Shown in pieces: positions 1 to 64,000 of a DNA stretch of 64,000 nucleotides. The DNA is from Dioscorea cayenensis subsp. rotundata (Eukaryota > Streptophyta > Magnoliopsida > Dioscoreales > Dioscoreaceae), in the NCBI RefSeq assembly GCF_009730915.1, contig NC_052489.1:26591916-26655915 (forward strand), read 5' to 3'. Numbering within the stretch: the first letter of the stretch is position 1; every line of letters starts with the position of its first letter. Under the pieces are notes generated by a model. It had not been told where the DNA came from, did no database searches, and worked only from the letters and a program-made list of their open reading frames with translations. A program made the translations under genes and the position numbers.

Positions 1-2167
1 GCACAAGAAATCCTACTTTGATACGACACCTCCTAACACTGAAAAATCATCCAGAGTATCTGGTGTGAAGACAAGGTCATCTATGAATTCATCTTTATTC
101 AAACATCATCCAGAAAAGAAAGTCACTGGACGCCAAAGGGAAGCAATTTTTAATGAAGCTGGGTTAGCTGATGCTGTTCACGATGACTCTATAGTGGCCA
201 CTAGTGATAGGGCAAATAATACAGAAGCAACATTAGGAATGCAAGATGAGGTTTCTATTTGCCATACAAAAGATGGAGGAGAGTGTTCCAAATCAGCGCA
301 CACACCCAAAGGAAAAGTTTCACTGTCTGCCCTGAATTGTACATCACCACTAAAAGATGCAGATGCAGTTTCCCCTGTTTGTATGGCTCAAGACCCTTCA
401 AGAATCTCAAGCAAGAAAGGATTCTCAATGTTATCACTTACCAGAGAGCTTACCAGATTAGATGCCACTTCATCAACCCCAAGCCAGATCTCGAAACATT
501 CACGTAGAAGAAAAGATATGGCCAGTGTTCATGTCTTGTTCAGCCATCATTTGGATGGGGATATAATTAAACAGCAAAAGAAGGTTGCTGATTTTTATGG
601 TTTTATTTACCCTCAAGATTTAAATTAAAATTTTCTAATTAATAATTACATGATCTGTTCTTATGTTGGTTTTATTAACTAGATCTTGGCACGCTTGGGG
701 GCTCACTTGGCATCCTCTATGTCAGATGCAACACACTTTGTCACGGATAAGTTTGTACGTACAAGGAACATGCTTGAAGCAATAGCTCTGGGTAAACCTG
801 TGGTGACCTATATGTGGCTTGAAAGTTGTGGACAGGCAAGCTGTTTTATTGACGAGAAAAATTATATATTGAGGGATTTTAAAAAGGAAAAAGAAATTGG
901 CTTCATCATGCCTGTCTCTTTGGCGCGTTCATGCCAAAGCCCACTCTTGCAGGTATTTATCAGTTGCTTGATGCATCTACGTAGATTATAGGTAGGAGCA
1001 TTTTTTACTATGACATTGCTGATAACTCTCTATTTTTTCTAGGGGAAAAGAGTGTTTATAACACCAAATGTAAAACCTAGCCGAGAAGTTGTTGCAAGCT
1101 TGGTTAAAGCAGCTCAAGGCCTGGTATTGTTCGATGCAATATTTTAGACTACATAGCATAAAACTTTTAATTGCCTTTTCTGCACTTTGTGCTTGATTTT
1201 TATGTTCTTACAAATTTCTAGGTAGAATGTTGTTGCTGTTAGTTGTGTTTGTTTTTCCAGTTGGTAGGTTTGCTAAATTTATATCCTCATTAGTCATGTT
1301 TTCAGCACTTAGTTAAAATCATCAGTAGGTGTCATTGTGTTGGTGTTTATTTTAAATTTGTTTATTCCCATAACTTGTGTGTTGATGCTATTGGTTTTGC
1401 TATTCCGCTACTTCAATTTGCTTCTAGCTCAAATATTTTTGTTCAAGTTCTCATGGTCAGTCTCTTAATTATTACAGTTATGCTCTATAGTTTTAGATTT
1501 TGTGAAATCTTCCAAAGAAGAATTTGTGATTTAATGAAAGTCAACATGAATTCTTGGCTTAAAATCCGGCAATGCATTTTTTTATCAGAAGATTGTTGAT
1601 GTTACTTCAAGTTGTATATTTCCCCATTCACAGTAGCTTTAATATAGGAAACCTTTTGATGACATTTGAATCTATTTTTTTTTTTCTTGCATAGCTTCAA
1701 ACACTCGATCAGTTCTAGTTTACTTCACGCCTATATTCATGCCTAACAATCCCATATTTTAAGTGTAGCCAATAGAGAGGATCGGGAGAAACACGATAAA
1801 GGATGACAAACTACTAGATGATCTCTTGGTCCTCTCCTGTGAAGAAGATTACCCGACGTGCATACCTTTACTTGAAAAAGGTAATTACCACCTTATTCTT
1901 TAACTACAAAACCAATTATATATATATAACCCCAGATGCCAAATCAAACAGTCGTTGTCTTCTAAACTTAATGCAGGAATGGAAGTTTTCAGCTCAGAAC
2001 TAGTACTGAATGGCATAGTAATTCAGAAGCTGGAGTATGAAAGGTTGGTAGTTTTAACAAATTCATCAGATCAGACTGAACTTCTCTTTTTAGAGTCTAA
2101 GAGGACACGGTCTACAGTGTGGTTAAGATCTGGCTCACAGTTCATCCCTGTAACCAAATGTTCATGA
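1..2167 (+). CDS. BRCT-domain DNA-repair protein, 3' part (5' end outside window)
   Basis: Exons read as 1-583, 683-952, 1043-1123, 1769-1880 and 1977-2167, joined in frame across GT-AG introns. The first exon is open from the window edge and encodes a Ser/Thr/Lys-rich, probably disordered region. It ends in a BRCT beta strand (SVHVLFSHHLDGD) that continues in exon 2 as ILARLGAHLASSMSDATHFV. Exon 2 also carries LEAIALGKPVVTYMWLESC, the typical tryptophan-bearing BRCT helix. Exons 3-5 form the second BRCT unit (GKRVFITPNVKPS, then PIERI, then SSELVLNGIVIQKLEYE) and end RTRSTVWLRSG before TGA at 2165-2167. A C-terminal BRCT pair of this kind (PAXIP1/MDC1-like) binds phosphopeptides in chromatin repair. 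I recall the Arabidopsis relative as At4g03130, whose neighbour At4g03115 is a mitochondrial carrier like the next host gene here. The last exon may hide another splice near 2045-2095. Confidence 0.85.
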
Positions 2168-2231
2168 TATGTTGTAAGCTCAATCCCCTCAATCCCCTGC
2201 CTGTTTTTGCCTTACCTTTTAAACTCCTCTA

Positions 2232-2232
<1 letters not shown>

Positions 2233-2276
<44 letters not shown>
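2233..2276. repeat. (CTAT)n microsatellite
   Basis: About eleven uninterrupted CTAT units lie 65 bp after the BRCT-gene stop codon, probably in its 3' UTR or just beyond. Confidence 0.95.
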
Positions 2277-2329
2277 GTGTTGTGTTTTTTTCTTCATGTT
2301 TATTTATGTAAAATATATATACATATAAT

Positions 2330-3777
2330 ACAAGGCAAACCAGAAGAATCAAGTTGTTTGTTTGAGTAGGATGTCTTGTTTGCAATCAATGGACACTAAT
2401 CTTAAAGTCTGGCATGTGTATTGACCGAGGATTCTTGTTGGTTTATTGTAGGGTTTTAGTTAATTAATTAATATTGAAATGATAGAAGGCATGGTAGGTA
2501 AATAAACGGAGTGGTGGGAAATAGACTAGTTAAGTCACGTTTCCATGAGGTTTTCATTTGTAATTGCAAGTGTGATTTATGAGGAGTTGGGGAGATCGAA
2601 GTGGCATCTCCATTATTTTTGGTCTTCAATTTTGGTTGAAGAAACAAGGTGTGGTTCAAGAAAATAAATGAGATGTAAATGTAATCATCATGAAGGTTTT
2701 CAATAATTTTATAATTTTTTTTTTTATGTAATTAACCAATGGTGTTTTGGTCTATTAATATTAAACTTTTTATATTGGGTATTTATATTAGGGAGAATTT
2801 AAAATTAAACTTCAAAACTTAGGTAAAACAAAAATGTGTTGTTAATTTTGCAATTATGTTTCATGCACTCGTTGGTGATTTGTTTTTAAATGGGGGAGGG
2901 GTGTTTGTTGTTCATTTGTCTAAAAAAAATTTTATGTAATTATGTGTATGAAATATTGTAAATGTTTCCCAAAAGTAATTATATTTACATATATTTTATA
3001 AATTTTAAAATTTTTACATATATGAATATTAGTAAATTATTTTTATATTGATTAAAAAAATCAGTTAAAATAGTTAATTATTTTAAAATTATAAAAAATT
3101 ATCCCAATTTTTTAAAATTAGCCTTATTTAAAAGTTTATTAAAATTCAATTAATTTCTTTTTATTTTAATTATAACTTTTATTAGTTCTTTTCAAATTGT
3201 GCCAATTGAAAAAAATTATTTAATACTTTATAAATTTTGTAAATAGAGTCAATAGACAGACGACACATAATAAGGTTGGAGGGAGTAGCATTTCAAACAT
3301 AAGTCTTAAATATTCATTTTATTTTTATTTTTATTTTTTTCACTTCTATGAAATCCAAAAATTTAATGTTGCCTTTTGCTTTCTTTTCCCCACGTAAATA
3401 ATATGATTACATGCAAACATTATTATTAATTTTCTTTTAGAGATTTTTAAAGAGTTTATATGCAAATATGGATATATACAAATTTTTAATTTTATAAAAT
3501 ACAAGTAAATAATTTCCTAACAACAACAATTATAATAAGAGTTTTTTATTTGATTGGAATTGAAACTTTTGCACTTTAATTAAAATTAACGGAAGCATCA
3601 TTCCATCATATTCCAGTAAATAATATCCACGTAAATGAGAACGATTTTTTTTTTTTTACAAAGTAAATGATAACTTTTCATTATTGGTAAAAATATATAA
3701 TTTTAATTTTGAAAATATTCATTGAAATTGACATTAAATTCAAAATATATTTTCATTAATTATAATAATTTATTAGT
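2330..3777. other. AT-rich spacer, no gene seen
   Basis: This stretch is dominated by A/T runs and has no convincing open frame, splice structure or terminal repeats. A polyadenylation region for the BRCT gene is probably in its first few hundred bases, but I cannot point to a single signal. Confidence 0.7.
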
Positions 3778-4524
3778 GGAAATTGCCAAAAAAACCCTTT
3801 AAGTTTGTAAAAATTGCAAAAAGCAGACTTTAGTTTTTGCGATCCCCAAAACCCCTCCTTTTTAAAAGTCTATGTTTTTTTCAAACCCCCAAACCCGCAT
3901 AGCGGATGTGAGCGGAGTGAGTTTCAAATTTTTTTGGACGAAAATGCCCTTGCATGGGGGAGTCGTGGTGCTGACCCATCTCGGCGATTTGAGAGGAAGT
4001 GGGGGTTTTTCAGTAGGAAGCTAACCAGAGAGGCAATTTATTGGAGCCGTTTAATTGCTTTTTCTCAACTCACGTCTTGACTTTTTCCATTTCGAGTCGT
4101 CTCGAAGTTGTCTCTACTGCTGAAAGCCTCTGTAATTGGCATTTCATCGACTTTTCCCTTTCCACGCAGTATCTCGAAGGAGAAGTCCCCATGTAACTAG
4201 TTGGCATTTCATCGATTCTGCAATCTAAGGTATTGAGTATGGTTTTTATGTTAAGCTGTTACATTACAAAGAAAGATTTTTCGGTTTTGTTTTGTGCTCT
4301 GTTTTTGTTGGAAGATATTGAAGTCTGCGAGGGGATTTCTCATCTGGGGTTTTTGTTAGTCTGCGAGGGAGATTTCTCGACTAGGGTTTTGTTTTGTTTT
4401 GCGTTTTCAGTATGTATACACTATCGAAAATAGTTTTTCGATTGTTATGATTTTAGTGTAATATTTATAATGTACATTTCCGTTTCGTTTGATATGGTTG
4501 CGATTTTACTAAAATGAGGTTGAC

Positions 4525-4680
4525 GTTTAAGAAATGAGATGTTACAGTTTTAACATTTGTTGTCCCTGTTTAAATATTCTCGTCTCTGTTTAACAAAATG
4601 GGTCTCTGTTTAACATTTTATATCTACGTTTAATAAGCGAGAGTTCTACGGTTTAAAACCTTATATTTCCGCTTAAACTT
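4525..4680 (+). repeat. GTTTAA array 1 (20-23-bp period)
   Basis: GTTTAA or near variants occur at 4525, 4546, 4568, 4588, 4608, 4628, 4651 and 4671. Three adjacent units share the longer form CTCTGTTTAA or CCTGTTTAA. The array lies in the presumed intron 4230-4771 upstream of the PMD-like exon. Confidence 0.85.
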
Positions 4681-4800
4681 TTTGTCAATCTGCATGTTGA
4701 ATGTGTTGTTATTATCGCGAGGCTTGTGATTATGGCGGTCAACCTAGTTAATGGGCGATGCTATTTGACAGCGGTTGTGGAGACTTTTAGGCTGAATTGA

Positions 4801-5536
4801 AAGATAACATGACTCCTCGACACTGGGAGATTATTCGAAGGACATCGTTTGCAGCGTTCACTGAGCTGGAAGCTATATACCAAGAGAGGGCCCTTCTTGA
4901 TTCTCTTTTGCAAAGATGCGATGGTTGCGCAATAAATTAAGGATCGGGGAAAAGCCCTGCTGAGTTTCGAGACCTCGAGATGTGGCCCTCGTTCTTGAGT
5001 GCTGCGTTGCGATGGCGGCGCAGTGGTCTTCGGAAGAAAAAAACCCGGTCGCGTTCGAAGGGCGGTATCTATCAAAGACCTACGAGAGCACGAAAGACTC
5101 CATCAAGAGCACTCACGGTGCAGACTTGTTCGACGGAGGGAGAAGAAGATAATTTTGTCAAACTCGATGGTGTACCTCATGGGACGGTCCTTTTTCCCAA
5201 ATACATCATGCTCGGTTCGAGCTGGATCGTTAATTACGTCGATGATCTACCGACGTGGGGCGATACGCGTGGGCGCGAGCGGCGCTAAGTGGCTTATGGA
5301 GGATATTCCACGACCGTCCTCGAGTGCAAGATAGATCTGTCGGGGAAGAAGACAAACACATGAGTACATTAAGGGTTTGCTCGGTCGGCTTAACGCGTCG
5401 GTTTTCTACGTGGCAAGACGAGGGAAGAAAGTCCGTTTCGGCAAGATCCCAAAGATCTTTGCTACTCTTGTGAAAGTACTTACGGGAGCAAGCGACGGTG
5501 AGAAACGAAAGCTTATCATCGCTCGATGGAAAAGAG
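4801..5536 (+). pseudogene. Plant-mobile-domain / DUF1985-like cargo gene fragment of the MULE
   Basis: The frame starting at ATG 4809 reads MTPRHWEIIRRTSFAAFTEL and then continues through ERALLDSLLQRCDG. After a stop and frame change it continues RDVALVLECCVAMAAQW. A further shift gives FVKLDGVPHGTVLFPKYIML and VNYVDDLPTW, while a neighbouring frame reads YLMGRSFFPNTSCS and YAWARAALSGLWR. These pieces match, in order, the hallmarks of plant mobile/DUF1985 domains. Those hallmarks are a leading LL-RW/C segment, F-x-x-x-DVAL-xLGL, an LLG-x-xFP strand, a DDL element and a YxWGxxAxxxLxR helix. At least three frame breaks are needed to read the domain. The upstream intron (about 4230-4771) and downstream intron (5537-5773) have good GT-AG borders, so this was once a spliced gene of the element. 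Confidence 0.65.
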
Positions 5537-5555
5537 GTAATAAATCATGGACGAT

Positions 5556-5725
5556 GTTTAACATAAGTCTTTAATGTTTAAACATTTTATTTAGCGTTTA
5601 ACTTTAGTATTTACCGTTTAAAACTTATTCATACTAGTTTAAATATTTTGTTCTCCGTTTAATTATATTCTATAACGTTTAAATATATAAACACTCTGTT
5701 TAAATATAGTTTTTATAGTTTAAAA
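5556..5725 (+). repeat. GTTTAA array 2 (20-21-bp period)
   Basis: GTTTAA cores start at 5556, 5576, 5596, 5616, 5637, 5657, 5677, 5698 and 5718: nine units with almost constant spacing. The sequence between cores is AT-rich and not conserved. The array lies inside the intron 5537-5773. Confidence 0.92.
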
Positions 5726-5773
5726 TGAATGATTTCGCTGAAATTGTTTGGTTTACATATGTTAGTTTCTGAG

Positions 5774-6930
5774 ATGGTTCAGCGAATCTTTGAAGAAGAA
5801 ATATTTGTTGGGGCCAACCGGCGGATGGATGCCGTTGCTCCGGGAACCACTTGCTCGAAGGCGGGATGAGAGGGCGACCTACTTCCGACCCACCGTGCGC
5901 ACGCATTCCTCAGCCGGAGAAGCCCTCCTACCACGGCGGTTCTGCAACAACCCCTCTACCACGACAGCAGCGAGTCCCCGATTATGGCGTGCCCCGAGCC
6001 ATGGCGGCCCCTCCGGCCGTGGCGGCCCCACGGTGACATTAGGCGAAGATGTCGCGCTACTCTTATCTGAGGGCATGCGGGATATTGATGACCGAGTTTC
6101 CTCGGCATGCGCTCGTGTTGAGGCGCTGGAAGGGCGTTCGCGACCATTTGCGCCGTCCCTCGAAAGAATTGAAGCACCGAGGACGAGCGAGGCGTCGAAT
6201 TTTGACGACGACGACATCATCGGGGAAGGTCGTTCAAGGTGGCCACATTCGAAGAGACTTGCGAAAAAGAGTAGAACAATCTGCCTCTGTCTCCACCGCG
6301 GTGACGATGAAGCAGATGTGACACCATCGGTGGCGATCTTTGTTGTTGAGAAGGACATCGTAGATGATGTGGCGTTCTTGCATTGTTGAGAAGGTTGTTG
6401 ACTCTCTTCTCGATGAAATCCTCGACCGGTGGGCCATTTGCTCGAGATAGCGGCGTCAAAGATGGACACAATCCACGAAGATCGAGAACAGAGTTAAGGG
6501 TGTGTCTCCCGATGATGTTGTTGTCATGGCCACGGTTGAGAAGATCGTCGAATCCGTTCTTGGTGGCAGACGATCTGCGACCAAGCGAGGACACGATCCC
6601 ACCACAACAAGAACCATGTAAGGATGTATGCGCGGTTGATCTTTGTCGCCGATCGTCCCGCATCGAGCCGGACACAATCCCACGACAAGAACAACCATGT
6701 AAGGATGTGTCTGCGGGTTGATCTTTGTCGCCATCGTCCCGCGTCGAAGGAAGATCTTCTGCGAAGACCTCGACCGAGCAACGAGGAGATGATCGAGGCC
6801 GATCAAAAATTGGACCCGGATGGCTCGGAAAGCTTTTATTCGAAGAAGAAGAAATGGGTTGGCTGAGTCGTCTTAACAAATATGAGCGAGGAGTTGATGA
6901 GGATCTTCCTCAGTCGCTCTATGGACGCGA
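5774..6930 (+). pseudogene. Linker exon of the MULE cargo gene (basic/acidic, unrecognised)
   Basis: The exon lies between two introns with clear borders (ends 5773; starts 6931 with GTAAGTG). The beginning reads MVQRIFEEEIFVGANRRMDA and then the frames break up. It is CG-rich, with longish open stretches in several frames on both strands, and I recognise no domain. Two features stand out. A VEK-x-V-x-S/D-x-L peptide recurs in different frames near 6340, 6385 and 6530. A tandem duplication (6590-6670 and 6671-6748, about 80 bp) encodes DTIPxQ-EPCKDVxA. Its position between the PMD-like and Ulp1 parts corresponds to the variable linker of Ulp1-like MULE proteins. I assign no function. Confidence 0.45.
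6590..6748 (+). repeat. Two-copy tandem repeat, period about 81 bp, in the cargo linker
   Basis: Copies start at 6590 (GACACGATCCCACCACAACA) and 6671 (GACACAATCCCACGACAAGA). They share the following CCATGTAAGGATGT, GTTGATCTTTGTCGCC and ATCGTCCCGC blocks with few differences. A third, weaker start is seen at about 6468. Confidence 0.8.
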
Positions 6931-6954
6931 GTAAGTGTAAAGTTTTTATGATAT

Positions 6955-7127
6955 TGTTTAAAGGTTTTATTATAGTGTTTAACTATTACCTAATAGTGTT
7001 TAATACCTTTTATGTTATCATTTAATTTGTCTACTTAACGTTTAATTATATATAATATCATGTAACGATTGATAATATCATTTAAATATTTTCTGATATG
7101 GTCTTATTATATCTCATTATCGTTTAA
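6955..7127 (+). repeat. GTTTAA array 3 (about 21-bp period)
   Basis: Cores or one-base variants occur near 6955, 6977, 6998, 7018, 7040, 7061, 7080 and 7122. The array lies inside the intron 6931-7133, which has GTAAGTG and CTCAG borders. Confidence 0.85.
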
Positions 7128-7133
7128 CCTCAG

Positions 7134-7803
7134 ACATCGTGTGGAAGAATGACCCATGCTTAGCACCACCGCGACAAATTATACATGCTTGAGGGGAAGG
7201 AGATGGTCACTGATGATGTAATGGGACGCTTTCGTATGCATAATACAAAAGTGGGTGAGCGAAAGAACCATATCCTTACTGAAGCGCGCTCATCACCGGA
7301 CCAGCTTATCTGTTTATGTCAAAGCGGGATGGCACTATGACACAATTATGACTATGATCGGGGGATGTTGTGTACAAGCTGCATGAAAGTTCAAATTGTC
7401 ATCCTCCCGATAATCATGAATGGCCACTTCCATGTATGTCAGTCACAGACAATGATAAAGCAAGAATACGAGGCATTATTCTTCGTGTCAGGAGTGCGAT
7501 AAGGGACGCGTTGGACATGGTAAGTTCTTTAATTATGTCCGATTAATATCTGTGTGGTATTTAAGTCGGTATTCTAATCTCGACTTGCATATCTCGACAG
7601 CGGAATCTATTCGACATTTGTGTCGATATGGAGTTCATGAGTCTGCATGACGAAAGTACCCACTCGTGCATGACATAGAAACCCCACGCCAAAAACAAGG
7701 AAGCGTCGATTGCGCCGTCTACGTCATGCGGTTTATCGAGCAATTACTTTGGGGTGAGAAATTACGGCTACCGCAGACGAGGGCGTTCCTTACCTCGAGT
7801 TAA
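7134..7803 (+). pseudogene. C48 / Ulp1-like cysteine protease domain, MULE cargo
   Basis: This is the catalytic part of a SUMO-protease-like (C48) peptidase. The region around 7400-7440 reads VILPIIMNGHFHVC, matching the P-x-x-x-x-x-HWH catalytic-histidine strand with Trp replaced by Phe. After a short intron (about 7520-7600) comes RQKQGSVDCAVYVMRFIEQL. This carries the oxyanion glutamine and the nucleophilic cysteine codon TGC at 7711-7713; the glycine that usually follows that cysteine is alanine. The frame ends at a TAA near 7802. The intervening aspartate strand is lost in frame breaks, so an active enzyme is unlikely. In Kaonashi-like MULEs such domains are transduplicated host SUMO proteases kept over long times; their role in the element is not settled. 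Confidence 0.75.
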
Positions 7804-8094
7804 GGTATGTTACCCGTACTTAAGGAGGGAGGCGGTGGGCGTCCATGACAAAGGGGTCGTCGCAGCGGGTTAAATTTTTGTTTTTGAAGAACATGTCTCA
7901 GTATATCCGAATGTCGATTTTGTTTTCGAATGTAAATCGGACAAATTCAATTCATTGTTTTCGTGTTCGAAGAGCATGACTTGTATATCTTAATGTAAAT
8001 TTTGTTTGTTTTGAATTGTAAAGCAGGTTAAATTCCATTCAGTTTCATTTCATTATTTAATTTACGTTCTAATTGTGTACATTTCACTTTCATT

Positions 8095-8182
8095 GTTTAA
8101 ATATACTATATATCGTTTAAGTATCAGTTGAAATATTTCAAATTACAGTGTATCCGTTTAAAATAACAATGTCTTTGTTTAA
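8095..8182 (+). repeat. GTTTAA array 4 (20-bp period)
   Basis: Cores are at 8095, 8115, 8156 and 8176, with a degenerate unit near 8136. The array lies between the end of the Ulp1 frame and the convergent end of the transposase, in plus orientation like the Ulp1 gene. Confidence 0.8.
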
Positions 8183-8769
8183 ATATGGAAAGTTGCCCAT
8201 CAATACACAATGTTTCCCTGTCATCGTCGGCTTATTTACAATGCCTAGTTGGCGACAGTTTCATTGTAAGATCGTCGATTGTGACCGGATCCATGGCGGC
8301 CAGGGTCTGCAATGTAACTTCGCGGCCATCAAGCGCTTGCGACTCGATCCTCTTTCGTCTAGGCCGCCTAGGGTCGCCTTCTCGTCACGGCGATCGCATG
8401 AGCGAAGCTCGCGATATCCGTCTCGAAGGGACCGTCGTCGTCGAGTATGGGGAATATAGCTTCCTTATGCGCCAGGTTTGTAATTGTCGACGGTGAAGTA
8501 CCCAGCTAATAAATCGATGTCGTTGGTGTCATACTGCGTTATTCTTCTGCTAGCGTGTTTCGCGAGGATACCATAAACTTGCCACTTTCGAGCATGAACA
8601 GAGTTACGATGGCGAGATCTACGGAGTTCTTCTGGCTGGTCGATCACTCAGTAGCGATCATCGACACTATGACCAACCACGAAGATTTCGGGTCGTCCTC
8701 AACAATGATCTCTACCTTGAATGTATGTACAGGGCATAAGTAGGGTCTCCCATTTGTTCAGCTTGCTCA

Positions 8770-8828
8770 CGCGGTTTACATAACATGCGCATCAACTTGA
8801 ACACGGCAAATAAGGTTAAACAAAAGGC
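8770..8828. repeat. Diverged direct repeat R1, copy a (partner at 11610-11668)
   Basis: The 20-bp string ATAACATGCGCATCAACTTG followed by AACACG occurs at about 8780 and again at about 11619. In both copies it is followed within 25 bp by AGGTTAAACAAA, the first unit of an inverted GTTTAA array. Bases before it (GCGGTT) are shared too. Confidence 0.85.
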
Positions 8829-8950
8829 GATTGATGGTTAAATAATTAGTAAACATGTTTGAACATTATTGTAAATATTTAAAGCGTAAGGATTAATATT
8901 TAAAGTCGAGATAAGTGTAATTAAACAAAGATTGAGAATGTTTAAAGGGT
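8814..8950 (-). repeat. GTTTAA array 5, inverted (about 21-bp period)
   Basis: The reverse-complement core (TTAAAC or TTTAAAG) occurs near 8816, 8838, 8857, 8878, 8899, 8920 and 8941. It sits in the gap between the SWIM part and the catalytic part of the minus-strand transposase. It is therefore in sense orientation for that gene. Confidence 0.8.
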
Positions 8951-10317
8951 GACACTAAATGTTAAGTGAAACCAACATTCATGAGACCTTATGGAGTCGA
9001 CCATTTTTCATCGCGGTAAATGGCGTGCTTCCTTGATCCAAGCATTGAGCGACTCGCGACGTTTGAATACATCTCACCCCAACGATCACCTCCCGAGCGA
9101 GATAATTCGACCCGAGTGTGCCATATCCGATTTATTAATCAACCCGGTGATGAGCTTGGGTGATGTGGTATGCGATTCATTCAGCGGTATCGTCGAAATC
9201 TTTAGCCGTGGATGCCCACGCAATCGCGGAAAGCATATAGACCGAGCACTCCTCCTCAATGACTTCCCAAGTCGACATTGGCTTTTCGTAAAATTGGCCT
9301 CCAAATGTCGAAGGCGGTATGCGTGTGGCGACGAAGGGAAGACTCTCGCAATTCGCTCACGAGGCCCTTGGACTTGTCCGACACGAAGGTAATTATCTCA
9401 TGATAATCTCCATCCTCGTATAAGGCATCGCCTAACTTAGATATGAACCAAGTCCAATTGGCATCGGTCTCGTTGTCGACTATACCAAAGGCGACGTGGA
9501 AAAAACCATTGTTTCCATCTTTCCCCTGTGGCGCCCGATGAGTGTACCTCGATATTTTTTTCGGGAGGTGTGTACCATCGAGAAACAGCAGCGGCCTGCA
9601 AGCCCTCTTGAATCCCACATTACACGCTCTGAACGAAAAGAATGCACGTTTAAAATGATCACCGTCTCTTTCCACGATCGCTTAGCTGCTAGGGATTTGT
9701 CTCGACCACCTTATCCACATACCAAAAGCAAAGCGATCGTGGTCGTAGATGTCACTACCGTCGAGGACCACCCGGGCATGCTCTTTTTCCCAACCAAGCA
9801 CGCTTGTATGGTATGTGGACACCATGTTCCCGAACATGTCCTTACGAATGTCGATGGCCTTGTCTGAGGGGCGGTCCTTGAGCTTACGAATCACTCGTGC
9901 GCTAACCCGTTTTTGGACGCTTTTCGGATGCGGCGCTGAACCTATGCCACCACCGCAAGTGTGTGACGGGTTGATTGTCTTGATTACGAAAGTTTTTTTG
10001 TTATACTCTTTTGATGCGTGAAGGCGCTGATGACAACCATCGGCGCATTCCACGATCGCCCGATGTTTTTCGATTGTTATGAATTTGAAGTCAAAATTTC
10101 TTTTTGATTGCATGATTTCGAATTACATCCCACGAAATGTTCGACACCGTCTAAGCGTTGTCCAATATCGATAGTGACGCTGAGAATGATCGGCGAGGAA
10201 GGAAGACATCCACGCCGTCGAGGGTCGCCATGGGGATGAGCTGGAGCACTCGCAGAATCGAATTCACTATGACACTTCGATCGAATGAAAAGATCAATAT
10301 GTTAGCGGAGAATATAA

Positions 10318-10435
10318 TGTTTAAGTGATAATGACAATATTTAAAGCGTTAAATTAAATACTTAAGCGGGTTAACTAATAACGTAAGCGACTAGTACAGA
10401 TATTTTTAACCCAGTTGACGGACATATTTAAACAC
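10318..10435 (-). repeat. GTTTAA array 6, inverted
   Basis: TTAAG(C) or TTAAAC cores occur near 10320, 10340, 10361, 10381, 10404 and 10427. The array lies just upstream (minus-strand sense) of the transposase DNA-binding exon. It is more diverged than arrays 2 and 7. Confidence 0.65.
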
Positions 10436-10489
10436 TAATGGCCCCGGACAAGCTGGAACAATTAAAAGAGAAGGAACTTCTGACGAGTA

Positions 10490-10690
10490 AAACTCGTTTT
10501 CGTTAGAGATTCGACAATGGCACATTTTTACGTCTCGACGACAAGATCAACTCTGACACATTTGAAGATGGAGTGCACGTGACACATCCATTTGGAAGTC
10601 GACATCGTTTTCTATTAGGCGAAAGCCGTTTTATATCCATTTGGTGTGATGAACTTAACCCCGACGAGAGAAACTTGAGACCCCATCGCT
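10490..10690. repeat. Diverged direct repeat R2, copy a (partner at 12608-12780)
   Basis: The blocks ACTCGTTTT, ATGGCAC, TTGAAGATG, AGTGCAC, TTTTCTA and CGGTTTATAT (with small changes) occur in the same order and near-equal spacing here and at 12608-12780. Copy a has an open plus-strand frame reading LRLDDKINSDTFEDGVHVTH and onward to a TAG near 10731. Copy b is interrupted in that frame. The minus-strand frame is also partly alike, so the coding strand is unclear. Confidence 0.65.
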
Positions 10691-11088
10691 CGTATATCTC
10701 ACTAACACCAACTCCCAAGAAGTGCGAGTAGTGAACATTAGCACTCTTCCCTCCCCGTTGAATCTAGCAATACCACAAAAAAACTCTCCATAATATATCG
10801 GCCGAAAACCAAATCGTACAATTCAAATGAAATGAAGAACAAAAATAAGCCGAAGAAGAAGAAGAAGATGGAAACAACAAACAACAGTCAGATAGACAAA
10901 CAAGAAAAGTGCATATATATATATATATATATCACTGTCGCGATAAAGACCAAAAAGTGCATAGAGGTTAGACTAGACGTGATGTGATTGGGCGGTATTT
11001 TTTTCCCTCCATCGGAAGGCGCAAAAAGGAAAAAAATATGCCATTTGTCGCGATGAAGGCGTATTATCATCGCTCGACATGAGTATCT

Positions 11089-11385
11089 GTTTAACTCGTC
11101 GAGTTTTTTTATGTTTAAAGCGGATACATAGTGTTTAACATAACGATTACAGGTTTAAATAAAAGTCTATATCATGTAAATAATACAGTAAAAGCGTTTA
11201 AATATAGTGACTTCATGTTTAAAATATATGTTATTGTTTAAATTGAATGCTTTCATTTGACATCGCGTTGAAGATGGGTACCTCTGGGTCATCTGATTAA
11301 ACATCTTTCACGTATTTTCTTAAACACCGTTGTCATTGTTTAAAAAAGTATGATCGTATTGTTTAACTTTTTTTCTATTGTTTAC
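11089..11385 (+). repeat. GTTTAA array 7 (20-22-bp period)
   Basis: Cores are at 11089, 11113, 11133, 11153, 11175 (variant), 11196, 11217 and 11236. A second cluster has cores at 11338, 11361 and 11380. This array is in plus orientation although it lies in the minus-strand transposase half, so it is the exception to the orientation rule. Confidence 0.85.
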
Positions 11386-11609
11386 AATGAGCGTTCTTTT
11401 TGTTTCCCACATTGTTTTTACTAGGTCTCTATTTAAATTTCGAAGTTCACATTCAAATAAAAACATTCGTTTACGATATTTACAAAAACATTTACAAAAA
11501 CATTTTACAACATTTACAACATTTACAACATTTACAAGGACTTTTGGACACTCACGACTCGACCCTCAGTATAGCGAAACAAGTGTCATGTACGTTCGAA
11601 TGCTCGCAG

Positions 11610-11668
11610 CGGTTGCATAACATGCGCATCAACTTGAACACGCATGACATACAAAAGGTTAAACAAAC
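11610..11668. repeat. Diverged direct repeat R1, copy b
   Basis: This is the second copy of the segment at 8770-8828. It lies just below the 11774-12163 exon, as copy a lies below the transposase catalytic exon. Confidence 0.85.
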
Positions 11669-11773
11669 ACATTCATGAAAAAGCGACTATTAATCGATGT
11701 ATCGTGAGTGGGACTTAGCGAAGATCTTGGTAGTTAAACCCGAGCGACATGGTTGTATGTCGGCGTAATGTTC

Positions 11774-12163
11774 TTAAGCGGTAACAAAAAGTCTCGAGTG
11801 ATAAATATCAACCCGTCTTAAAGGATGTTTCAGACCTCCTCCTCTAGAGAATCCTCCCCTGATCACGTAATACGTGAAAACTTTCTTTTTACCCAAGTCG
11901 AAAAGCTCGCATAATTGCTTCCCGTCGTCCACTGTTGGAGAATCCTCCGCATTCGAGACGATTATCGCGAGCATTTTCGGCTCAGGCGAAAAAGATAATT
12001 TAACTTGTTGCGTGATTACGAGTGATTGATTCTCGAGATAAGGAAGGAGGTTCACGAAACATCCTTTCGAGATAAGTGGTTGTCCGTGGGAAGAGGAGGA
12101 AGAGGAGGAGGAGGATGATGAGGGGACGGCGGCGAGTGGTTGTCCGTGGGAAGGGTTCTTCAC
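11774..12163 (-). pseudogene. Possible 5' exon of the MULE transposase (poly-Ser, PB1-like)
   Basis: An intact 129-codon frame begins MKNPSHGQPLAAVPS, runs through a polyserine tract, repeats the HGQPL peptide, and continues VKLSFSPEPKMLAIIVSNAE and LCELFDLGKKKVFTYYVIRG. The pattern of hydrophobic strand, P-x-x-x-LxxIxxxxD, short helix and V-x-x-YVIR resembles the PB1-like domain at the N-terminus of many plant MULE transposases, but the match is weak. It lies upstream of the transposase core on the same strand, separated by a probable intron with another array. It could equally be a captured host fragment. Confidence 0.4.
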
Positions 12164-12411
12164 AGTTATTTATGGTGTGAAGTCCACAGCGGGTTGACTC
12201 TTCATGTCAGAAAAAAATCAAGCCTTACGATGAGGCCCGAGCATTGGTGATTACAGCGAGCGGGTGTTCGGGATATTTATGTTCAGAGTCGTAGAAATTA
12301 ATCGAGTCATTAATTCTTATCGCGGGATCTACTCTTTTGCTACACCCTGCGTGCCACCCTGCGACAATTCGGATCAAGCGAAAAAGATCACCGTTTCTGT
12401 GAGACTTTGAG

Positions 12412-12605
12412 AATTTAAGCGTTAATATGAAAAGTTATACATGTAAAGATAATGTTAAGCGGAGATGACAAGTATTAAGCGGATATGATGATTATTAAAC
12501 ATATTAGTAATATATTTAAGCGGATAATAACAAATAGTTAAACATTATTTAAAAATATACAAGCGAGATAACAATAAGCGAGAAAGAACTTTAAAAGCGA
12601 AATGA
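12412..12605 (-). repeat. GTTTAA array 8, inverted
   Basis: TTAAGCG or TTAAAC cores occur near 12415, 12455, 12475, 12495, 12516 and 12538, with weaker AAGCG units to 12600. It lies upstream of the 11774-12163 exon, in minus-strand sense orientation. Confidence 0.75.
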
Positions 12606-12607
12606 AC

Positions 12608-12780
12608 TCGTTTTTCAAGCGGAGGCAACGATGGCACGTGCTTCTGCATCGACAGATAAAATCGAATCTGATTTCGTTTTGAAGATGAAGTGCACTTGAC
12701 CAATCAGGTGGAAATCAACTTCATTTTCTAGTTGGAGACCCGGTTTATATATTTTCGGGTATGATAAAACTTCACCCGAG
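12608..12780. repeat. Diverged direct repeat R2, copy b
   Basis: This is the partner of 10490-10690. Each R2 copy flanks an inverted GTTTAA array (8 here, 6 at copy a) on its high-coordinate side. Confidence 0.65.
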
Positions 12781-13182
12781 ACTACCACAAAATGAGTGCC
12801 ATAATAAACTCCTGTTTGAATGGTCAGTGATAGCTGACGAAGAGATTCTCAGCGTATTCATGGCAAGCGAGGCGAAGTCGAACAACTCAAATGAGGAGAA
12901 ATGAGGAGAACAACGAGATGTAATGCAACTCACTGCAGTTTGTCTATCGAGAAAGCCGTGAAAGCCCTGAAAAAAGTTGAGCATAATGATTTGGTGCTTT
13001 CCTTTTCACCAGTTTTCAGGCAAAAATGGGATTTATGACGTGGGCCGTTTGAAGTGAACGGTATGGGATAATAGGGAAGTTAAACACTAACGGAAGGGCT
13101 ACGGGGTGTGTAAAAGTAGGATGGGGTTTTTGGGAAGTTTTGAAAATTACGATGGATGAACAGTAATTTTCCCTAATAATAA

Positions 13183-13207
13183 TAATAATTATTATTATTA
13201 TTATTAT
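13183..13207. repeat. (AAT)n/(ATT)n palindromic microsatellite at the MULE edge
   Basis: TAATAATAATAATAATT runs into ATTATTATTATTATTATT directly beside the right end of the MULE. It blurs any target-site duplication. Confidence 0.9.
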
Positions 13208-13295
13208 GTTTCTGACCAGAGAGAGGCGCATGAATGGTGGAAAAGTTTGTCCTGAAGTTTGACAGACTTGAAGGAGGAGGCGTCCACATCTCGCC

Positions 13296-13323
<28 letters not shown>
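13296..13323. repeat. (GA)n tract in the carrier 5' UTR
   Basis: About 13 GA dinucleotides end 10 bp before the carrier ATG. GA/CT tracts in 5' leaders are common in plant promoters. Confidence 0.9.
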
Positions 13324-13326
<3 letters not shown>

Positions 13327-13332
13327 GCCCTA

Positions 13333-16300
13333 ATGGCGGCGACCTCTACCTCTCCAAGCTCGGCGTTTCTAGAGCGGTTCAGGAATCCAAAGAACCAGGG
13401 ATCCGATGGCCGGCTTTTGTACGCCTTCCAGTACTTCGCCACCAATGCCACCGCTGTCACGGTGTCCGTTTCGCTCACCCATCCTTTAGGTATTGTTCTT
13501 TCTTTGCTTTGCTTTGCTTTGTTTGTCCAATCTTCTTTTTGGTGATCCGAGGTTCACATTGTCTGAATGGAAACCGTGATCTAATTTATTGGAGAATGTG
13601 TTTGATATCACGAGTTTGTGTCTTTTTTCCTTCATAATTTTCTAAAAAAAATTTCAAATTTAATTGGAACTGCAGATGTTCTCAAAATTAGGCTTCAAAT
13701 GCAGCGAGCGGGTCAGCGAGGTCCTTTGATTGGAATGGTATCTGATACAATTTTCTTGTATTTTGGAAAAAAAAAATCAAATTGTTTTGAAATTTCCACA
13801 ACCTGCAGGGAAAGCTTTGTGGAAAAATAGTGAAAATTGAAGGACCTGTGGCACTGTGTTCAGGGCTTGCACCTGCGATGGTTAGGTCTCTTCTTTGTGG
13901 GGGCCTTCGATTGAGCTTATATGAGCCTTGCAAGTCTTTCGCTGATTCTGTTTTTGGTTCAGCTAACATCTTTGTTAAACTTGTATCTGGGACCATCTCT
14001 GGTGCCATTGCAACAGCAGTCACCAATCCTGTAGATGTTCTTAAGGTAGTGGAAGCCTATATAAAGCTTTAATGATTACCATTCCAGTTTTTCTCACAGT
14101 TGTGTTTCTTGAAACAGGTACGTATGCAAATGAACATGAATCCTCAAAGGGGACCTGTTGGGGAGCTACGGCAAATTATATCGGAGGAGGGATTAAAAGG
14201 GCTTTGGAAGGGAGTTGGTACTTCAATGACCAGAGCTGGAGCTCTCACAGCATCATATGATGAATCCAAGCAGGTCTATCTTCTGGCTTTGCTATATAGG
14301 GTTTCTTCATTCTGATCGTCAGTTACTATTACCTTATCATCCAGGCATTGCTCAGATGGACACCTCTTGAAGAAGGTTTTCTTTTGCATCTCATGTAAAA
14401 AGAGTATAATTCTTATTGATACAAGTCCTGCCATGAGAGAGGTGAGAATGTTTCAAGAAAAAAACTAATATTATGCTGTGCTTATCTGAAGATCAAGTTG
14501 CATAGCTGGAGCTGTTGGGACTCTCGTAACGGGGCCTATGGACATCGTTAAAACGCGTCTTATGTTACAACAAGAATCTAAAGGCGGCATAATTTATAGG
14601 AATTCATTTCACTGTGCATACCAGGTTTGGATCCAATCTAATAACTTTTTTGCAAAGAGAATCTTTTAGATTAATGCAACATGAATGGCTTTTCGCAATT
14701 TCTAGGAATTGTTGTTAGATCATTTTGATTAGCACCAAACATCTTTTGTTTCCACTAATTAGACTATGAACTGTCATTGTAATGTCTTAGATAAGTCAAT
14801 ATATATATATATATATATATTTACTTTTGAAAGAAATGCTATTCTTAACTTCACTGAAAAGAGAGACGTAGATGTCCCTCGGGGGTACCCCTTGATAAGC
14901 ATTTGGCAATTCAAATAATGGCAAAAACTATTCATAAGCATTATAGCATTCTTGATTGGTTAAGTAGCCTCAGAAAACCAACATCAATCCAATTGAATCT
15001 GGTTGTCTTCTTCCTTGCTTGTGTATAGCTATAATCATTATTGGTTTGGCACTAATTAGTGGAGCTGAATTTCCATTCTTTCATTATAAATGTTATGATC
15101 TTAATTTCTATCAATTTTACATTGTTCAGATGATACTATATGCAATACCAATTTTTTTCTAGGAAAAATGACCATATGGACCTTGGAATTTTTCATAGTA
15201 ACCAGAAGGTCCATATGAATTTTCGAGTGGCCTACAGGATCCTGTTTCTTCTCTAGGTTACCATTGAAATCCTGACAGACATCATTAGAAATAGTGCTTA
15301 CTTTGTGGTTGGGGGGATTTTTTTAATAAGTTCATTCTTCAACTTGGCCCTCATCTTCTTGCATAATCAAGTTTGTGCTTTGGTTGTTGGACAACCTTAT
15401 AAATGTTTGGTGTGGTCAAAGGCAAGGAGAAGGCCATGTTGTGAACTTCACCATACTTTTATCCAGTGTTATAAAGCGAGAAAGGCGCTCGCCTAGGTGC
15501 TTTCGAGCGGCGAGACCTTAATGTCTCAACACCCTTTGGACAAGGCGCCTTCAATGAGGCGAGCCTAGGCCGGTGCTTTTTGCCGGCGCCCAGGGCATTA
15601 AAAAGGTGCTCTGTCTTATTTTTTTCTTGATATAGACCTTTTTATTTAATGCTTTCAATTAGTGTTTATTGGAATTCTAAAAAGGCACATTTACTAATAA
15701 GGTATGAAATAAATTTAGGGGAGGAAAATTTGGTGGTTTTAAAAAAAGGCACGCTTGTTAATAAATAAGGAAATAAATTTAGAGGAGAAAAAAATTAAAA
15801 AGTTTTAAATGCATAGTTGCTATTTTTTTAAAAACTAATGATTAAATTAAGGAATTAACTAATCAATTAGAGATAATTGAAGAGGTTGCAAAAATTAGCA
15901 CTTGCCATAAAAAGTCTGAACAGAATAGCATACAACATCAAAAAGAGATGAAGATGAAACAAGGTTGGTGTTTTGGTGGAAGCATGTGACTTTAATTATT
16001 CTAAAAATTATATGTAATATATATATATTAACTAGTGCTTTACTTTGTTCGGGCGAGCGCCTTTCGTGGCGCCTCTTGCCTCGGGCAATATAATGTCTTA
16101 GCGCCTTAAGAGCGCCTAGCGCTTTTAATTACACTGCTTTTATCGTGGCAGTCAGTTTTAGATAGCATTTGCAACATGTGAGGGCTTCAGTTGAGTCCAT
16201 AAAGATAAAGTACATCAACCCTGATGAGTGAAAGATTTCATATTTGCTTAGAAATGATGAGGGTTTCTAGATGATATTGCACATCCACCATTTGTACAAG

Positions 16301-19300
16301 AAGCAGGTGGTGGATTCGGAAGTCGAGGAGGTGCCCCATGTAAAAACATGCTTGTTTGTCCTTGTCTTTGCGTGGTTTGTAATAGCTGTTCAAATTGCCT
16401 GTCCATCAAGTTATTTATTTGTTTAGCTGTCCTGCCATATAGTGACTGTTTTATGAGGACATTTAGTATGGCTAGATATTATTGTTAGTTGTTTTCATGG
16501 TTAAATGTAATAACCTATAGTTTGCCAGGTAAGACTTATGTCAGTTCCCCTACCAAGTTACCCTTTCCTGCTGATGTTATGTGTTGCTATTTTGCGTTGT
16601 AGGCTGGTGGGCATTGTTCCTTTATCCACATTGATGTACCGCATGTCTGAGTAGTGTTCTGGTTTCGTATGTAGGCGAGCAAATATGCACCGCTATTGTT
16701 AGGATGTGGTCGTCATTGTTGACAACATCCCCGTAATTGGTGATGCTTTTATAGACGTTCAATATCCCTTCCTAGACTTTCAAATTTCGTATGTAGCCAA
16801 TTAGATATGTGCCGTTGCAGTTCGGATGCGGTCATTTTTATTGAATCCATATAGCAGGCGATGTTGTCATAAATGTTCAGTGTCCTTTCCTGTATGTTCT
16901 AATTTTGTGCATAGCAAATTAAACATGCGACATTGTTGTTCGGATGCGGTTATTATTGTTGACTGCATGCACATGGTTAGCGATGTCCTTGTACATCTTT
17001 AATTGCGCTTGCATATCGCGGTTTATCTGACATCATGTAGTGAAAACTAGCCAATGTCCACCCATTGCTATTTAGACTGTGTTGCAACTATGATTTCTGA
17101 TGTTGATATGGCTTTCTAGGATTTTGACCACTTTAAGGAGTAGCTCATGGACTATGCAATTTTACAAATTTTTGATTTTGAGAGGGGATGACCATGTGAT
17201 GTTTTGGGGATGGTTGAGATTGGCGTATTCATGCATTAAGAAATGACTGTTTTGGTGCATTTAAGATAAAGACTATGCGGTTGGAGCACAACTGTGGCAA
17301 TGTCGTTATTGGTGTATTATATCCAAAGGTCTCAAAAAAAGGGGTCAGTAGGCATGTCACAAAAGCTCAGAGTCTGCGGACTTATAGATCTGTTAATATG
17401 TGGTGTGACCTTATTCGCGATATTGGCATTGGGTTGTCTTACAAATAGGTGTGAACGGAGAAGGAGGTCACCAACGATATAATCCATAGTTACAGTGTGG
17501 CAAATGATGACCTCTTACTGTGATTCGCCGAGAAGTGTCAATAGACAAACAAAAGGAGCATGGTTGAAATTAAGAGTGAGTGGCCTTTTTGGGAAAGAGC
17601 TACCAGAGTAGCTAAATATTATTAAACGAAAAGAAGTTAACAAATAAGATATCTAAAACACCATGCCACAAAAGAAAAACCAGCAACACATGCAACAAAA
17701 CTCAAGCCCAACTAAAGAAACAGTCAAGGAACAAGAGGAGAAAGATCTAATTAAAAATCAAACCCCGCCTGATTAATCATCTTCATAAGCCATTTCGGTT
17801 TTTCCATGCCCATGTGAAATAAGGACAGCTGCGTCGACCGAAGACCATGACCAGCAAGCACCCCGGTAATACGATTCCAATGAGACGGAATGAGCTCAAT
17901 CTTAGGATGATTCAAGTAACTCAGTAGCTTCCACAAAGTCTCCAGATACTCCTTATTGCGCCAGCAGATTGCTTCCTCATAGTGCAAGATCGTTTTACAA
18001 ATTTCTTCCGAACTGTAGAGTCCTTACATGGTTTCAAGACGATTGTGGATGCCACACATGATGTTAGGTGCAGATTTTGCTAAATGGGAACACTGGCTTT
18101 TTCCATGTGGCTTCACCATCATCGACAATGAGACTGTTGATAATTGGAACTGATTTATGTACAATAAGTGGGTCATTGCATGGCGCCAATAACAGGTATG
18201 AGCAAACAACCATCTTTGTGATCGAGAGACTGAAAGTCGTGATCAACACTATTTTGAGTATTTTTCCTGAAAGCAAACTTCTCCAAGACGTTGACCTCCA
18301 CCTCAAATTCCCTGAGTGGCTATTGAATGAAGTTATTCAAGACAACATCATTCTTACTTACACAAAGGAAGTATGAAACGGGTATGAGGCAGCTCAGAGA
18401 TGTGTCTGAGCGGCTTGCAAATAGTTGCATGAGAAGGTTGACCAAGAGCGCTGGTGCTACTACTTATTGCACGGCAACAGGTGGACTGAGATATACTCTA
18501 ATGTGGCTTGGCTTCTTTGATCCATTGATTTTAGTTAGTGAAACTGTCTTTGTTTTTTTGATCCATTCATCCAATGATTTCATTCGAAGTAGTTATAATT
18601 AGATGTTGTGGTAAGGTGCCATTACCATAGAGGTGTTCGGAGTGGTCCATTGTGAAGTATCTAGGTAAAATTTCTCAGTTAGCAAAATGATGACAATGAT
18701 ATGAAGTCCACCCAACCTCTCGGCCATTTCTTGCCCAATTTGTGGGAATTCATGCATATCCGATAGTTTACAACTTAATAGATCTGTGAAGTCCAAAAGC
18801 ACACACATGGGTGGTGTCTTTATGCTGAATATTCAGTCTGGCAGCTGCCACAATAGCTTTATCCCTTTCCTCTGCTTTAGACGCAGCATGCTGTTACTAT
18901 AGGAGTTAACATGCTAGCTAACTCCAAAACTATGTATGGTTGGGACCTTCCATGCTAACCACTTGAGTTCAGTGTGGTTTGCCGTGTGAGTGTTATCCTC
19001 TCCGCGACCCTCCCTGTAATACTCATCACATTTACATTTTGTCTTCCATGCAGGACATTCATTGCTTATGCATCAAGTTTCCTAGGTTTGTAAGCCCCCG
19101 GACACACTCCCTAGGTTTCTAATCATTCAGTGCTTCATCTCCTAAGTTGGAAACTTTCATGCATAAGGTGGGATATAACTTCCACGGACTCCTCTCTCTC
19201 ACTTAGTAGAAAACGAACACCACACTATCTGTCCCTCTTTACACAACAAGGAAGACAAATAATGCCATACCTCAACATTTAATGCATTTTATTTTACCAT

Positions 19301-19903
19301 AATTGAAAGATATGGGCAACAGTGTCATTTTTCCTTCAATTATTGACCATCACTCTCTTTGGGAACCTTGTCAAGAAGGATTTTTTTTGGCAATCCACAA
19401 ATTTGTAGGGATCTAGTTCTTTTTCTGTTCATCTTATATGATTTTAATTTTTATTTTATGCATTGCACATTCTAACTCCTTATGGTTATTTCAGTAGCAT
19501 AACCATCATTTTTTCCTGCACTTTTGCATTTCTAGGTAGCGAGAACTGAGGGCTTACGAGCACTCTACAAAGGGTAAGTACTCCACTTACAAGCTTTCTT
19601 AATATGAGATCTTGTTTTGAATATGATTTACAATTACTAGTACAATTCCTTACAAACCTTCCTGATAACCCCTCCCCAACTCTTATAATCTCTCTACCTT
19701 AACAAATATGACAAGAGGTTGTTGTCACTCTAAAAGCAAAACCTAGTGTGGGAGTTGCATGATTTCAAATACTCATATTCCTTTTGTTGCTTGTTTTTGT
19801 GATCAGAGGATTTGCAACTTATGCAAGATTAGGACCACAGACCACAATTATGTTTGTTGTCTGTGAGAAGCTGCGTGAGCTCATTGGCATGAAGGCGATT
19901 TAA
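13333..19903 (+). CDS. Mitochondrial carrier family protein (uncoupling/dicarboxylate-like), 309 aa
   Basis: Eight exons: 13333-13489, 13676-13737, 13809-14045, 14118-14273, 14345-14394, 14492-14624, 19536-19573 and 19807-19903. Together they give 930 nt with no frame conflict. The product is a six-helix inner-membrane solute carrier. The three signature motifs P-x-D-x-x-K are present as PLDVLKIRLQ, PVDVLKVRMQ and PMDIVKTRLM. The matching short helices include GLKGLWKGVGTSMTRAGALT and GLRALYKGGFATYARLGPQT. The N-terminus is Ala/Ser/Thr-rich. It resembles Arabidopsis At4g03115 as I recall it; the substrate cannot be read from the sequence. Intron 6 (14625-19535) is 4.9 kb and full of repeats. 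The promoter is unusual in that a MULE end lies about 160 bp before the ATG. Confidence 0.93.
15464..16136. mobile_element. hAT-type non-autonomous element (MITE-like), 673 bp, in carrier intron 6
   Basis: The element begins CAGTGTTATAAAGCG and ends, on the reverse strand, CAGTGTAATTAAAAGCG. It is flanked by a perfect 8-bp target duplication CTTTTATC at 15456-15463 and 16137-16144. The CAGTG termini and 8-bp duplication are diagnostic of hAT elements. The subterminal 100 bp on both sides are rich in GGCGC/GCGCC and AGGCGCTCGCC motifs. The centre is AT-rich and has no reading frame. The perfect duplication indicates a fairly recent insertion. Confidence 0.93.
16663..17020. repeat. Three-copy tandem repeat, period about 120 bp, in carrier intron 6
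   Basis: Copies start at 16663 (TTTCGTATGTAG), 16785 (TTTCGTATGTAGCC) and 16903 (TTTTGTGCATAGC). Each has a central block of the type TTGTTCGGATGCGGT, followed by a GATGxTxTxATA block and an ATCCCTTCCT-like end. Copies are roughly 70% alike. Confidence 0.8.
17751..18040 (-). mobile_element. LINE remnant: C-terminal RNase H-like end of a non-LTR retrotransposon
   Basis: The minus-strand frame reads LLSYLNHPKIELIPSHWNRI, then GVLAGHGLRSTQLSLFHMGM, then EKPKWLMKMINQAGFDF and stop. This is the familiar tail of plant LINE polyproteins (I-P-x-x-WN-x-x-AD-x-LAxxG, then LFHxGxExPxWLM). The rest of the reverse transcriptase is not recognisable upstream, so it is a 5'-truncated relic inside carrier intron 6. 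Confidence 0.65.
18041..19530. other. Remainder of carrier intron 6, nothing further recognised
   Basis: Several short open stretches on both strands around 18060-18600 overlap each other and show no family resemblance. They may be the decayed body of the LINE whose tail is at 17751. The splice acceptor of exon 7 is at 19534-19535. Confidence 0.5.
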
Positions 19904-21039
19904 TTCCGATACCGAGAATTTCAGCTACTTTCAAGCGTATGTTTGGCACTCTTGCTTTGATTAAGTTTGCCAGAGATGGTGCTATCATAACTTGGGTCAT
20001 TCATATCCAAGACAGGCTAAACTATCAGTGTTTTGATTTAGTGTACTATATCATGTTATTGCTTGATTCAAAGTTGAAAATTCTATTCTTTAAAGCCTGT
20101 AGTGTTAGCAAACTGGAGGGTCTACAGAGACCGAAACTACGAATACAACAAATGACAGTCTTATATTTGTTTTCTTAGCGTATTTGCCATATATTAGTTC
20201 AGATAGAACCTTGCAAACCATAGCCAAGTATCTATTCAGGAAATGTGCTTGACTTCCTAGTTCATTTTCCAAGTGAGAACAGAAAAACAACATGGGCATC
20301 TTTATTAGGGAAAGTTCAGATGGAGATCAAGACCTAATTAGGGTTTGAGTCTTGCAGAAGATGGAGGTAAAATGATGGCTTGATCAGCTGCAAAGGACTT
20401 CTCCAAGCAACCTAGGCTTGTAGGAGAAAGGGCTGGCCTGCATGATCATGTAGTTCTCTCCAAACAACTCCCCAAAGCATGGTTTCCCTTAGTTCAACCT
20501 TCTTATCACCTTCTTCATTTGCAGCTCTTACCACATTGGTTATCTTTCTCAGAATTCTCCAAAGCCCGACTACCGGAACTCTCGGCCGCCTCCTCGGCCT
20601 TCACCCGCCAGCTTCCCCCTCTCGACACCTCCTCTTATAAACTTGACAAAATCTTTTTACCTTTTTGTAAGATAGATATCTAAAAGCCATCATCCCTTTG
20701 GATCCTCACAGGCTTTGATTCACTTCATTTGTTCACTAGAGTCTCTTGAAGTAAGTCTTGAAGTTGGAAGGGCTAGGAAATAAAAGATCATACCTTTTTT
20801 ATTCACATGGGACGTAAACACACTACTTTTCACACGATAGACAATTTTGATGCACATCAGAACATCATAAATACATGTTTCCCAATTCAGTTTGGCACTT
20901 GACAACAAAATTTTTGTTCCAGATAATAATGTCAAAGGAGCATCAGGTACAACACTTACGGCATAGTGTGCCAAAAAATGAATATGGTGAATGGATATGC
21001 ACCGTGGAGAACAGTCTGGTCGATAATTTCAGTTGAATC
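19904..21039. other. Convergent intergenic region (carrier 3' / PheRS 3')
   Basis: This 1.1-kb region holds the 3' UTRs of two converging genes. No reading frame is convincing and no terminal repeats are seen. The part 20560-20640 is CG-richer than its surroundings, which suggests an old insertion. Confidence 0.6.
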
Positions 21040-24000
21040 TCATCTTAGTGTGACATTCAACTTATTCTCCACTGTTTCTCTAACACGCCACTGCAAGCAC
21101 AGCCACAAGGCTGATTACTGTTATTTTTCCTACAGGATAGAGATGACTAAAATCTGTGTTTTGTAAAAATCAAGTATTATACCTGCAACTGGTTTATTTC
21201 ATCATCTGTAAGAGAACGTTCCATTGAACGGTATGCGATTCTATAGCAGTGGCTAGTCATTCCCTTTTTGTTAGTGAAATTGTCAATCAGCTTCACCTGC
21301 AAGGTTGTAAGACCCTCTTTGATTAAGTAAGTTCCCAGCATAACTAAAAAAAATAGTACTAGAATCACAAAATACATGGTTCAGCCATTCATTTACAGAG
21401 GCCCAAAGAAGAAAAAAAAAAAAGAAAACTCACAGAAACACCGACACTAAGTGAACAGGCGCTTGCATGTCAACATATGGTAATATTTAGGGATGAAATC
21501 AGGGCATCAACAATAAAAAAAAAAAGAGAGTGAAGAATCTCTGCATTAAAAAAAGAAGACAGAAAAAAACATACCTCCTCCACTAGATCTCCAGCAATCC
21601 CTCGGACAACTTCACATAAATTGTTCTCTGTGAATGATTCGTTTATCCAAAAACTCATATCCTTGTAGCAGGGAGGAAACTGTGAAATAATAACTGTATT
21701 TTCATTGCAAAATGTACAAGAAATGTCTCGAGGTCTTGATGATGGTTTCAATGATTTATAAAAGTGTAGCAATAGTTCAAGCTTTCAATGCATGCCAACT
21801 TGGCAGAGGCAGCTAATTGAAGTCAATATTGTCTAGAGGGCATTCAATAACATGAATAATGAGAGGATTACACCAAAATTAAATGCTGTAATATTCGTAT
21901 CAATTACTTTATCCCTTGGAGCGCTAGGAAATAACATCATCTCCCATATATGCTCTCAGCAAGATAGATGGTAAAACATCAAACATGTCTTTACAGTCTT
22001 CAATGCATCAAAGTCTCCTAACAAACTTCAGTGCATTTTCTAACATTAGATTGATTGAGCACACACTCATTTACTATTCCACATCCATACAAACATTTTA
22101 TGAACCGTTCAACCGCACCACTACTTATTTCAATTACCGTCTCATTTAAGATATATGAGCCATAATCTAGTCCTCTCGACTAAGCAACAAGAGCATCTAA
22201 CCCTTATAATTTCATCTACGTAAAAGATGTGTTTTGTATTATAGTCTCACACAAAACCAATTTGCTGTCTGGCAAGGGTTACTGCACTTCAGATCTATAG
22301 CAAGGGACACCCATGAAGACCATGAAAAGGACATAGCAAGTTTTAAAATGATGTGCAAGATAGGTTCTTTAACTATGACTAGGAGATCCTAAGCGCATGT
22401 CACATCAGTATACCCCTCCTTTTACAACTGTAAGCCAGAATTACTAGATGGCTTGTGACTTGCTCTATCCTGCAAATTCTAAGTTGAATCACCAATAAAG
22501 TTATTATACTCTTCTTTTGTGAATGTGCAACAAATCTTCATGCATTTTGTATACACAGGCCTAAATCAGCTTTCTTAAACACCAAATACTAAGATACTAG
22601 CTTATAATCAATACACCCTACTTTTACAACTGTAAGCGAGAATTACTAGATGGCTTGTAACTTGCTGTATCCTACAAATTCTAACTCAAATCACTGAAAT
22701 AATCATTATACTCTTATTTTGTGAACATGCAACTAAACTTCACGCATTTTGTGTATATATAACAGGGTGAATAATGGCCGGAAATCATTGTGTGCACCTT
22801 TGAGAATGGCTTGAATTTGGCACCAAGCTGGCCCTTCGAAAACTGTAAATAAGAGGCTATACATCAGCTTTGGTTAACAGAATTTAGTTTGAGAAAATCA
22901 ATATTACATACAAATGCATGATGATCAATATAACCTAAATTGTCTGGTTCCTAATAATGCATTTACTATTATAAGTGCTTTGCAAGTTGTCGACTATTAA
23001 CACTAGGTAATTCAAGATTGCAAATGCCAATTGACAAGAATAAAAAGCAACATACTTGTGAGGTAAACCGTTCATCAGTTGACCAGAATAGTCGGATATC
23101 TGGAATATCAAACAGAACCATAGCAAGTCGCTCTAGCCCTAGACCAAAAGCCCATGCAACACAATCCGTTCTTCCATTTCTTTTCAGTATTTCTTGCTCA
23201 GTCACTCCACAACCCAACACTTCCATCCAATTTTCCTGAAACAGTACATATAGCAAAAGATACCAGAAAAAAAATGTGTCCTCAAGATATTCAGTGAAGA
23301 TAAGGGCAAAATATATATCAAGGTTGCAGGCAAAGAGGACTTAAAACTCCAAAAGGCAATGCATTACCTGGAAAAATATCTCCAATTCAAAAGATGGATT
23401 AGTGAATGGAAAGTATGTATCGACCCATCGCATTTCCACAGCACCTGGCAATTGCAGGAGATTTATAAGACTCAAATTTCTGCTTAATGATATTTATGTT
23501 ACATGTAAATGGCAGCAGAAAAGATAAATACATACCAAATAAATGTTGCGCCAGACCCTCAAGAGATTTCTTTAGATCTGCAGCTGCATGGGATGTTGCA
23601 TCCATATCAGAATCTCTACATTCATCTTTGGAAAAAACACGAAATCCTTCCATCTGCATTAGTGTCCATCATAAGATACCGGAATTTTGCTTAACTTGTC
23701 AACTACCAAGAAGAAGCCGCCATGGCAAAAGATAATACTTGGAAACCTGATGAAATACAGGGTAATGAGTTGAGTCAATGGAGTCTCTACGATAGACATC
23801 TCCAGTTACAAGAAAATGGGTGTGCCCCTTCCTTAAAATCTCTGCCTGATGTGCACTGGTGTGGCACCTTAAGACAGTTTGAGCATCGACATAATATGTA
23901 TCATTATAACTCCTGCTTACATGATCAGCAGGAACCAATACATCATCAAAATTCTGCATACAACAGCATCCTACAGTCACCACAATGAACATGAAGAAAA

Positions 24001-24901
24001 ATAATCTCTGAATAGTTAGCAAATTATGGCATTAACAGAATTGCTTCTAACAAGAGTAGAAGTTTAATCAAGACAAGTAAATTTAATGGCATTGGGCAAA
24101 AAGAGGAAAATATGATGAGCAATTTTCTCACACTTTCTTTATTTTACAAATAGTTAGATGGGTTTTCCACCACTTCCCATGAAAAAAATTCATGTATTTT
24201 TTTTTTTTTTTCAATTAACCTTGACAGATAGTGTCAGCAACTGCCAAGCAGAACCAATCTCCGGTCACTTCAAATGGAAGTCTACTAATAGCATAACCTT
24301 CTACTAAGTATGAGATAATTATGCAAAGGGTTCAGTTCATTGTTCATGCATGACTATAAGAAAGCACAACAACTATCATAACACATTTCAAACAAGAAAA
24401 GTAGCACTATTTGAAGGCAAAAGGCTGGTTAAACCCTAACAAAGATGAAAAGATACCTGCTTGACAGAAACAATAGGACATAGATCATCAAACTTGACAA
24501 ACTTCCCCTCATGCCTCTCATCAAAGTACTCATAAATCGCATTCTTCAAAATCCCAATCGGGTGCCGATCCCTCCGGTGCAGCTGCAACCCAATCTTCGA
24601 GAAAATCGTATCCGGGACATTGTTAGTAGGATCCCCCTCCCTCACAACATCTAAAGCCACCACAAACCATCAAAACCTTCAGATATCAAAAGCAGAAACA
24701 AAAAAAAAAAACTGGAAATTTACCATCTTTCGCGATCTTAACGCCACCAATCTCAAGAAGAGCAGCGAGAGGGGGATAGTGCTTGTTGTGGGGTTTCGTG
24801 AGAGGTGCGGAGGAGAAGGGAAGGGATTGAGTGAAGGATTTGAAGGGGATGAGGGGTGGGCGCGCGGTGAGCGCGCGGGCGTAGGTTCTCTGGATAAGCA
24901 T
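21040..24901 (-). CDS. Phenylalanine--tRNA ligase, organellar (chloroplast/mitochondrial), 422 aa
   Basis: Ten exons in minus-strand order: 24901-24724, 24650-24457, 23953-23747, 23653-23536, 23444-23368, 23235-23056, 22842-22798, 21679-21575, 21296-21183 and 21090-21040. The total is 1269 nt. The product is a single-chain class II synthetase that charges organellar tRNA-Phe. The N-terminus ([20 protein letters not shown]) is an Arg/Ser-rich, acid-poor transit peptide. The body has [14 protein letters not shown], motif 2 ([16 protein letters not shown] then MEGFRVF), the FELEIFF strand and motif 3 ([20 protein letters not shown]). The C-terminus has the ferredoxin-fold anticodon-binding domain ([40 protein letters not shown]), ending [14 protein letters not shown]. 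An in-frame ATG at 24940 could add 13 residues. Confidence 0.95.
22408..22765. repeat. Tandem duplication, offset 201 bp, in a PheRS intron
   Basis: The block from about 22408 to 22560 recurs at about 22609-22765. Shared markers include TTTTACAACTGTAAGC, GAATTACTAGATGGCTTGT and CATTTTGT followed by GTATA. Identity is about 80%. Confidence 0.8.
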
Positions 24902-25137
24902 CGATGAAGCGCGCGCGGCGTGGCTCGTTCTCTCACGCACACAAGCGCTTGAAAGGGAGGATCACTGTGGATAATTTTGAAATAAACCCTTATAGTTTTT
25001 TTTAATAAAAATTAGAACTTCGAGGGATGTGTTCGAATTATATGAACTTTTTAGGGTTTAAAATGCAAAACAAATCGAAAGAGAACCCCATCAAAACCCT
25101 TGCATTTGTTTCTCTTTCTGCCTCGCCTCGCGCTACC
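24902..25137. promoter_or_regulatory. Shared divergent promoter between PheRS and PPR genes
   Basis: The two start codons are 236 bp apart and face away from each other. The half next to PheRS (24830-24960) is GC-rich with CGCGCG blocks; the half next to the PPR gene is AT-rich. No TATA box is obvious on either side. Both products go to organelles, so co-regulation from one bidirectional promoter is plausible but not shown. Confidence 0.6.
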
Positions 25138-28100
25138 ATGATTACTCGCCGCCTTCTCTCTTCGTGGCCGCGCCACTGCCGGACGGTGGCTCCGGCGAGT
25201 GGGCACCGCACCTTCTCGGCGGATGTGTCACCCGAGTATGCTCGCCGAAACTACGCTGGCAATCTCTCCGAATACAACACTGTCATCTCCTCTCTCATCT
25301 CTCAGCGCAGGTAAGCTCCCTTCTTTTCCTTTGATCTCCCTTTGACTTGTTTTGTTTTGTTTCTAATGGAGTGGTTTTGCTGGCGGTTTCAGGAGCTTCT
25401 TGCTCCGGGATGTGTACGACGACATGATGCTTGACGGCGTGCAGCCCGTCCGGGATACCTTTCACTCGCTCATCGTTGGGTGCATGAAGGGTAGCCGCCT
25501 TCAAGATGCTTTCTTTTTTCGTGATGAGATGATGGCAATGGGCCTTCCACCCGATGTAAATCTTTACCCATTGCTTGTGATGTGAATCTTGGGTTGCTTT
25601 AGCTCTAAAGGTATTTTTTTTTAGGGTTTTGGGTTTTGTTTTGCAGGTCAATCTGTATAATTTCTTGATCTCAACCTGTGGGAAATGCAAGAGTTCTGAT
25701 GCAGCGATCAAAGTTGGTTCTTGTTTTCCTTTCTTTAATGTTTCTTATCTTGGATTTCATGGAAGGCTGACCGGATTGTATTTGTCTTGAAATGAAGCTT
25801 TTGGAAGAGATGAAGAGACATGGTGTAAAACTTAAGGGGGAAACGTACATTTGCCTTCTCAACGCTTGTGCAGCAACGGGCCGAACAGATTTAGTGTATG
25901 TTGTTTCATTACACTATTCTAGTGAAAATTCTCTGGAATTTGTTTCCGTTTATCTAATTTAAGTGTTAATGGGAATTTTTGGAACTGCTCAACCTTGTTA
26001 GGCTGTACATATGACCTTGATATTTGATAGGTAGTGTATCTAAAAGACTAGAGTTTGTGAGGTTATATAATGAGGATGGTAGAAATACGTTGATTTTCTA
26101 TATATGCGTAACTTGTCATGTATTAAAGCTAAGGTTATGAAAAATAAACCTGTTTTTTGGATTGTAACTCTGGATATACAAGGACTTTTGTGAGATCAAA
26201 GTGACTGAACTTAATTATTAATTCATTGAAGGTAGCTGTTACAGTTTACTTTTTCTTAGACTGTAACTCCTTGGATAAGCACCTGGGTGAGATCATTGTT
26301 CCTGATCATGTCCAGGTCAATGATACTTTCTTTTGCTTGTAAATTTCTCTCTGTTAATAGGATGGTCATTGTGATGATCTAGACCACAACTTGCTTTAGG
26401 CATTATTAAATTGGCTTGACTGGATACCTCAGTCAAAAGCTTAGGTCTCCCAATTTATAAGTATGGTGGGATTCTTTCTTAGATGATATTTGAATTGGCT
26501 TCATGAAGCTGTTTATTTAATGTATTTATATCCTTTGTTTTTGGATTCCCAGGCTAACACTAGTTCGGGATATGGCTGCTGTCGGTCTGAATAAGTTCTG
26601 TTATGCTGGACTCATAACTGCATACAAGAACAAATTACCGACTACAGAGGAAACATTTGCAAAAGTGACTGTGCCTATTATCAGCTGGACTTTCTTACAT
26701 TCTACCTTGATGGTTTACACGTTCTGAGATTCTTCTTTGTTGTGTAGATTATTGAGTATGTCCAAGCATCCAAAGGGTGGTCATCTGTTGAAGCCTCGAC
26801 TGAGAGCGGAGAAAATGTCATGATGAATGTTTCATTGGAAGAATTGTACAACATCCCAACTGCAGAGTATGTGCATAGGCGTGCGTTTGTAAACAGACAG
26901 CTCACAGTATATCATGTTGCTTTACACGCTTGTGCTGAACTAAAGAACAAGGAGGTATTCTATTGTATCTATCCTATACATCTGACAATTGCACCTCCAA
27001 TCAGTAGGTCATTTAGCAAGAACTAAGAGGTCTCTCCCTGAAGTCCCTGCCATAAGACCCTCACATGGAGAACATTTCATTGGTTCAAACCCATTTTTGG
27101 TGGTGGTCACAGCATCCTCACATTTGAATAAACAATTTTATGAACTCAGCACTTATTGATTACACAGTCTGAACAACCTGTAGTGGATCAATCAAGTTAG
27201 TCACCATGAATAGTCTCAAGTATCCAGTAGCATAGGTACATCAGAATGAGGAAATCTGATAGTGGAGTAGAGACTGTAGAATTATTTTGAAATGCAAAAT
27301 AGTTAAGCAAATTCCTGTTTTTTAATGGATAAAAGTCAAATTTTGATTTCAGGAAACCATGTCTAATTGGTTATCAAGTTCATAATTATTAATTCTTAAT
27401 TAATATCTGTTTTTTCACTGTTGTAGACAATGGAAACTCTTCTTGATATGCTAAAGACAGATGGTTACACTTTTGATGCTTTCATTGCGATGCAAGCTAT
27501 GAGGTAAATTTCTGCGATACCATTCAACAAAGTAATTACAATGCCCTTGAAGGAAACTGCAGCATTTTTTGTTTGTGTCATTGCATGAATTGTGCCAGAT
27601 TGTTCAGCTAAGGTTCTGTGATTATCATGTTTTTTGGTGTAACTGCTGAAACTCTACCCATTGGTGTCTCTAAACAGGTGTTACTTACACTGTGGTGATA
27701 TTGATTCTGGAGTTAAAATCTTTGAGGAGTACTCAAGCTCAAAACCACCAACAGCTGAGTTGTTTGTGGTGAGTCTACACTTGATGAATTTAAGAATGTG
27801 AATTTTTCTAATGTTTTACAATTAAAAAAAAAGGCAAGACTGCTTTCTAGAGCATGTTTTGAGAGTGATTAGGTTCATCTGTTAATTTTTTGATTTCTCA
27901 GACCCTAGCTGAAGGAGCGATGGTTGGATATACTCCTAAAGGGATGCAACTTGCTCAAGAGACACTGGTATGTGATCTATGTATACTTTCAGAATTTTTG
28001 GTAACTTTTTGTCAAACTTTTAATTAACTTGTTACTGTTCATACAGGAAAAAATGAATGCTAGAGGAATTTTCTTGAATGCAAGGATGGGTAGTGATCTC

Positions 28101-29396
28101 CTTCTTGCAGCAGCTGGAGAAAAGGTAAGCAGATGGTAATATCTTTAGTACTTGGTGATGCTGGTGATGTTGCCATACCTTTAACAATGTAATTGTTTGG
28201 GGGTTGTGCAGATGGGTGGATATACTACTGCAAATTACGTATGGGATCTATTGCAAAGTCGAAAAATCAATCCTTCTCTTCCTGCTGTTGAGGCCTATTA
28301 CAAGGGTTTAAAGGTAATTGACACTCAAGAATTATACATTTTTATCTTGGATTTCAGTAGTTTCTGCATCAAAAGACCTGATGAACTATAGTTATGTTTT
28401 CACACGCTTGTTTGTGGATGATCCTTTTATGTTTCTTGATTTTCTTAGCAGTATTTTACCTTCACAATGGCTTGCCTATGCGCTTCACATATGCTAATCA
28501 TTCTTTTCTTTTTTGACTATTTGACCATTGAGTAACGACCTTGAGAATGAACAGTGCTTTTGTTCATTTTTTGATACTTATTCTTGAAATATATCTTTAC
28601 AACTTCTGAAATACTTGCTTTGCTGTGCATGTTATAAAACTGAATTCCTTTTGTTTCTTTTTCTTCAATTTTGGAGGCTTTATTGTAAATTTGATGAATA
28701 AATTTTTTGACTCATTTTTATTTTGATCACCGAATTTCAATTTGCATCAATTTGGTTATTTAACTTTAATTTGATTTCATCAGGCAATAAATCAATTTAA
28801 GTTCGGTGATCAAAGTGAAAATGAGTCAAAGTATAGTGACCTACTAAAAAATTTACTTTACATTTGATGCTCTACTGCTAAAATTGCAAACAACTCTGTA
28901 GTGTGGTTGTGACCCTTGCAGAAGCAAACAATTTGACAATTTAACAATTTAACACTCTTCTTTAAACCTGTGAATATGTGTTCACCATATTCATATTTAG
29001 TGTTCGGCTCATTTATATTTTCAGATGCCTGTTGATCAAAGGCTTCGAAATTCCATCCTTTTTTGTGAACCCTAATTTGTTCATTCAATGGACGGATGGC
29101 CATAACCAGTAAGATGTGGATTTGCACCTACACCTGCTAATGTCATGTAGTAGTTATTTGCCATTTTTTTAATATGCTGACTGGAGGACTACTTCTAAAC
29201 AGCATGTCTTGATAAATAAGGAATATCAGTTATTGTCTCAAACCTTGTGACATGTTTTCATAAATTCTTATGCTAACATATTAACAATATTTCATTGTTT
29301 CAGCAACGGGAGATACCATCAGACGACCCACGACTTGTGCTGGTTGGGCGCACATATGATAACCTTTCCATTCGATCTGCCCGAAGAAATGAGTAA
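25138..29396 (+). CDS. Mitochondrial pentatricopeptide repeat protein, 441 aa
   Basis: Twelve exons: 25138-25310, 25393-25555, 25647-25712, 25798-25895, 26553-26664, 26748-26954, 27427-27503, 27678-27768, 27902-27967, 28047-28124, 28212-28313 and 29304-29396. The total is 1326 nt. The start MITRRLLSSWPRHCRTVAP is a typical mitochondrial presequence. PPR units are seen as SEYNTVISSLISQR, DTFHSLIVGCMKGSRLQDAF, VNLYNFLISTCGKC and ETYICLLNACAATGRTDLV, then less regular repeats (YHVALHACAELKNKE). Many introns are unusual for PPR genes, which are mostly intron-poor. The gene resembles Arabidopsis At4g35850 as I recall it. The last codons, GAG TAA G, overlap a good donor (GAGTAAGT), so an additional tiny 3' exon cannot be ruled out. 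Confidence 0.9.
28699..28855. mobile_element. MITE-like inverted repeat in PPR intron 11
   Basis: The left arm TTGACTCATTTTTATTTTGA, then TCACCGAATTTCAATTTG (about 28706-28743), pairs with the right arm at about 28792-28829 (reverse: TTGACTCATTTTCACTTTGA, then TCACCGAACTTAAATTG). Outer TAAATTTTTT repeats flank both arms. The left arm seems to have lost about 18 bp. No clear target duplication was found. Confidence 0.7.
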
Positions 29397-29729
29397 GTAT
29401 TCTGCCAGTCGTGCGTCCTGGCTTTTAAACCAACGCTCTCCTTAGTTGAATACATCCAAGGCAAAATAAAATGCCCCAATGTTGATCCTTCTATCCATTA
29501 ATTTATTGATTATGGTGATGTTCTGGTTCACAAATTAGCATCTGGTTATCTGAAAATCAAACAAAATCTGAAGTATGTATGTTTTCCGGCCATTTATGTC
29601 AAGTTGTAATCCACTGATCCATGTCAACATTTGAACTCAAGGAAAATCTCTATCATATTTATCTACAAAAAGTATACAGCTGCAGTAGTATTATTGTAAT
29701 TCCACACCTATTACACCATACAAGGGGAA

Positions 29730-32335
29730 CTAGTTTTTTGACCATGGTTTAAGTACAACAAGGAGAACAACAGCAATGATGATTATGAGGATAATTATAG
29801 CTATGCATGTACATTTCCGAGTATTTTTTTGTAGTCTCCTCGCCTTTTGGAGGGCACCAATTCCAGACTGAATATGATCATCAGCGTTTGTGACCTGCAT
29901 GCAAAGGAAGAAGATAACAAACACTGAATTTTCGAAAAGCATACACATTTGCACGAAAAATTCATATTTTCTTTCACCCCTCACCTGTGCTTCAATGTTG
30001 TCAAGCATGTCACCTTGAGCCTCAATCAACACAGCCATGTCGAGGAAAATCTATACCAAAAAAGGTGATGAAACACCAGCACACAGACCAAATGCAACAA
30101 GGATCAAGTGAAGTTACCTGTTGCAAGTCAGTAAGCTTCTTTTCGATCTCCCTCACAGCGTCATGACGCTCCTGGATTTCTGCCAGGGTTTCAACTATCT
30201 GAAGCCGAAAAATGACTTCATGATTTATAAGAATGCAGACTACTAAAATTTTACTAACACATGAAGCTCTGACGAGAATGAATGAGAAATCTGTGTTTGA
30301 TATGTTTACAATAATGAACTAACCTGGCCCCTTCCTTGTTCCTGAATGGCTTTCTGGAATATTTGCTCACTATCCCCAGTTTCAATCAATCTATCAATTG
30401 TCTGTAGAAACATAACTTATGACTAATTAGCTGTGATATGCTATTTCCAGTAAAGCTCATTGTCTTTGGAAAAGATCTCACCTGTTCATCTGCATGATTG
30501 CCAGTCACTGGGCATATGAAAAAATACAAAATAATTAGTTTCATATACATATGATTGGGTTAACTCATTGAAAGTTACAAGCTCATGCATTATTTACCTG
30601 TAAAAACCCGTCTCTCAACAACCTCTCTGTACTCCTGATGGATTGTTTCCCTCAGAGTCTGCAGGTATACATCAAAACCAGAATCGGTTGATAAATCAAA
30701 TAATGGGCTTCTTCGTATTTAAATTTCTATTGCCAAAAATCGATTTGAGTACAATGAAGAATTAAGGTTTACAGGGATAAATTAAGCACAGATACTACCT
30801 GAAAGTCAGACATCCTCTCTTTCAACTTCTTCTTCAGCGCTCTGCATTCATAGTAATATTATTATGTATTTGAGGCAAAGCTTTTTAGAATTGCAAAGAA
30901 AAGCAACACACGAAATTACATAGTTGTTGATATTCTTGACCGATCTACTCCCGATCCCTTTTCACATCCTGGCTTTTCTCTATTCAACAAATTCTTTGTT
31001 TAAGGGAGATAAATAAAAGTCAGTGAGTTGCACTGATGATGGACAAAGAATACTTGTAATCATGTGTTCACAAAGAGAAATTTAAATAGGAATAGTTTCA
31101 AGAAACATACATCTTTATCCAGTTCCTCTAGTTTCACTTTTACAATTCGTGCAACTTTTCCGACTTCATCGATATCTTTCTCCATTCGCTGTTTGATTGC
31201 TGCTCACAATGTATTTTATCAACAAAAGTTGAACATAATTCCAAAGAAACAAATTAACTGGAAGAAAAGTAAACTGTAATTAACATTACATTTCATGGCA
31301 GCTGCCTTGGTGACACCTTTTGACTCCTCATTTGCATCCTGAAAAAATGCAGCCAGAACTAAGTGCACACTTGTATTATTTAAATCAGAAAAAACAAATT
31401 CCTTAATTCACCTTAGACAGGATTCATACCTGAAGCTTTTTCAATAGCATTGAAAGATTCTGAATTTGCTTCTCAATACCTTGAACCTATGGCAAGAAGA
31501 ATGAGAATGAAATTATTAATCAAACCAACAACTGAGTCACAGAAGAGTATCTGATGAACTAGAGTTGATGAAAAAAAAAAAGAAGGTAACTATCCATTTG
31601 AAACACAAGATCAACAACAATAGTCATGATTACCTTCTTAAAGAAATCATCCAGACCAATCTCTCCAGTGTTTGTCACAACCTGTGTTCCTAGTTCAATA
31701 TCCCCGTCTCGGGATGTCTGGCCTCGCGAAAGCTCGAAAGAATCCTGCAAATAAATAGTTCATCAATACTAAAAGAAAGACAATAAAAGATTAAAATAAA
31801 AAACCAAGAGCTCACTAATGGATTATCATAGCTTGCTAAATTTCTGAGAAAAAAAAAAAATTTCACATTAATTCATCATAGACTTCAATAAACATACTGA
31901 GATTTTACAATATAACAATCCATTGTTTTTCTTCCACTCTTAAAGAGACAGATTTCCAAACTCTGGTATTCATATTCTATCAGCAAATCATCACTAAACT
32001 TTTTAACAATCCCTTCAACTTCACAGTTTCATTTGTCCAAAGGCCTTTTGCTTCCTATAATCAATTATATACTCAATTTTAAATTATAAAGCTCATCTCT
32101 ATATCTGAATACCAACAACTTAAATTGTCTTCATAGATTAATGAAACACCAAATTTTCACTAAATATTCAACTTTTTTCATCTTAACAATTAGTCCAGGT
32201 ACTGAAAAAACCAAATTCCACAGCATTCATGCATGTAAATACACCATCTGGGCATCAAAACTCCCCCAATTCATTAAACATAAAATTTCAGTAAAAAAAA
32301 CACAGAATTCATCATACCGTGAGAAGGTTATGCAT
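29730..32335 (-). CDS. SYP132: Syntaxin of plants, SYP132-type Qa-SNARE, 305 aa
   Basis: Thirteen exons in minus-strand order: 32335-32318, 31744-31634, 31486-31430, 31338-31290, 31199-31111, 30993-30920, 30841-30799, 30658-30598, 30507-30482, 30401-30324, 30198-30118, 30050-29985 and 29894-29730. The sum is exactly 918 nt. This plasma-membrane t-SNARE drives vesicle fusion in secretion and cytokinesis. It starts MHNLLT from an 18-nt first exon, then DSFELSRG. Next come the Habc helices ([49 protein letters not shown]). The SNARE motif follows ([49 protein letters not shown]). A C-terminal membrane anchor, [19 protein letters not shown], ends in KPWSKN. The length matches the Arabidopsis SYP132 class. 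Confidence 0.96.
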
Positions 32336-32699
32336 CTTGGATAGATTGAAAACAAGAACTACAAACAAAGTCCTCGATCTAGATCAGCGAACAAGATCAA
32401 AAGCTTTGATTTTTCAGCGAAATCAAGAGGAAAGACGCGAGCTTTGAGAGATGACCAGGCTTGCGTTTCCCGAATCGGGGAAGATAGGCAGGAGGAAGGA
32501 TAGTGTGCTTCCATTTTCTCCGGGTTTGGTTACGTGTCAATGTAGGATTGGTCAGAATAGATGTTTGCTGTTATTGTCTGAAGAGCTGAGGAAATTTCTG
32601 TTAGTGTTTTGGTCAATCATGACCCCCTCGTTTTCCAGATTATCATAGACTAATCGTGCCACGTGATCTGCACGTGATTTTAGGTCATAGAGACGTATT

Positions 32700-33490
32700 T
32701 ATCTTTTCTTAAGGGAAAAAATATTAATTACTATCAATCTTTTTATGATTATAATTTATAAGTGTGATTTTGATTGCGAAAAAACTAAACATTGAAAGTG
32801 TTATGATTGATGTGATGTGATGTGTTATTGAGAAGACCTGATTAAAAAATAAATTTATTTGAAATAAATTGATAGTAACACATATTACTAATAAATTATA
32901 AAAAAATCATTAAGATGATTCGTGTATGTTTTTAGACTATCAATAAATGTGACATGAGTAAAATATAAAAAAATTTAGATAAAAAGTTGAATAAAAAGGA
33001 AATATAGATATAAGAAATATACATTAGAAATTTCATATAATGATGTATTTAGACTTAATAAAACATTATAGAAAGAAATAATTCATGTAACCGATCTAAT
33101 AATTGAAATTAATAACTTGTTGTTTTAAAGATAGTTTATTAAAATATTTTTTAGTAATTAACAAGGCTTCAAAATTATATGTAGAAACATTGAAAAAAAA
33201 AGGTATTTTATCAAATTTGATTGAAATCATATTAAATTGTATTACAACAAATAAATTTGATTATATTTATGTTAATTTGATTTATGATGATATTTATTAA
33301 TGATATATGTTGCTATTACTTTTAAAGTTATATAATTTTTTAATTAAATTTTATAGAAAAATAATTTAGGGAAGCCTTGGTAGTTGAAATAATTGAGAAT
33401 AAATCCCTTATCTCAACTTATTTCGTAAGTAAAAGCCACTTTAAATTTTCACTTTGACTGTCATTTAATTTGAAAATTTAAATTTTAACA
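32700..33490. other. AT-rich spacer, no feature seen
   Basis: The base composition is extremely A/T-rich. The only open frame (33103-33300) is composed of Ile/Asn/Lys/Tyr codons as expected by chance. The SYP132 promoter must lie between 32336 and about 32700. Confidence 0.6.
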
Positions 33491-33498
33491 ACATCACT

Positions 33499-34585
33499 CA
33501 TAGACTTAATTTATTAGACTGGTCTAAAAATAAATAATTTGACTTGAATTTAAATATAATACTAGTCACATAAAGAAATAATTAAAATCTTAGATTTGAT
33601 CACTAAAAAAGAATTTAGAAAGTTTGAATATACTTAAGTGTTATTATCTAGGTTAGTTGAAGAAGCAATTTGCTAGTTTATTCATTAATTAAAAAACTTA
33701 ATCTTAGTGGCAGTGTATATTAATCATGTGGTCCATCAGATGATGAAAATAAATAGATAATTAGCTGTGTTATTCACATTAAAATGGTCATGTAGACCAA
33801 ATAGTGGTCATATTTCACAGTTAGTCTTAATTATATATCTACACTAATAAATTCAATCAAAGATAATAAATTCAAACATTCATGTCAATTTCTTTGATGA
33901 CTTAACTTCGGCAATTGAATTAAGACTAATTCATCTTTTGTACCTTATTCGGTACGTACCCTAACCATATTATTTATCTTTAATTATTATTTTTAATCTA
34001 TTTTTAAATATTAACTCGTTATAATTATCCTTTTACTTCATTTTTTACATCAAATAAATTATAACACCAAGAACTTAAATTTATTGAATTGGTCCAAACG
34101 TAAATCATTTGACTTCAATTTAAATATAACACTAGTCACATAAAAAATAAATAAAATCTTAGGCTTTTTTAATCAAAAGGAATTGAAAAGGATTGAATAT
34201 ACTTGAATGATATTTATATACATTAGTTGAAGAAGCAATTTGCTAGTTTATTTATTAATCTTAGTGGCAGTGTATACTTGATAGTCCATCAAAATAAAAA
34301 AAATATATATATATTATTCACATTTCAGTGGTCATGTAGACCAAATTGTCGTGATATTGGAAATACAAAAGTACTAAATTCACATTTAGACTTAGTACAC
34401 TAATAAATTCAATCAAAGATAATAAATCCAAACATTCATGTCAATTTCTTTGATGTCTTAATTTGGCAAATTGCGTTTGACTAATTCATCTTGTCTACCT
34501 TATTTGGGACTTATGCCACCTTTATTATTTATCTTTATTTATTTATTTTAATCAATTTTTGAAAATTAACCTCATTATATATATA
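33499..34585. repeat. Tandem duplication, period about 570 bp
   Basis: Copy 1 (about 33499-34030) and copy 2 (about 34071-34585) share long blocks in order: TTAAATATAA-ACTAGTCACATAAA, GTTGAAGAAGCAATTTGCTA, CTTAGTGGCAGTGTATA, GGTCATGTAGACCAAAT and TTCAATCAAAGATAATAAAT. The GACTTGAATT / GACTTCAATT markers at 33541 and 34111 give the 570-bp offset. Identity is roughly 80-85% with small indels. It has no coding content and lies about 1 kb upstream of the next gene. Confidence 0.85.
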
Positions 34586-35035
34586 TTCGACAAACAGGTG
34601 GCAAGCACCCACATAAAATATAAAGTTAATAATTCAATACACTTGTGTTTTTATTTTATATGATTTTTGGAATTCGATATCAGGATATCTCCAAAACAAA
34701 CACCTTATATAAAAAACTTGCAATAAGCTGAAAGACTGTTGATATCTCATGATAATATCTTTTCTAACTTCATTTTTTATATTAAATAAAATTTTCTACT
34801 TGTTGTGTTTTATTAAACTATTTTATTTGCAATTTTTTATTTTATTTTATTTTAATAAATAAAATTATAATATACTACAGAAAAAAAGAAGTTTCAAAAA
34901 ATAATGGAAATTAATACTGAATTATCATTTATCATAACTTATAAATATTCTCATTGATAGAGCCAAGGCCTCCTAATGTACACATCTATGGCTGTGGCTT
35001 GTTCACGTTGTGAAAAAAAAAACTTGTAAATATTA

Positions 35036-35352
35036 GGTTAAAACATCAAAATAGTCCCTCTATTTTATATTGTGTCCTTTTAATCCCTTTAATATAAAAT
35101 CTGTAATTTTAGTTCTTGTATTTGCACATTTCGGACATTTAGCTGACAGAGCCACTCTTTTAGTCTTTGTATTTGCACATTTTTATCTTTTTTGATCTGA
35201 CGGATTTAACCTTTTGGTCCCTCTAGCTGATGAATTTGAGGGGAAAAAAATGAAAATGTGCAAATATGAAGACTAAAATAACGGATTTTATATTAAAGGG
35301 AACTAAAAGGACAAAAAACGTAAAATGAAAGGATCATTTAGATATTTGGACC
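35036..35352. mobile_element. Mutator-type MITE, 317 bp, with 9-bp target duplication
   Basis: Long terminal inverted repeats of about 90 bp begin GGTTAAAACATC (left) and GGTCCAAATATC (right, reverse strand). They continue alike through GTCC-TTTTA, CCTTTAATATAAAATC and GTATTTGCACATTT. The flanks are a perfect 9-bp duplication TAAATATTA at 35027-35035 and 35353-35361. A 9-bp duplication with long TIRs points to a Mutator-derived MITE. Confidence 0.88.
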
Positions 35353-35695
35353 TAAATATTATATTTATATATATATATAAATATGCATAACCATTAATTA
35401 TAAGGGGAAATTTAAGTTTCTAGAAAGGTTGCACTAAATATTCAATATATCACCGTATGATTTGAGTTGCTGCTGCGTTTCTTTTTCATTCCAAACGGAC
35501 TCTTGACTCAGTTACACATTTGATTATTTATTTATTTATTTTTCTAGAAGGCCACCTCTACATATATATATATATATATATATGTCTAATGTCTCCAATT
35601 TAGACTTGTTCCATTTAATAAAACCTCACCTTCCCACGTGCCACCAACTACCTCTCACGTGCCGCATCCCTCTTTCAAGATCTATATATATATAT

Positions 35696-36109
35696 ATGAA
35701 CAGACATAACTCTAGGGAGATGGATTGGAGGAGGTGCATGAATGAGCTTCCTCCGGCCATCTCCGAGGAGAGTGCTGATTCCGAGGTAAACTCCGGTTGG
35801 CCTTTTGCAGGGACCGACATCGTCATCGATGATGAAGATGATGCAGAATCATGCAGTGGTGTAACTGATCATGGCATGGGAGAAGATCAAAGGATCTTGA
35901 GTTGGAAGTCTTGGTTAATGGAGATTTCTCCAAAGTATGAGCAGTGTAATAATATAAATTGTGATCAAGATGGTCATGAAGGTAAAGATAAAGGTGAAGG
36001 TGAAGTTAAAGGTGAAGATGATGGCATGTCAACAATGGAGGAGTTGGTAGATGAAAAAGAGAGCAATAGACTCTTTTGGGAAGCTTGTTTAGCTCATGGC
36101 TATCCATGA
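35696..36109 (+). CDS. Small acidic protein of unknown function, about 137 aa (intronless)
   Basis: The intact frame ends at TGA 36107-36109. From ATG 35696 it reads MNRHNSREMDWRRCMNELPP; an inner ATG at 35720 (MDWRRCMNELPPAISEE) is also possible. The frame is open back to ATG 35582, but that part encodes IYIY from a TA repeat and looks like leader. The middle is strongly acidic (IVIDDEDDAE; then a GEGEVKGEDDG low-complexity stretch). It ends EKESNRLFWEACLAHGYP, a compact aromatic end that looks conserved rather than random. There is no signal peptide or membrane segment. TA-rich TATA-like tracts lie at 35564-35583 and 35683-35697. I do not recognise the family; a gene-like coding bias and a clean end support it being real. 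Confidence 0.55.
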   Translation: MNRHNSREMDWRRCMNELPPAISEESADSEVNSGWPFAGTDIVIDDEDDAESCSGVTDHGMGEDQRILSWKSWLMEISPKYEQCNNINCDQDGHEGKDKGEGEVKGEDDGMSTMEELVDEKESNRLFWEACLAHGYP

Positions 36110-36132
36110 TCATATATATATGTATGTATGTA

Positions 36133-36383
36133 TATGTATGTATGTATTATTGTATCCACATACACACATATATGTATACAGAAATATTGTATACATATAC
36201 TTGTGTTTATTTTGTTTATTATTTTTTTTAAATGAATGATTGTTAGTGATGTATATATGTATGTATTCTTGTATCCACATACACACATACATGTATACAG
36301 AAATATTGTATACATATACTTGTGTTTATTTTGTTTATTATTATTTTTTATTTGATGTTATTGAATGAATGATTGTTAGTGAT
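36133..36383. repeat. Two-copy tandem repeat, period 119 bp
   Basis: GTATCCACATACACACATA at 36152 recurs at 36271. Each is preceded by TATGTATGTATT and followed by GTATACAGAAATATTGTATA, ACTTGTGTTTATTTTG and GAATGATTGTTAGTGATGT. Identity exceeds 90%. It begins 24 bp after the small acidic ORF and would be in its 3' UTR. Confidence 0.9.
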
Positions 36384-36399
36384 GTGGTTTTGAAGTAAT

Positions 36400-37420
36400 T
36401 AATGGTTATTATTGTGATTAAAAAGATTGATAAAATTAAAGGTGGTGAGAAGATGACTTAGAAACCGCTGTGGTTAGTCTCCATTGGCATGCTCACCAAA
36501 CTCTTTAGTAGATATGCATCATGCCTCTTTGTTAGTCTTTGGAGGGCAAACAAAATTTCTACTTGAAAACCTAAGCTTTGACTCATGCTAATTGTAGTGA
36601 TTGGGTGTATTTATTGATTTTTTTTTAATAACCTACAAAAAGCTCTCATTTAAGAGTTTATCAAGAGATAAGCAACTACGGAGATTACAGTTTTATTGAT
36701 TCTTTGATTGCCTCGTCAATATCTAACAATATATAATTTGAAAAAAAAAAAAAAATCGGAGTAAAATAAATTTTAAAATATTGAAATTTAACTTAAAAAA
36801 ATATATATATTCTAAGACTTTTTGGTGAACTGAGATTAAATTATATAATATATTTTTGTTAATCCATTTATACCTTCCCAAAATATTTTTAATGACTTTC
36901 ATATTTTGCAAATCGATTTGAAAAAAAATTGTTATCTAAATTTTGAAGTTGTTAGAGGATAGAGTAATTGAATGTAATGCATTTTATGTTATTTATACAT
37001 AACATTATATATTAAATTTATTTAAAATCAGTTTTATGGTATTTTATATAATTACATAATTTAAATTTGCTGAAGCTAGTCCACTCCAACTCGAAGTATG
37101 TTTCTGCTAAGGTATTGATTATGGTAGGTGTTATGCTTTATATTATTATTATTTTGTTTTATTTTTTTTTTATTGACAAAATGTGACAAGTGCATATCAA
37201 GGACGGAGAGAAGTATGAAACAAGCTCAATAAGGGTCTTCATCTTATGTGGATTTTGAGGTTCAATTTTTTATTATCGTCAAAACAATCACTATACACAA
37301 GGTACCAATATTTAATAGGTTAATAAGCTATTGGTATTATACTAAAATTAATTTTAGTATAAATATCTTTATATCTAAACATCAATAAAAAAGCATAAAG
37401 ATTCAAAGCATTATATTGCT
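36400..37420. other. AT-rich spacer before the duplicated region, no gene seen
   Basis: Only short chance frames of Lys/Asn/Ile/Phe are present. No terminal repeats or gene remnants were recognised. Confidence 0.55.
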
Positions 37421-37610
37421 GATCAAAATAAACAGAATAATTCAAGTATTTAATTATTATCGCTAGTTAAATTAATATTTTATTAATATAATTTTATATT
37501 TAATCTATTTACGAAGTTTGGAATAATAGGTTTTTTTTTCTTTCAATTAATATTCTATTAATTTTATTAGAGACATAGGTACTAGTTAAAGTTATAACTT
37601 ATTTGATAAC

Positions 37611-38156
37611 CAGGGGGGGTCAAGGGGGGGTCAAGGGGGTACTTATATATATTATATATATATGTTTTTAATTAATATGAATCTATTTATATGTTTATAT
37701 TTAATATAATCTTGGATATCATGTGGACTTATTTTTTAGATTCTATAGTAACAAGCTACTTCACCGAATTCTGATGATTTTTTTATATAAAATCTTCAAA
37801 TTTTAAAAAACAACTTTATAATCAGTTTGATTTTGTTGAATGCCATAATCTTACAAGTCTTATTATTGAACTAGTTAAAACTAAATTGTATTTAGTCGAA
37901 TGATTCAAGTTGTTAGCCGTATATATATTTTATATTTTTTAAAATATTTATTATTATTATTTAGTTTGAATTAATATAAATTTTTTTTCATATTTAAATT
38001 GAAACACCGAATAATTAAACTCTTATCTCATAGTGATATAATCGTGATATATTTTTTGAAATATTAATTATTATAATTTTAAGTTTGAAGTAATATAATT
38101 TTTTTTTAAAATTAAAATTAGCACCCCTCTTGATTTTGGCCCTAGTTCCGCCACTG
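37611..38156. mobile_element. hAT-like non-autonomous element, 546 bp
   Basis: The insertion is flanked by the perfect 8-bp duplication TTGATAAC (37603-37610 and 38157-38164) and is absent from the parallel site in copy B near 44630. It starts CAGGGGGGGTCAAGGGGGGG. It ends GGCCCTAGTTCCGCCACTG, that is, CAGTGGCGGAACTAGGGCC on the reverse strand, a terminal sequence type common among plant hAT-like repeats. The left end seems to have lost the matching CGGA part. The interior is AT-rich with no reading frame. Confidence 0.87.
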
Positions 38157-38549
38157 TTGATAACACGAATTGATTTAAGCATTATATATTAAAAATAAGC
38201 AGCAAGAATATAAATTTACAATGCTCAACACAACAACACAAAAATACGATCATAGCAAACATTTATAGCCAGGAAATTTAATTATCAAATTAAAGCTGAT
38301 CTTGATGAAACTTCTTCACTTAATAACAATACCATTTGTGATCATATTTACATTATAATTGAAGGAATGAAAATGGTTTAAATAATTAATGAATGTAATT
38401 AAACACCTTCATTTCTTCAACTAGTTTGTAAGTCTTTTGAGTTTTTTTCTTCATTGTCAACTCTTTGTTTTACTTGAACCATTCATCAACCAGCCCATTT
38501 AAAACGAGAAACACTACTAAGCACATGGAATAGAAGCTTTCATACTAAT

Positions 38550-38772
38550 GAATAATAGACGACAAGTCGCATATGAATATAAAGCAGACTCAAAAGCAAA
38601 GACTTTGAACCCGGATGTACTAATATATGACATGATAAAAAAATAGTATATGAATCCCGGGTGAATGAGTGTATGAACAAGATCGGGAGATCAAGATCTC
38701 GTGGGGAGATTTGAACCCATGACCTCTCCCTTACACTTTGGTGTCATACCATTGGACTATCCAATGGTTGAC
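38550..38772 (-). mobile_element. tRNA-derived SINE, 223 bp
   Basis: It is bounded by a 15-bp direct repeat AGCTTTCATACTAAT (38535-38549 and 38773-38787) and absent from copy B, which is uninterrupted near 45760. On the minus strand the head has A-box-like TAGTCCAATGG and a B box GGTTCAAATC about 45 bases apart, as in a tRNA-like pol III promoter. A tail of AT-rich sequence with a CTATTTTTTT run follows. Confidence 0.87.
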
Positions 38773-39417
38773 AGCTTTCATACTAATTACTTTTCTCCTC
38801 TTCGTAGTAGCCACCTTTAATTTAATAATATAATAAAAGCAAAATTTAATTTTTCTCTAATATTAGTGCATGCCAATGGAGTCTCCTCATTATATAGTCA
38901 ACTACTAGCTACTATGATGGTGCTGATACGGTGATACCCTTTGACTTTAAGGTTTAAGCAGTTGAATTAAGAGTTAAATAACAAAACTTTTGTCATTATA
39001 CTGGTGCCATTCATGATTGTAATGTATATCTTCTTCGTAAGAGTAGTATATTAACAAATATTAAATCTAGTATATATATATAGCATGTGATCCTATTAAT
39101 TGCTCAACCTTTTCATGCATGCAAGTAGATCTAGTGGAAAAGCTGACTTCCATAACGTTGCACGTTCTAACCAAGCTTACCAACTTTATGCAAGAAATTA
39201 AAACAATGGCTAATTAAGAGTCTAAGACGCTACTTCATTGGATCGATTACAAACATATATAATCATAAAAGATCATTCCTAGATCATGTTTCACATAGAA
39301 CTGCATGTTCTCCAATTATATAGGTTCTTCAGATAAAATATTAGTTAATGCTGCCAAGCTGTAAATGTTTATCTAGAGCTAGTTAGTGAATTGAAGGCAA
39401 GACTGGTTGATACCTGT

Positions 39418-39426
39418 CTATAAAAG
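39418..39426 (+). promoter_or_regulatory. TATA box of peroxidase copy A
   Basis: CTATAAAAG lies 102 bp before the ATG. Copy B has CTTTAAAAG at the equivalent place (46394-46402), so the decayed gene keeps the better TATA element. Confidence 0.7.
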
Positions 39427-39527
39427 AGCAGCATTTGTGGTTGATTTCATTCATCCAAGTCTCTTTTGAAGCTTGATTGTTTGAAGAAGTTCTCTCAATA
39501 TATATATATATATATAGTCATTCAAAG

Positions 39528-40302
39528 ATGAAGTACTTCAACTTCATCGTTTTCATGGTCATAGTGTTAACATTTGCAAGTTCAGTAAAAGGTCAAGTCA
39601 GCGGTCTTGAACAAGACTTCTACAAGACAACATGTCCTAACGCTGAGCAGATTGTTCGGAACATTACATGGAATCATGTTGCAAATAACCCAGAATTACC
39701 AGCCAAATTTCTGAGGATGTTCTTCCATGATTGCTTTGTTAGAGTAAGATTCATAAACCTAACAAATTAAACTGCATGCATGAATGGATTCTCTAACAAA
39801 AGTTTGGCTTGATGAATTTAATTTGCAGGGTTGTGATGCATCAGTGTTGATTGACTCAACTGCAAACAACACAGCAGAAAAAGATGCATTCCCGAACCAA
39901 TCACTTGCCGGATTCGATGTCATAGATGAAGTGAAGACTGCATTGGAGAACTCATGCCCTGGTATTGTTTCCTGCGCTGATATAGTAGCATTGACAGCTA
40001 GAGATTCAGTCTCTTTCCAAGTGAGTGATCAATTATATATATACATATATAGTCCAATTGATCTAATGGATTCAAGTGATTAATTAATATTCTTTTAATT
40101 AATTAGTTCAACCAGTCTTTATGGGAAGTGGAAACTGGCAGAAGAGATGGCAATGTATCTCTTGCTTCAGAAGCCTCGGCAAACATCCTTTCTCCTTTCT
40201 CTAACTTCACAACACTTTCTCAAGGCTTTGCTAAAAAGAACCTTAGTTCTCACGACCTAGTGGTGTTATCAGGTACATAAGCATGTTTACATCTATCCAT
40301 GA

Positions 40303-40342
<40 letters not shown>

Positions 40343-40799
40343 ATATTCAATGTATATAAATACAGCAGTATACTTAATTATAATTAATTAGATCCCTCAC
40401 ACTTTAATTCATATATAGGTGCGCACACTATTGGAGTTGCCCACTGTTTCTTCTTCAGTAACAGACTCTACCGATCCATCGCTTAACGCAACCTATGCGG
40501 CAACCTTGAAAACTCTATGCCAGAACCAGTCTGATACAACTACTACAGTTGCCATGGATCCTGGTGATAACTTGACATTTGACAACCATTACTTTGTGAT
40601 TTTGAAGCAAAACCAAGGTTTGTTCCAGTCAGATGCTGCACTGCTTACAGACGGAAGCGCAAGCAACCTGGTGGATAAGTTACTTGACTCCGATAACTTC
40701 TTCAAAGCCTTCAAGAATTCAATCAAGAGAATGGGACAGATAGAAGTTCTCACTGGAACTAACGGAGTTATCAGGAAGAAATGCAGTGTTGTGAATTAA
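39528..40799 (+). pseudogene. Class III peroxidase copy A, frameshifted in exon 4
   Basis: Exons 39528-39743, 39829-40020, 40107-40272 and 40419-40799 have the classic three-intron layout of secretory peroxidases. A signal peptide (MKYFNFIVFMVIVLTFASSV, then KGQ) leads into QDFYKTTCPNAEQIV, the distal site [17 protein letters not shown], and [20 protein letters not shown]. The proximal heme histidine is in GAHTIGVAHC. In exon 4, 24 bases present in copy B between AGACTCT and CCGATCC (47438-47461) are replaced by one base. The net loss of 23 shifts the frame to a TAA at 40484-40486, removing about the last 100 residues, including cysteines of the C-terminal disulfides. The downstream sequence otherwise stays open in the old frame, so the break is recent. 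Confidence 0.88.
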
Positions 40800-41027
40800 T
40801 AATTATAATCATCTTCTTTGTGTTAATTTGATTCTGTCTTGTAGTTTATATATCTCCAAGTTCATGATGTTTATTTTGAGTCTAACTATAATAAAAGTTT
40901 TCATTCAAGGAAACCTTTGTTCTTATTTGGTTGGGGTACGTGCTGCCATATTTGGGGCCCAAGAATAAAAATGGGCCATCTCACCCAATGAAAAAAAGGA
41001 AAAAAGATAACGAAGCTATATTGATCA

Positions 41028-41375
41028 TGTTAAAAGAGTGATTTAAAATCAAGTGGCTGAAGTTTGAAGGAGCTAATATGTTGAGAACATGATTAATTGG
41101 CTTTGTGGGAAGTTGTGTGTAGTGGATTTCGTATGTTTGTGTTTTATGGGGTATGATAATAGTTTGTCTTATACTATGTTATCAATCAAAGTTATGTTTG
41201 TGTGGCACTTTGAAATTATGTAATTGCTCTCCGGTGTAGAATGAGATGAGCTAAGTGAAATCCTTTGAGTTTTTCCAGCCTAATATTTTTTCTTTGCTCC
41301 TTTCTTTTCTTCTAAGTTCTAAACACTTGTTTTTACTTCCTCCTTCATACTTAATCTCAAATCCAGATTGTAACA
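41028..41375 (+). repeat. Copia 5' LTR (348 bp)
   Basis: TG...CA termini. About 94% identical to the 3' LTR outside the 34-bp deletion that falls after GTTTGTGTG near 41205. Confidence 0.93.
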
Positions 41376-41437
41376 GTGGTATCAGAGCAATTGCATCCTG
41401 CAAAGCTCATCACTAATCTTGTGCATCGGAGTGACTC

Positions 41438-42069
41438 ATGGCGTCCGGTAGTAGTAACCCACTACATATGTGTTAGACTTCAGTGCCGGTTTTTGACGGA
41501 GAAGAGTACCAACACTGGAGTATTATGATGGAAACACTATTTAGGTCTCATGATCTCTGGGATCTGGTTGAAATGGTTACTCTAAAGAAGATGATAAAGC
41601 TAAGGTGAAAGAAAACAAGAAGAGAGATGCTCATGCTCTGTTTCTCATCCAACAGGCTTTGCATCGTCCTTTGTTTTCACATATTGCTGCTCTTAAGACC
41701 TCCAAAGGCACTTGGGATACTCTAAAGAGGGAGTTTCAGGGAACCACCAAAGTCATGGCAGTAAAGCTACAAGCATTAAGACAGTCTTTTGAGAATCTAC
41801 GTATCAAGGACAATGAAGAAGTGCATAACTACATCTCCAGAGTGACAGACCTAGCGAATCAAATACGGTGCTTGGGAGACACTCTGTCAGAATCCATGGT
41901 GGTGGGTAAAGTGATGAGAAGCTTAGGACCTAAGTTCAATCATGTGGTGGTGGTTGCAATTGATGAATTGAAAGACTTAACCAAACTCACCATGGCTGAG
42001 CTAAGCGGATCCTTGCGAGCTCAAGAAGCTCGACTTAAAAACCAAGCAGCACCTAAGAGCTGGAAAACG
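41438..42069 (+). pseudogene. Copia gag (UBN2-type) remnant
   Basis: The first ATG (41438) gives MASGSSNPLHMC and a stop. The usual next segment (VFDGEEYQHWS) is readable in another frame, so the N-terminus is broken. The longer frame then reads HALFLIQQALHRPLFSHIAA, WDTLKREFQGTTKVMAVKLQ, LRQSFENLRIKDNEEVHNYI and VMRSLGPKFNHVVVVAIDEL, typical of the Copia gag/UBN2 domain. The zinc knuckle is lost at the deletion joint near 42070. Confidence 0.85.
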
Positions 42070-42073
42070 TCTC

Positions 42074-42635
42074 TTGAGATATCTATGTGGAACAAAGAGC
42101 CTTGGACTATGGTATTCAAGTAGCATGGAATGCAGGTTGCAAGGATATTCAGACAGCGATTGGGGAGGTTGCACTGATGATAGGAAGAGCACATCCGGGA
42201 TGATCTTTAACCTTGGAACTGGGGGCTGTATCGTGGGGCTCAAGGAAGCAAGACATCACAGCTCTATCGACAACGGAGGCAAAATATGTGGTAGTGACAA
42301 CGGCAGCATGTCAAGCTGTTTGGCTGCGAAAGGTGCTGGAAGATTGCGGAATGAAACAAAAGGAGGCTACGGTAGTATGTTGCGACAACAAGTCCATAAT
42401 CACAATTGCCAAAAACCTGGCGCTGCATGGAAGAATGAAACATATCGATATTCGCTTCCATTTCATACGTGATTTGATCTCAAGTGGGGTAATAGAACTG
42501 AAGCACTGTAATACTGAGAATCAGTTAGCTGATATTTTTACTAAGCCTCTGGAAGTTCAGAAACACAACTACATAAGAGCAATGCTTGGTATCTGTGATT
42601 TTGAATCAAGGGAAGGTGTTAAAAGAGTGATTTAA
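42074..42635 (+). pseudogene. Copia RNase H (C-terminal pol) remnant
   Basis: The frame starts in LGLWYSSS, continues YSDSDWGGCTDDRKSTSGMI (first catalytic Asp region), then changes frame by one base near 42216 into AVSWGSRKQDITALSTTEAK. It goes on to VVCCDNKSIITIAKN, HGRMKHIDIRFHFIRDLI and NQLADIFTKPL. This is the ordinary C-terminal end of Copia pol. It follows the gag remnant directly, which shows the large internal deletion. Confidence 0.9.
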
Positions 42636-42998
42636 AATCACGTGGCTGAAGTTTGAAGGAGCTAATATGTTGAGAACCTGATGAATTGGCTTTGTGGGAA
42701 GTTGTGTGTAGTGGATTTCGTATGTTTGTGTTTTATGGGGTATGATAATAGTTTATCTTGTACTATGTTATCAATCTAAGTCATGTTTGTGTGAGGGGTG
42801 TTGGAGTTAGTGTTGTTTTGGGTTGATCACTTTGAAATTATGTAATTGCTCTCCAGTGGAGAATGAGATGAGCTAAGTGAAATCCTTTGAGTTCTTCCAG
42901 CCTAACATTTTTTTCTTTGCTCCTTTCTTTACTTCTAAGATCTGAAGACTTGTTTTCACTTCCTCCTTCATAATTAATCTCAAATCCGGATTGTAACA
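42617..42998 (+). repeat. Copia 3' LTR (382 bp)
   Basis: This is the full-length partner. It includes the segment GGGGTGTTGGAGTTAGTGTT that the 5' LTR lacks. Confidence 0.93.
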
Positions 42999-44124
42999 GA
43001 TTAATGGAAGACAATGGCAAAAGGGGTAATCTCGAGAGAAGAGATTTATTAATTTGTGAATCTCTCATTCCTACGAGTGGGTAAGTGAGTGTGTGCTATA
43101 CTGTTTAGCAAGATTGAGAGAAAGAAAGAACTCAAGGAGAAGAAGAGAAGAAATTAGGGTTTGATGTTTGCAAGAGGATCAAATAGCATTTAGTGTCAGA
43201 TTTCTCCTATACTTAAGGTAGTAAACCCTTGCAAGTAGATCTCTAAATCCACCGTTCCTCCTCGAAGTTATAGTTTCTATCTTTTGTGTGAAGAAGGTGA
43301 ATGAGTGTTGTTGATAGCTCCTCCCATTGAATACTCATGTCATTGTGCATGTATACCTTTAGGTAACTAGAGAGAAATCCTTTGTAATCGCATTACAAAG
43401 GATCTGAGATTCAAAATTAGGTTTTTCTTAATTCATATTTAGATTTCTTATAGATAGGGTGTGGTCACTAACTGAGCACGCAACGATCTGAGATTCAGAA
43501 TTAGGGTTCCCATCTCTCCTCTCTGCGTGTGATTAGTTAGAAGAACCACAAGACCCAATTACCTTCGTCGTAATCAATGGATTCAAGTGCACGCTTCCGC
43601 TAAATTTATGTTCATAAATAATTTTCTATCAAGAAGAAAATCCTGGTTTTTCATAGGGGTTATTCCCATCATGAAATCCATCAAGTTCCATCAAGAAGTC
43701 CCATAGTTTTTCTATCATTTTGAAGAGTTTTTCACTTTAAAACTAGTGTCATTGCATTTGTTGGTTTGCATTTGTCGGTTTAGAACTTATTATCTCATTT
43801 TAGATCACGAAGAGGGGTAAAATTTGCATTTGCAAGATTTGTATTCGACCTAAAGAGGTCAAAAAGTCACATAGAGGCTACACAACATCGCCAAAAAACT
43901 ATACGGGCTCCTTGCGGCCCTCACAGAGCTAGGTCGCACAAGGTCGGCAGATAGTTGTGTGGGTAGTGTTCGCCCGCATACGGAATGTATACATAAACAG
44001 TAACATTACTACACTACTACTACAACAATTGTGAATAGTAATACTACTACAATACTTCTATTGAGATTTTTAACTATTGCAGTCACATGAACCTCGACAT
44101 GTTTAAAGATAGTCATGGATAATA

Positions 44125-44410
44125 GTTAAAAATTTAGAACTTATGATTTTCATCTCGAATGAAGCACAAATCATTCATCTTAACTTGTTCTCCAATAGTT
44201 CGGCCGCATTTTTTAAGGCGAGTTTGTGTTTTATAAATTTGTGTAAAGTTGAATACAGAATTTATGCTTGAGATATTGTATGTCTTAAGTTGTTTGAGAT
44301 TGGCCTCAAATGGAGAAGGAAATTAGTGAGAAACCATGCATATGCTTATGGCCGAAAGGATCTCCTTAATTTGCCAAATTAATTCACTGCATTGTAGGCT
44401 AATTGATAGG
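44125..44410 (-). pseudogene. Relic of a DUF26 secreted-protein gene (copy A partner of 47946-48338)
   Basis: The sequence is collinear with the intact DUF26 gene. It shares ACTTATGATTTTCATCTCGA, GAAGCACA-ATCAT, CAATAGTTCG-CCGCA, GAATAC-GAAT-ATG, GTTTGAGATTGGC, ACCATGCAT, GAAAGGATCT and the end near CTGCATTGTAGGC. Several deletions, including the cysteine-motif region, and stops destroy it. The 5' quarter (signal peptide) is missing because the segment boundary to copy B falls here. Confidence 0.85.
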
Positions 44411-46503
44411 GACGCAAGTGTACGCCATTGATAAAAAAAAATTAATCACTAGTAGAATAATTTAAGTATTTGATTATTATCACTAGTCCATTTAATATTT
44501 TATAGATACGGTTATTAATTATATATATATATATATACTATAAAACCCTGTTGTGAAGTTTTTTAATTCTCTAAATTTTATTAGAGACAAAATTTTATAA
44601 CTTATAATCTTTACTCATCTCTGTGACCTTGCAAACAGTATGATAACGGAATTGATTTATTATGCATTATTAAATTAAAATAAGCAGGATAATATAAATA
44701 TGATAGAAATAAGTAATGATGTATAATAACAAAGAAAGACAAAATAAAAATACACAATTGACTAAAATTACAAAAATAAAATAAAATAAAATAAAATCAA
44801 ACAAACAAACAGAAGAAAAGAAAATAGCATGTTCTATTTCCAAAAAATATTCTATCAAATAAAATCATAAAAATATGTTTTAAATAGGTCATAATTAATT
44901 AAATTATAAGTTGGGTTAACTTACATTCAGTTTGATTGACTTTATGGCTTTTTAATTAGATGTAATTTAATCTCTTAAATTCTCTGAGCAAATCCATATT
45001 GCAATGACTGAGATTTTACATAACATAAAAAATTATATAAACCATACATACAGTGAACTATTAGAAAAAGCTCAAACAAAATTTTAGCATAGAAACTCTA
45101 ACAAGATATTTGGTTGAAACATATAAATTAACAATGCATGCATAACAACAACGCTAAAACACGCACACGAACATGGCAAACATATAATAGTCAGAAAAAA
45201 AAAAAATTTGCTTATGAATTGAAGCTAATAAAACTTCTTCAAAACGACAAAATCAGTTGTTATTGATGTTCTAATTGACAAATTTCAAAAGGTTTAGAGA
45301 ATGTACATAAATAACGTTATCAATTTCCCAGCTAGTTAATTATTAACTCTTTAAAAAAAGAAAAAATGGTCCCAGTAAATACAACACAATGTTTATAAAC
45401 GTGTAATGCTTCAACTTGTTTTGTTTTCCAGTTTGCTATTAAAGTCGTGATTTATCCACTTTTATTAAAAAATAAATGTTTATAAACATGTACAAATATT
45501 AAATAAATTTAATAAACACCTATGCTCTCACTTCACTTACAATTTTAGCATTTGATCTCTCATTCTCCCTAAACGAACACCTTACGTGAGAGATTTTGTA
45601 TTACTAGGCCACGATGCTGTTAGTCAATGTCTATATAAATGTCTAGTATTTGAGACATGTTTTTTAATTTCATTTTTCATTGTCAACTCTCAACTTAATT
45701 AATTACTTGGACCATTCATCAGCCAGTCCAACACAACAAACACTATGGAGCACATGGAATAGAAGCATTCACACTTAGCTTTCTCTTCTTCTTAATTAGA
45801 TTATTTGAAGGGTTTTAGCACTCTTGTTAATGCATGCAGTCAATGAAGTCTCCCTAGCTAATATAAAATAGCAATAACGAATCACTCCACATGCCGCTGT
45901 CACCCTTGACTTAAAACAATAAATGGAATCAAGATTTAAGTGACAAGCTTTTGTCATTATACTGGTGTGATCACATGCATTCATGAATGGAATGTATATA
46001 TATCTTCTTCACATTAGTAGTAAATAAACAAATATTAAAACTATATATAGCATGTTATCCTATTGCACGCTCAACCTTTTCATGCATGCATATAGAGTTG
46101 AAAAGCTGACTTATTAATTAGACAACCTTGCATGTCTAAAAAGCTGACTTCCATAACCTTGCATGTTCTGCATGCCTAAGCTTAATTGCCAACCTTCTCC
46201 ATGAAAAAAAAAGTGTTCATTGGATTACGTACAAACATATATAATCATAAATGATCATTCCTGCATGTTTCCAAATGGAACTGTTCTCCAAGTATATATA
46301 TACATACGTTCTTCAAAATAAAATATTAATGCTGCTTAGCTGTGAACAGTGAATATATTCTATCTAGTGAAGGCATGACCGGTTGAATCCTGTCTTTAAA
46401 AGGGGCAGCATTTGTGGTTTGTTTTCATCCATTCAAGTCTCTTTCAAAGCTTATTAATTTGAAGTAGTTAATTATCTGAAGATCACATATAGTCTTTTCA
46501 AAG

Positions 46504-47790
<1,287 letters not shown>

Positions 47791-47945
47791 TGATCATCTT
47801 GTATTTTGTGTAGTTCTTTAATTTCTCTTCAAGTTCATGATGTTCTTTTCAAGTCTAATATTAATTAATAAAAGTTTTCATTCAATGCAACCTCTGGTCT
47901 TATTTAAAGATATAAAAGTACTTGTCACATATAATAATCACAAGT

Positions 47946-48338
47946 TCAAAACTTATGATTTTCATATCGAATGAAGCACACATCATCCATCTCAACTTGT
48001 GCTCCAATAGTTCGACCGCAGTGTGTGTGAATAATATGCACTGCACCCTCAAGGCAAGATTTGCAGACATCACGAATATATAATTTCGAGCATTGCGCGA
48101 AGCCGAATACCGAATATGAGCCTGAGCTGTGGTGTTTTAAGCTGTTAGACATTGGCGTGAGACGGACAAGATCAGCGAGTACACGATGAAGCTCTACCCT
48201 GAAAGGATCTTCTTTGCCAAACTTCTCTGTATTGCAGGCCACTGAAGGTGTAACAGTTATGGCTCTGCTGCTGATCATCAGACATGAGAACAGAACTATA
48301 ACCAATGAAAATGCAAATGCAACCATTGATACTTTCAT
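47946..48338 (-). CDS. Single-DUF26 cysteine-rich secreted protein (ginkbilobin-2/antifungal-like), 130 aa
   Basis: The single-exon frame runs from ATG at 48338 to the stop at 47946-47948. A signal peptide (MKVSMVAFAFSLVIVLFSCL, then MISSRA) is followed by one DUF26/Gnk2 domain. The domain has the defining C-X8-C-X2-C motif (CSKLYIRDVCKSCL), an upstream Cys (VACNTEKF) and two later Cys (THCGRTIGA; DVCFIRYEN). One domain without a kinase or membrane anchor fits the apoplastic Gnk2-like class, members of which bind mannose and inhibit fungi. It converges tail-to-tail with the peroxidase only 155 bp away, so their 3' UTRs probably overlap. Confidence 0.88.
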   Translation of the reverse strand: MKVSMVAFAFSLVIVLFSCLMISSRAITVTPSVACNTEKFGKEDPFRVELHRVLADLVRLTPMSNSLKHHSSGSYSVFGFAQCSKLYIRDVCKSCLEGAVHIIHTHCGRTIGAQVEMDDVCFIRYENHKF

Positions 48339-48340
48339 CT

Positions 48341-49508
48341 TGCTTTCTAATTTAGTTGCTTTTGATGTGATTTAATTCTCTTGGTTCTTGGCAATGAATA
48401 TATAGATAAATATTATAGTAGAGAAAGCATTGGAAGTTTGGAAGTGTTTGTTGTTTGGTGGCAAATTGATTTGGAGATATGTTCATCTTTTTCCTAAAGT
48501 TTTGATAAGTAGAATTTGGTGGAATGGTTTCCCAGATGAGCTCTAAAAATGATTCTTATATAGATATATATATATATATATATATCACAAGGAATATATT
48601 TGGACGGCTGCATGGATTGTAGTTAACTATTTATGCTTTACATGGTAATGTTTTGAATCCAGGTAGAAGACTAGCATATATTGCTATTTTATAATTCTAA
48701 ATTATGGAATAACTGTCCAATTTACAAGTTCTATACATATACATATATGTATATATGTGTGTGTGTGTGTTTGTGTTGGCTCAGATGGGTTTTATGAACT
48801 GAATTATGGTATGGAGACATGAAGCTATGCATTCAACCTAATATTTGGGTTATTATGAATATACGTGGTTAATTTAAAAAAATATAATGATATTTTTTTA
48901 TATATTTTTATCACTTATCGCCTTCTAATTTAATTTATTATTACTAGATTCTTTGCATAGTACAATATTTGTGGGCACGCCTCTTACATGCATAGTGAGG
49001 ACACAGTTTTTCACTTATACACGTGTCCCTGACATGCTTTGCCTATATAGTGAAAAAAAAATATTTTTTTAGTTGAATTAAAATTGAAATTTAGGTGATT
49101 TTGTCTGTACAATAGTAAATGAAAATTCTGAGCTACATCTGGGAAATTTCATGATTTATTTGATTTTTATTTCAAAGAAATACAATTTATGTGAGGCTGA
49201 GATTGTTCTGACGGAACAATCTCGAGGCAAGTGAACGGTGGATATTTCATGCTTGTCTTATTAGACGCCACTATTCGGAGGGTATTAAAACGGGTCGGAT
49301 TCTTTTCGGATCCATAGAGCGGATCCGACCCATCGCTGCCGAGGGTTATACTCTGTTGCGCGGGCGAAGGCGCCGAGTTTAAAGCCTCCCTCCCAAATTT
49401 CTAGGGCGTGTTTCGATCCTTAAACCTCTGAATCTTCCTCAAATTTTCATCCAAATCAAGCCCTAATCTGCTCTCCAGATCGAAATTCCTTGCAATTTGA
49501 TCTCATCC
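48341..49508. promoter_or_regulatory. Divergent region between the DUF26 gene and SCC3
   Basis: The left 850 bp is AT-rich with TA/TG microsatellites (48560-48585; 48730-48775). The 300 bp before the SCC3 ATG are GC-richer (GGATCCGACCC; TTGCGCGGGCGAAGGCGCCG near 49356) as in many cell-division gene promoters. No TATA box is evident for SCC3. Confidence 0.5.
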
Positions 49509-52500
49509 ATGGAGAATGCGGCCGTGGCCTCGGAGACTTCCGTCCGCCGCTCGGTAATCTCTCTTCAATCTCCGTTTTGTGTTGGTTATTTGAGAAATTC
49601 GTTGACATCTTGATGTTATTGTTTATTCTTTGCGAGTAGAAACGGGGTAGGGTTTTGGAGACGTCGGATGTGGCGCCGAGCAAATCGGGTGGGTCGATGG
49701 AGGAGAAGAGCACCGACCAGGAGCAGGGATCCGGTGATGGTTCATTCGATGAGCTCGAAGAGATCCTCCCGAAACCGAAGCGCAAACGTGGTCGGCCGCC
49801 TCGTGCCGCGGGGTTGAAAGAATGCGACACTTTGTTCGGTCTGTGCTACTTTACTCATCCATGTATTTTATTGCTAAATTAGAGAAATGTTTGGTTTGTG
49901 AAATGAAACGTGGTCGCCCGCCTTGTTCGGATATTTCCTCTTTAAGTTTTTCCATTTCCTTATTTTAGTTATTGATATTTTGGTTTGTGAAATGTTTGCA
50001 ATATCGTGCTCTTTCTTTTGTAGATGCTGTAAAAAATAATGGGAAATATATACAGTATATGGTTAAGAAATGGGTGGAGCGATATGAAGCTGATCCCAAA
50101 TCAGCATTAGTTGAGATTCTATTGATGCTTTTTGAGGTATTTTTTTTTTTTTGCAGTTCTGTTCGTTTATTTTGTTATTCGGTACATATCTGTTCAATTA
50201 TATAAATTGTGATTTGTTGGAATGGACAGACATGTGGTGCTAAATATCAGCTGGGTGTTGCTTCCTTTGATGAGATTAACGTGGATGACGTGGTTGTCTC
50301 TCTTGTTGAGTTAGCCAGGAATGTATCCTCGATTTTGTAATGTGCACATGTTATTTTCTGCTTTTAACTAAATTATCATGCCTAAAGTCTGAAGGATAAT
50401 TCTTCTTGTTTTGTTTGCTGCAAAGTTTCTTGCTATATGTTACTGTAAACAAAATTTATAGTCACCGCTGATCAATGAATTTCATGAACCACATTATGTT
50501 AAGTTCTGAATTAACTTTTCCTTTTTGTTCGTTCGCATAACCTACCTTTTATGGATTTCTTAAAGTTTTAGTTTCAATTTTGTTATGGTTGAAACTTAAC
50601 TGAACTCAGGGAGTGATTGAGGATCATTATAACTCAAAGAGCAGGGAGCTCAAGACCTTCAAGGAAAATCTTGGATTGTTCTGGGACACTTTAGTTCTTG
50701 AATGTCAGAATGAACCACTATTTGATAAGATATTGTTTGAGAAATGCATGGATTATGTAATTGCATTATCATGGTATGTTACTCTGTTGAGTTTCTCTGT
50801 TGTCTGCATTGTTTTCTCAAAGATAATAACATGTGTAGAACCAGGCACATGAAGTGTGAAAGATATCTTTCTCATTACATATTCATGTTTTTTCTTTTGC
50901 AACAGTACTCCTCCAAGGGTGTATCGTCAGGTGGCCTCATTAGTGGGCCTTCAGCTTGTGACTTCCTTCATAACTGTTGCCAAAATACTTGGTCGGCAGC
51001 GTGAAACTACACAAAGGCAGTTGAATGCTGAAAAGAAAAAACGGAATGATGGACCTCGTGTAGAGTCACTTAACAAACGGCTATCCATGACTCATGAGAG
51101 GATAACTTATATGGAAGAAATGATGCGCAAAATATTTACTGGGTGAGAGAAATTTTTCATGAAATTGTACCTTATCTGACCATTTCCTTCTTATTTGATT
51201 AATTAGATATGGCTGCTCTTTGCAGATTATTTATGCACAGATATCGAGATGTAGACCCTGACATCCGAATGTCATGCATCAAATCTCTTGGTATATGGAT
51301 TGTGTCATACCCCACACTTTTCTTGCAGGATTTATACTTGAAATATCTTGGATGGACATTAAATGACAAAGTGAGAGTTTCTCACTCAATTTTTTTTTTT
51401 TTTAATATTTTGCAAACCTATCTTATGGAGCTAATCAGTTGTTTATACTGGCATATGTAGAGTGCTGCTGTGCGTAAAACTTCAGTCCTTGCTCTGCAAA
51501 ATCTTTATGAGTTGGATGATAATGTGCCTTCACTTGGACTTTTCACTGAAAGATTTTGCAACAGAATGATTGAGCTTGCAGATGACATTGATGTTTCAGT
51601 GGCGGTGTCAGCCATAGGTCTTTTGAAGCAACTGCTGAGGTGTTTATTTTATCTTTTACCATTGAATCATCTCTCGAACTCTTCTTCTTTTTTTTTTTTT
51701 TTAATGTCCCAATAAGAGGCAAAGGCCTTGCTTGTTTGCAGACACCAGCTCTTAACAGATGATGAATTAGGTCCTCTGTATGATCTTCTTATTGATGAAC
51801 CACCCATGATTAGGCGTGCAATTGGTGAGTTAGTATATGACCACTTGATAGCACAGAAAGTGAAGAATTCACAATCAGGAATGTCAGGTGCCTTATTTTA
51901 TTTTATTATTGTGAGTTTGAATATTTTTCCTTTTTAATTCACACTTTCAACTCATCCATTGCAAATTTAATCCAGGTGGAGATAATGAATCCTCTGAGGT
52001 TCATTTGGGAAGGATGTTGCAGATTTTACGAGAATTTCCCGATGATCCTGTTCTGAGCGCATATGTAATTGATGATGTTTGGGATGACATGAAGGCCATG
52101 AAAGTACAGTTTTGAATCACAAATTATCTTTACAATACCCTGTAATAAATTATTCACATTATTTGCAGCTATTATGTTTATTTGGTAAAAACAAAACCTG
52201 TGATCAAACTATTCAATTGCTGATACTTCTTTTGATAGGATTGGAAATGTATTATTGCTATGCTCCTTGATGAGAACCCCGTTATTGGACTTACGGATGT
52301 GGATGCAACCAATCTTGTTCGATTACTACATGCTTCTGCTAAGAAGGCTGTAGGAGAGAAAATCGTCCCTGCTACAGATAATCGGAAACAGTATTACACT
52401 AAAGCTCAGAAGGTATTTTGATCTCCTTTCTCCGATTTGAAAAATCTCTATGGAAATGCTTTAATGTTCAAATGCTGGAACAAAGCCGGACAACAACATC

Positions 52501-52644
52501 TGGGATGCTTTTATATCTTAAGCCTTTCCATTTTACTCCTTTTTATGTTGTAATGCTCAAGTTTTCTCAAACATGTGCGTTCTTTACGCTGCATTGTCAC
52601 ATGAAATGCTTATAATTAAGAATTAATTTCTCCCTCTCTCTCTC

Positions 52645-52679
<35 letters not shown>

Positions 52680-55600
52680 TGCACATATACATTTATATAA
52701 GCTAAACTATCCTCTTTAAGCCTATTTGAATTTGCTAATTTTAAGTAGCATTATGATCCTTTCCTTATTGCTCACATCTTATCCTTTGTCTAGTTTTTAT
52801 ATTTAATATTTATTTTGAAAAACTATTTCTCAGGAAGGATTGGAGAACAGCAGGAAGGAAATAACTATTGCTATGATGAAGAACTATCCACAGCTTTTAA
52901 GAAAATATATAGCTGATAAAACAAAGGTGTCATCTTTGGTGGAGATTGTTGTGCTTTTGAAACTAGAGCTGTATTCATTGAAGAGGCAGGAAAAGGTCTT
53001 GTGGGCTGCTTTTGTTGTGCTTTGATTTTTCTCATACTTAATATCATTAGGAGGTGACTATTGTTTCTTATTATTTTCAGAATTTTAAGGCCATTTTGGA
53101 ACTTATAACTGATGCTTTCTTCAAGCATGGTGAAAAAGATACTTTGCGGTCTTGCATCAAGGCAATTACCTACTGCTCTAATGAAAGTCAAGCAGACCTG
53201 CAAGATTTTGCACAAAATAAACTGAAGGATCTTGAGAATGAGCTACTGACTAAGCTGAAGTCTGCAGTGAAGGAAGTGACGGTATGCATCAATAAAATTT
53301 CTATTTTACTATCTATTGAGTAAAATATAATACATGTAGTTGCAGGTGGGTGATGATGAGTATTCTCTTCTTGTTAATTTGAAGCGATTGTATGAGCTTC
53401 AACTTACAAAGTCTGTTAGCAATGATGATTTGTATGAAGATATGGCTAAAATTCTTAGGGATTTTAAAGATCTGGAAGATGAGGTATTTTTTTAAATTTC
53501 TCAATTCTAATGTTTTCCACCCAGAATTCTTATTTGTCTCCATGTTGTTCCAGGTAAAGAGTTTTCTGCTTCTCAACATGTATTTGCATGTAGCCTGGTG
53601 TCTGCAGTCAATTGATGGTGAAAATCCTTCTGAAACATCTCTTACTGCGCTTATGTCCAAACGCACAATGTTGATTGAGCAATTACACTATTTCACTAAC
53701 ACCATTCCTGAAGTTCAAAAAGAAGGGAGGGGCAGGAATGTGCTTTCCTCTAGAGTAAGTCATGATGTATACCCTTAGAGCATGCTTTTATGGACTGATA
53801 CCTCATGATGCATAGTACCTTTTTTGAATTGAGTCAGATGCTTCACCTCAATGCCCATATACAACTTCATATGTATTTTACTCTGTGATAGGTCTGTATT
53901 ATACTTGCGGAAGTTTGGTGCTTGTTCAAAATGTCCAGATATACTTCGACAAAGTTGGAAATTTTAGGATATTGTCCAGATACATTGATTCTTCAGAAGT
54001 TTTGGAAGCTTTGTGAAAGTCAGCTTAATGTTTCAGGTCATAGTTATTAATTTGTAACAATATTTGTTTGGGCAGTAAAGCATTATACTGATTCATATAT
54101 GTGACAGATGAAACTGAAGATGAGGATGCCAATGAAGAATATATTGAAGAAACCAACCGTGATGCTATCATGATCGCAGCTGCAAAGCTGGTGGCCAGCC
54201 ATACAGTATCTAAGGTAAACCTTTTATGTCAATTTATGGCTAATTTTTTGTTACCAGGACTATTTTTAGGATTTTCAGTGAGGTGCCCACTAAAATACAT
54301 CTTTAAAGGGTAAATTACTTGTTAGTCTGTGAAATACCAATCAGTTGTGAAGCTTTCAGAATTACCTGACAATCCTTTTTGTGCGACTTACTTTTTGGTT
54401 CCTATTGGTCATGATCCGATAACCGTCTCTTAGAAAACCCAGTTTTGGTCTTCTATCTTTCAGCAGGGTAATGTTTTACTCATCCCTTCAAAACTTTTGG
54501 ACATTTGTCTTTTCCATGGCCTTTCCCCATCCTCGTCTTTCTTAATATTTTCTTTCTTCTCCTATGTTCTTGTGCCCTTTTCTTATGTTCTTTTCCTCCT
54601 TTTTCTCTTGCATCCCTATTTGTTTGTTCTTAGTTCCTTATGGGATGTCTAGATGGGTAATAAGAGGGGATTGGATTAAGGCACCAATTTGTATTAAGGC
54701 CTATCATATTTCTTGTGAAATTAGAATGGAGGAGAGGAACATGGGAAGTGTGTTGGGGACAGGAATGAGAGAGATGATTGGATGAAAGATGTTTATTCTC
54801 TGTGCTTAACATTTCTGTCCTTAGTGAGAGATAAGTTATTTATGATCTTAATCATGATCATGGTTGTAATTAACATTGTCATTAATATAATTTAGTATTA
54901 TTATTGAAGTTATTAAACATGTACAAATATCATTAACATTGATAGATGTTTTACCTATGTAACACATATATATTCATCTACATAAAACACACGCACACTC
55001 ACACACACGTGATAGCTATCTGTGTTTATATATATATTATTATCAATATATGCATATACATCAATTACATGCACATATATGTAATATGCGTATACACGTG
55101 TATATATATGTTAGGCATATTTTTGGAAATTAAGTTGTTGATAATTACTTATTTAAATTTTATTAATTAATTTCCATAATCATATATAATCAACAACAAA
55201 TAAATTAAAAAAAGGAGTTGAAGATGGCATAAGATTGGATTGGTGGTATAATGGTAATTTTTACTCTTAACTCTTAATCCGGAGTAAACTACTTCTGTGC
55301 TCGGAATGGAAGTGGCTTAATCTGGTTTAAAATCTCTTATTCCTTGTGGGTAGAATTAAGGGTTCTTATTTGTTTGGCAAAAGTTCGAGGAATGAGGAGG
55401 GGCAAGGGGGATTGGCCCTTATTCCTTGTCCAAACAGCTCCTATGTCCTTTGATACTCTTTTAGCTTTTATCTGAGGTTGTCTTTTTTTCTTTGTGGCAT
55501 ATGGATTTGTATATCATTGTCACTTGGTGCAAGGAGAAGGGACGCATCATTAGGTTGAGTTTGTTGTCTTCGTCGGAGTTTGAGAGCGATATAGGCTTGA

Positions 55601-58600
55601 ACCATAAGCTGTGAGGGTGAAATGCTCCATCTGTACCGAGCATAACACCTATTTGTTGGGTTGGCAACAACGAGAATTTTAAGGTGATGTGACTTTCAAC
55701 AAGTTTATAAGAAGACTGTGGTGTACATGTTTACGACAGATGTAGTGGTTGGTCAATCAGTGATTGACTTTGTCACATATGGCATAATATGAGCGTGTAG
55801 TTTTATATTAAAACCTCATGAAGGACGATTGCTATTGTAATCGAAGCTTGTATGACATGCATCAACATTGTTTTTCTTGGGGTATCTGGTTATTGTTGCG
55901 GCAAAAATTTGCTATTTCCATATGGATTTATGGTTTATTTTTCCACCTGTGCATGCAATATTCCTCCAACCCTTTATTATTCTTCCATACGTTTTTATTA
56001 TTTCCACTTACGATTTAGTATTTGTTCGTATGGTTTAATAGTTACAATTTGTTCCTGTTCTTGTCTTTGTGGTATTGGTTGCTTAAAGACTCCTTATTTT
56101 CCTTCCATTCCTTTGTTTTTATCAACTTCAACAACCATTATCACATTTGATGTTTGTTCCCATCAAGTGCCTTAATAAAGCATTTTTTGATGAAAACGAA
56201 TTCTTCTTCTCTTTATTGGAGTTCTTTAAATTTGTCTTCACCACCTACTTGTGGTAAGGCAGATTGAGGACTTCACTAGTGCAATGTCAGGTTGGAATGG
56301 CAAAGGTGTGGCATATGATGTTATCTATGAAGCACCAATGTTTATTCAAGGCTTACATACTAGACATGTATTGGGCTGTGACATGCCTCCGACACTTTTG
56401 ACACATGTCAGATTTGTCGGAGCATCTTTTTTACATTTTATTATTTTTTTTATTTTTAATTTCGGACACACTCCAACACTTCGTATCATCATGTCCAGCA
56501 GCCCGGCATGTTTTTGGGACATGGTATATATTAAGTTATAGGCCTCATTTTGTGCATATGAAATTATTGAATATGGATACTTGCAGTAATTAGTGACTTT
56601 ATTTTTAGGATTTTAGGCTCATAATTTGCTTGTAGTTGATGTATTGTGTCAAATTTTTATTAAAAATACACACATATATAATTATTTAATGTATCTCTAA
56701 TGTGTCATGTCCTAAGTTTTGGAAAATGGCATGTTGCTCTATTGTATCATGTTGCATGCCATGTGTCGGTATCCGTGCGTCCTAGGGTGTTGTGAGGGAC
56801 CGAGGGTTTGTGTTCTTCATCTTTGTAGAATCTTGAAAATGTAGAATGATTGGGGTGTTTCTTTTTCTCCTATGAACTAGCTGTTCTTCTCTTTGTGAGC
56901 GTGCTGGCAGGGTGAAAAGCTAACACATTAGGAGAGGCCTCTTAATTATTCATAACAGCCATATCCTATTTCTATCGAGGTTTCTCCATCTCCTAATGTG
57001 GTGGTCCGTCGGTGAGAAAGAGGGTGCTTAAGGGAAATCTTTTTTAAAAATATGGTTGGGGAAAAATTTATGATCTGATCACACTTTGATTTAATTAATA
57101 TTAATCAAAATTTAAATAATTTAATATCAAATTTTATTTTTTAATTAATAACAAGTAGTTAACAATATTAATTGTTTTAACTACTAATTATCAAATAGAT
57201 CTATTTAAAAATATAAATCTCATTAAAAAGGGGTTAGTGGGTTAAATTTAGTGTGTTTGGTTAGAGAATATGAGTAATTGACCAACCAAACATACTGTAA
57301 CAGAGGACGGCAGAGGAGGGCAGGGATGTTTTATAAATGGATTCAACCCTAAGAAGTAGTTTCCAGATAAAGAATGGATTTTTCCGTGAACCCTAAAATG
57401 TGGGGATCATGGACGGACGTTAAAAAGTATTAGGGACTTATAGTTGTTTTGTGGGTAGTGATGGTTCAGCAATAAGGCCTCCTAGGGATTTCCCAGAGAT
57501 CTTGTTTTTGAATCTTTACTAACAACCCACCGTTGGCCTTTTGGAGCATTGTGGTTAATCGCCAATGGGTTGTAACTAGATCAATTTTACTGCCACTTAA
57601 TAGTTGCTTTCTTTTTTTAACCAATGAATGCATTTGATGAAGCATTTCAGGAGTGCATAAGGGATATTCAATTAATGGATTTGGTAAGAAAACTTTAACA
57701 AGTAAGCTCTGGATAAAGAATGGATTTTTAGGGATTCCTAAAATGCAGGGATTGTTCGATGGTTGTTGAAAATTGTCTGGGACTTGAGGTTGCTTTCCTT
57801 TTTAATCAATGAATGGATTTGTTGAAGTAGTTCATGAAACATCTGGCCTTTTGAATTTATCTGCGATGGTCTTGGATCATTTCCTGGAAAAAGCTCTCCA
57901 TTTTATTCTTAAGTTGATATATATGTATATATATTTATTTATAATTAGGGGAAGATTAAATATCATGGTTTGTTTCATTGGTTGACTTCATTTTATAACA
58001 AAATGAAAAATAATAAAAACTTGAAAAAGTTTTTAAATTTATTTTTTGTTGCTACACTGACATGTAGCTCATAAATAGATTTCCTTGTAGTGTACTTCAT
58101 TGATTATTTTGTTGGATTTTACATTTATTTTCTGTTCGCAGGCCTTCCTTTTATTTCCCAAGTAATTGCTATGACTCATCCATGTACCTCAGAAATTAAC
58201 CTTTTCAAGTCATTCATGTATATTGTCTAATAGGTTTAAATCATTGCAGGATTATCTTGGTCCAGAGATCATTTCACATTTTGTTATGCATGGACCAAGT
58301 GTTGCAGAGATAATTAAATATCTAATTACTGTTTTGAAGAAAAATGAGAATGAAGATCTTCCTTTTCTGTTTCTTGAGGCATTAAAAATGGTAAGATTCT
58401 CTTATCTTCATACTATAATGTTCCCATGGTGTGATGCTCATGGGTGGTGTGACTGATTTTTAACTGTATGCTTACATAAAGCTTGTCATTATTTTCTTAG
58501 GCCTACCAGCGGCATTTGTTGGATCTTTCCGTGAGTGATTATGAAACCTTAACAAACAAGTCTTCAGATTTTAAAGAGCTGGCTTCTAGGCTTGCAGGGA

Positions 58601-59715
58601 CATTTGTCGGTGCGGCCCGCAACAAGTACAGATCTGAAATCCTAAAAATTGTTAAAGATGGTATCTCATTTGCCTTTGTTGATGTGCCGAAGCATTTGAC
58701 ATTTCTGGAGGGAGCTGTTCTCCCATTTATACCAAAACTTCCTCCAACGGATATAGCAGAAATGTAATTCAGTCAATGTGACTTACTTATCTGCTCTTTT
58801 AGTATTTTTGGGTTTCTTTTTTAAAATAGTCAGGTTATGTAGACATTATTCAACCCTATGATCCTTGTATACAGATTGAAGGATGTCCAGCGAAGGGCAG
58901 AGAATGTAAACACAGATGAAGATCCCAGTGGCTGGCGCCCCTATTTCACCTTCATCGAGCACCTAAAGGAGAAATGTGCAAGGAATGAGGGTTTACAAGG
59001 TAAAGGGTAACATAATATGTTGCTTTTATTATGCTTATTTAATCTTGAGTGATGTCTAAGACTAGGAGTATCACAGATGAAAAGGACGGAATTCCTGTAA
59101 GACGTCGAGGGCGCCCAAGGAAGGATGCTAACCTACAAGGAAAAAAGCTCTTCGAGCAGCAAGATTCTAGTGATGAAGACTCTATCAGTGCATCAGAGAA
59201 TGATCAAGATGATGATGAAGATGATGATGACGAGCAGCAACCTCTTATACACACATTTAGGTCCTCTGTCTCTAAGCTCAGGTCGCTTAGAGTTCAGCAG
59301 CAGGAAGCAAATGGTCAAGCAGGACCTTCAAGAACCACAGGTTCTTTCTTACAAACTCTTGTGGATCTGTTTTCCTCTTTAAGACGCTTTTCAGCATATC
59401 TCTGTTGCTTCTATAACTTAGGCTTGCATATTCGAGGTTTACTAGCTTTCTCACTGCACTATGATAGCACTATTAAATCTTGCTTGAAAACCCTTGTTGA
59501 CCCAATGCACTCAACCTGTTCTGATGGACAACTTTTTTTACCTTTTCCTCTTCAGAGATTCTCTAATGGTTGTATGTTACTGTTATTTAAATCATAATTC
59601 TGGTTATACTTTTTGTTTGGGAAGACCTTTAGTTATATACTTTTGTTTTTTGCATGATTATGTGACAAGAACTTCTAAAAATTATTTGTTTCTATGTGTA
59701 GGGAGCAATGGGTAA
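49509..59715 (+). CDS. SCC3: Sister-chromatid cohesion protein 3 (cohesin SA/STAG subunit), 1127 aa
   Basis: Twenty-two exons: 49509-49553, 49640-49838, 50024-50136, 50230-50322, 50610-50773, 50906-51142, 51226-51370, 51461-51639, 51742-51887, 51976-52103, 52239-52412, 52834-52995, 53081-53281, 53346-53483, 53554-53754, 53892-54036, 54108-54214, 58250-58390, 58501-58763, 58875-58999, 59077-59340 and 59702-59715. The total is 3384 nt. This HEAT-repeat cohesin subunit binds the kleisin and DNA. The conserved STAG region is [40 protein letters not shown] and [16 protein letters not shown]. The stromalin-conserved region is [20 protein letters not shown] and [20 protein letters not shown]. The N-terminus has an acidic stretch and RGRP at residues 65-68. 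The C-terminus has a second RGRP (1046-1049), followed by a run of Asp/Glu near [12 protein letters not shown]. Intron 17 is 4.0 kb. Confidence 0.95.
52628..52680. repeat. Compound (CT)n(AC)n microsatellite in an SCC3 intron
   Basis: CT/CCCT repeats run straight into ACACACACAC within intron 11. Confidence 0.9.
54215..58249. other. 4.0-kb SCC3 intron with no gene recognised
   Basis: This is by far the largest intron of the gene. It holds TA/CA microsatellites at 54960-55110, scattered short open frames without family resemblance (for example 56251-56430), and a diverged direct repeat in its last third. That repeat is GATAAAGAATGGATTTTT at 57366 and 57712, each followed by CCTAAAATG and GGGACTT. 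It is probably a mixture of decayed insertions; none has ends I can define. Confidence 0.55.
57340..57840. repeat. Diverged direct repeat inside SCC3 intron 17, offset 346 bp
   Basis: About 105 bp starting near 57350 recur near 57696 with about 70% identity. Shared markers are TAA-AAGTA, GATAAAGAATGGATTTTT, CCTAAAATGxxGGGAT and GGGACTT-AG-TTG. Confidence 0.65.
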
Positions 59716-60709
59716 CATGTGGATTTTCAGTTGCCGGTTATGGATCAACGTATTGAACAGTGTTTTGTATCCTGCAGTTCAGTAACACCTGGTGTCTGCC
59801 TTGTATGGAAGATGCAAGAAATTACCCATGATTATGTTATATTATATGTTGCTGCTTTTCCTTTAATTTTTTTCTTCTCCTTAGATCCTTAGATGTATAT
59901 AGCTCTGTTTATAGTGTGATATGTTTTCTTGTGGCTGTGTAACTTCAGTGTTGAGCTTAGAACTGATCTTGCTGGTGTACTAACAGTTCAATTTTGTTTG
60001 TAGTTTTCTTATAGTTAAGTATTTTGAACCTTTTAAGCACCTGAAGATAAATCTCCTAATAGCCAATTCATTTGTTTTCACTAACGAAAGACATAATGTC
60101 ATTTGTCAAAACTGGGTTCATCAATTTTTGAGATCAAGTTAATATGAAATGAGCTGTAATCATGATCGACTGGAACATAATTGGATTTTTTTTTTCTGCT
60201 TGCATATTCTTGCAAAAATGGGGTTTTGTTTATATGCCTTGTAAAATTGATATTTATGTGGAAGTCTGTAAATCATTTTTTTTTCTGGGTTATATACATC
60301 AGATAGCTTGTTGACTTGCTGAAATATCAATTACAAAAATGCATAAAAACATAAAACTGGGATTTACTTTTTTTTTTTCTCTTCATTTTGTATCGGGGAA
60401 AAAAAATCAAACGATAATTTACAAGATTTAGTGGTTGGTCTTCAATCTGTTGGTCTTCATCCATACAATAAACGGATTTCGGAGGCATCCACAAGTAAAT
60501 GTGATATTGAATGAGGATAAATTCACGATTACTAAGTTTTCTAGAGACCTGCAAGTAATTTTTTTCAATAAATTTGTTTACTGTAATCCATTTGATAAAA
60601 AGGAACAACTATGCTGTTTCTCTGATTCATCAAAAAGAATGTACAAGCACAAGACTTCGATATCATAAGTTAAAAAAACTTTCCATTAGTGTTGGACGGT
60701 CAAAAAGTC
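59716..60709. other. Convergent intergenic region between SCC3 and XPD
   Basis: It contains the two 3' UTRs. Homopolymer T runs at 60187 and 60370 lie where poly(A) signals of the two genes would face each other. No gene is seen. Confidence 0.6.
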
Positions 60710-63700
60710 TCAAAACATCTCAAGAGTGGCGTCTGTCAAATTCTCCAGATCTTCTTGTGATAACAATGTCTTTTTGCCAGTACCACCAGTTTTATCATAC
60801 GGTTGGGCCATTCTCCTAAGGAACTGCACCGGAATATGACCAAATTAAGCATAAACATCAGATTTGTTCATTCCAATGAAACAGTAAACTGGAAACAAAG
60901 ATTACTTGTATATTAATCAATAACAAACCTCGCGGGCTATGTGTAATGCCATGTCTGTACTGAGGTTCAGGTGGGCATCACGTAAATGTGACAATATCCA
61001 CCCGGGTAATTTAGAACGTTTGTCGTGTCGGCTATATCTGCATGCAAACACATCTTTCATGTTAATAGATGCGGAAGTACATGAATACACTTCAGTTACA
61101 TAGGCAATCTTCAGGGATGGATGTGTGAAGACAAACAACCATCTAATATTTTTCACCTCCGCTCAAATTTTGACACATTAATCTTAATCCTTTGTCATTA
61201 GCAAATCACAAATGTGCATAATCTATGATGAACTATTTTTTCGTAACCAAGGAATTAAAATCAACACAATTTAGAAAAATCAATCCCAGATGCATATTAT
61301 TGGGATTTGATTCAATTAAAAAGCTTAAACTGATAGCATGAGAGATCCAAGTTCATATATTTTTATATAGTCACCAAATTATGCAATGTGGAACTAATAG
61401 AACTATTAGTTACTTCAACACGCTTATCAATTTAACCGAGTTATATGATACCATGCCACATGCAAAAGAACTTAGGCTACTACAATATGGCACTATTGGC
61501 TACTCTAATACTTCCAAATGTCACCAGGCAGCATACCTCAGCTTAACTAATGGTTGACTTCCATTCAATGTATTGCTTTGTGAATGTATGTGTCTTTGAT
61601 ATGACTCACTTCTGTTAGCTTTGTGTATACAAAACTATTGAGAGCAATCTAGCATGTGAAAATGGCTTTATGGGTCCTGCATACACACACGCACACACAC
61701 ACACACAACCCCTCTTCATACTGTTCTATTCCTAACTGGAATGCTGAAGGCAGGACTCTTTACTGGAAATATCTCCTTTCTTTTCATGGGGGAAAAAAGA
61801 ATAAAATAACAATCTCAAAGGTTGGATTTTGCATTTGATCAAGGATCCAACAATGCCGACTTGGCAATCTTTGTGACAAGGAAGAAACAATGGAAGTAAG
61901 TAGTAAAACGGAAACATTTTAATGGCCAAATAAAATTTGATTCTGATGGGCATCAACCTTTCGACCAGTAAATTAGTGATTGCTCCCTCTTGACTTCAGT
62001 TTTGAAACTAACATTGGAGTTTAAGAAATTCTTTGTTTAAGGAGAAAAGATTGTATCCAATGAATATCATCCATATAGTTGATTAATATTTTTATGGTTC
62101 CGTAAAGTATTACATGCCCTTTGTTTGGCACTTGGTATATTAATAAATTTAACCCTTTTACAAGTTTATCTATGTACAAAAATGATCAGGAAACAAAATT
62201 GATATTGCTATCGTGAAACTAAAATTACAACTTGAGAAGTTCTTCATTTCAGGAGGAAAAATTATACCCTATTAATATTTTTCATGTAGTAAAGTATTGC
62301 TATGGTTTCATAAAGTATCATACCCTCTTGGGATGGCATTTAGTGTATCAATATATTTTGACACATCTAGCATTTATTTATTTATTTATTTATTTCTTTT
62401 TAAGACAATGATAAGGAAAGAAAATTATATATGGATTGCTAGGAAAGTGATAGAAAATAATGTACCTTTTGTCAGCAAATATCATCATTCCATAATCAGC
62501 CTTTGATCGAATAACCCTGCCAACACATTGTGCAGCTTGCCTCTGATCCAAATAAGTACCATATCAACAAATGTAGATGTGAAGTAAGGGCCAATACTCA
62601 CAGGTCATAAATACCTAGATCTAGATGAAGACAAAGTGTGTATCAATGGTGAAGAAACATACCAATGCATCAAATGTCAGGAAATCACCCTCCTTAATTT
62701 GAAAAGTATCTCGTAAATATTCTAACCTGGCCAAAAGTATCCTGTAAAAGAAAATCACAAGACAAAATTATACGAAAGTTTTGAAAAGCCAAATCCAATA
62801 CAAGGATTGGCTAATCTATTTGGAATGGAAAACAAGTCTTAAAAAACTTTACCTGCTTAGTGTGTATTGGAAAGGAACCCCAAACATTATAACTAGTCTT
62901 CCATAGTGTCGATCAAAATCTATACCTTCAGCTACCTTTCCCCTACATGGTGCAATGGTGCATGCAGATAAAGCTTATGTTAATTGCATGAACGATGTAA
63001 AGATTACCTACAATTGAAACTAAGAGCAAAATGAACAACATATTCCAGAGTAACTGGCAAATTTATGCCAAACTAATGTTAACTTTACCTTGATTTTGAA
63101 TTTGTAATAACCAACATCAAATTTGCCTGCTGCATTAATCATGCAAGATGAGTATCAACAAGAACAAAAAACAAAGTACCTGGCAACAGAAAAAAAGACA
63201 GCACCTCTCCCACAATCGCATGCTTTCCGATAGTTATCTAGGGCCAAGGTAGTTTCAACTACATCCTGAGTTTCAATAAAAACTAGCTTATGCTGCATAA
63301 CATCCTGAGGAAGAGAACAATAAATTTTGTTAGATAGCACATCAAAATGTTATATTACATTATCACTGGAAAGTTACTATTCAGGTCAGATCGAATAACA
63401 GAATATAATAGTAGAAGACAGAACATGACACATTATATTAAATTGCTAGAAGACTAAAAAGGTGAGTCATTAAATGTGCATAAAGTCTTTGGCCTTTAGA
63501 TGGTAAGCAATGACAAAGGTGTACATGGTGCTACTTCAAAGTTAACAATCAGCAGGATAGAATAGCATGTGACAAGGGAAAGCCATCACCTGCAAAATGC
63601 CCATTTCATTCCAGCTATTGACAATGCCATCCATGTAGGAGTAACTAACAAAGAAACAAACAATGCCGTCTGGAATAGCAGCAACCATTTCCAGCAAGAG

Positions 63701-63770
63701 CCGTCCATAATTCCTCACAACACCAGGATCACTCCTCATATCAAACTTTGTACTTACAGGCAGCTGATCA
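60710..63770 (-). CDS. XPD: TFIIH DNA helicase subunit XPD (UVH6/ERCC2), C-terminal third; 5' part beyond window
   Basis: Exons in minus-strand order: 63770-63590, 63304-63180, 62942-62853, 62741-62663, 62540-62466, 61037-60929 and 60815-60710, ending TGA at 60710-60712. This is the 5'-3' helicase of TFIIH for nucleotide-excision repair and transcription initiation. The recognisable run is [20 protein letters not shown] and [20 protein letters not shown]. It continues [39 protein letters not shown] (motif V) and [18 protein letters not shown]. Then come [20 protein letters not shown] (motif VI with its arginine fingers), [19 protein letters not shown] and [12 protein letters not shown]. The large intron 61038-62465 holds an (AC)n tract. 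Sequence 63771-64000 looks like intron. Similarity to plant XPD is very strong. Confidence 0.95.
61681..61708. repeat. (AC)n microsatellite in an XPD intron
   Basis: ACACACACGCACACACACAC-type run of about 28 bp. Confidence 0.9.
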
Positions 63771-64000
63771 CTGACCCATGACAAGAAATTATAGACAAGA
63801 GAACATCATGAACAGAATGAGTAGCTGATGAAATATAATATAATTTCCACAGAAAATTTAGCAGTTGAGCAAAACTGGGCAACTGGAGCATGACCATGAT
63901 GATTGCAGTGCTAATACAAATTTAAGACTTATGGAACTGCAATATAGCACAAAAACGATAATCTGAAGATAGCTGATGACTCTTCTCAGAAAATTGCATG

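Follow-up and report, generated by a model that had tools for sequence, protein, structure and literature searches.

A Mutator-like element (MULE) of the monocot Dioscorea cayenensis subsp. rotundata carries dense rows of the core GTTTAA, repeated with a step of 20-21 bp, in its non-coding parts. Based on the sequence and on analogy with Arabidopsis, these arrays are probably binding-site rows for the element's own VANC-type protein. This protein would join a region similar to the plant mobile domain and DUF1985 with a Ulp1-like end. The element was studied in a window of 64,000 nucleotides (the whole stretch of DNA analysed), and all positions given here refer to it.

The element is 9.4 kb long and spans 3776..13173, with no strand assigned. 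Its borders were placed near 3776 and 13173, where the homology with copies L069-L074 ends. It starts with GTGGAAATTGCC and finishes with AGTAATTTTCCC. The termini, compared by eye, share an imperfect similarity of ~12 bp (GTGGAAATTGCC vs GGGAAAATTACT). Long terminal inverted repeats are absent, as in VANDAL or non-TIR MULEs. Flanks were also read by eye, and 9-bp target duplications were found in three of the four copies with both ends read (TTTTTTTAA in L070 and L072, TAAAAAAAT in L073). No clear 9-bp duplication was found in L069 or in the window. The MULE transposase with a MuDR-type DNA-binding domain and the 9-bp target-site duplication identify the element as a MULE.

The element carries a gene for a MuDR-type transposase. 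On the opposite strand, another gene combines a plant-mobile/DUF1985-like domain with a Ulp1-like end. Both genes are broken in the window copy. The MURA/VANA-type transposase gene occupies 8248..10786 on the minus strand, with exons taken from tblastn of Dioscorea proteins. Exon 1 is at 10786-10534, exon 2 begins near 10301 by its open frame, with homology starting at 10104, and ends at 8987, and exon 3 is at 8761-8248. The window transposase scores 32.0 bits for MULE (cut-off 27.6) and 24.8 bits for DBD_Tnp_Mut (cut-off 25). The copy L071 reaches 72.9 and 71.5 bits, respectively. A second minus-strand coding piece (12615..12848) resembles transposase exon 1 and perhaps stands at the VANB position. 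The DNA of 10457-10665 matches this region in L069-L072 at about 72-73%.

The VANC-like gene lies on the plus strand. Its first coding exon (4700..5536, start placed by alignment with L075) is plant mobile domain/DUF1985-like. The window pieces of this exon, which is broken here, have no Pfam match, and neither do the exon-1-like frames of L072, L073, and L055. At the matching position, L075 scores 41.5 bits for the plant mobile domain (cut-off 34.9) and 33.7 bits for DUF1985 on the open frame (cut-off 35.1). The genome search, with a stop read through, gives 36.7 bits for DUF1985 in L075. All five open frames matching DUF1985 (L075, L061, P0117, P0118, P0120) are below its cut-off. The plant mobile domain outscores it in 3/5 of these frames, where it also exceeds its own cut-off. 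Searching proteins with the L075 domain exon gave six matches, which are uninformative on host range. A solved-structure sequence search with P0117 returned 0 matches, and the P0117 structure prediction from a 5-row alignment was dropped (mean pLDDT 36).

The coding region of this gene presents a tandem duplication of 81 bp (27 codons) at 6589..6747 on the plus strand. Tandem peptide motifs are a likeness with VANDAL21, and the variable regions of Arabidopsis VANC proteins are reported to carry them frequently (PMC5735166). The Ulp1-like C-terminal part, at 7134..7803 on the plus strand, is broken in the window copy. For Peptidase_C48, copy L070 scores 15.9 bits, below the cut-off of 20.7, and the relative L003 scores 24.0 bits, above it. 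The two pieces share 66% identity over 59 residues. The Ulp1 end of the Kaonashi type is recognized through the relative L003 and not through the L070 piece.

We counted 37 GTTTAA cores in 3778-13172. In 1000 shuffles that preserved dinucleotides within 400-bp blocks, the mean was 4.9 (max 13). Eighteen pairs of cores are at a lag of 20-21 bp, and the same shuffles had a mean of 0.010 (max 1). The excess of the core at this lag, whose absence would have refuted the initial annotation, is very large. Outside the element, no same-strand pair of cores is 19-23 bp apart (1-3775 has 4 cores, and 13174-64000 has 29). Likewise, no 200-bp segment starting at 13173 or later reached a score of 8.

A chain test was run per block and per strand (1000 shuffles each), and the strand of each block is the higher-scoring one. 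Eight blocks had been proposed, and seven of them stand, with 0/1000 shuffles: 4525+, 5556+, 6955+, 8095+, 8814-, 11089+, and 12412-. The block at 10318 is only marginal, since it is equalled by 7/1000 shuffles on the minus strand and 34/1000 on the plus strand. The blocks at 4525, 5556, 8814, and 11089 are significant on both strands because TTTAAA is its own reverse complement. One correction concerns the strand: the 8814, 10318, and 12412 blocks are on the minus strand, and their cores are more degenerate.

Array 1 (4525..4676, plus strand, 8 sites) is upstream of the VANC-like coding region. It is present in 5/5 copies and in the part covered by L075. Array 2 (5556..5723, plus strand) is in the first intron of the VANC-like gene and has nine exact cores. 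The description of the 5556-5718 block as nine GTTTAA with steps of 20,20,20,21,20,20,21,20 is exact. The donor GT of this intron, at 5537, is conserved in the window and in 6/6 aligned relatives, all of which retain 7-9 cores. Array 3 (6956..7127, plus strand, 7 sites) is in a later intron of the same gene (about 6932-7133). Its donor GTAAGT is found in the window and in the 4/4 copies covering it; these 4 copies lack the window's CTCAG acceptor. Array 4 (8095..8182, plus strand) lies between the 3' ends of the two convergent genes and shows its 4 cores in 5/5 copies.

On the minus strand, array 5 (8797..8947, 8 sites) is in the transposase intron between 8987 and 8761, an exon gap deduced from tblastn of Dioscorea proteins. 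The marginal array 6 (10341..10433, minus strand, 4 degenerate sites) is between transposase exons 1 and 2. Array 7 (11089..11366, plus strand), a chain of 6 with further cores, is upstream of the transposase gene. Array 8 (12415..12543, minus strand, 7 sites, many with GCTTAA-type cores) is beside the second minus-strand coding piece. The arrays occupy the middle of the element, the outermost ones lying ~750 bp from one end and ~630 bp from the other.

Intron placement in a Ulp1-type MULE is supported for four arrays, two in the VANC-like gene (5556 and 6955) and two in the transposase gene (8814 and the marginal 10318). Each of them reads in the sense of its host gene. This could fit an RNA-level intron element, such as a splicing or retention signal. 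However, arrays are also found upstream of and between genes, and an RNA reader does not need a two-turn DNA step. In addition, a non-autonomous element carries arrays with neither the transposase nor the VANC-like gene. We consider an RNA-level role very improbable.

The core had been described as fixed and the spacers as free. The core is indeed fixed and the spacers drift, but the flanks are not wholly free, with Y preferred at position -1. A pyrimidine precedes the core at 27/31 sites in the window and 77/81 at other loci, vs 19/44 non-array GTTTAA. The nine units of array 2 (9/9) agree in all six core columns. Their 14 flanking columns average 0.40 identity (0.19-0.78), vs 0.34 expected from composition.

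A neutral minisatellite, in which slippage multiplied a 20-21-bp unit that then travelled with copies of the element in the absence of a reader, would explain the fairly uniform units at some other loci (spacer identity up to 0.66). Against it, the flanks of array 2 are near the composition level while its core is intact, and neutral decay would erode both. Moreover, the seven significant blocks, spread over two strands, have one core in common. The test of core constraint in the family gives some room to this alternative. We compared 30 aligned sequences, the window (L009) and 29 copies, which are all the loci of that set. At A/T columns, variation was 0.064 in the core vs 0.088 in the spacers, lower in 3/4 arrays. 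The difference is not significant (p = 0.155), so selection on the cores within the family is not shown, and this divergence was dropped as proof of selection. A neutral minisatellite appears rather improbable.

The best fit of the array period is 20.55 bp, with steps mostly of 20-23 and 40-43 bp. Genome-wide, core triplets at 20-21 bp number 11,850 (16 in the backwards control). They fall to 58 at 18-19 bp (control 5), 286 at 22-23 bp (control 13), and 14 at 30-31 bp (control 7). It means that the step is of two turns. The initial annotation suggested sites read on one DNA face. The two-turn step suits this proposal, but same-face spacing alone is insufficient, because 30-31 bp is at background.

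These values also bear on a chromatin or host-factor sequence, in which TTTAA steps in phase would place nucleosomes rotationally or bend the DNA. The period is near twice the helical repeat, and the core is A/T rich. Nevertheless, the steps of 30-31 bp, also in phase, are not enriched. The five plus arrays contain 33 GTTTAA vs 4 TTAAAC, although TTTAA alone is strand-indifferent. The rest of the window is without arrays. A chromatin or host-factor role seems quite improbable.

The arrays are kept in five near full-length copies wherever the alignment covers them, as the initial annotation would expect of related elements. Other loci have the core and the step in common and differ in their spacers. 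In L075, which carries the domain exon, arrays flank this exon on both sides. DUF1985 matches are found at at least 150 places in the genome (150 of 455 candidates scored), 127 of them above the cut-off. One of these places is ~4.1 kb from a transposase copy of 89% identity, on the opposite strand, as in the window.

A non-autonomous element in L062 has similar ends and a perfect 9-bp target duplication, TTAAAATAA, on both sides. It contains 26 cores on one strand, and array makes up one-third of this small element. No tblastn match was found in it to the three protein pieces of the family.

The MuDR-type DNA-binding domain of the transposase had been proposed as the reader of the arrays. They would then be internal or subterminal sites for transposition. 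The family encodes such a domain, and the non-autonomous element retains arrays together with ends. Transposase binding sites are usually terminal or subterminal. In the autonomous element, on the contrary, the arrays are mid-element and several are in introns. Intron arrays have their precedent in VANC (PMC5735166). This proposal is unsupported, and we judge a transposase reader unlikely. A better candidate is the VANC-type protein, given that binding to arrays of this sort is reported for Arabidopsis VANC21 (PMC5735166).

The initial annotation named no earlier description of such intron arrays in MULEs, but motif arrays in introns and upstream regions of VANDAL MULEs were reported in 2017 (PMC5735166). 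In Arabidopsis, VANC proteins attach to arrays of short motifs set in the same orientation, located in introns and upstream sequences, and lift silencing (PMC5735166). The VANC21 target is a 9-base motif, dense and in one orientation, in VANC/VANB introns and upstream of VANA (PMC5735166). The yam element also presents a short, dense, same-orientation motif in its non-coding parts. Its gene kinds match those of the Arabidopsis VANDAL and Kaonashi elements, a likeness by gene content. Like the yam element, VANDAL21 (Hiun) is a MULE with a transposase gene. It also has a DUF1985-bearing gene and motif arrays of tandem repeat origin (PMC5735166); the yam gene is DUF1985-like, and a similar origin is proposed for its arrays.

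The differences are also clear. The yam core is GTTTAA, and the VANDAL21 motif is YAGTATTAY. The yam element has a monocot host, a Ulp1-like end, and a constant two-turn step. Neither "spacing" nor "period" appears as a word in the main text of PMC5735166. VANC6 is associated with other motifs than VANC21 (PMC5735166). The VANC6/VANDAL6 targets (AGTTGTCC, AGTTGTAC) have a core unlike GTTTAA, and the sections available name no Ulp1 for them, unlike the yam family. Conversely, a Ulp1 domain is shared with the Kaonashi (KIU) MULEs of Arabidopsis and with similar elements of melon, grapevine, and rice, a monocot like yam (PMC13317346). These Ulp1-bearing MULEs reportedly function as anti-silencing VANCs towards their own kind (PMC13317346). 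The available text of that source describes no array with the yam core and period, and no anti-silencing arrays for the monocot carriers (PMC13317346).

We infer the following mechanism. The VANC-type protein would bind each GTTTAA-centred site (about TYWNYGTTTAAM). With a 20.5-bp step of two helical turns, the molecules of a row would be on one DNA face. Such a row, unlike stray single sites, would allow adjacent binding. Once occupied, arrays in introns and upstream sequences may clear the element of DNA methylation and other silencing marks, and non-autonomous relatives with the same arrays may also lose them. The rows themselves could have grown by tandem duplication of the 20-21-bp unit. 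Afterwards, the spacers would drift, with core, strand, and phase kept.

The kind of system is already known, and helical periodicity was previously reported too. Sasaki et al. 2022 (EMBO J 41:e110070) reportedly found that anti-silencing is determined by the sequence, density, and helical periodicity of the motif, and that non-autonomous elements take part. The title of that work is said to refer to eudicots, and yam is a monocot case. Our literature search covered few subscription papers. Among the matches listed, it gave no arrays of a GTTTAA core in Dioscorea and no monocot anti-silencing arrays. As far as searched, the monocot host, the core, the two-turn-only spacing, the copy number, and the small one-third-array element are new.

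A broader reading is tentative, and we would not yet favor it. Sequence-specific anti-silencing might extend beyond eudicots, in a yam MULE lineage whose plant-mobile/DUF1985-Ulp1 protein acts on one-face GTTTAA rows with an obligatory two-turn step. Small, one-third-array, gene-capturing elements might exploit it, and the captured host sequence would travel in a self-demethylating cassette. If confirmed, VANC-type anti-silencing would reach monocots, plants far from Arabidopsis. There would be a new recognition motif with a very clean grammar (the two-turn against three-turn triplets of one genome). How one protein recognizes a whole transposon would become testable by simple spacing assays, and a tool for targeted demethylation in monocots might be possible. 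Gene-capturing carriers would also tie transposon gene duplication to escape from silencing.

Finally, we looked at 8 loci picked by Ulp1 and not by the motif. Only L003 hints at arrays, with none elsewhere in the 3.1-3.5 kb seen. This weighs against the VANC-type reading, as do the broken genes of the window copy and the DUF1985 scores of the open frames. Within their 3.5 kb, L001, L002, L004, L005, and L008 show no GTTTAA array. These five loci contain, in a non-coding gap, a repeat of 60-61 and 120-121 bp.

The initial annotation described eight blocks of a GTTTAA core, recurring every 20-21 bp, in a Mutator-like element. This element occupies 3776-13173 of the window, within contig C19 (31,611,005 bp) of the 584-Mb genome of white Guinea yam, Dioscorea cayenensis subsp. 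rotundata, a monocot (Liliopsida). Its homology to six copies stops near GTGGAAATTGCC and AGTAATTTTCCC. Target duplications of 9 bp are readable in the related loci L070, L072, and L073; none is clear from the flanks of L069 or of the window copy. The transposase stretch matches 40 genome places at 89-100% (40 scored of 1724 candidates). The pattern of the 5' end occurs 1,245 times genome-wide with at most one mismatch (control 0).

We compared core counts and core pairs with 1000 dinucleotide-preserving shuffles. The core is in clear excess: 3778-13172 contains 37 copies, where the shuffled sequences average 4.9. The beat is real as well. A spacing of 20-21 bp separates 18 core pairs; the shuffles gave 0.010 such pairs on average and never more than 1. 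In a chain test run per block and per strand, seven of the eight blocks went beyond all the shuffles, and the block near 10318 was reached by 7 of the 1000. The minus strand scores higher for the blocks near 8814, 10318, and 12412, and the plus strand for the other five. Outside the element, the window has no same-strand cores 19-23 bp apart. The best-fit period is 20.55 bp. Consecutive steps cluster at 20-23 and 40-43 bp, with none at 9-11 or 30-31 bp; loci selected by transposase match show a small extra group at 34-35 bp.

The same spacing holds genome-wide. Triplets at 20-21 bp number 5793 + 6057 (backwards control 7 + 9), a sum of 11,850 that is not an array count, as triplets overlap within one array. 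They fall to 27 + 31 at 18-19 bp (control 0 + 5) and to 141 + 145 at 22-23 bp (control 8 + 5). At 30-31 bp they are at background (5 + 9; control 6 + 1). Three turns would present the same DNA face but do not exceed background, so the array step is a two-turn unit. Its cause is the protein's need, or the length of the duplicating unit, or both.

The claim of a fixed core with unconserved spacers largely holds, and the phase is kept as well. In the nine-core array, all six core columns are identical and the 14 flanking columns average 0.40 identity (0.34 expected from composition), the highest of them reaching 0.78. The core sits inside a wider, weaker motif near TYWNYGTTTAAM. At other loci with the same core and step, spacer identity between units ranges from 0.13 to 0.66. 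Five near full-length copies (L069, L070, L072-L074) keep the arrays where the alignment covers them, except that L072 has lost the array near 6955. Slower change at cores within the family was not significant (0.064 versus 0.088 at spacers, p = 0.155).

The element carries two genes, both broken in the window copy. On the minus strand is a MuDR/MULE transposase with three exons. The plus-strand gene resembles VANC, the anti-silencing protein of Arabidopsis VANDAL elements, and its last exons are Ulp1-like. In the relative L075, the first exon encodes a plant mobile domain over cut-off (41.5 bits), with arrays on either side of this exon. An overlapping DUF1985 (cut-off 35.1) scores 33.7 bits on the open frame; the genome search, which reads through a stop there, gives 36.7. 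Among three close proteins, the plant mobile domain outscores DUF1985 in P0117 and P0120, and DUF1985 is higher in P0118; DUF1985 is below cut-off in each. The genome has at least 150 DUF1985 matches (all 150 scored, of 455 candidates). The VANC-like coding region contains an 81-bp duplication. Arabidopsis VANC variable regions are reported to carry tandem peptide motifs (PMC5735166).

At least three arrays had been placed in introns, and we found four, all oriented in the sense of their own gene. Introns of the VANC-like gene contain those near 5556 and 6955, with the donor kept in 6/6 and 4/4 relatives covering the site; the window's acceptor after the latter is kept in 0/4 of those relatives. 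The arrays near 8814 and 10318 fall in gaps between exons of the transposase gene, whose positions come from homologous Dioscorea proteins. Of the remaining arrays, the one near 4525 is upstream of the VANC-like gene, the one near 8095 separates the 3' ends of convergent genes, the one near 11089 is upstream of the transposase gene, and the one near 12412 adjoins a second minus-strand coding piece.

In Arabidopsis, Hosaka et al. (2017, PMC5735166) report that VANC21 binds YAGTATTAY. Within VANDAL21 this motif is dense and keeps a single orientation in non-coding sequence: VANC/VANB introns and the region upstream of VANA. VANC6 is associated with AGTTGTCC/AGTTGTAC, and VANC targets evolve as tandem repeats (PMC5735166). 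Later work agrees with this picture, describes Ulp1-bearing VANCs acting in like manner, and dates Ulp1 capture near the monocot-eudicot split (PMC10398659, PMC13317346). In gene content, in placement, and in how the motif is laid out, the yam arrays fit this system, and on these grounds we consider it fairly likely that they are VANC-type targets. Our confidence is slightly lowered because DUF1985 stayed below cut-off in every open frame tested. The protein would bind the arrays, and methylation would be lost. Features that look new within the literature searched are the core itself, its monocot host, the strict step of two turns, the number of copies, and an array-rich carrier. Sasaki et al. 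2022 reportedly placed the origin in eudicots, with specificity said to be decided by sequence, density, and helical periodicity.

The array-rich carrier, at 1157-2887 of locus L062, is a complete non-autonomous element of 1,731 bp with like ends, flanked on each side by the 9-bp target duplication TTAAAATAA. One of its strands carries 26 cores and the opposite strand 1, and arrays make up 32% of its length. Its arrays flank a GC-rich segment that, judged by eye, looks like captured host gene sequence; the element is probably gene-capturing. Other loci found by pattern (L054, L055, L059-L061) contain pieces that resemble VANC, Ulp1 or transposase and share 37-89% identity with the family of the window element; several subfamilies therefore share the core. 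A second Ulp1-bearing family (L001, L002, L004, L005, L008) shows no array of GTTTAA over the 3.5 kb covered. Its non-coding gap contains a 60-61/120-121 bp repeat, perhaps the motif array of another family.

The minus-strand array region at 12405-12625 is richer in C-type cores (plus strand, 4 TTAAGC versus 2 TTAAAC), which recall the C-type and T-type motifs found in VANDAL21. About 160 bp downstream of the element's end begins a gene-like stretch (13333-14300) that, by its sequence motifs, resembles a host mitochondrial carrier gene. Two similar open frames, at 40419-40799 and 47380-47790, resemble class III peroxidase ends; between them, those at 41572-42635 resemble Copia-type retrotransposon parts. 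A tandem duplication of 119 bp, 95% alike, lies at 36133-36348.
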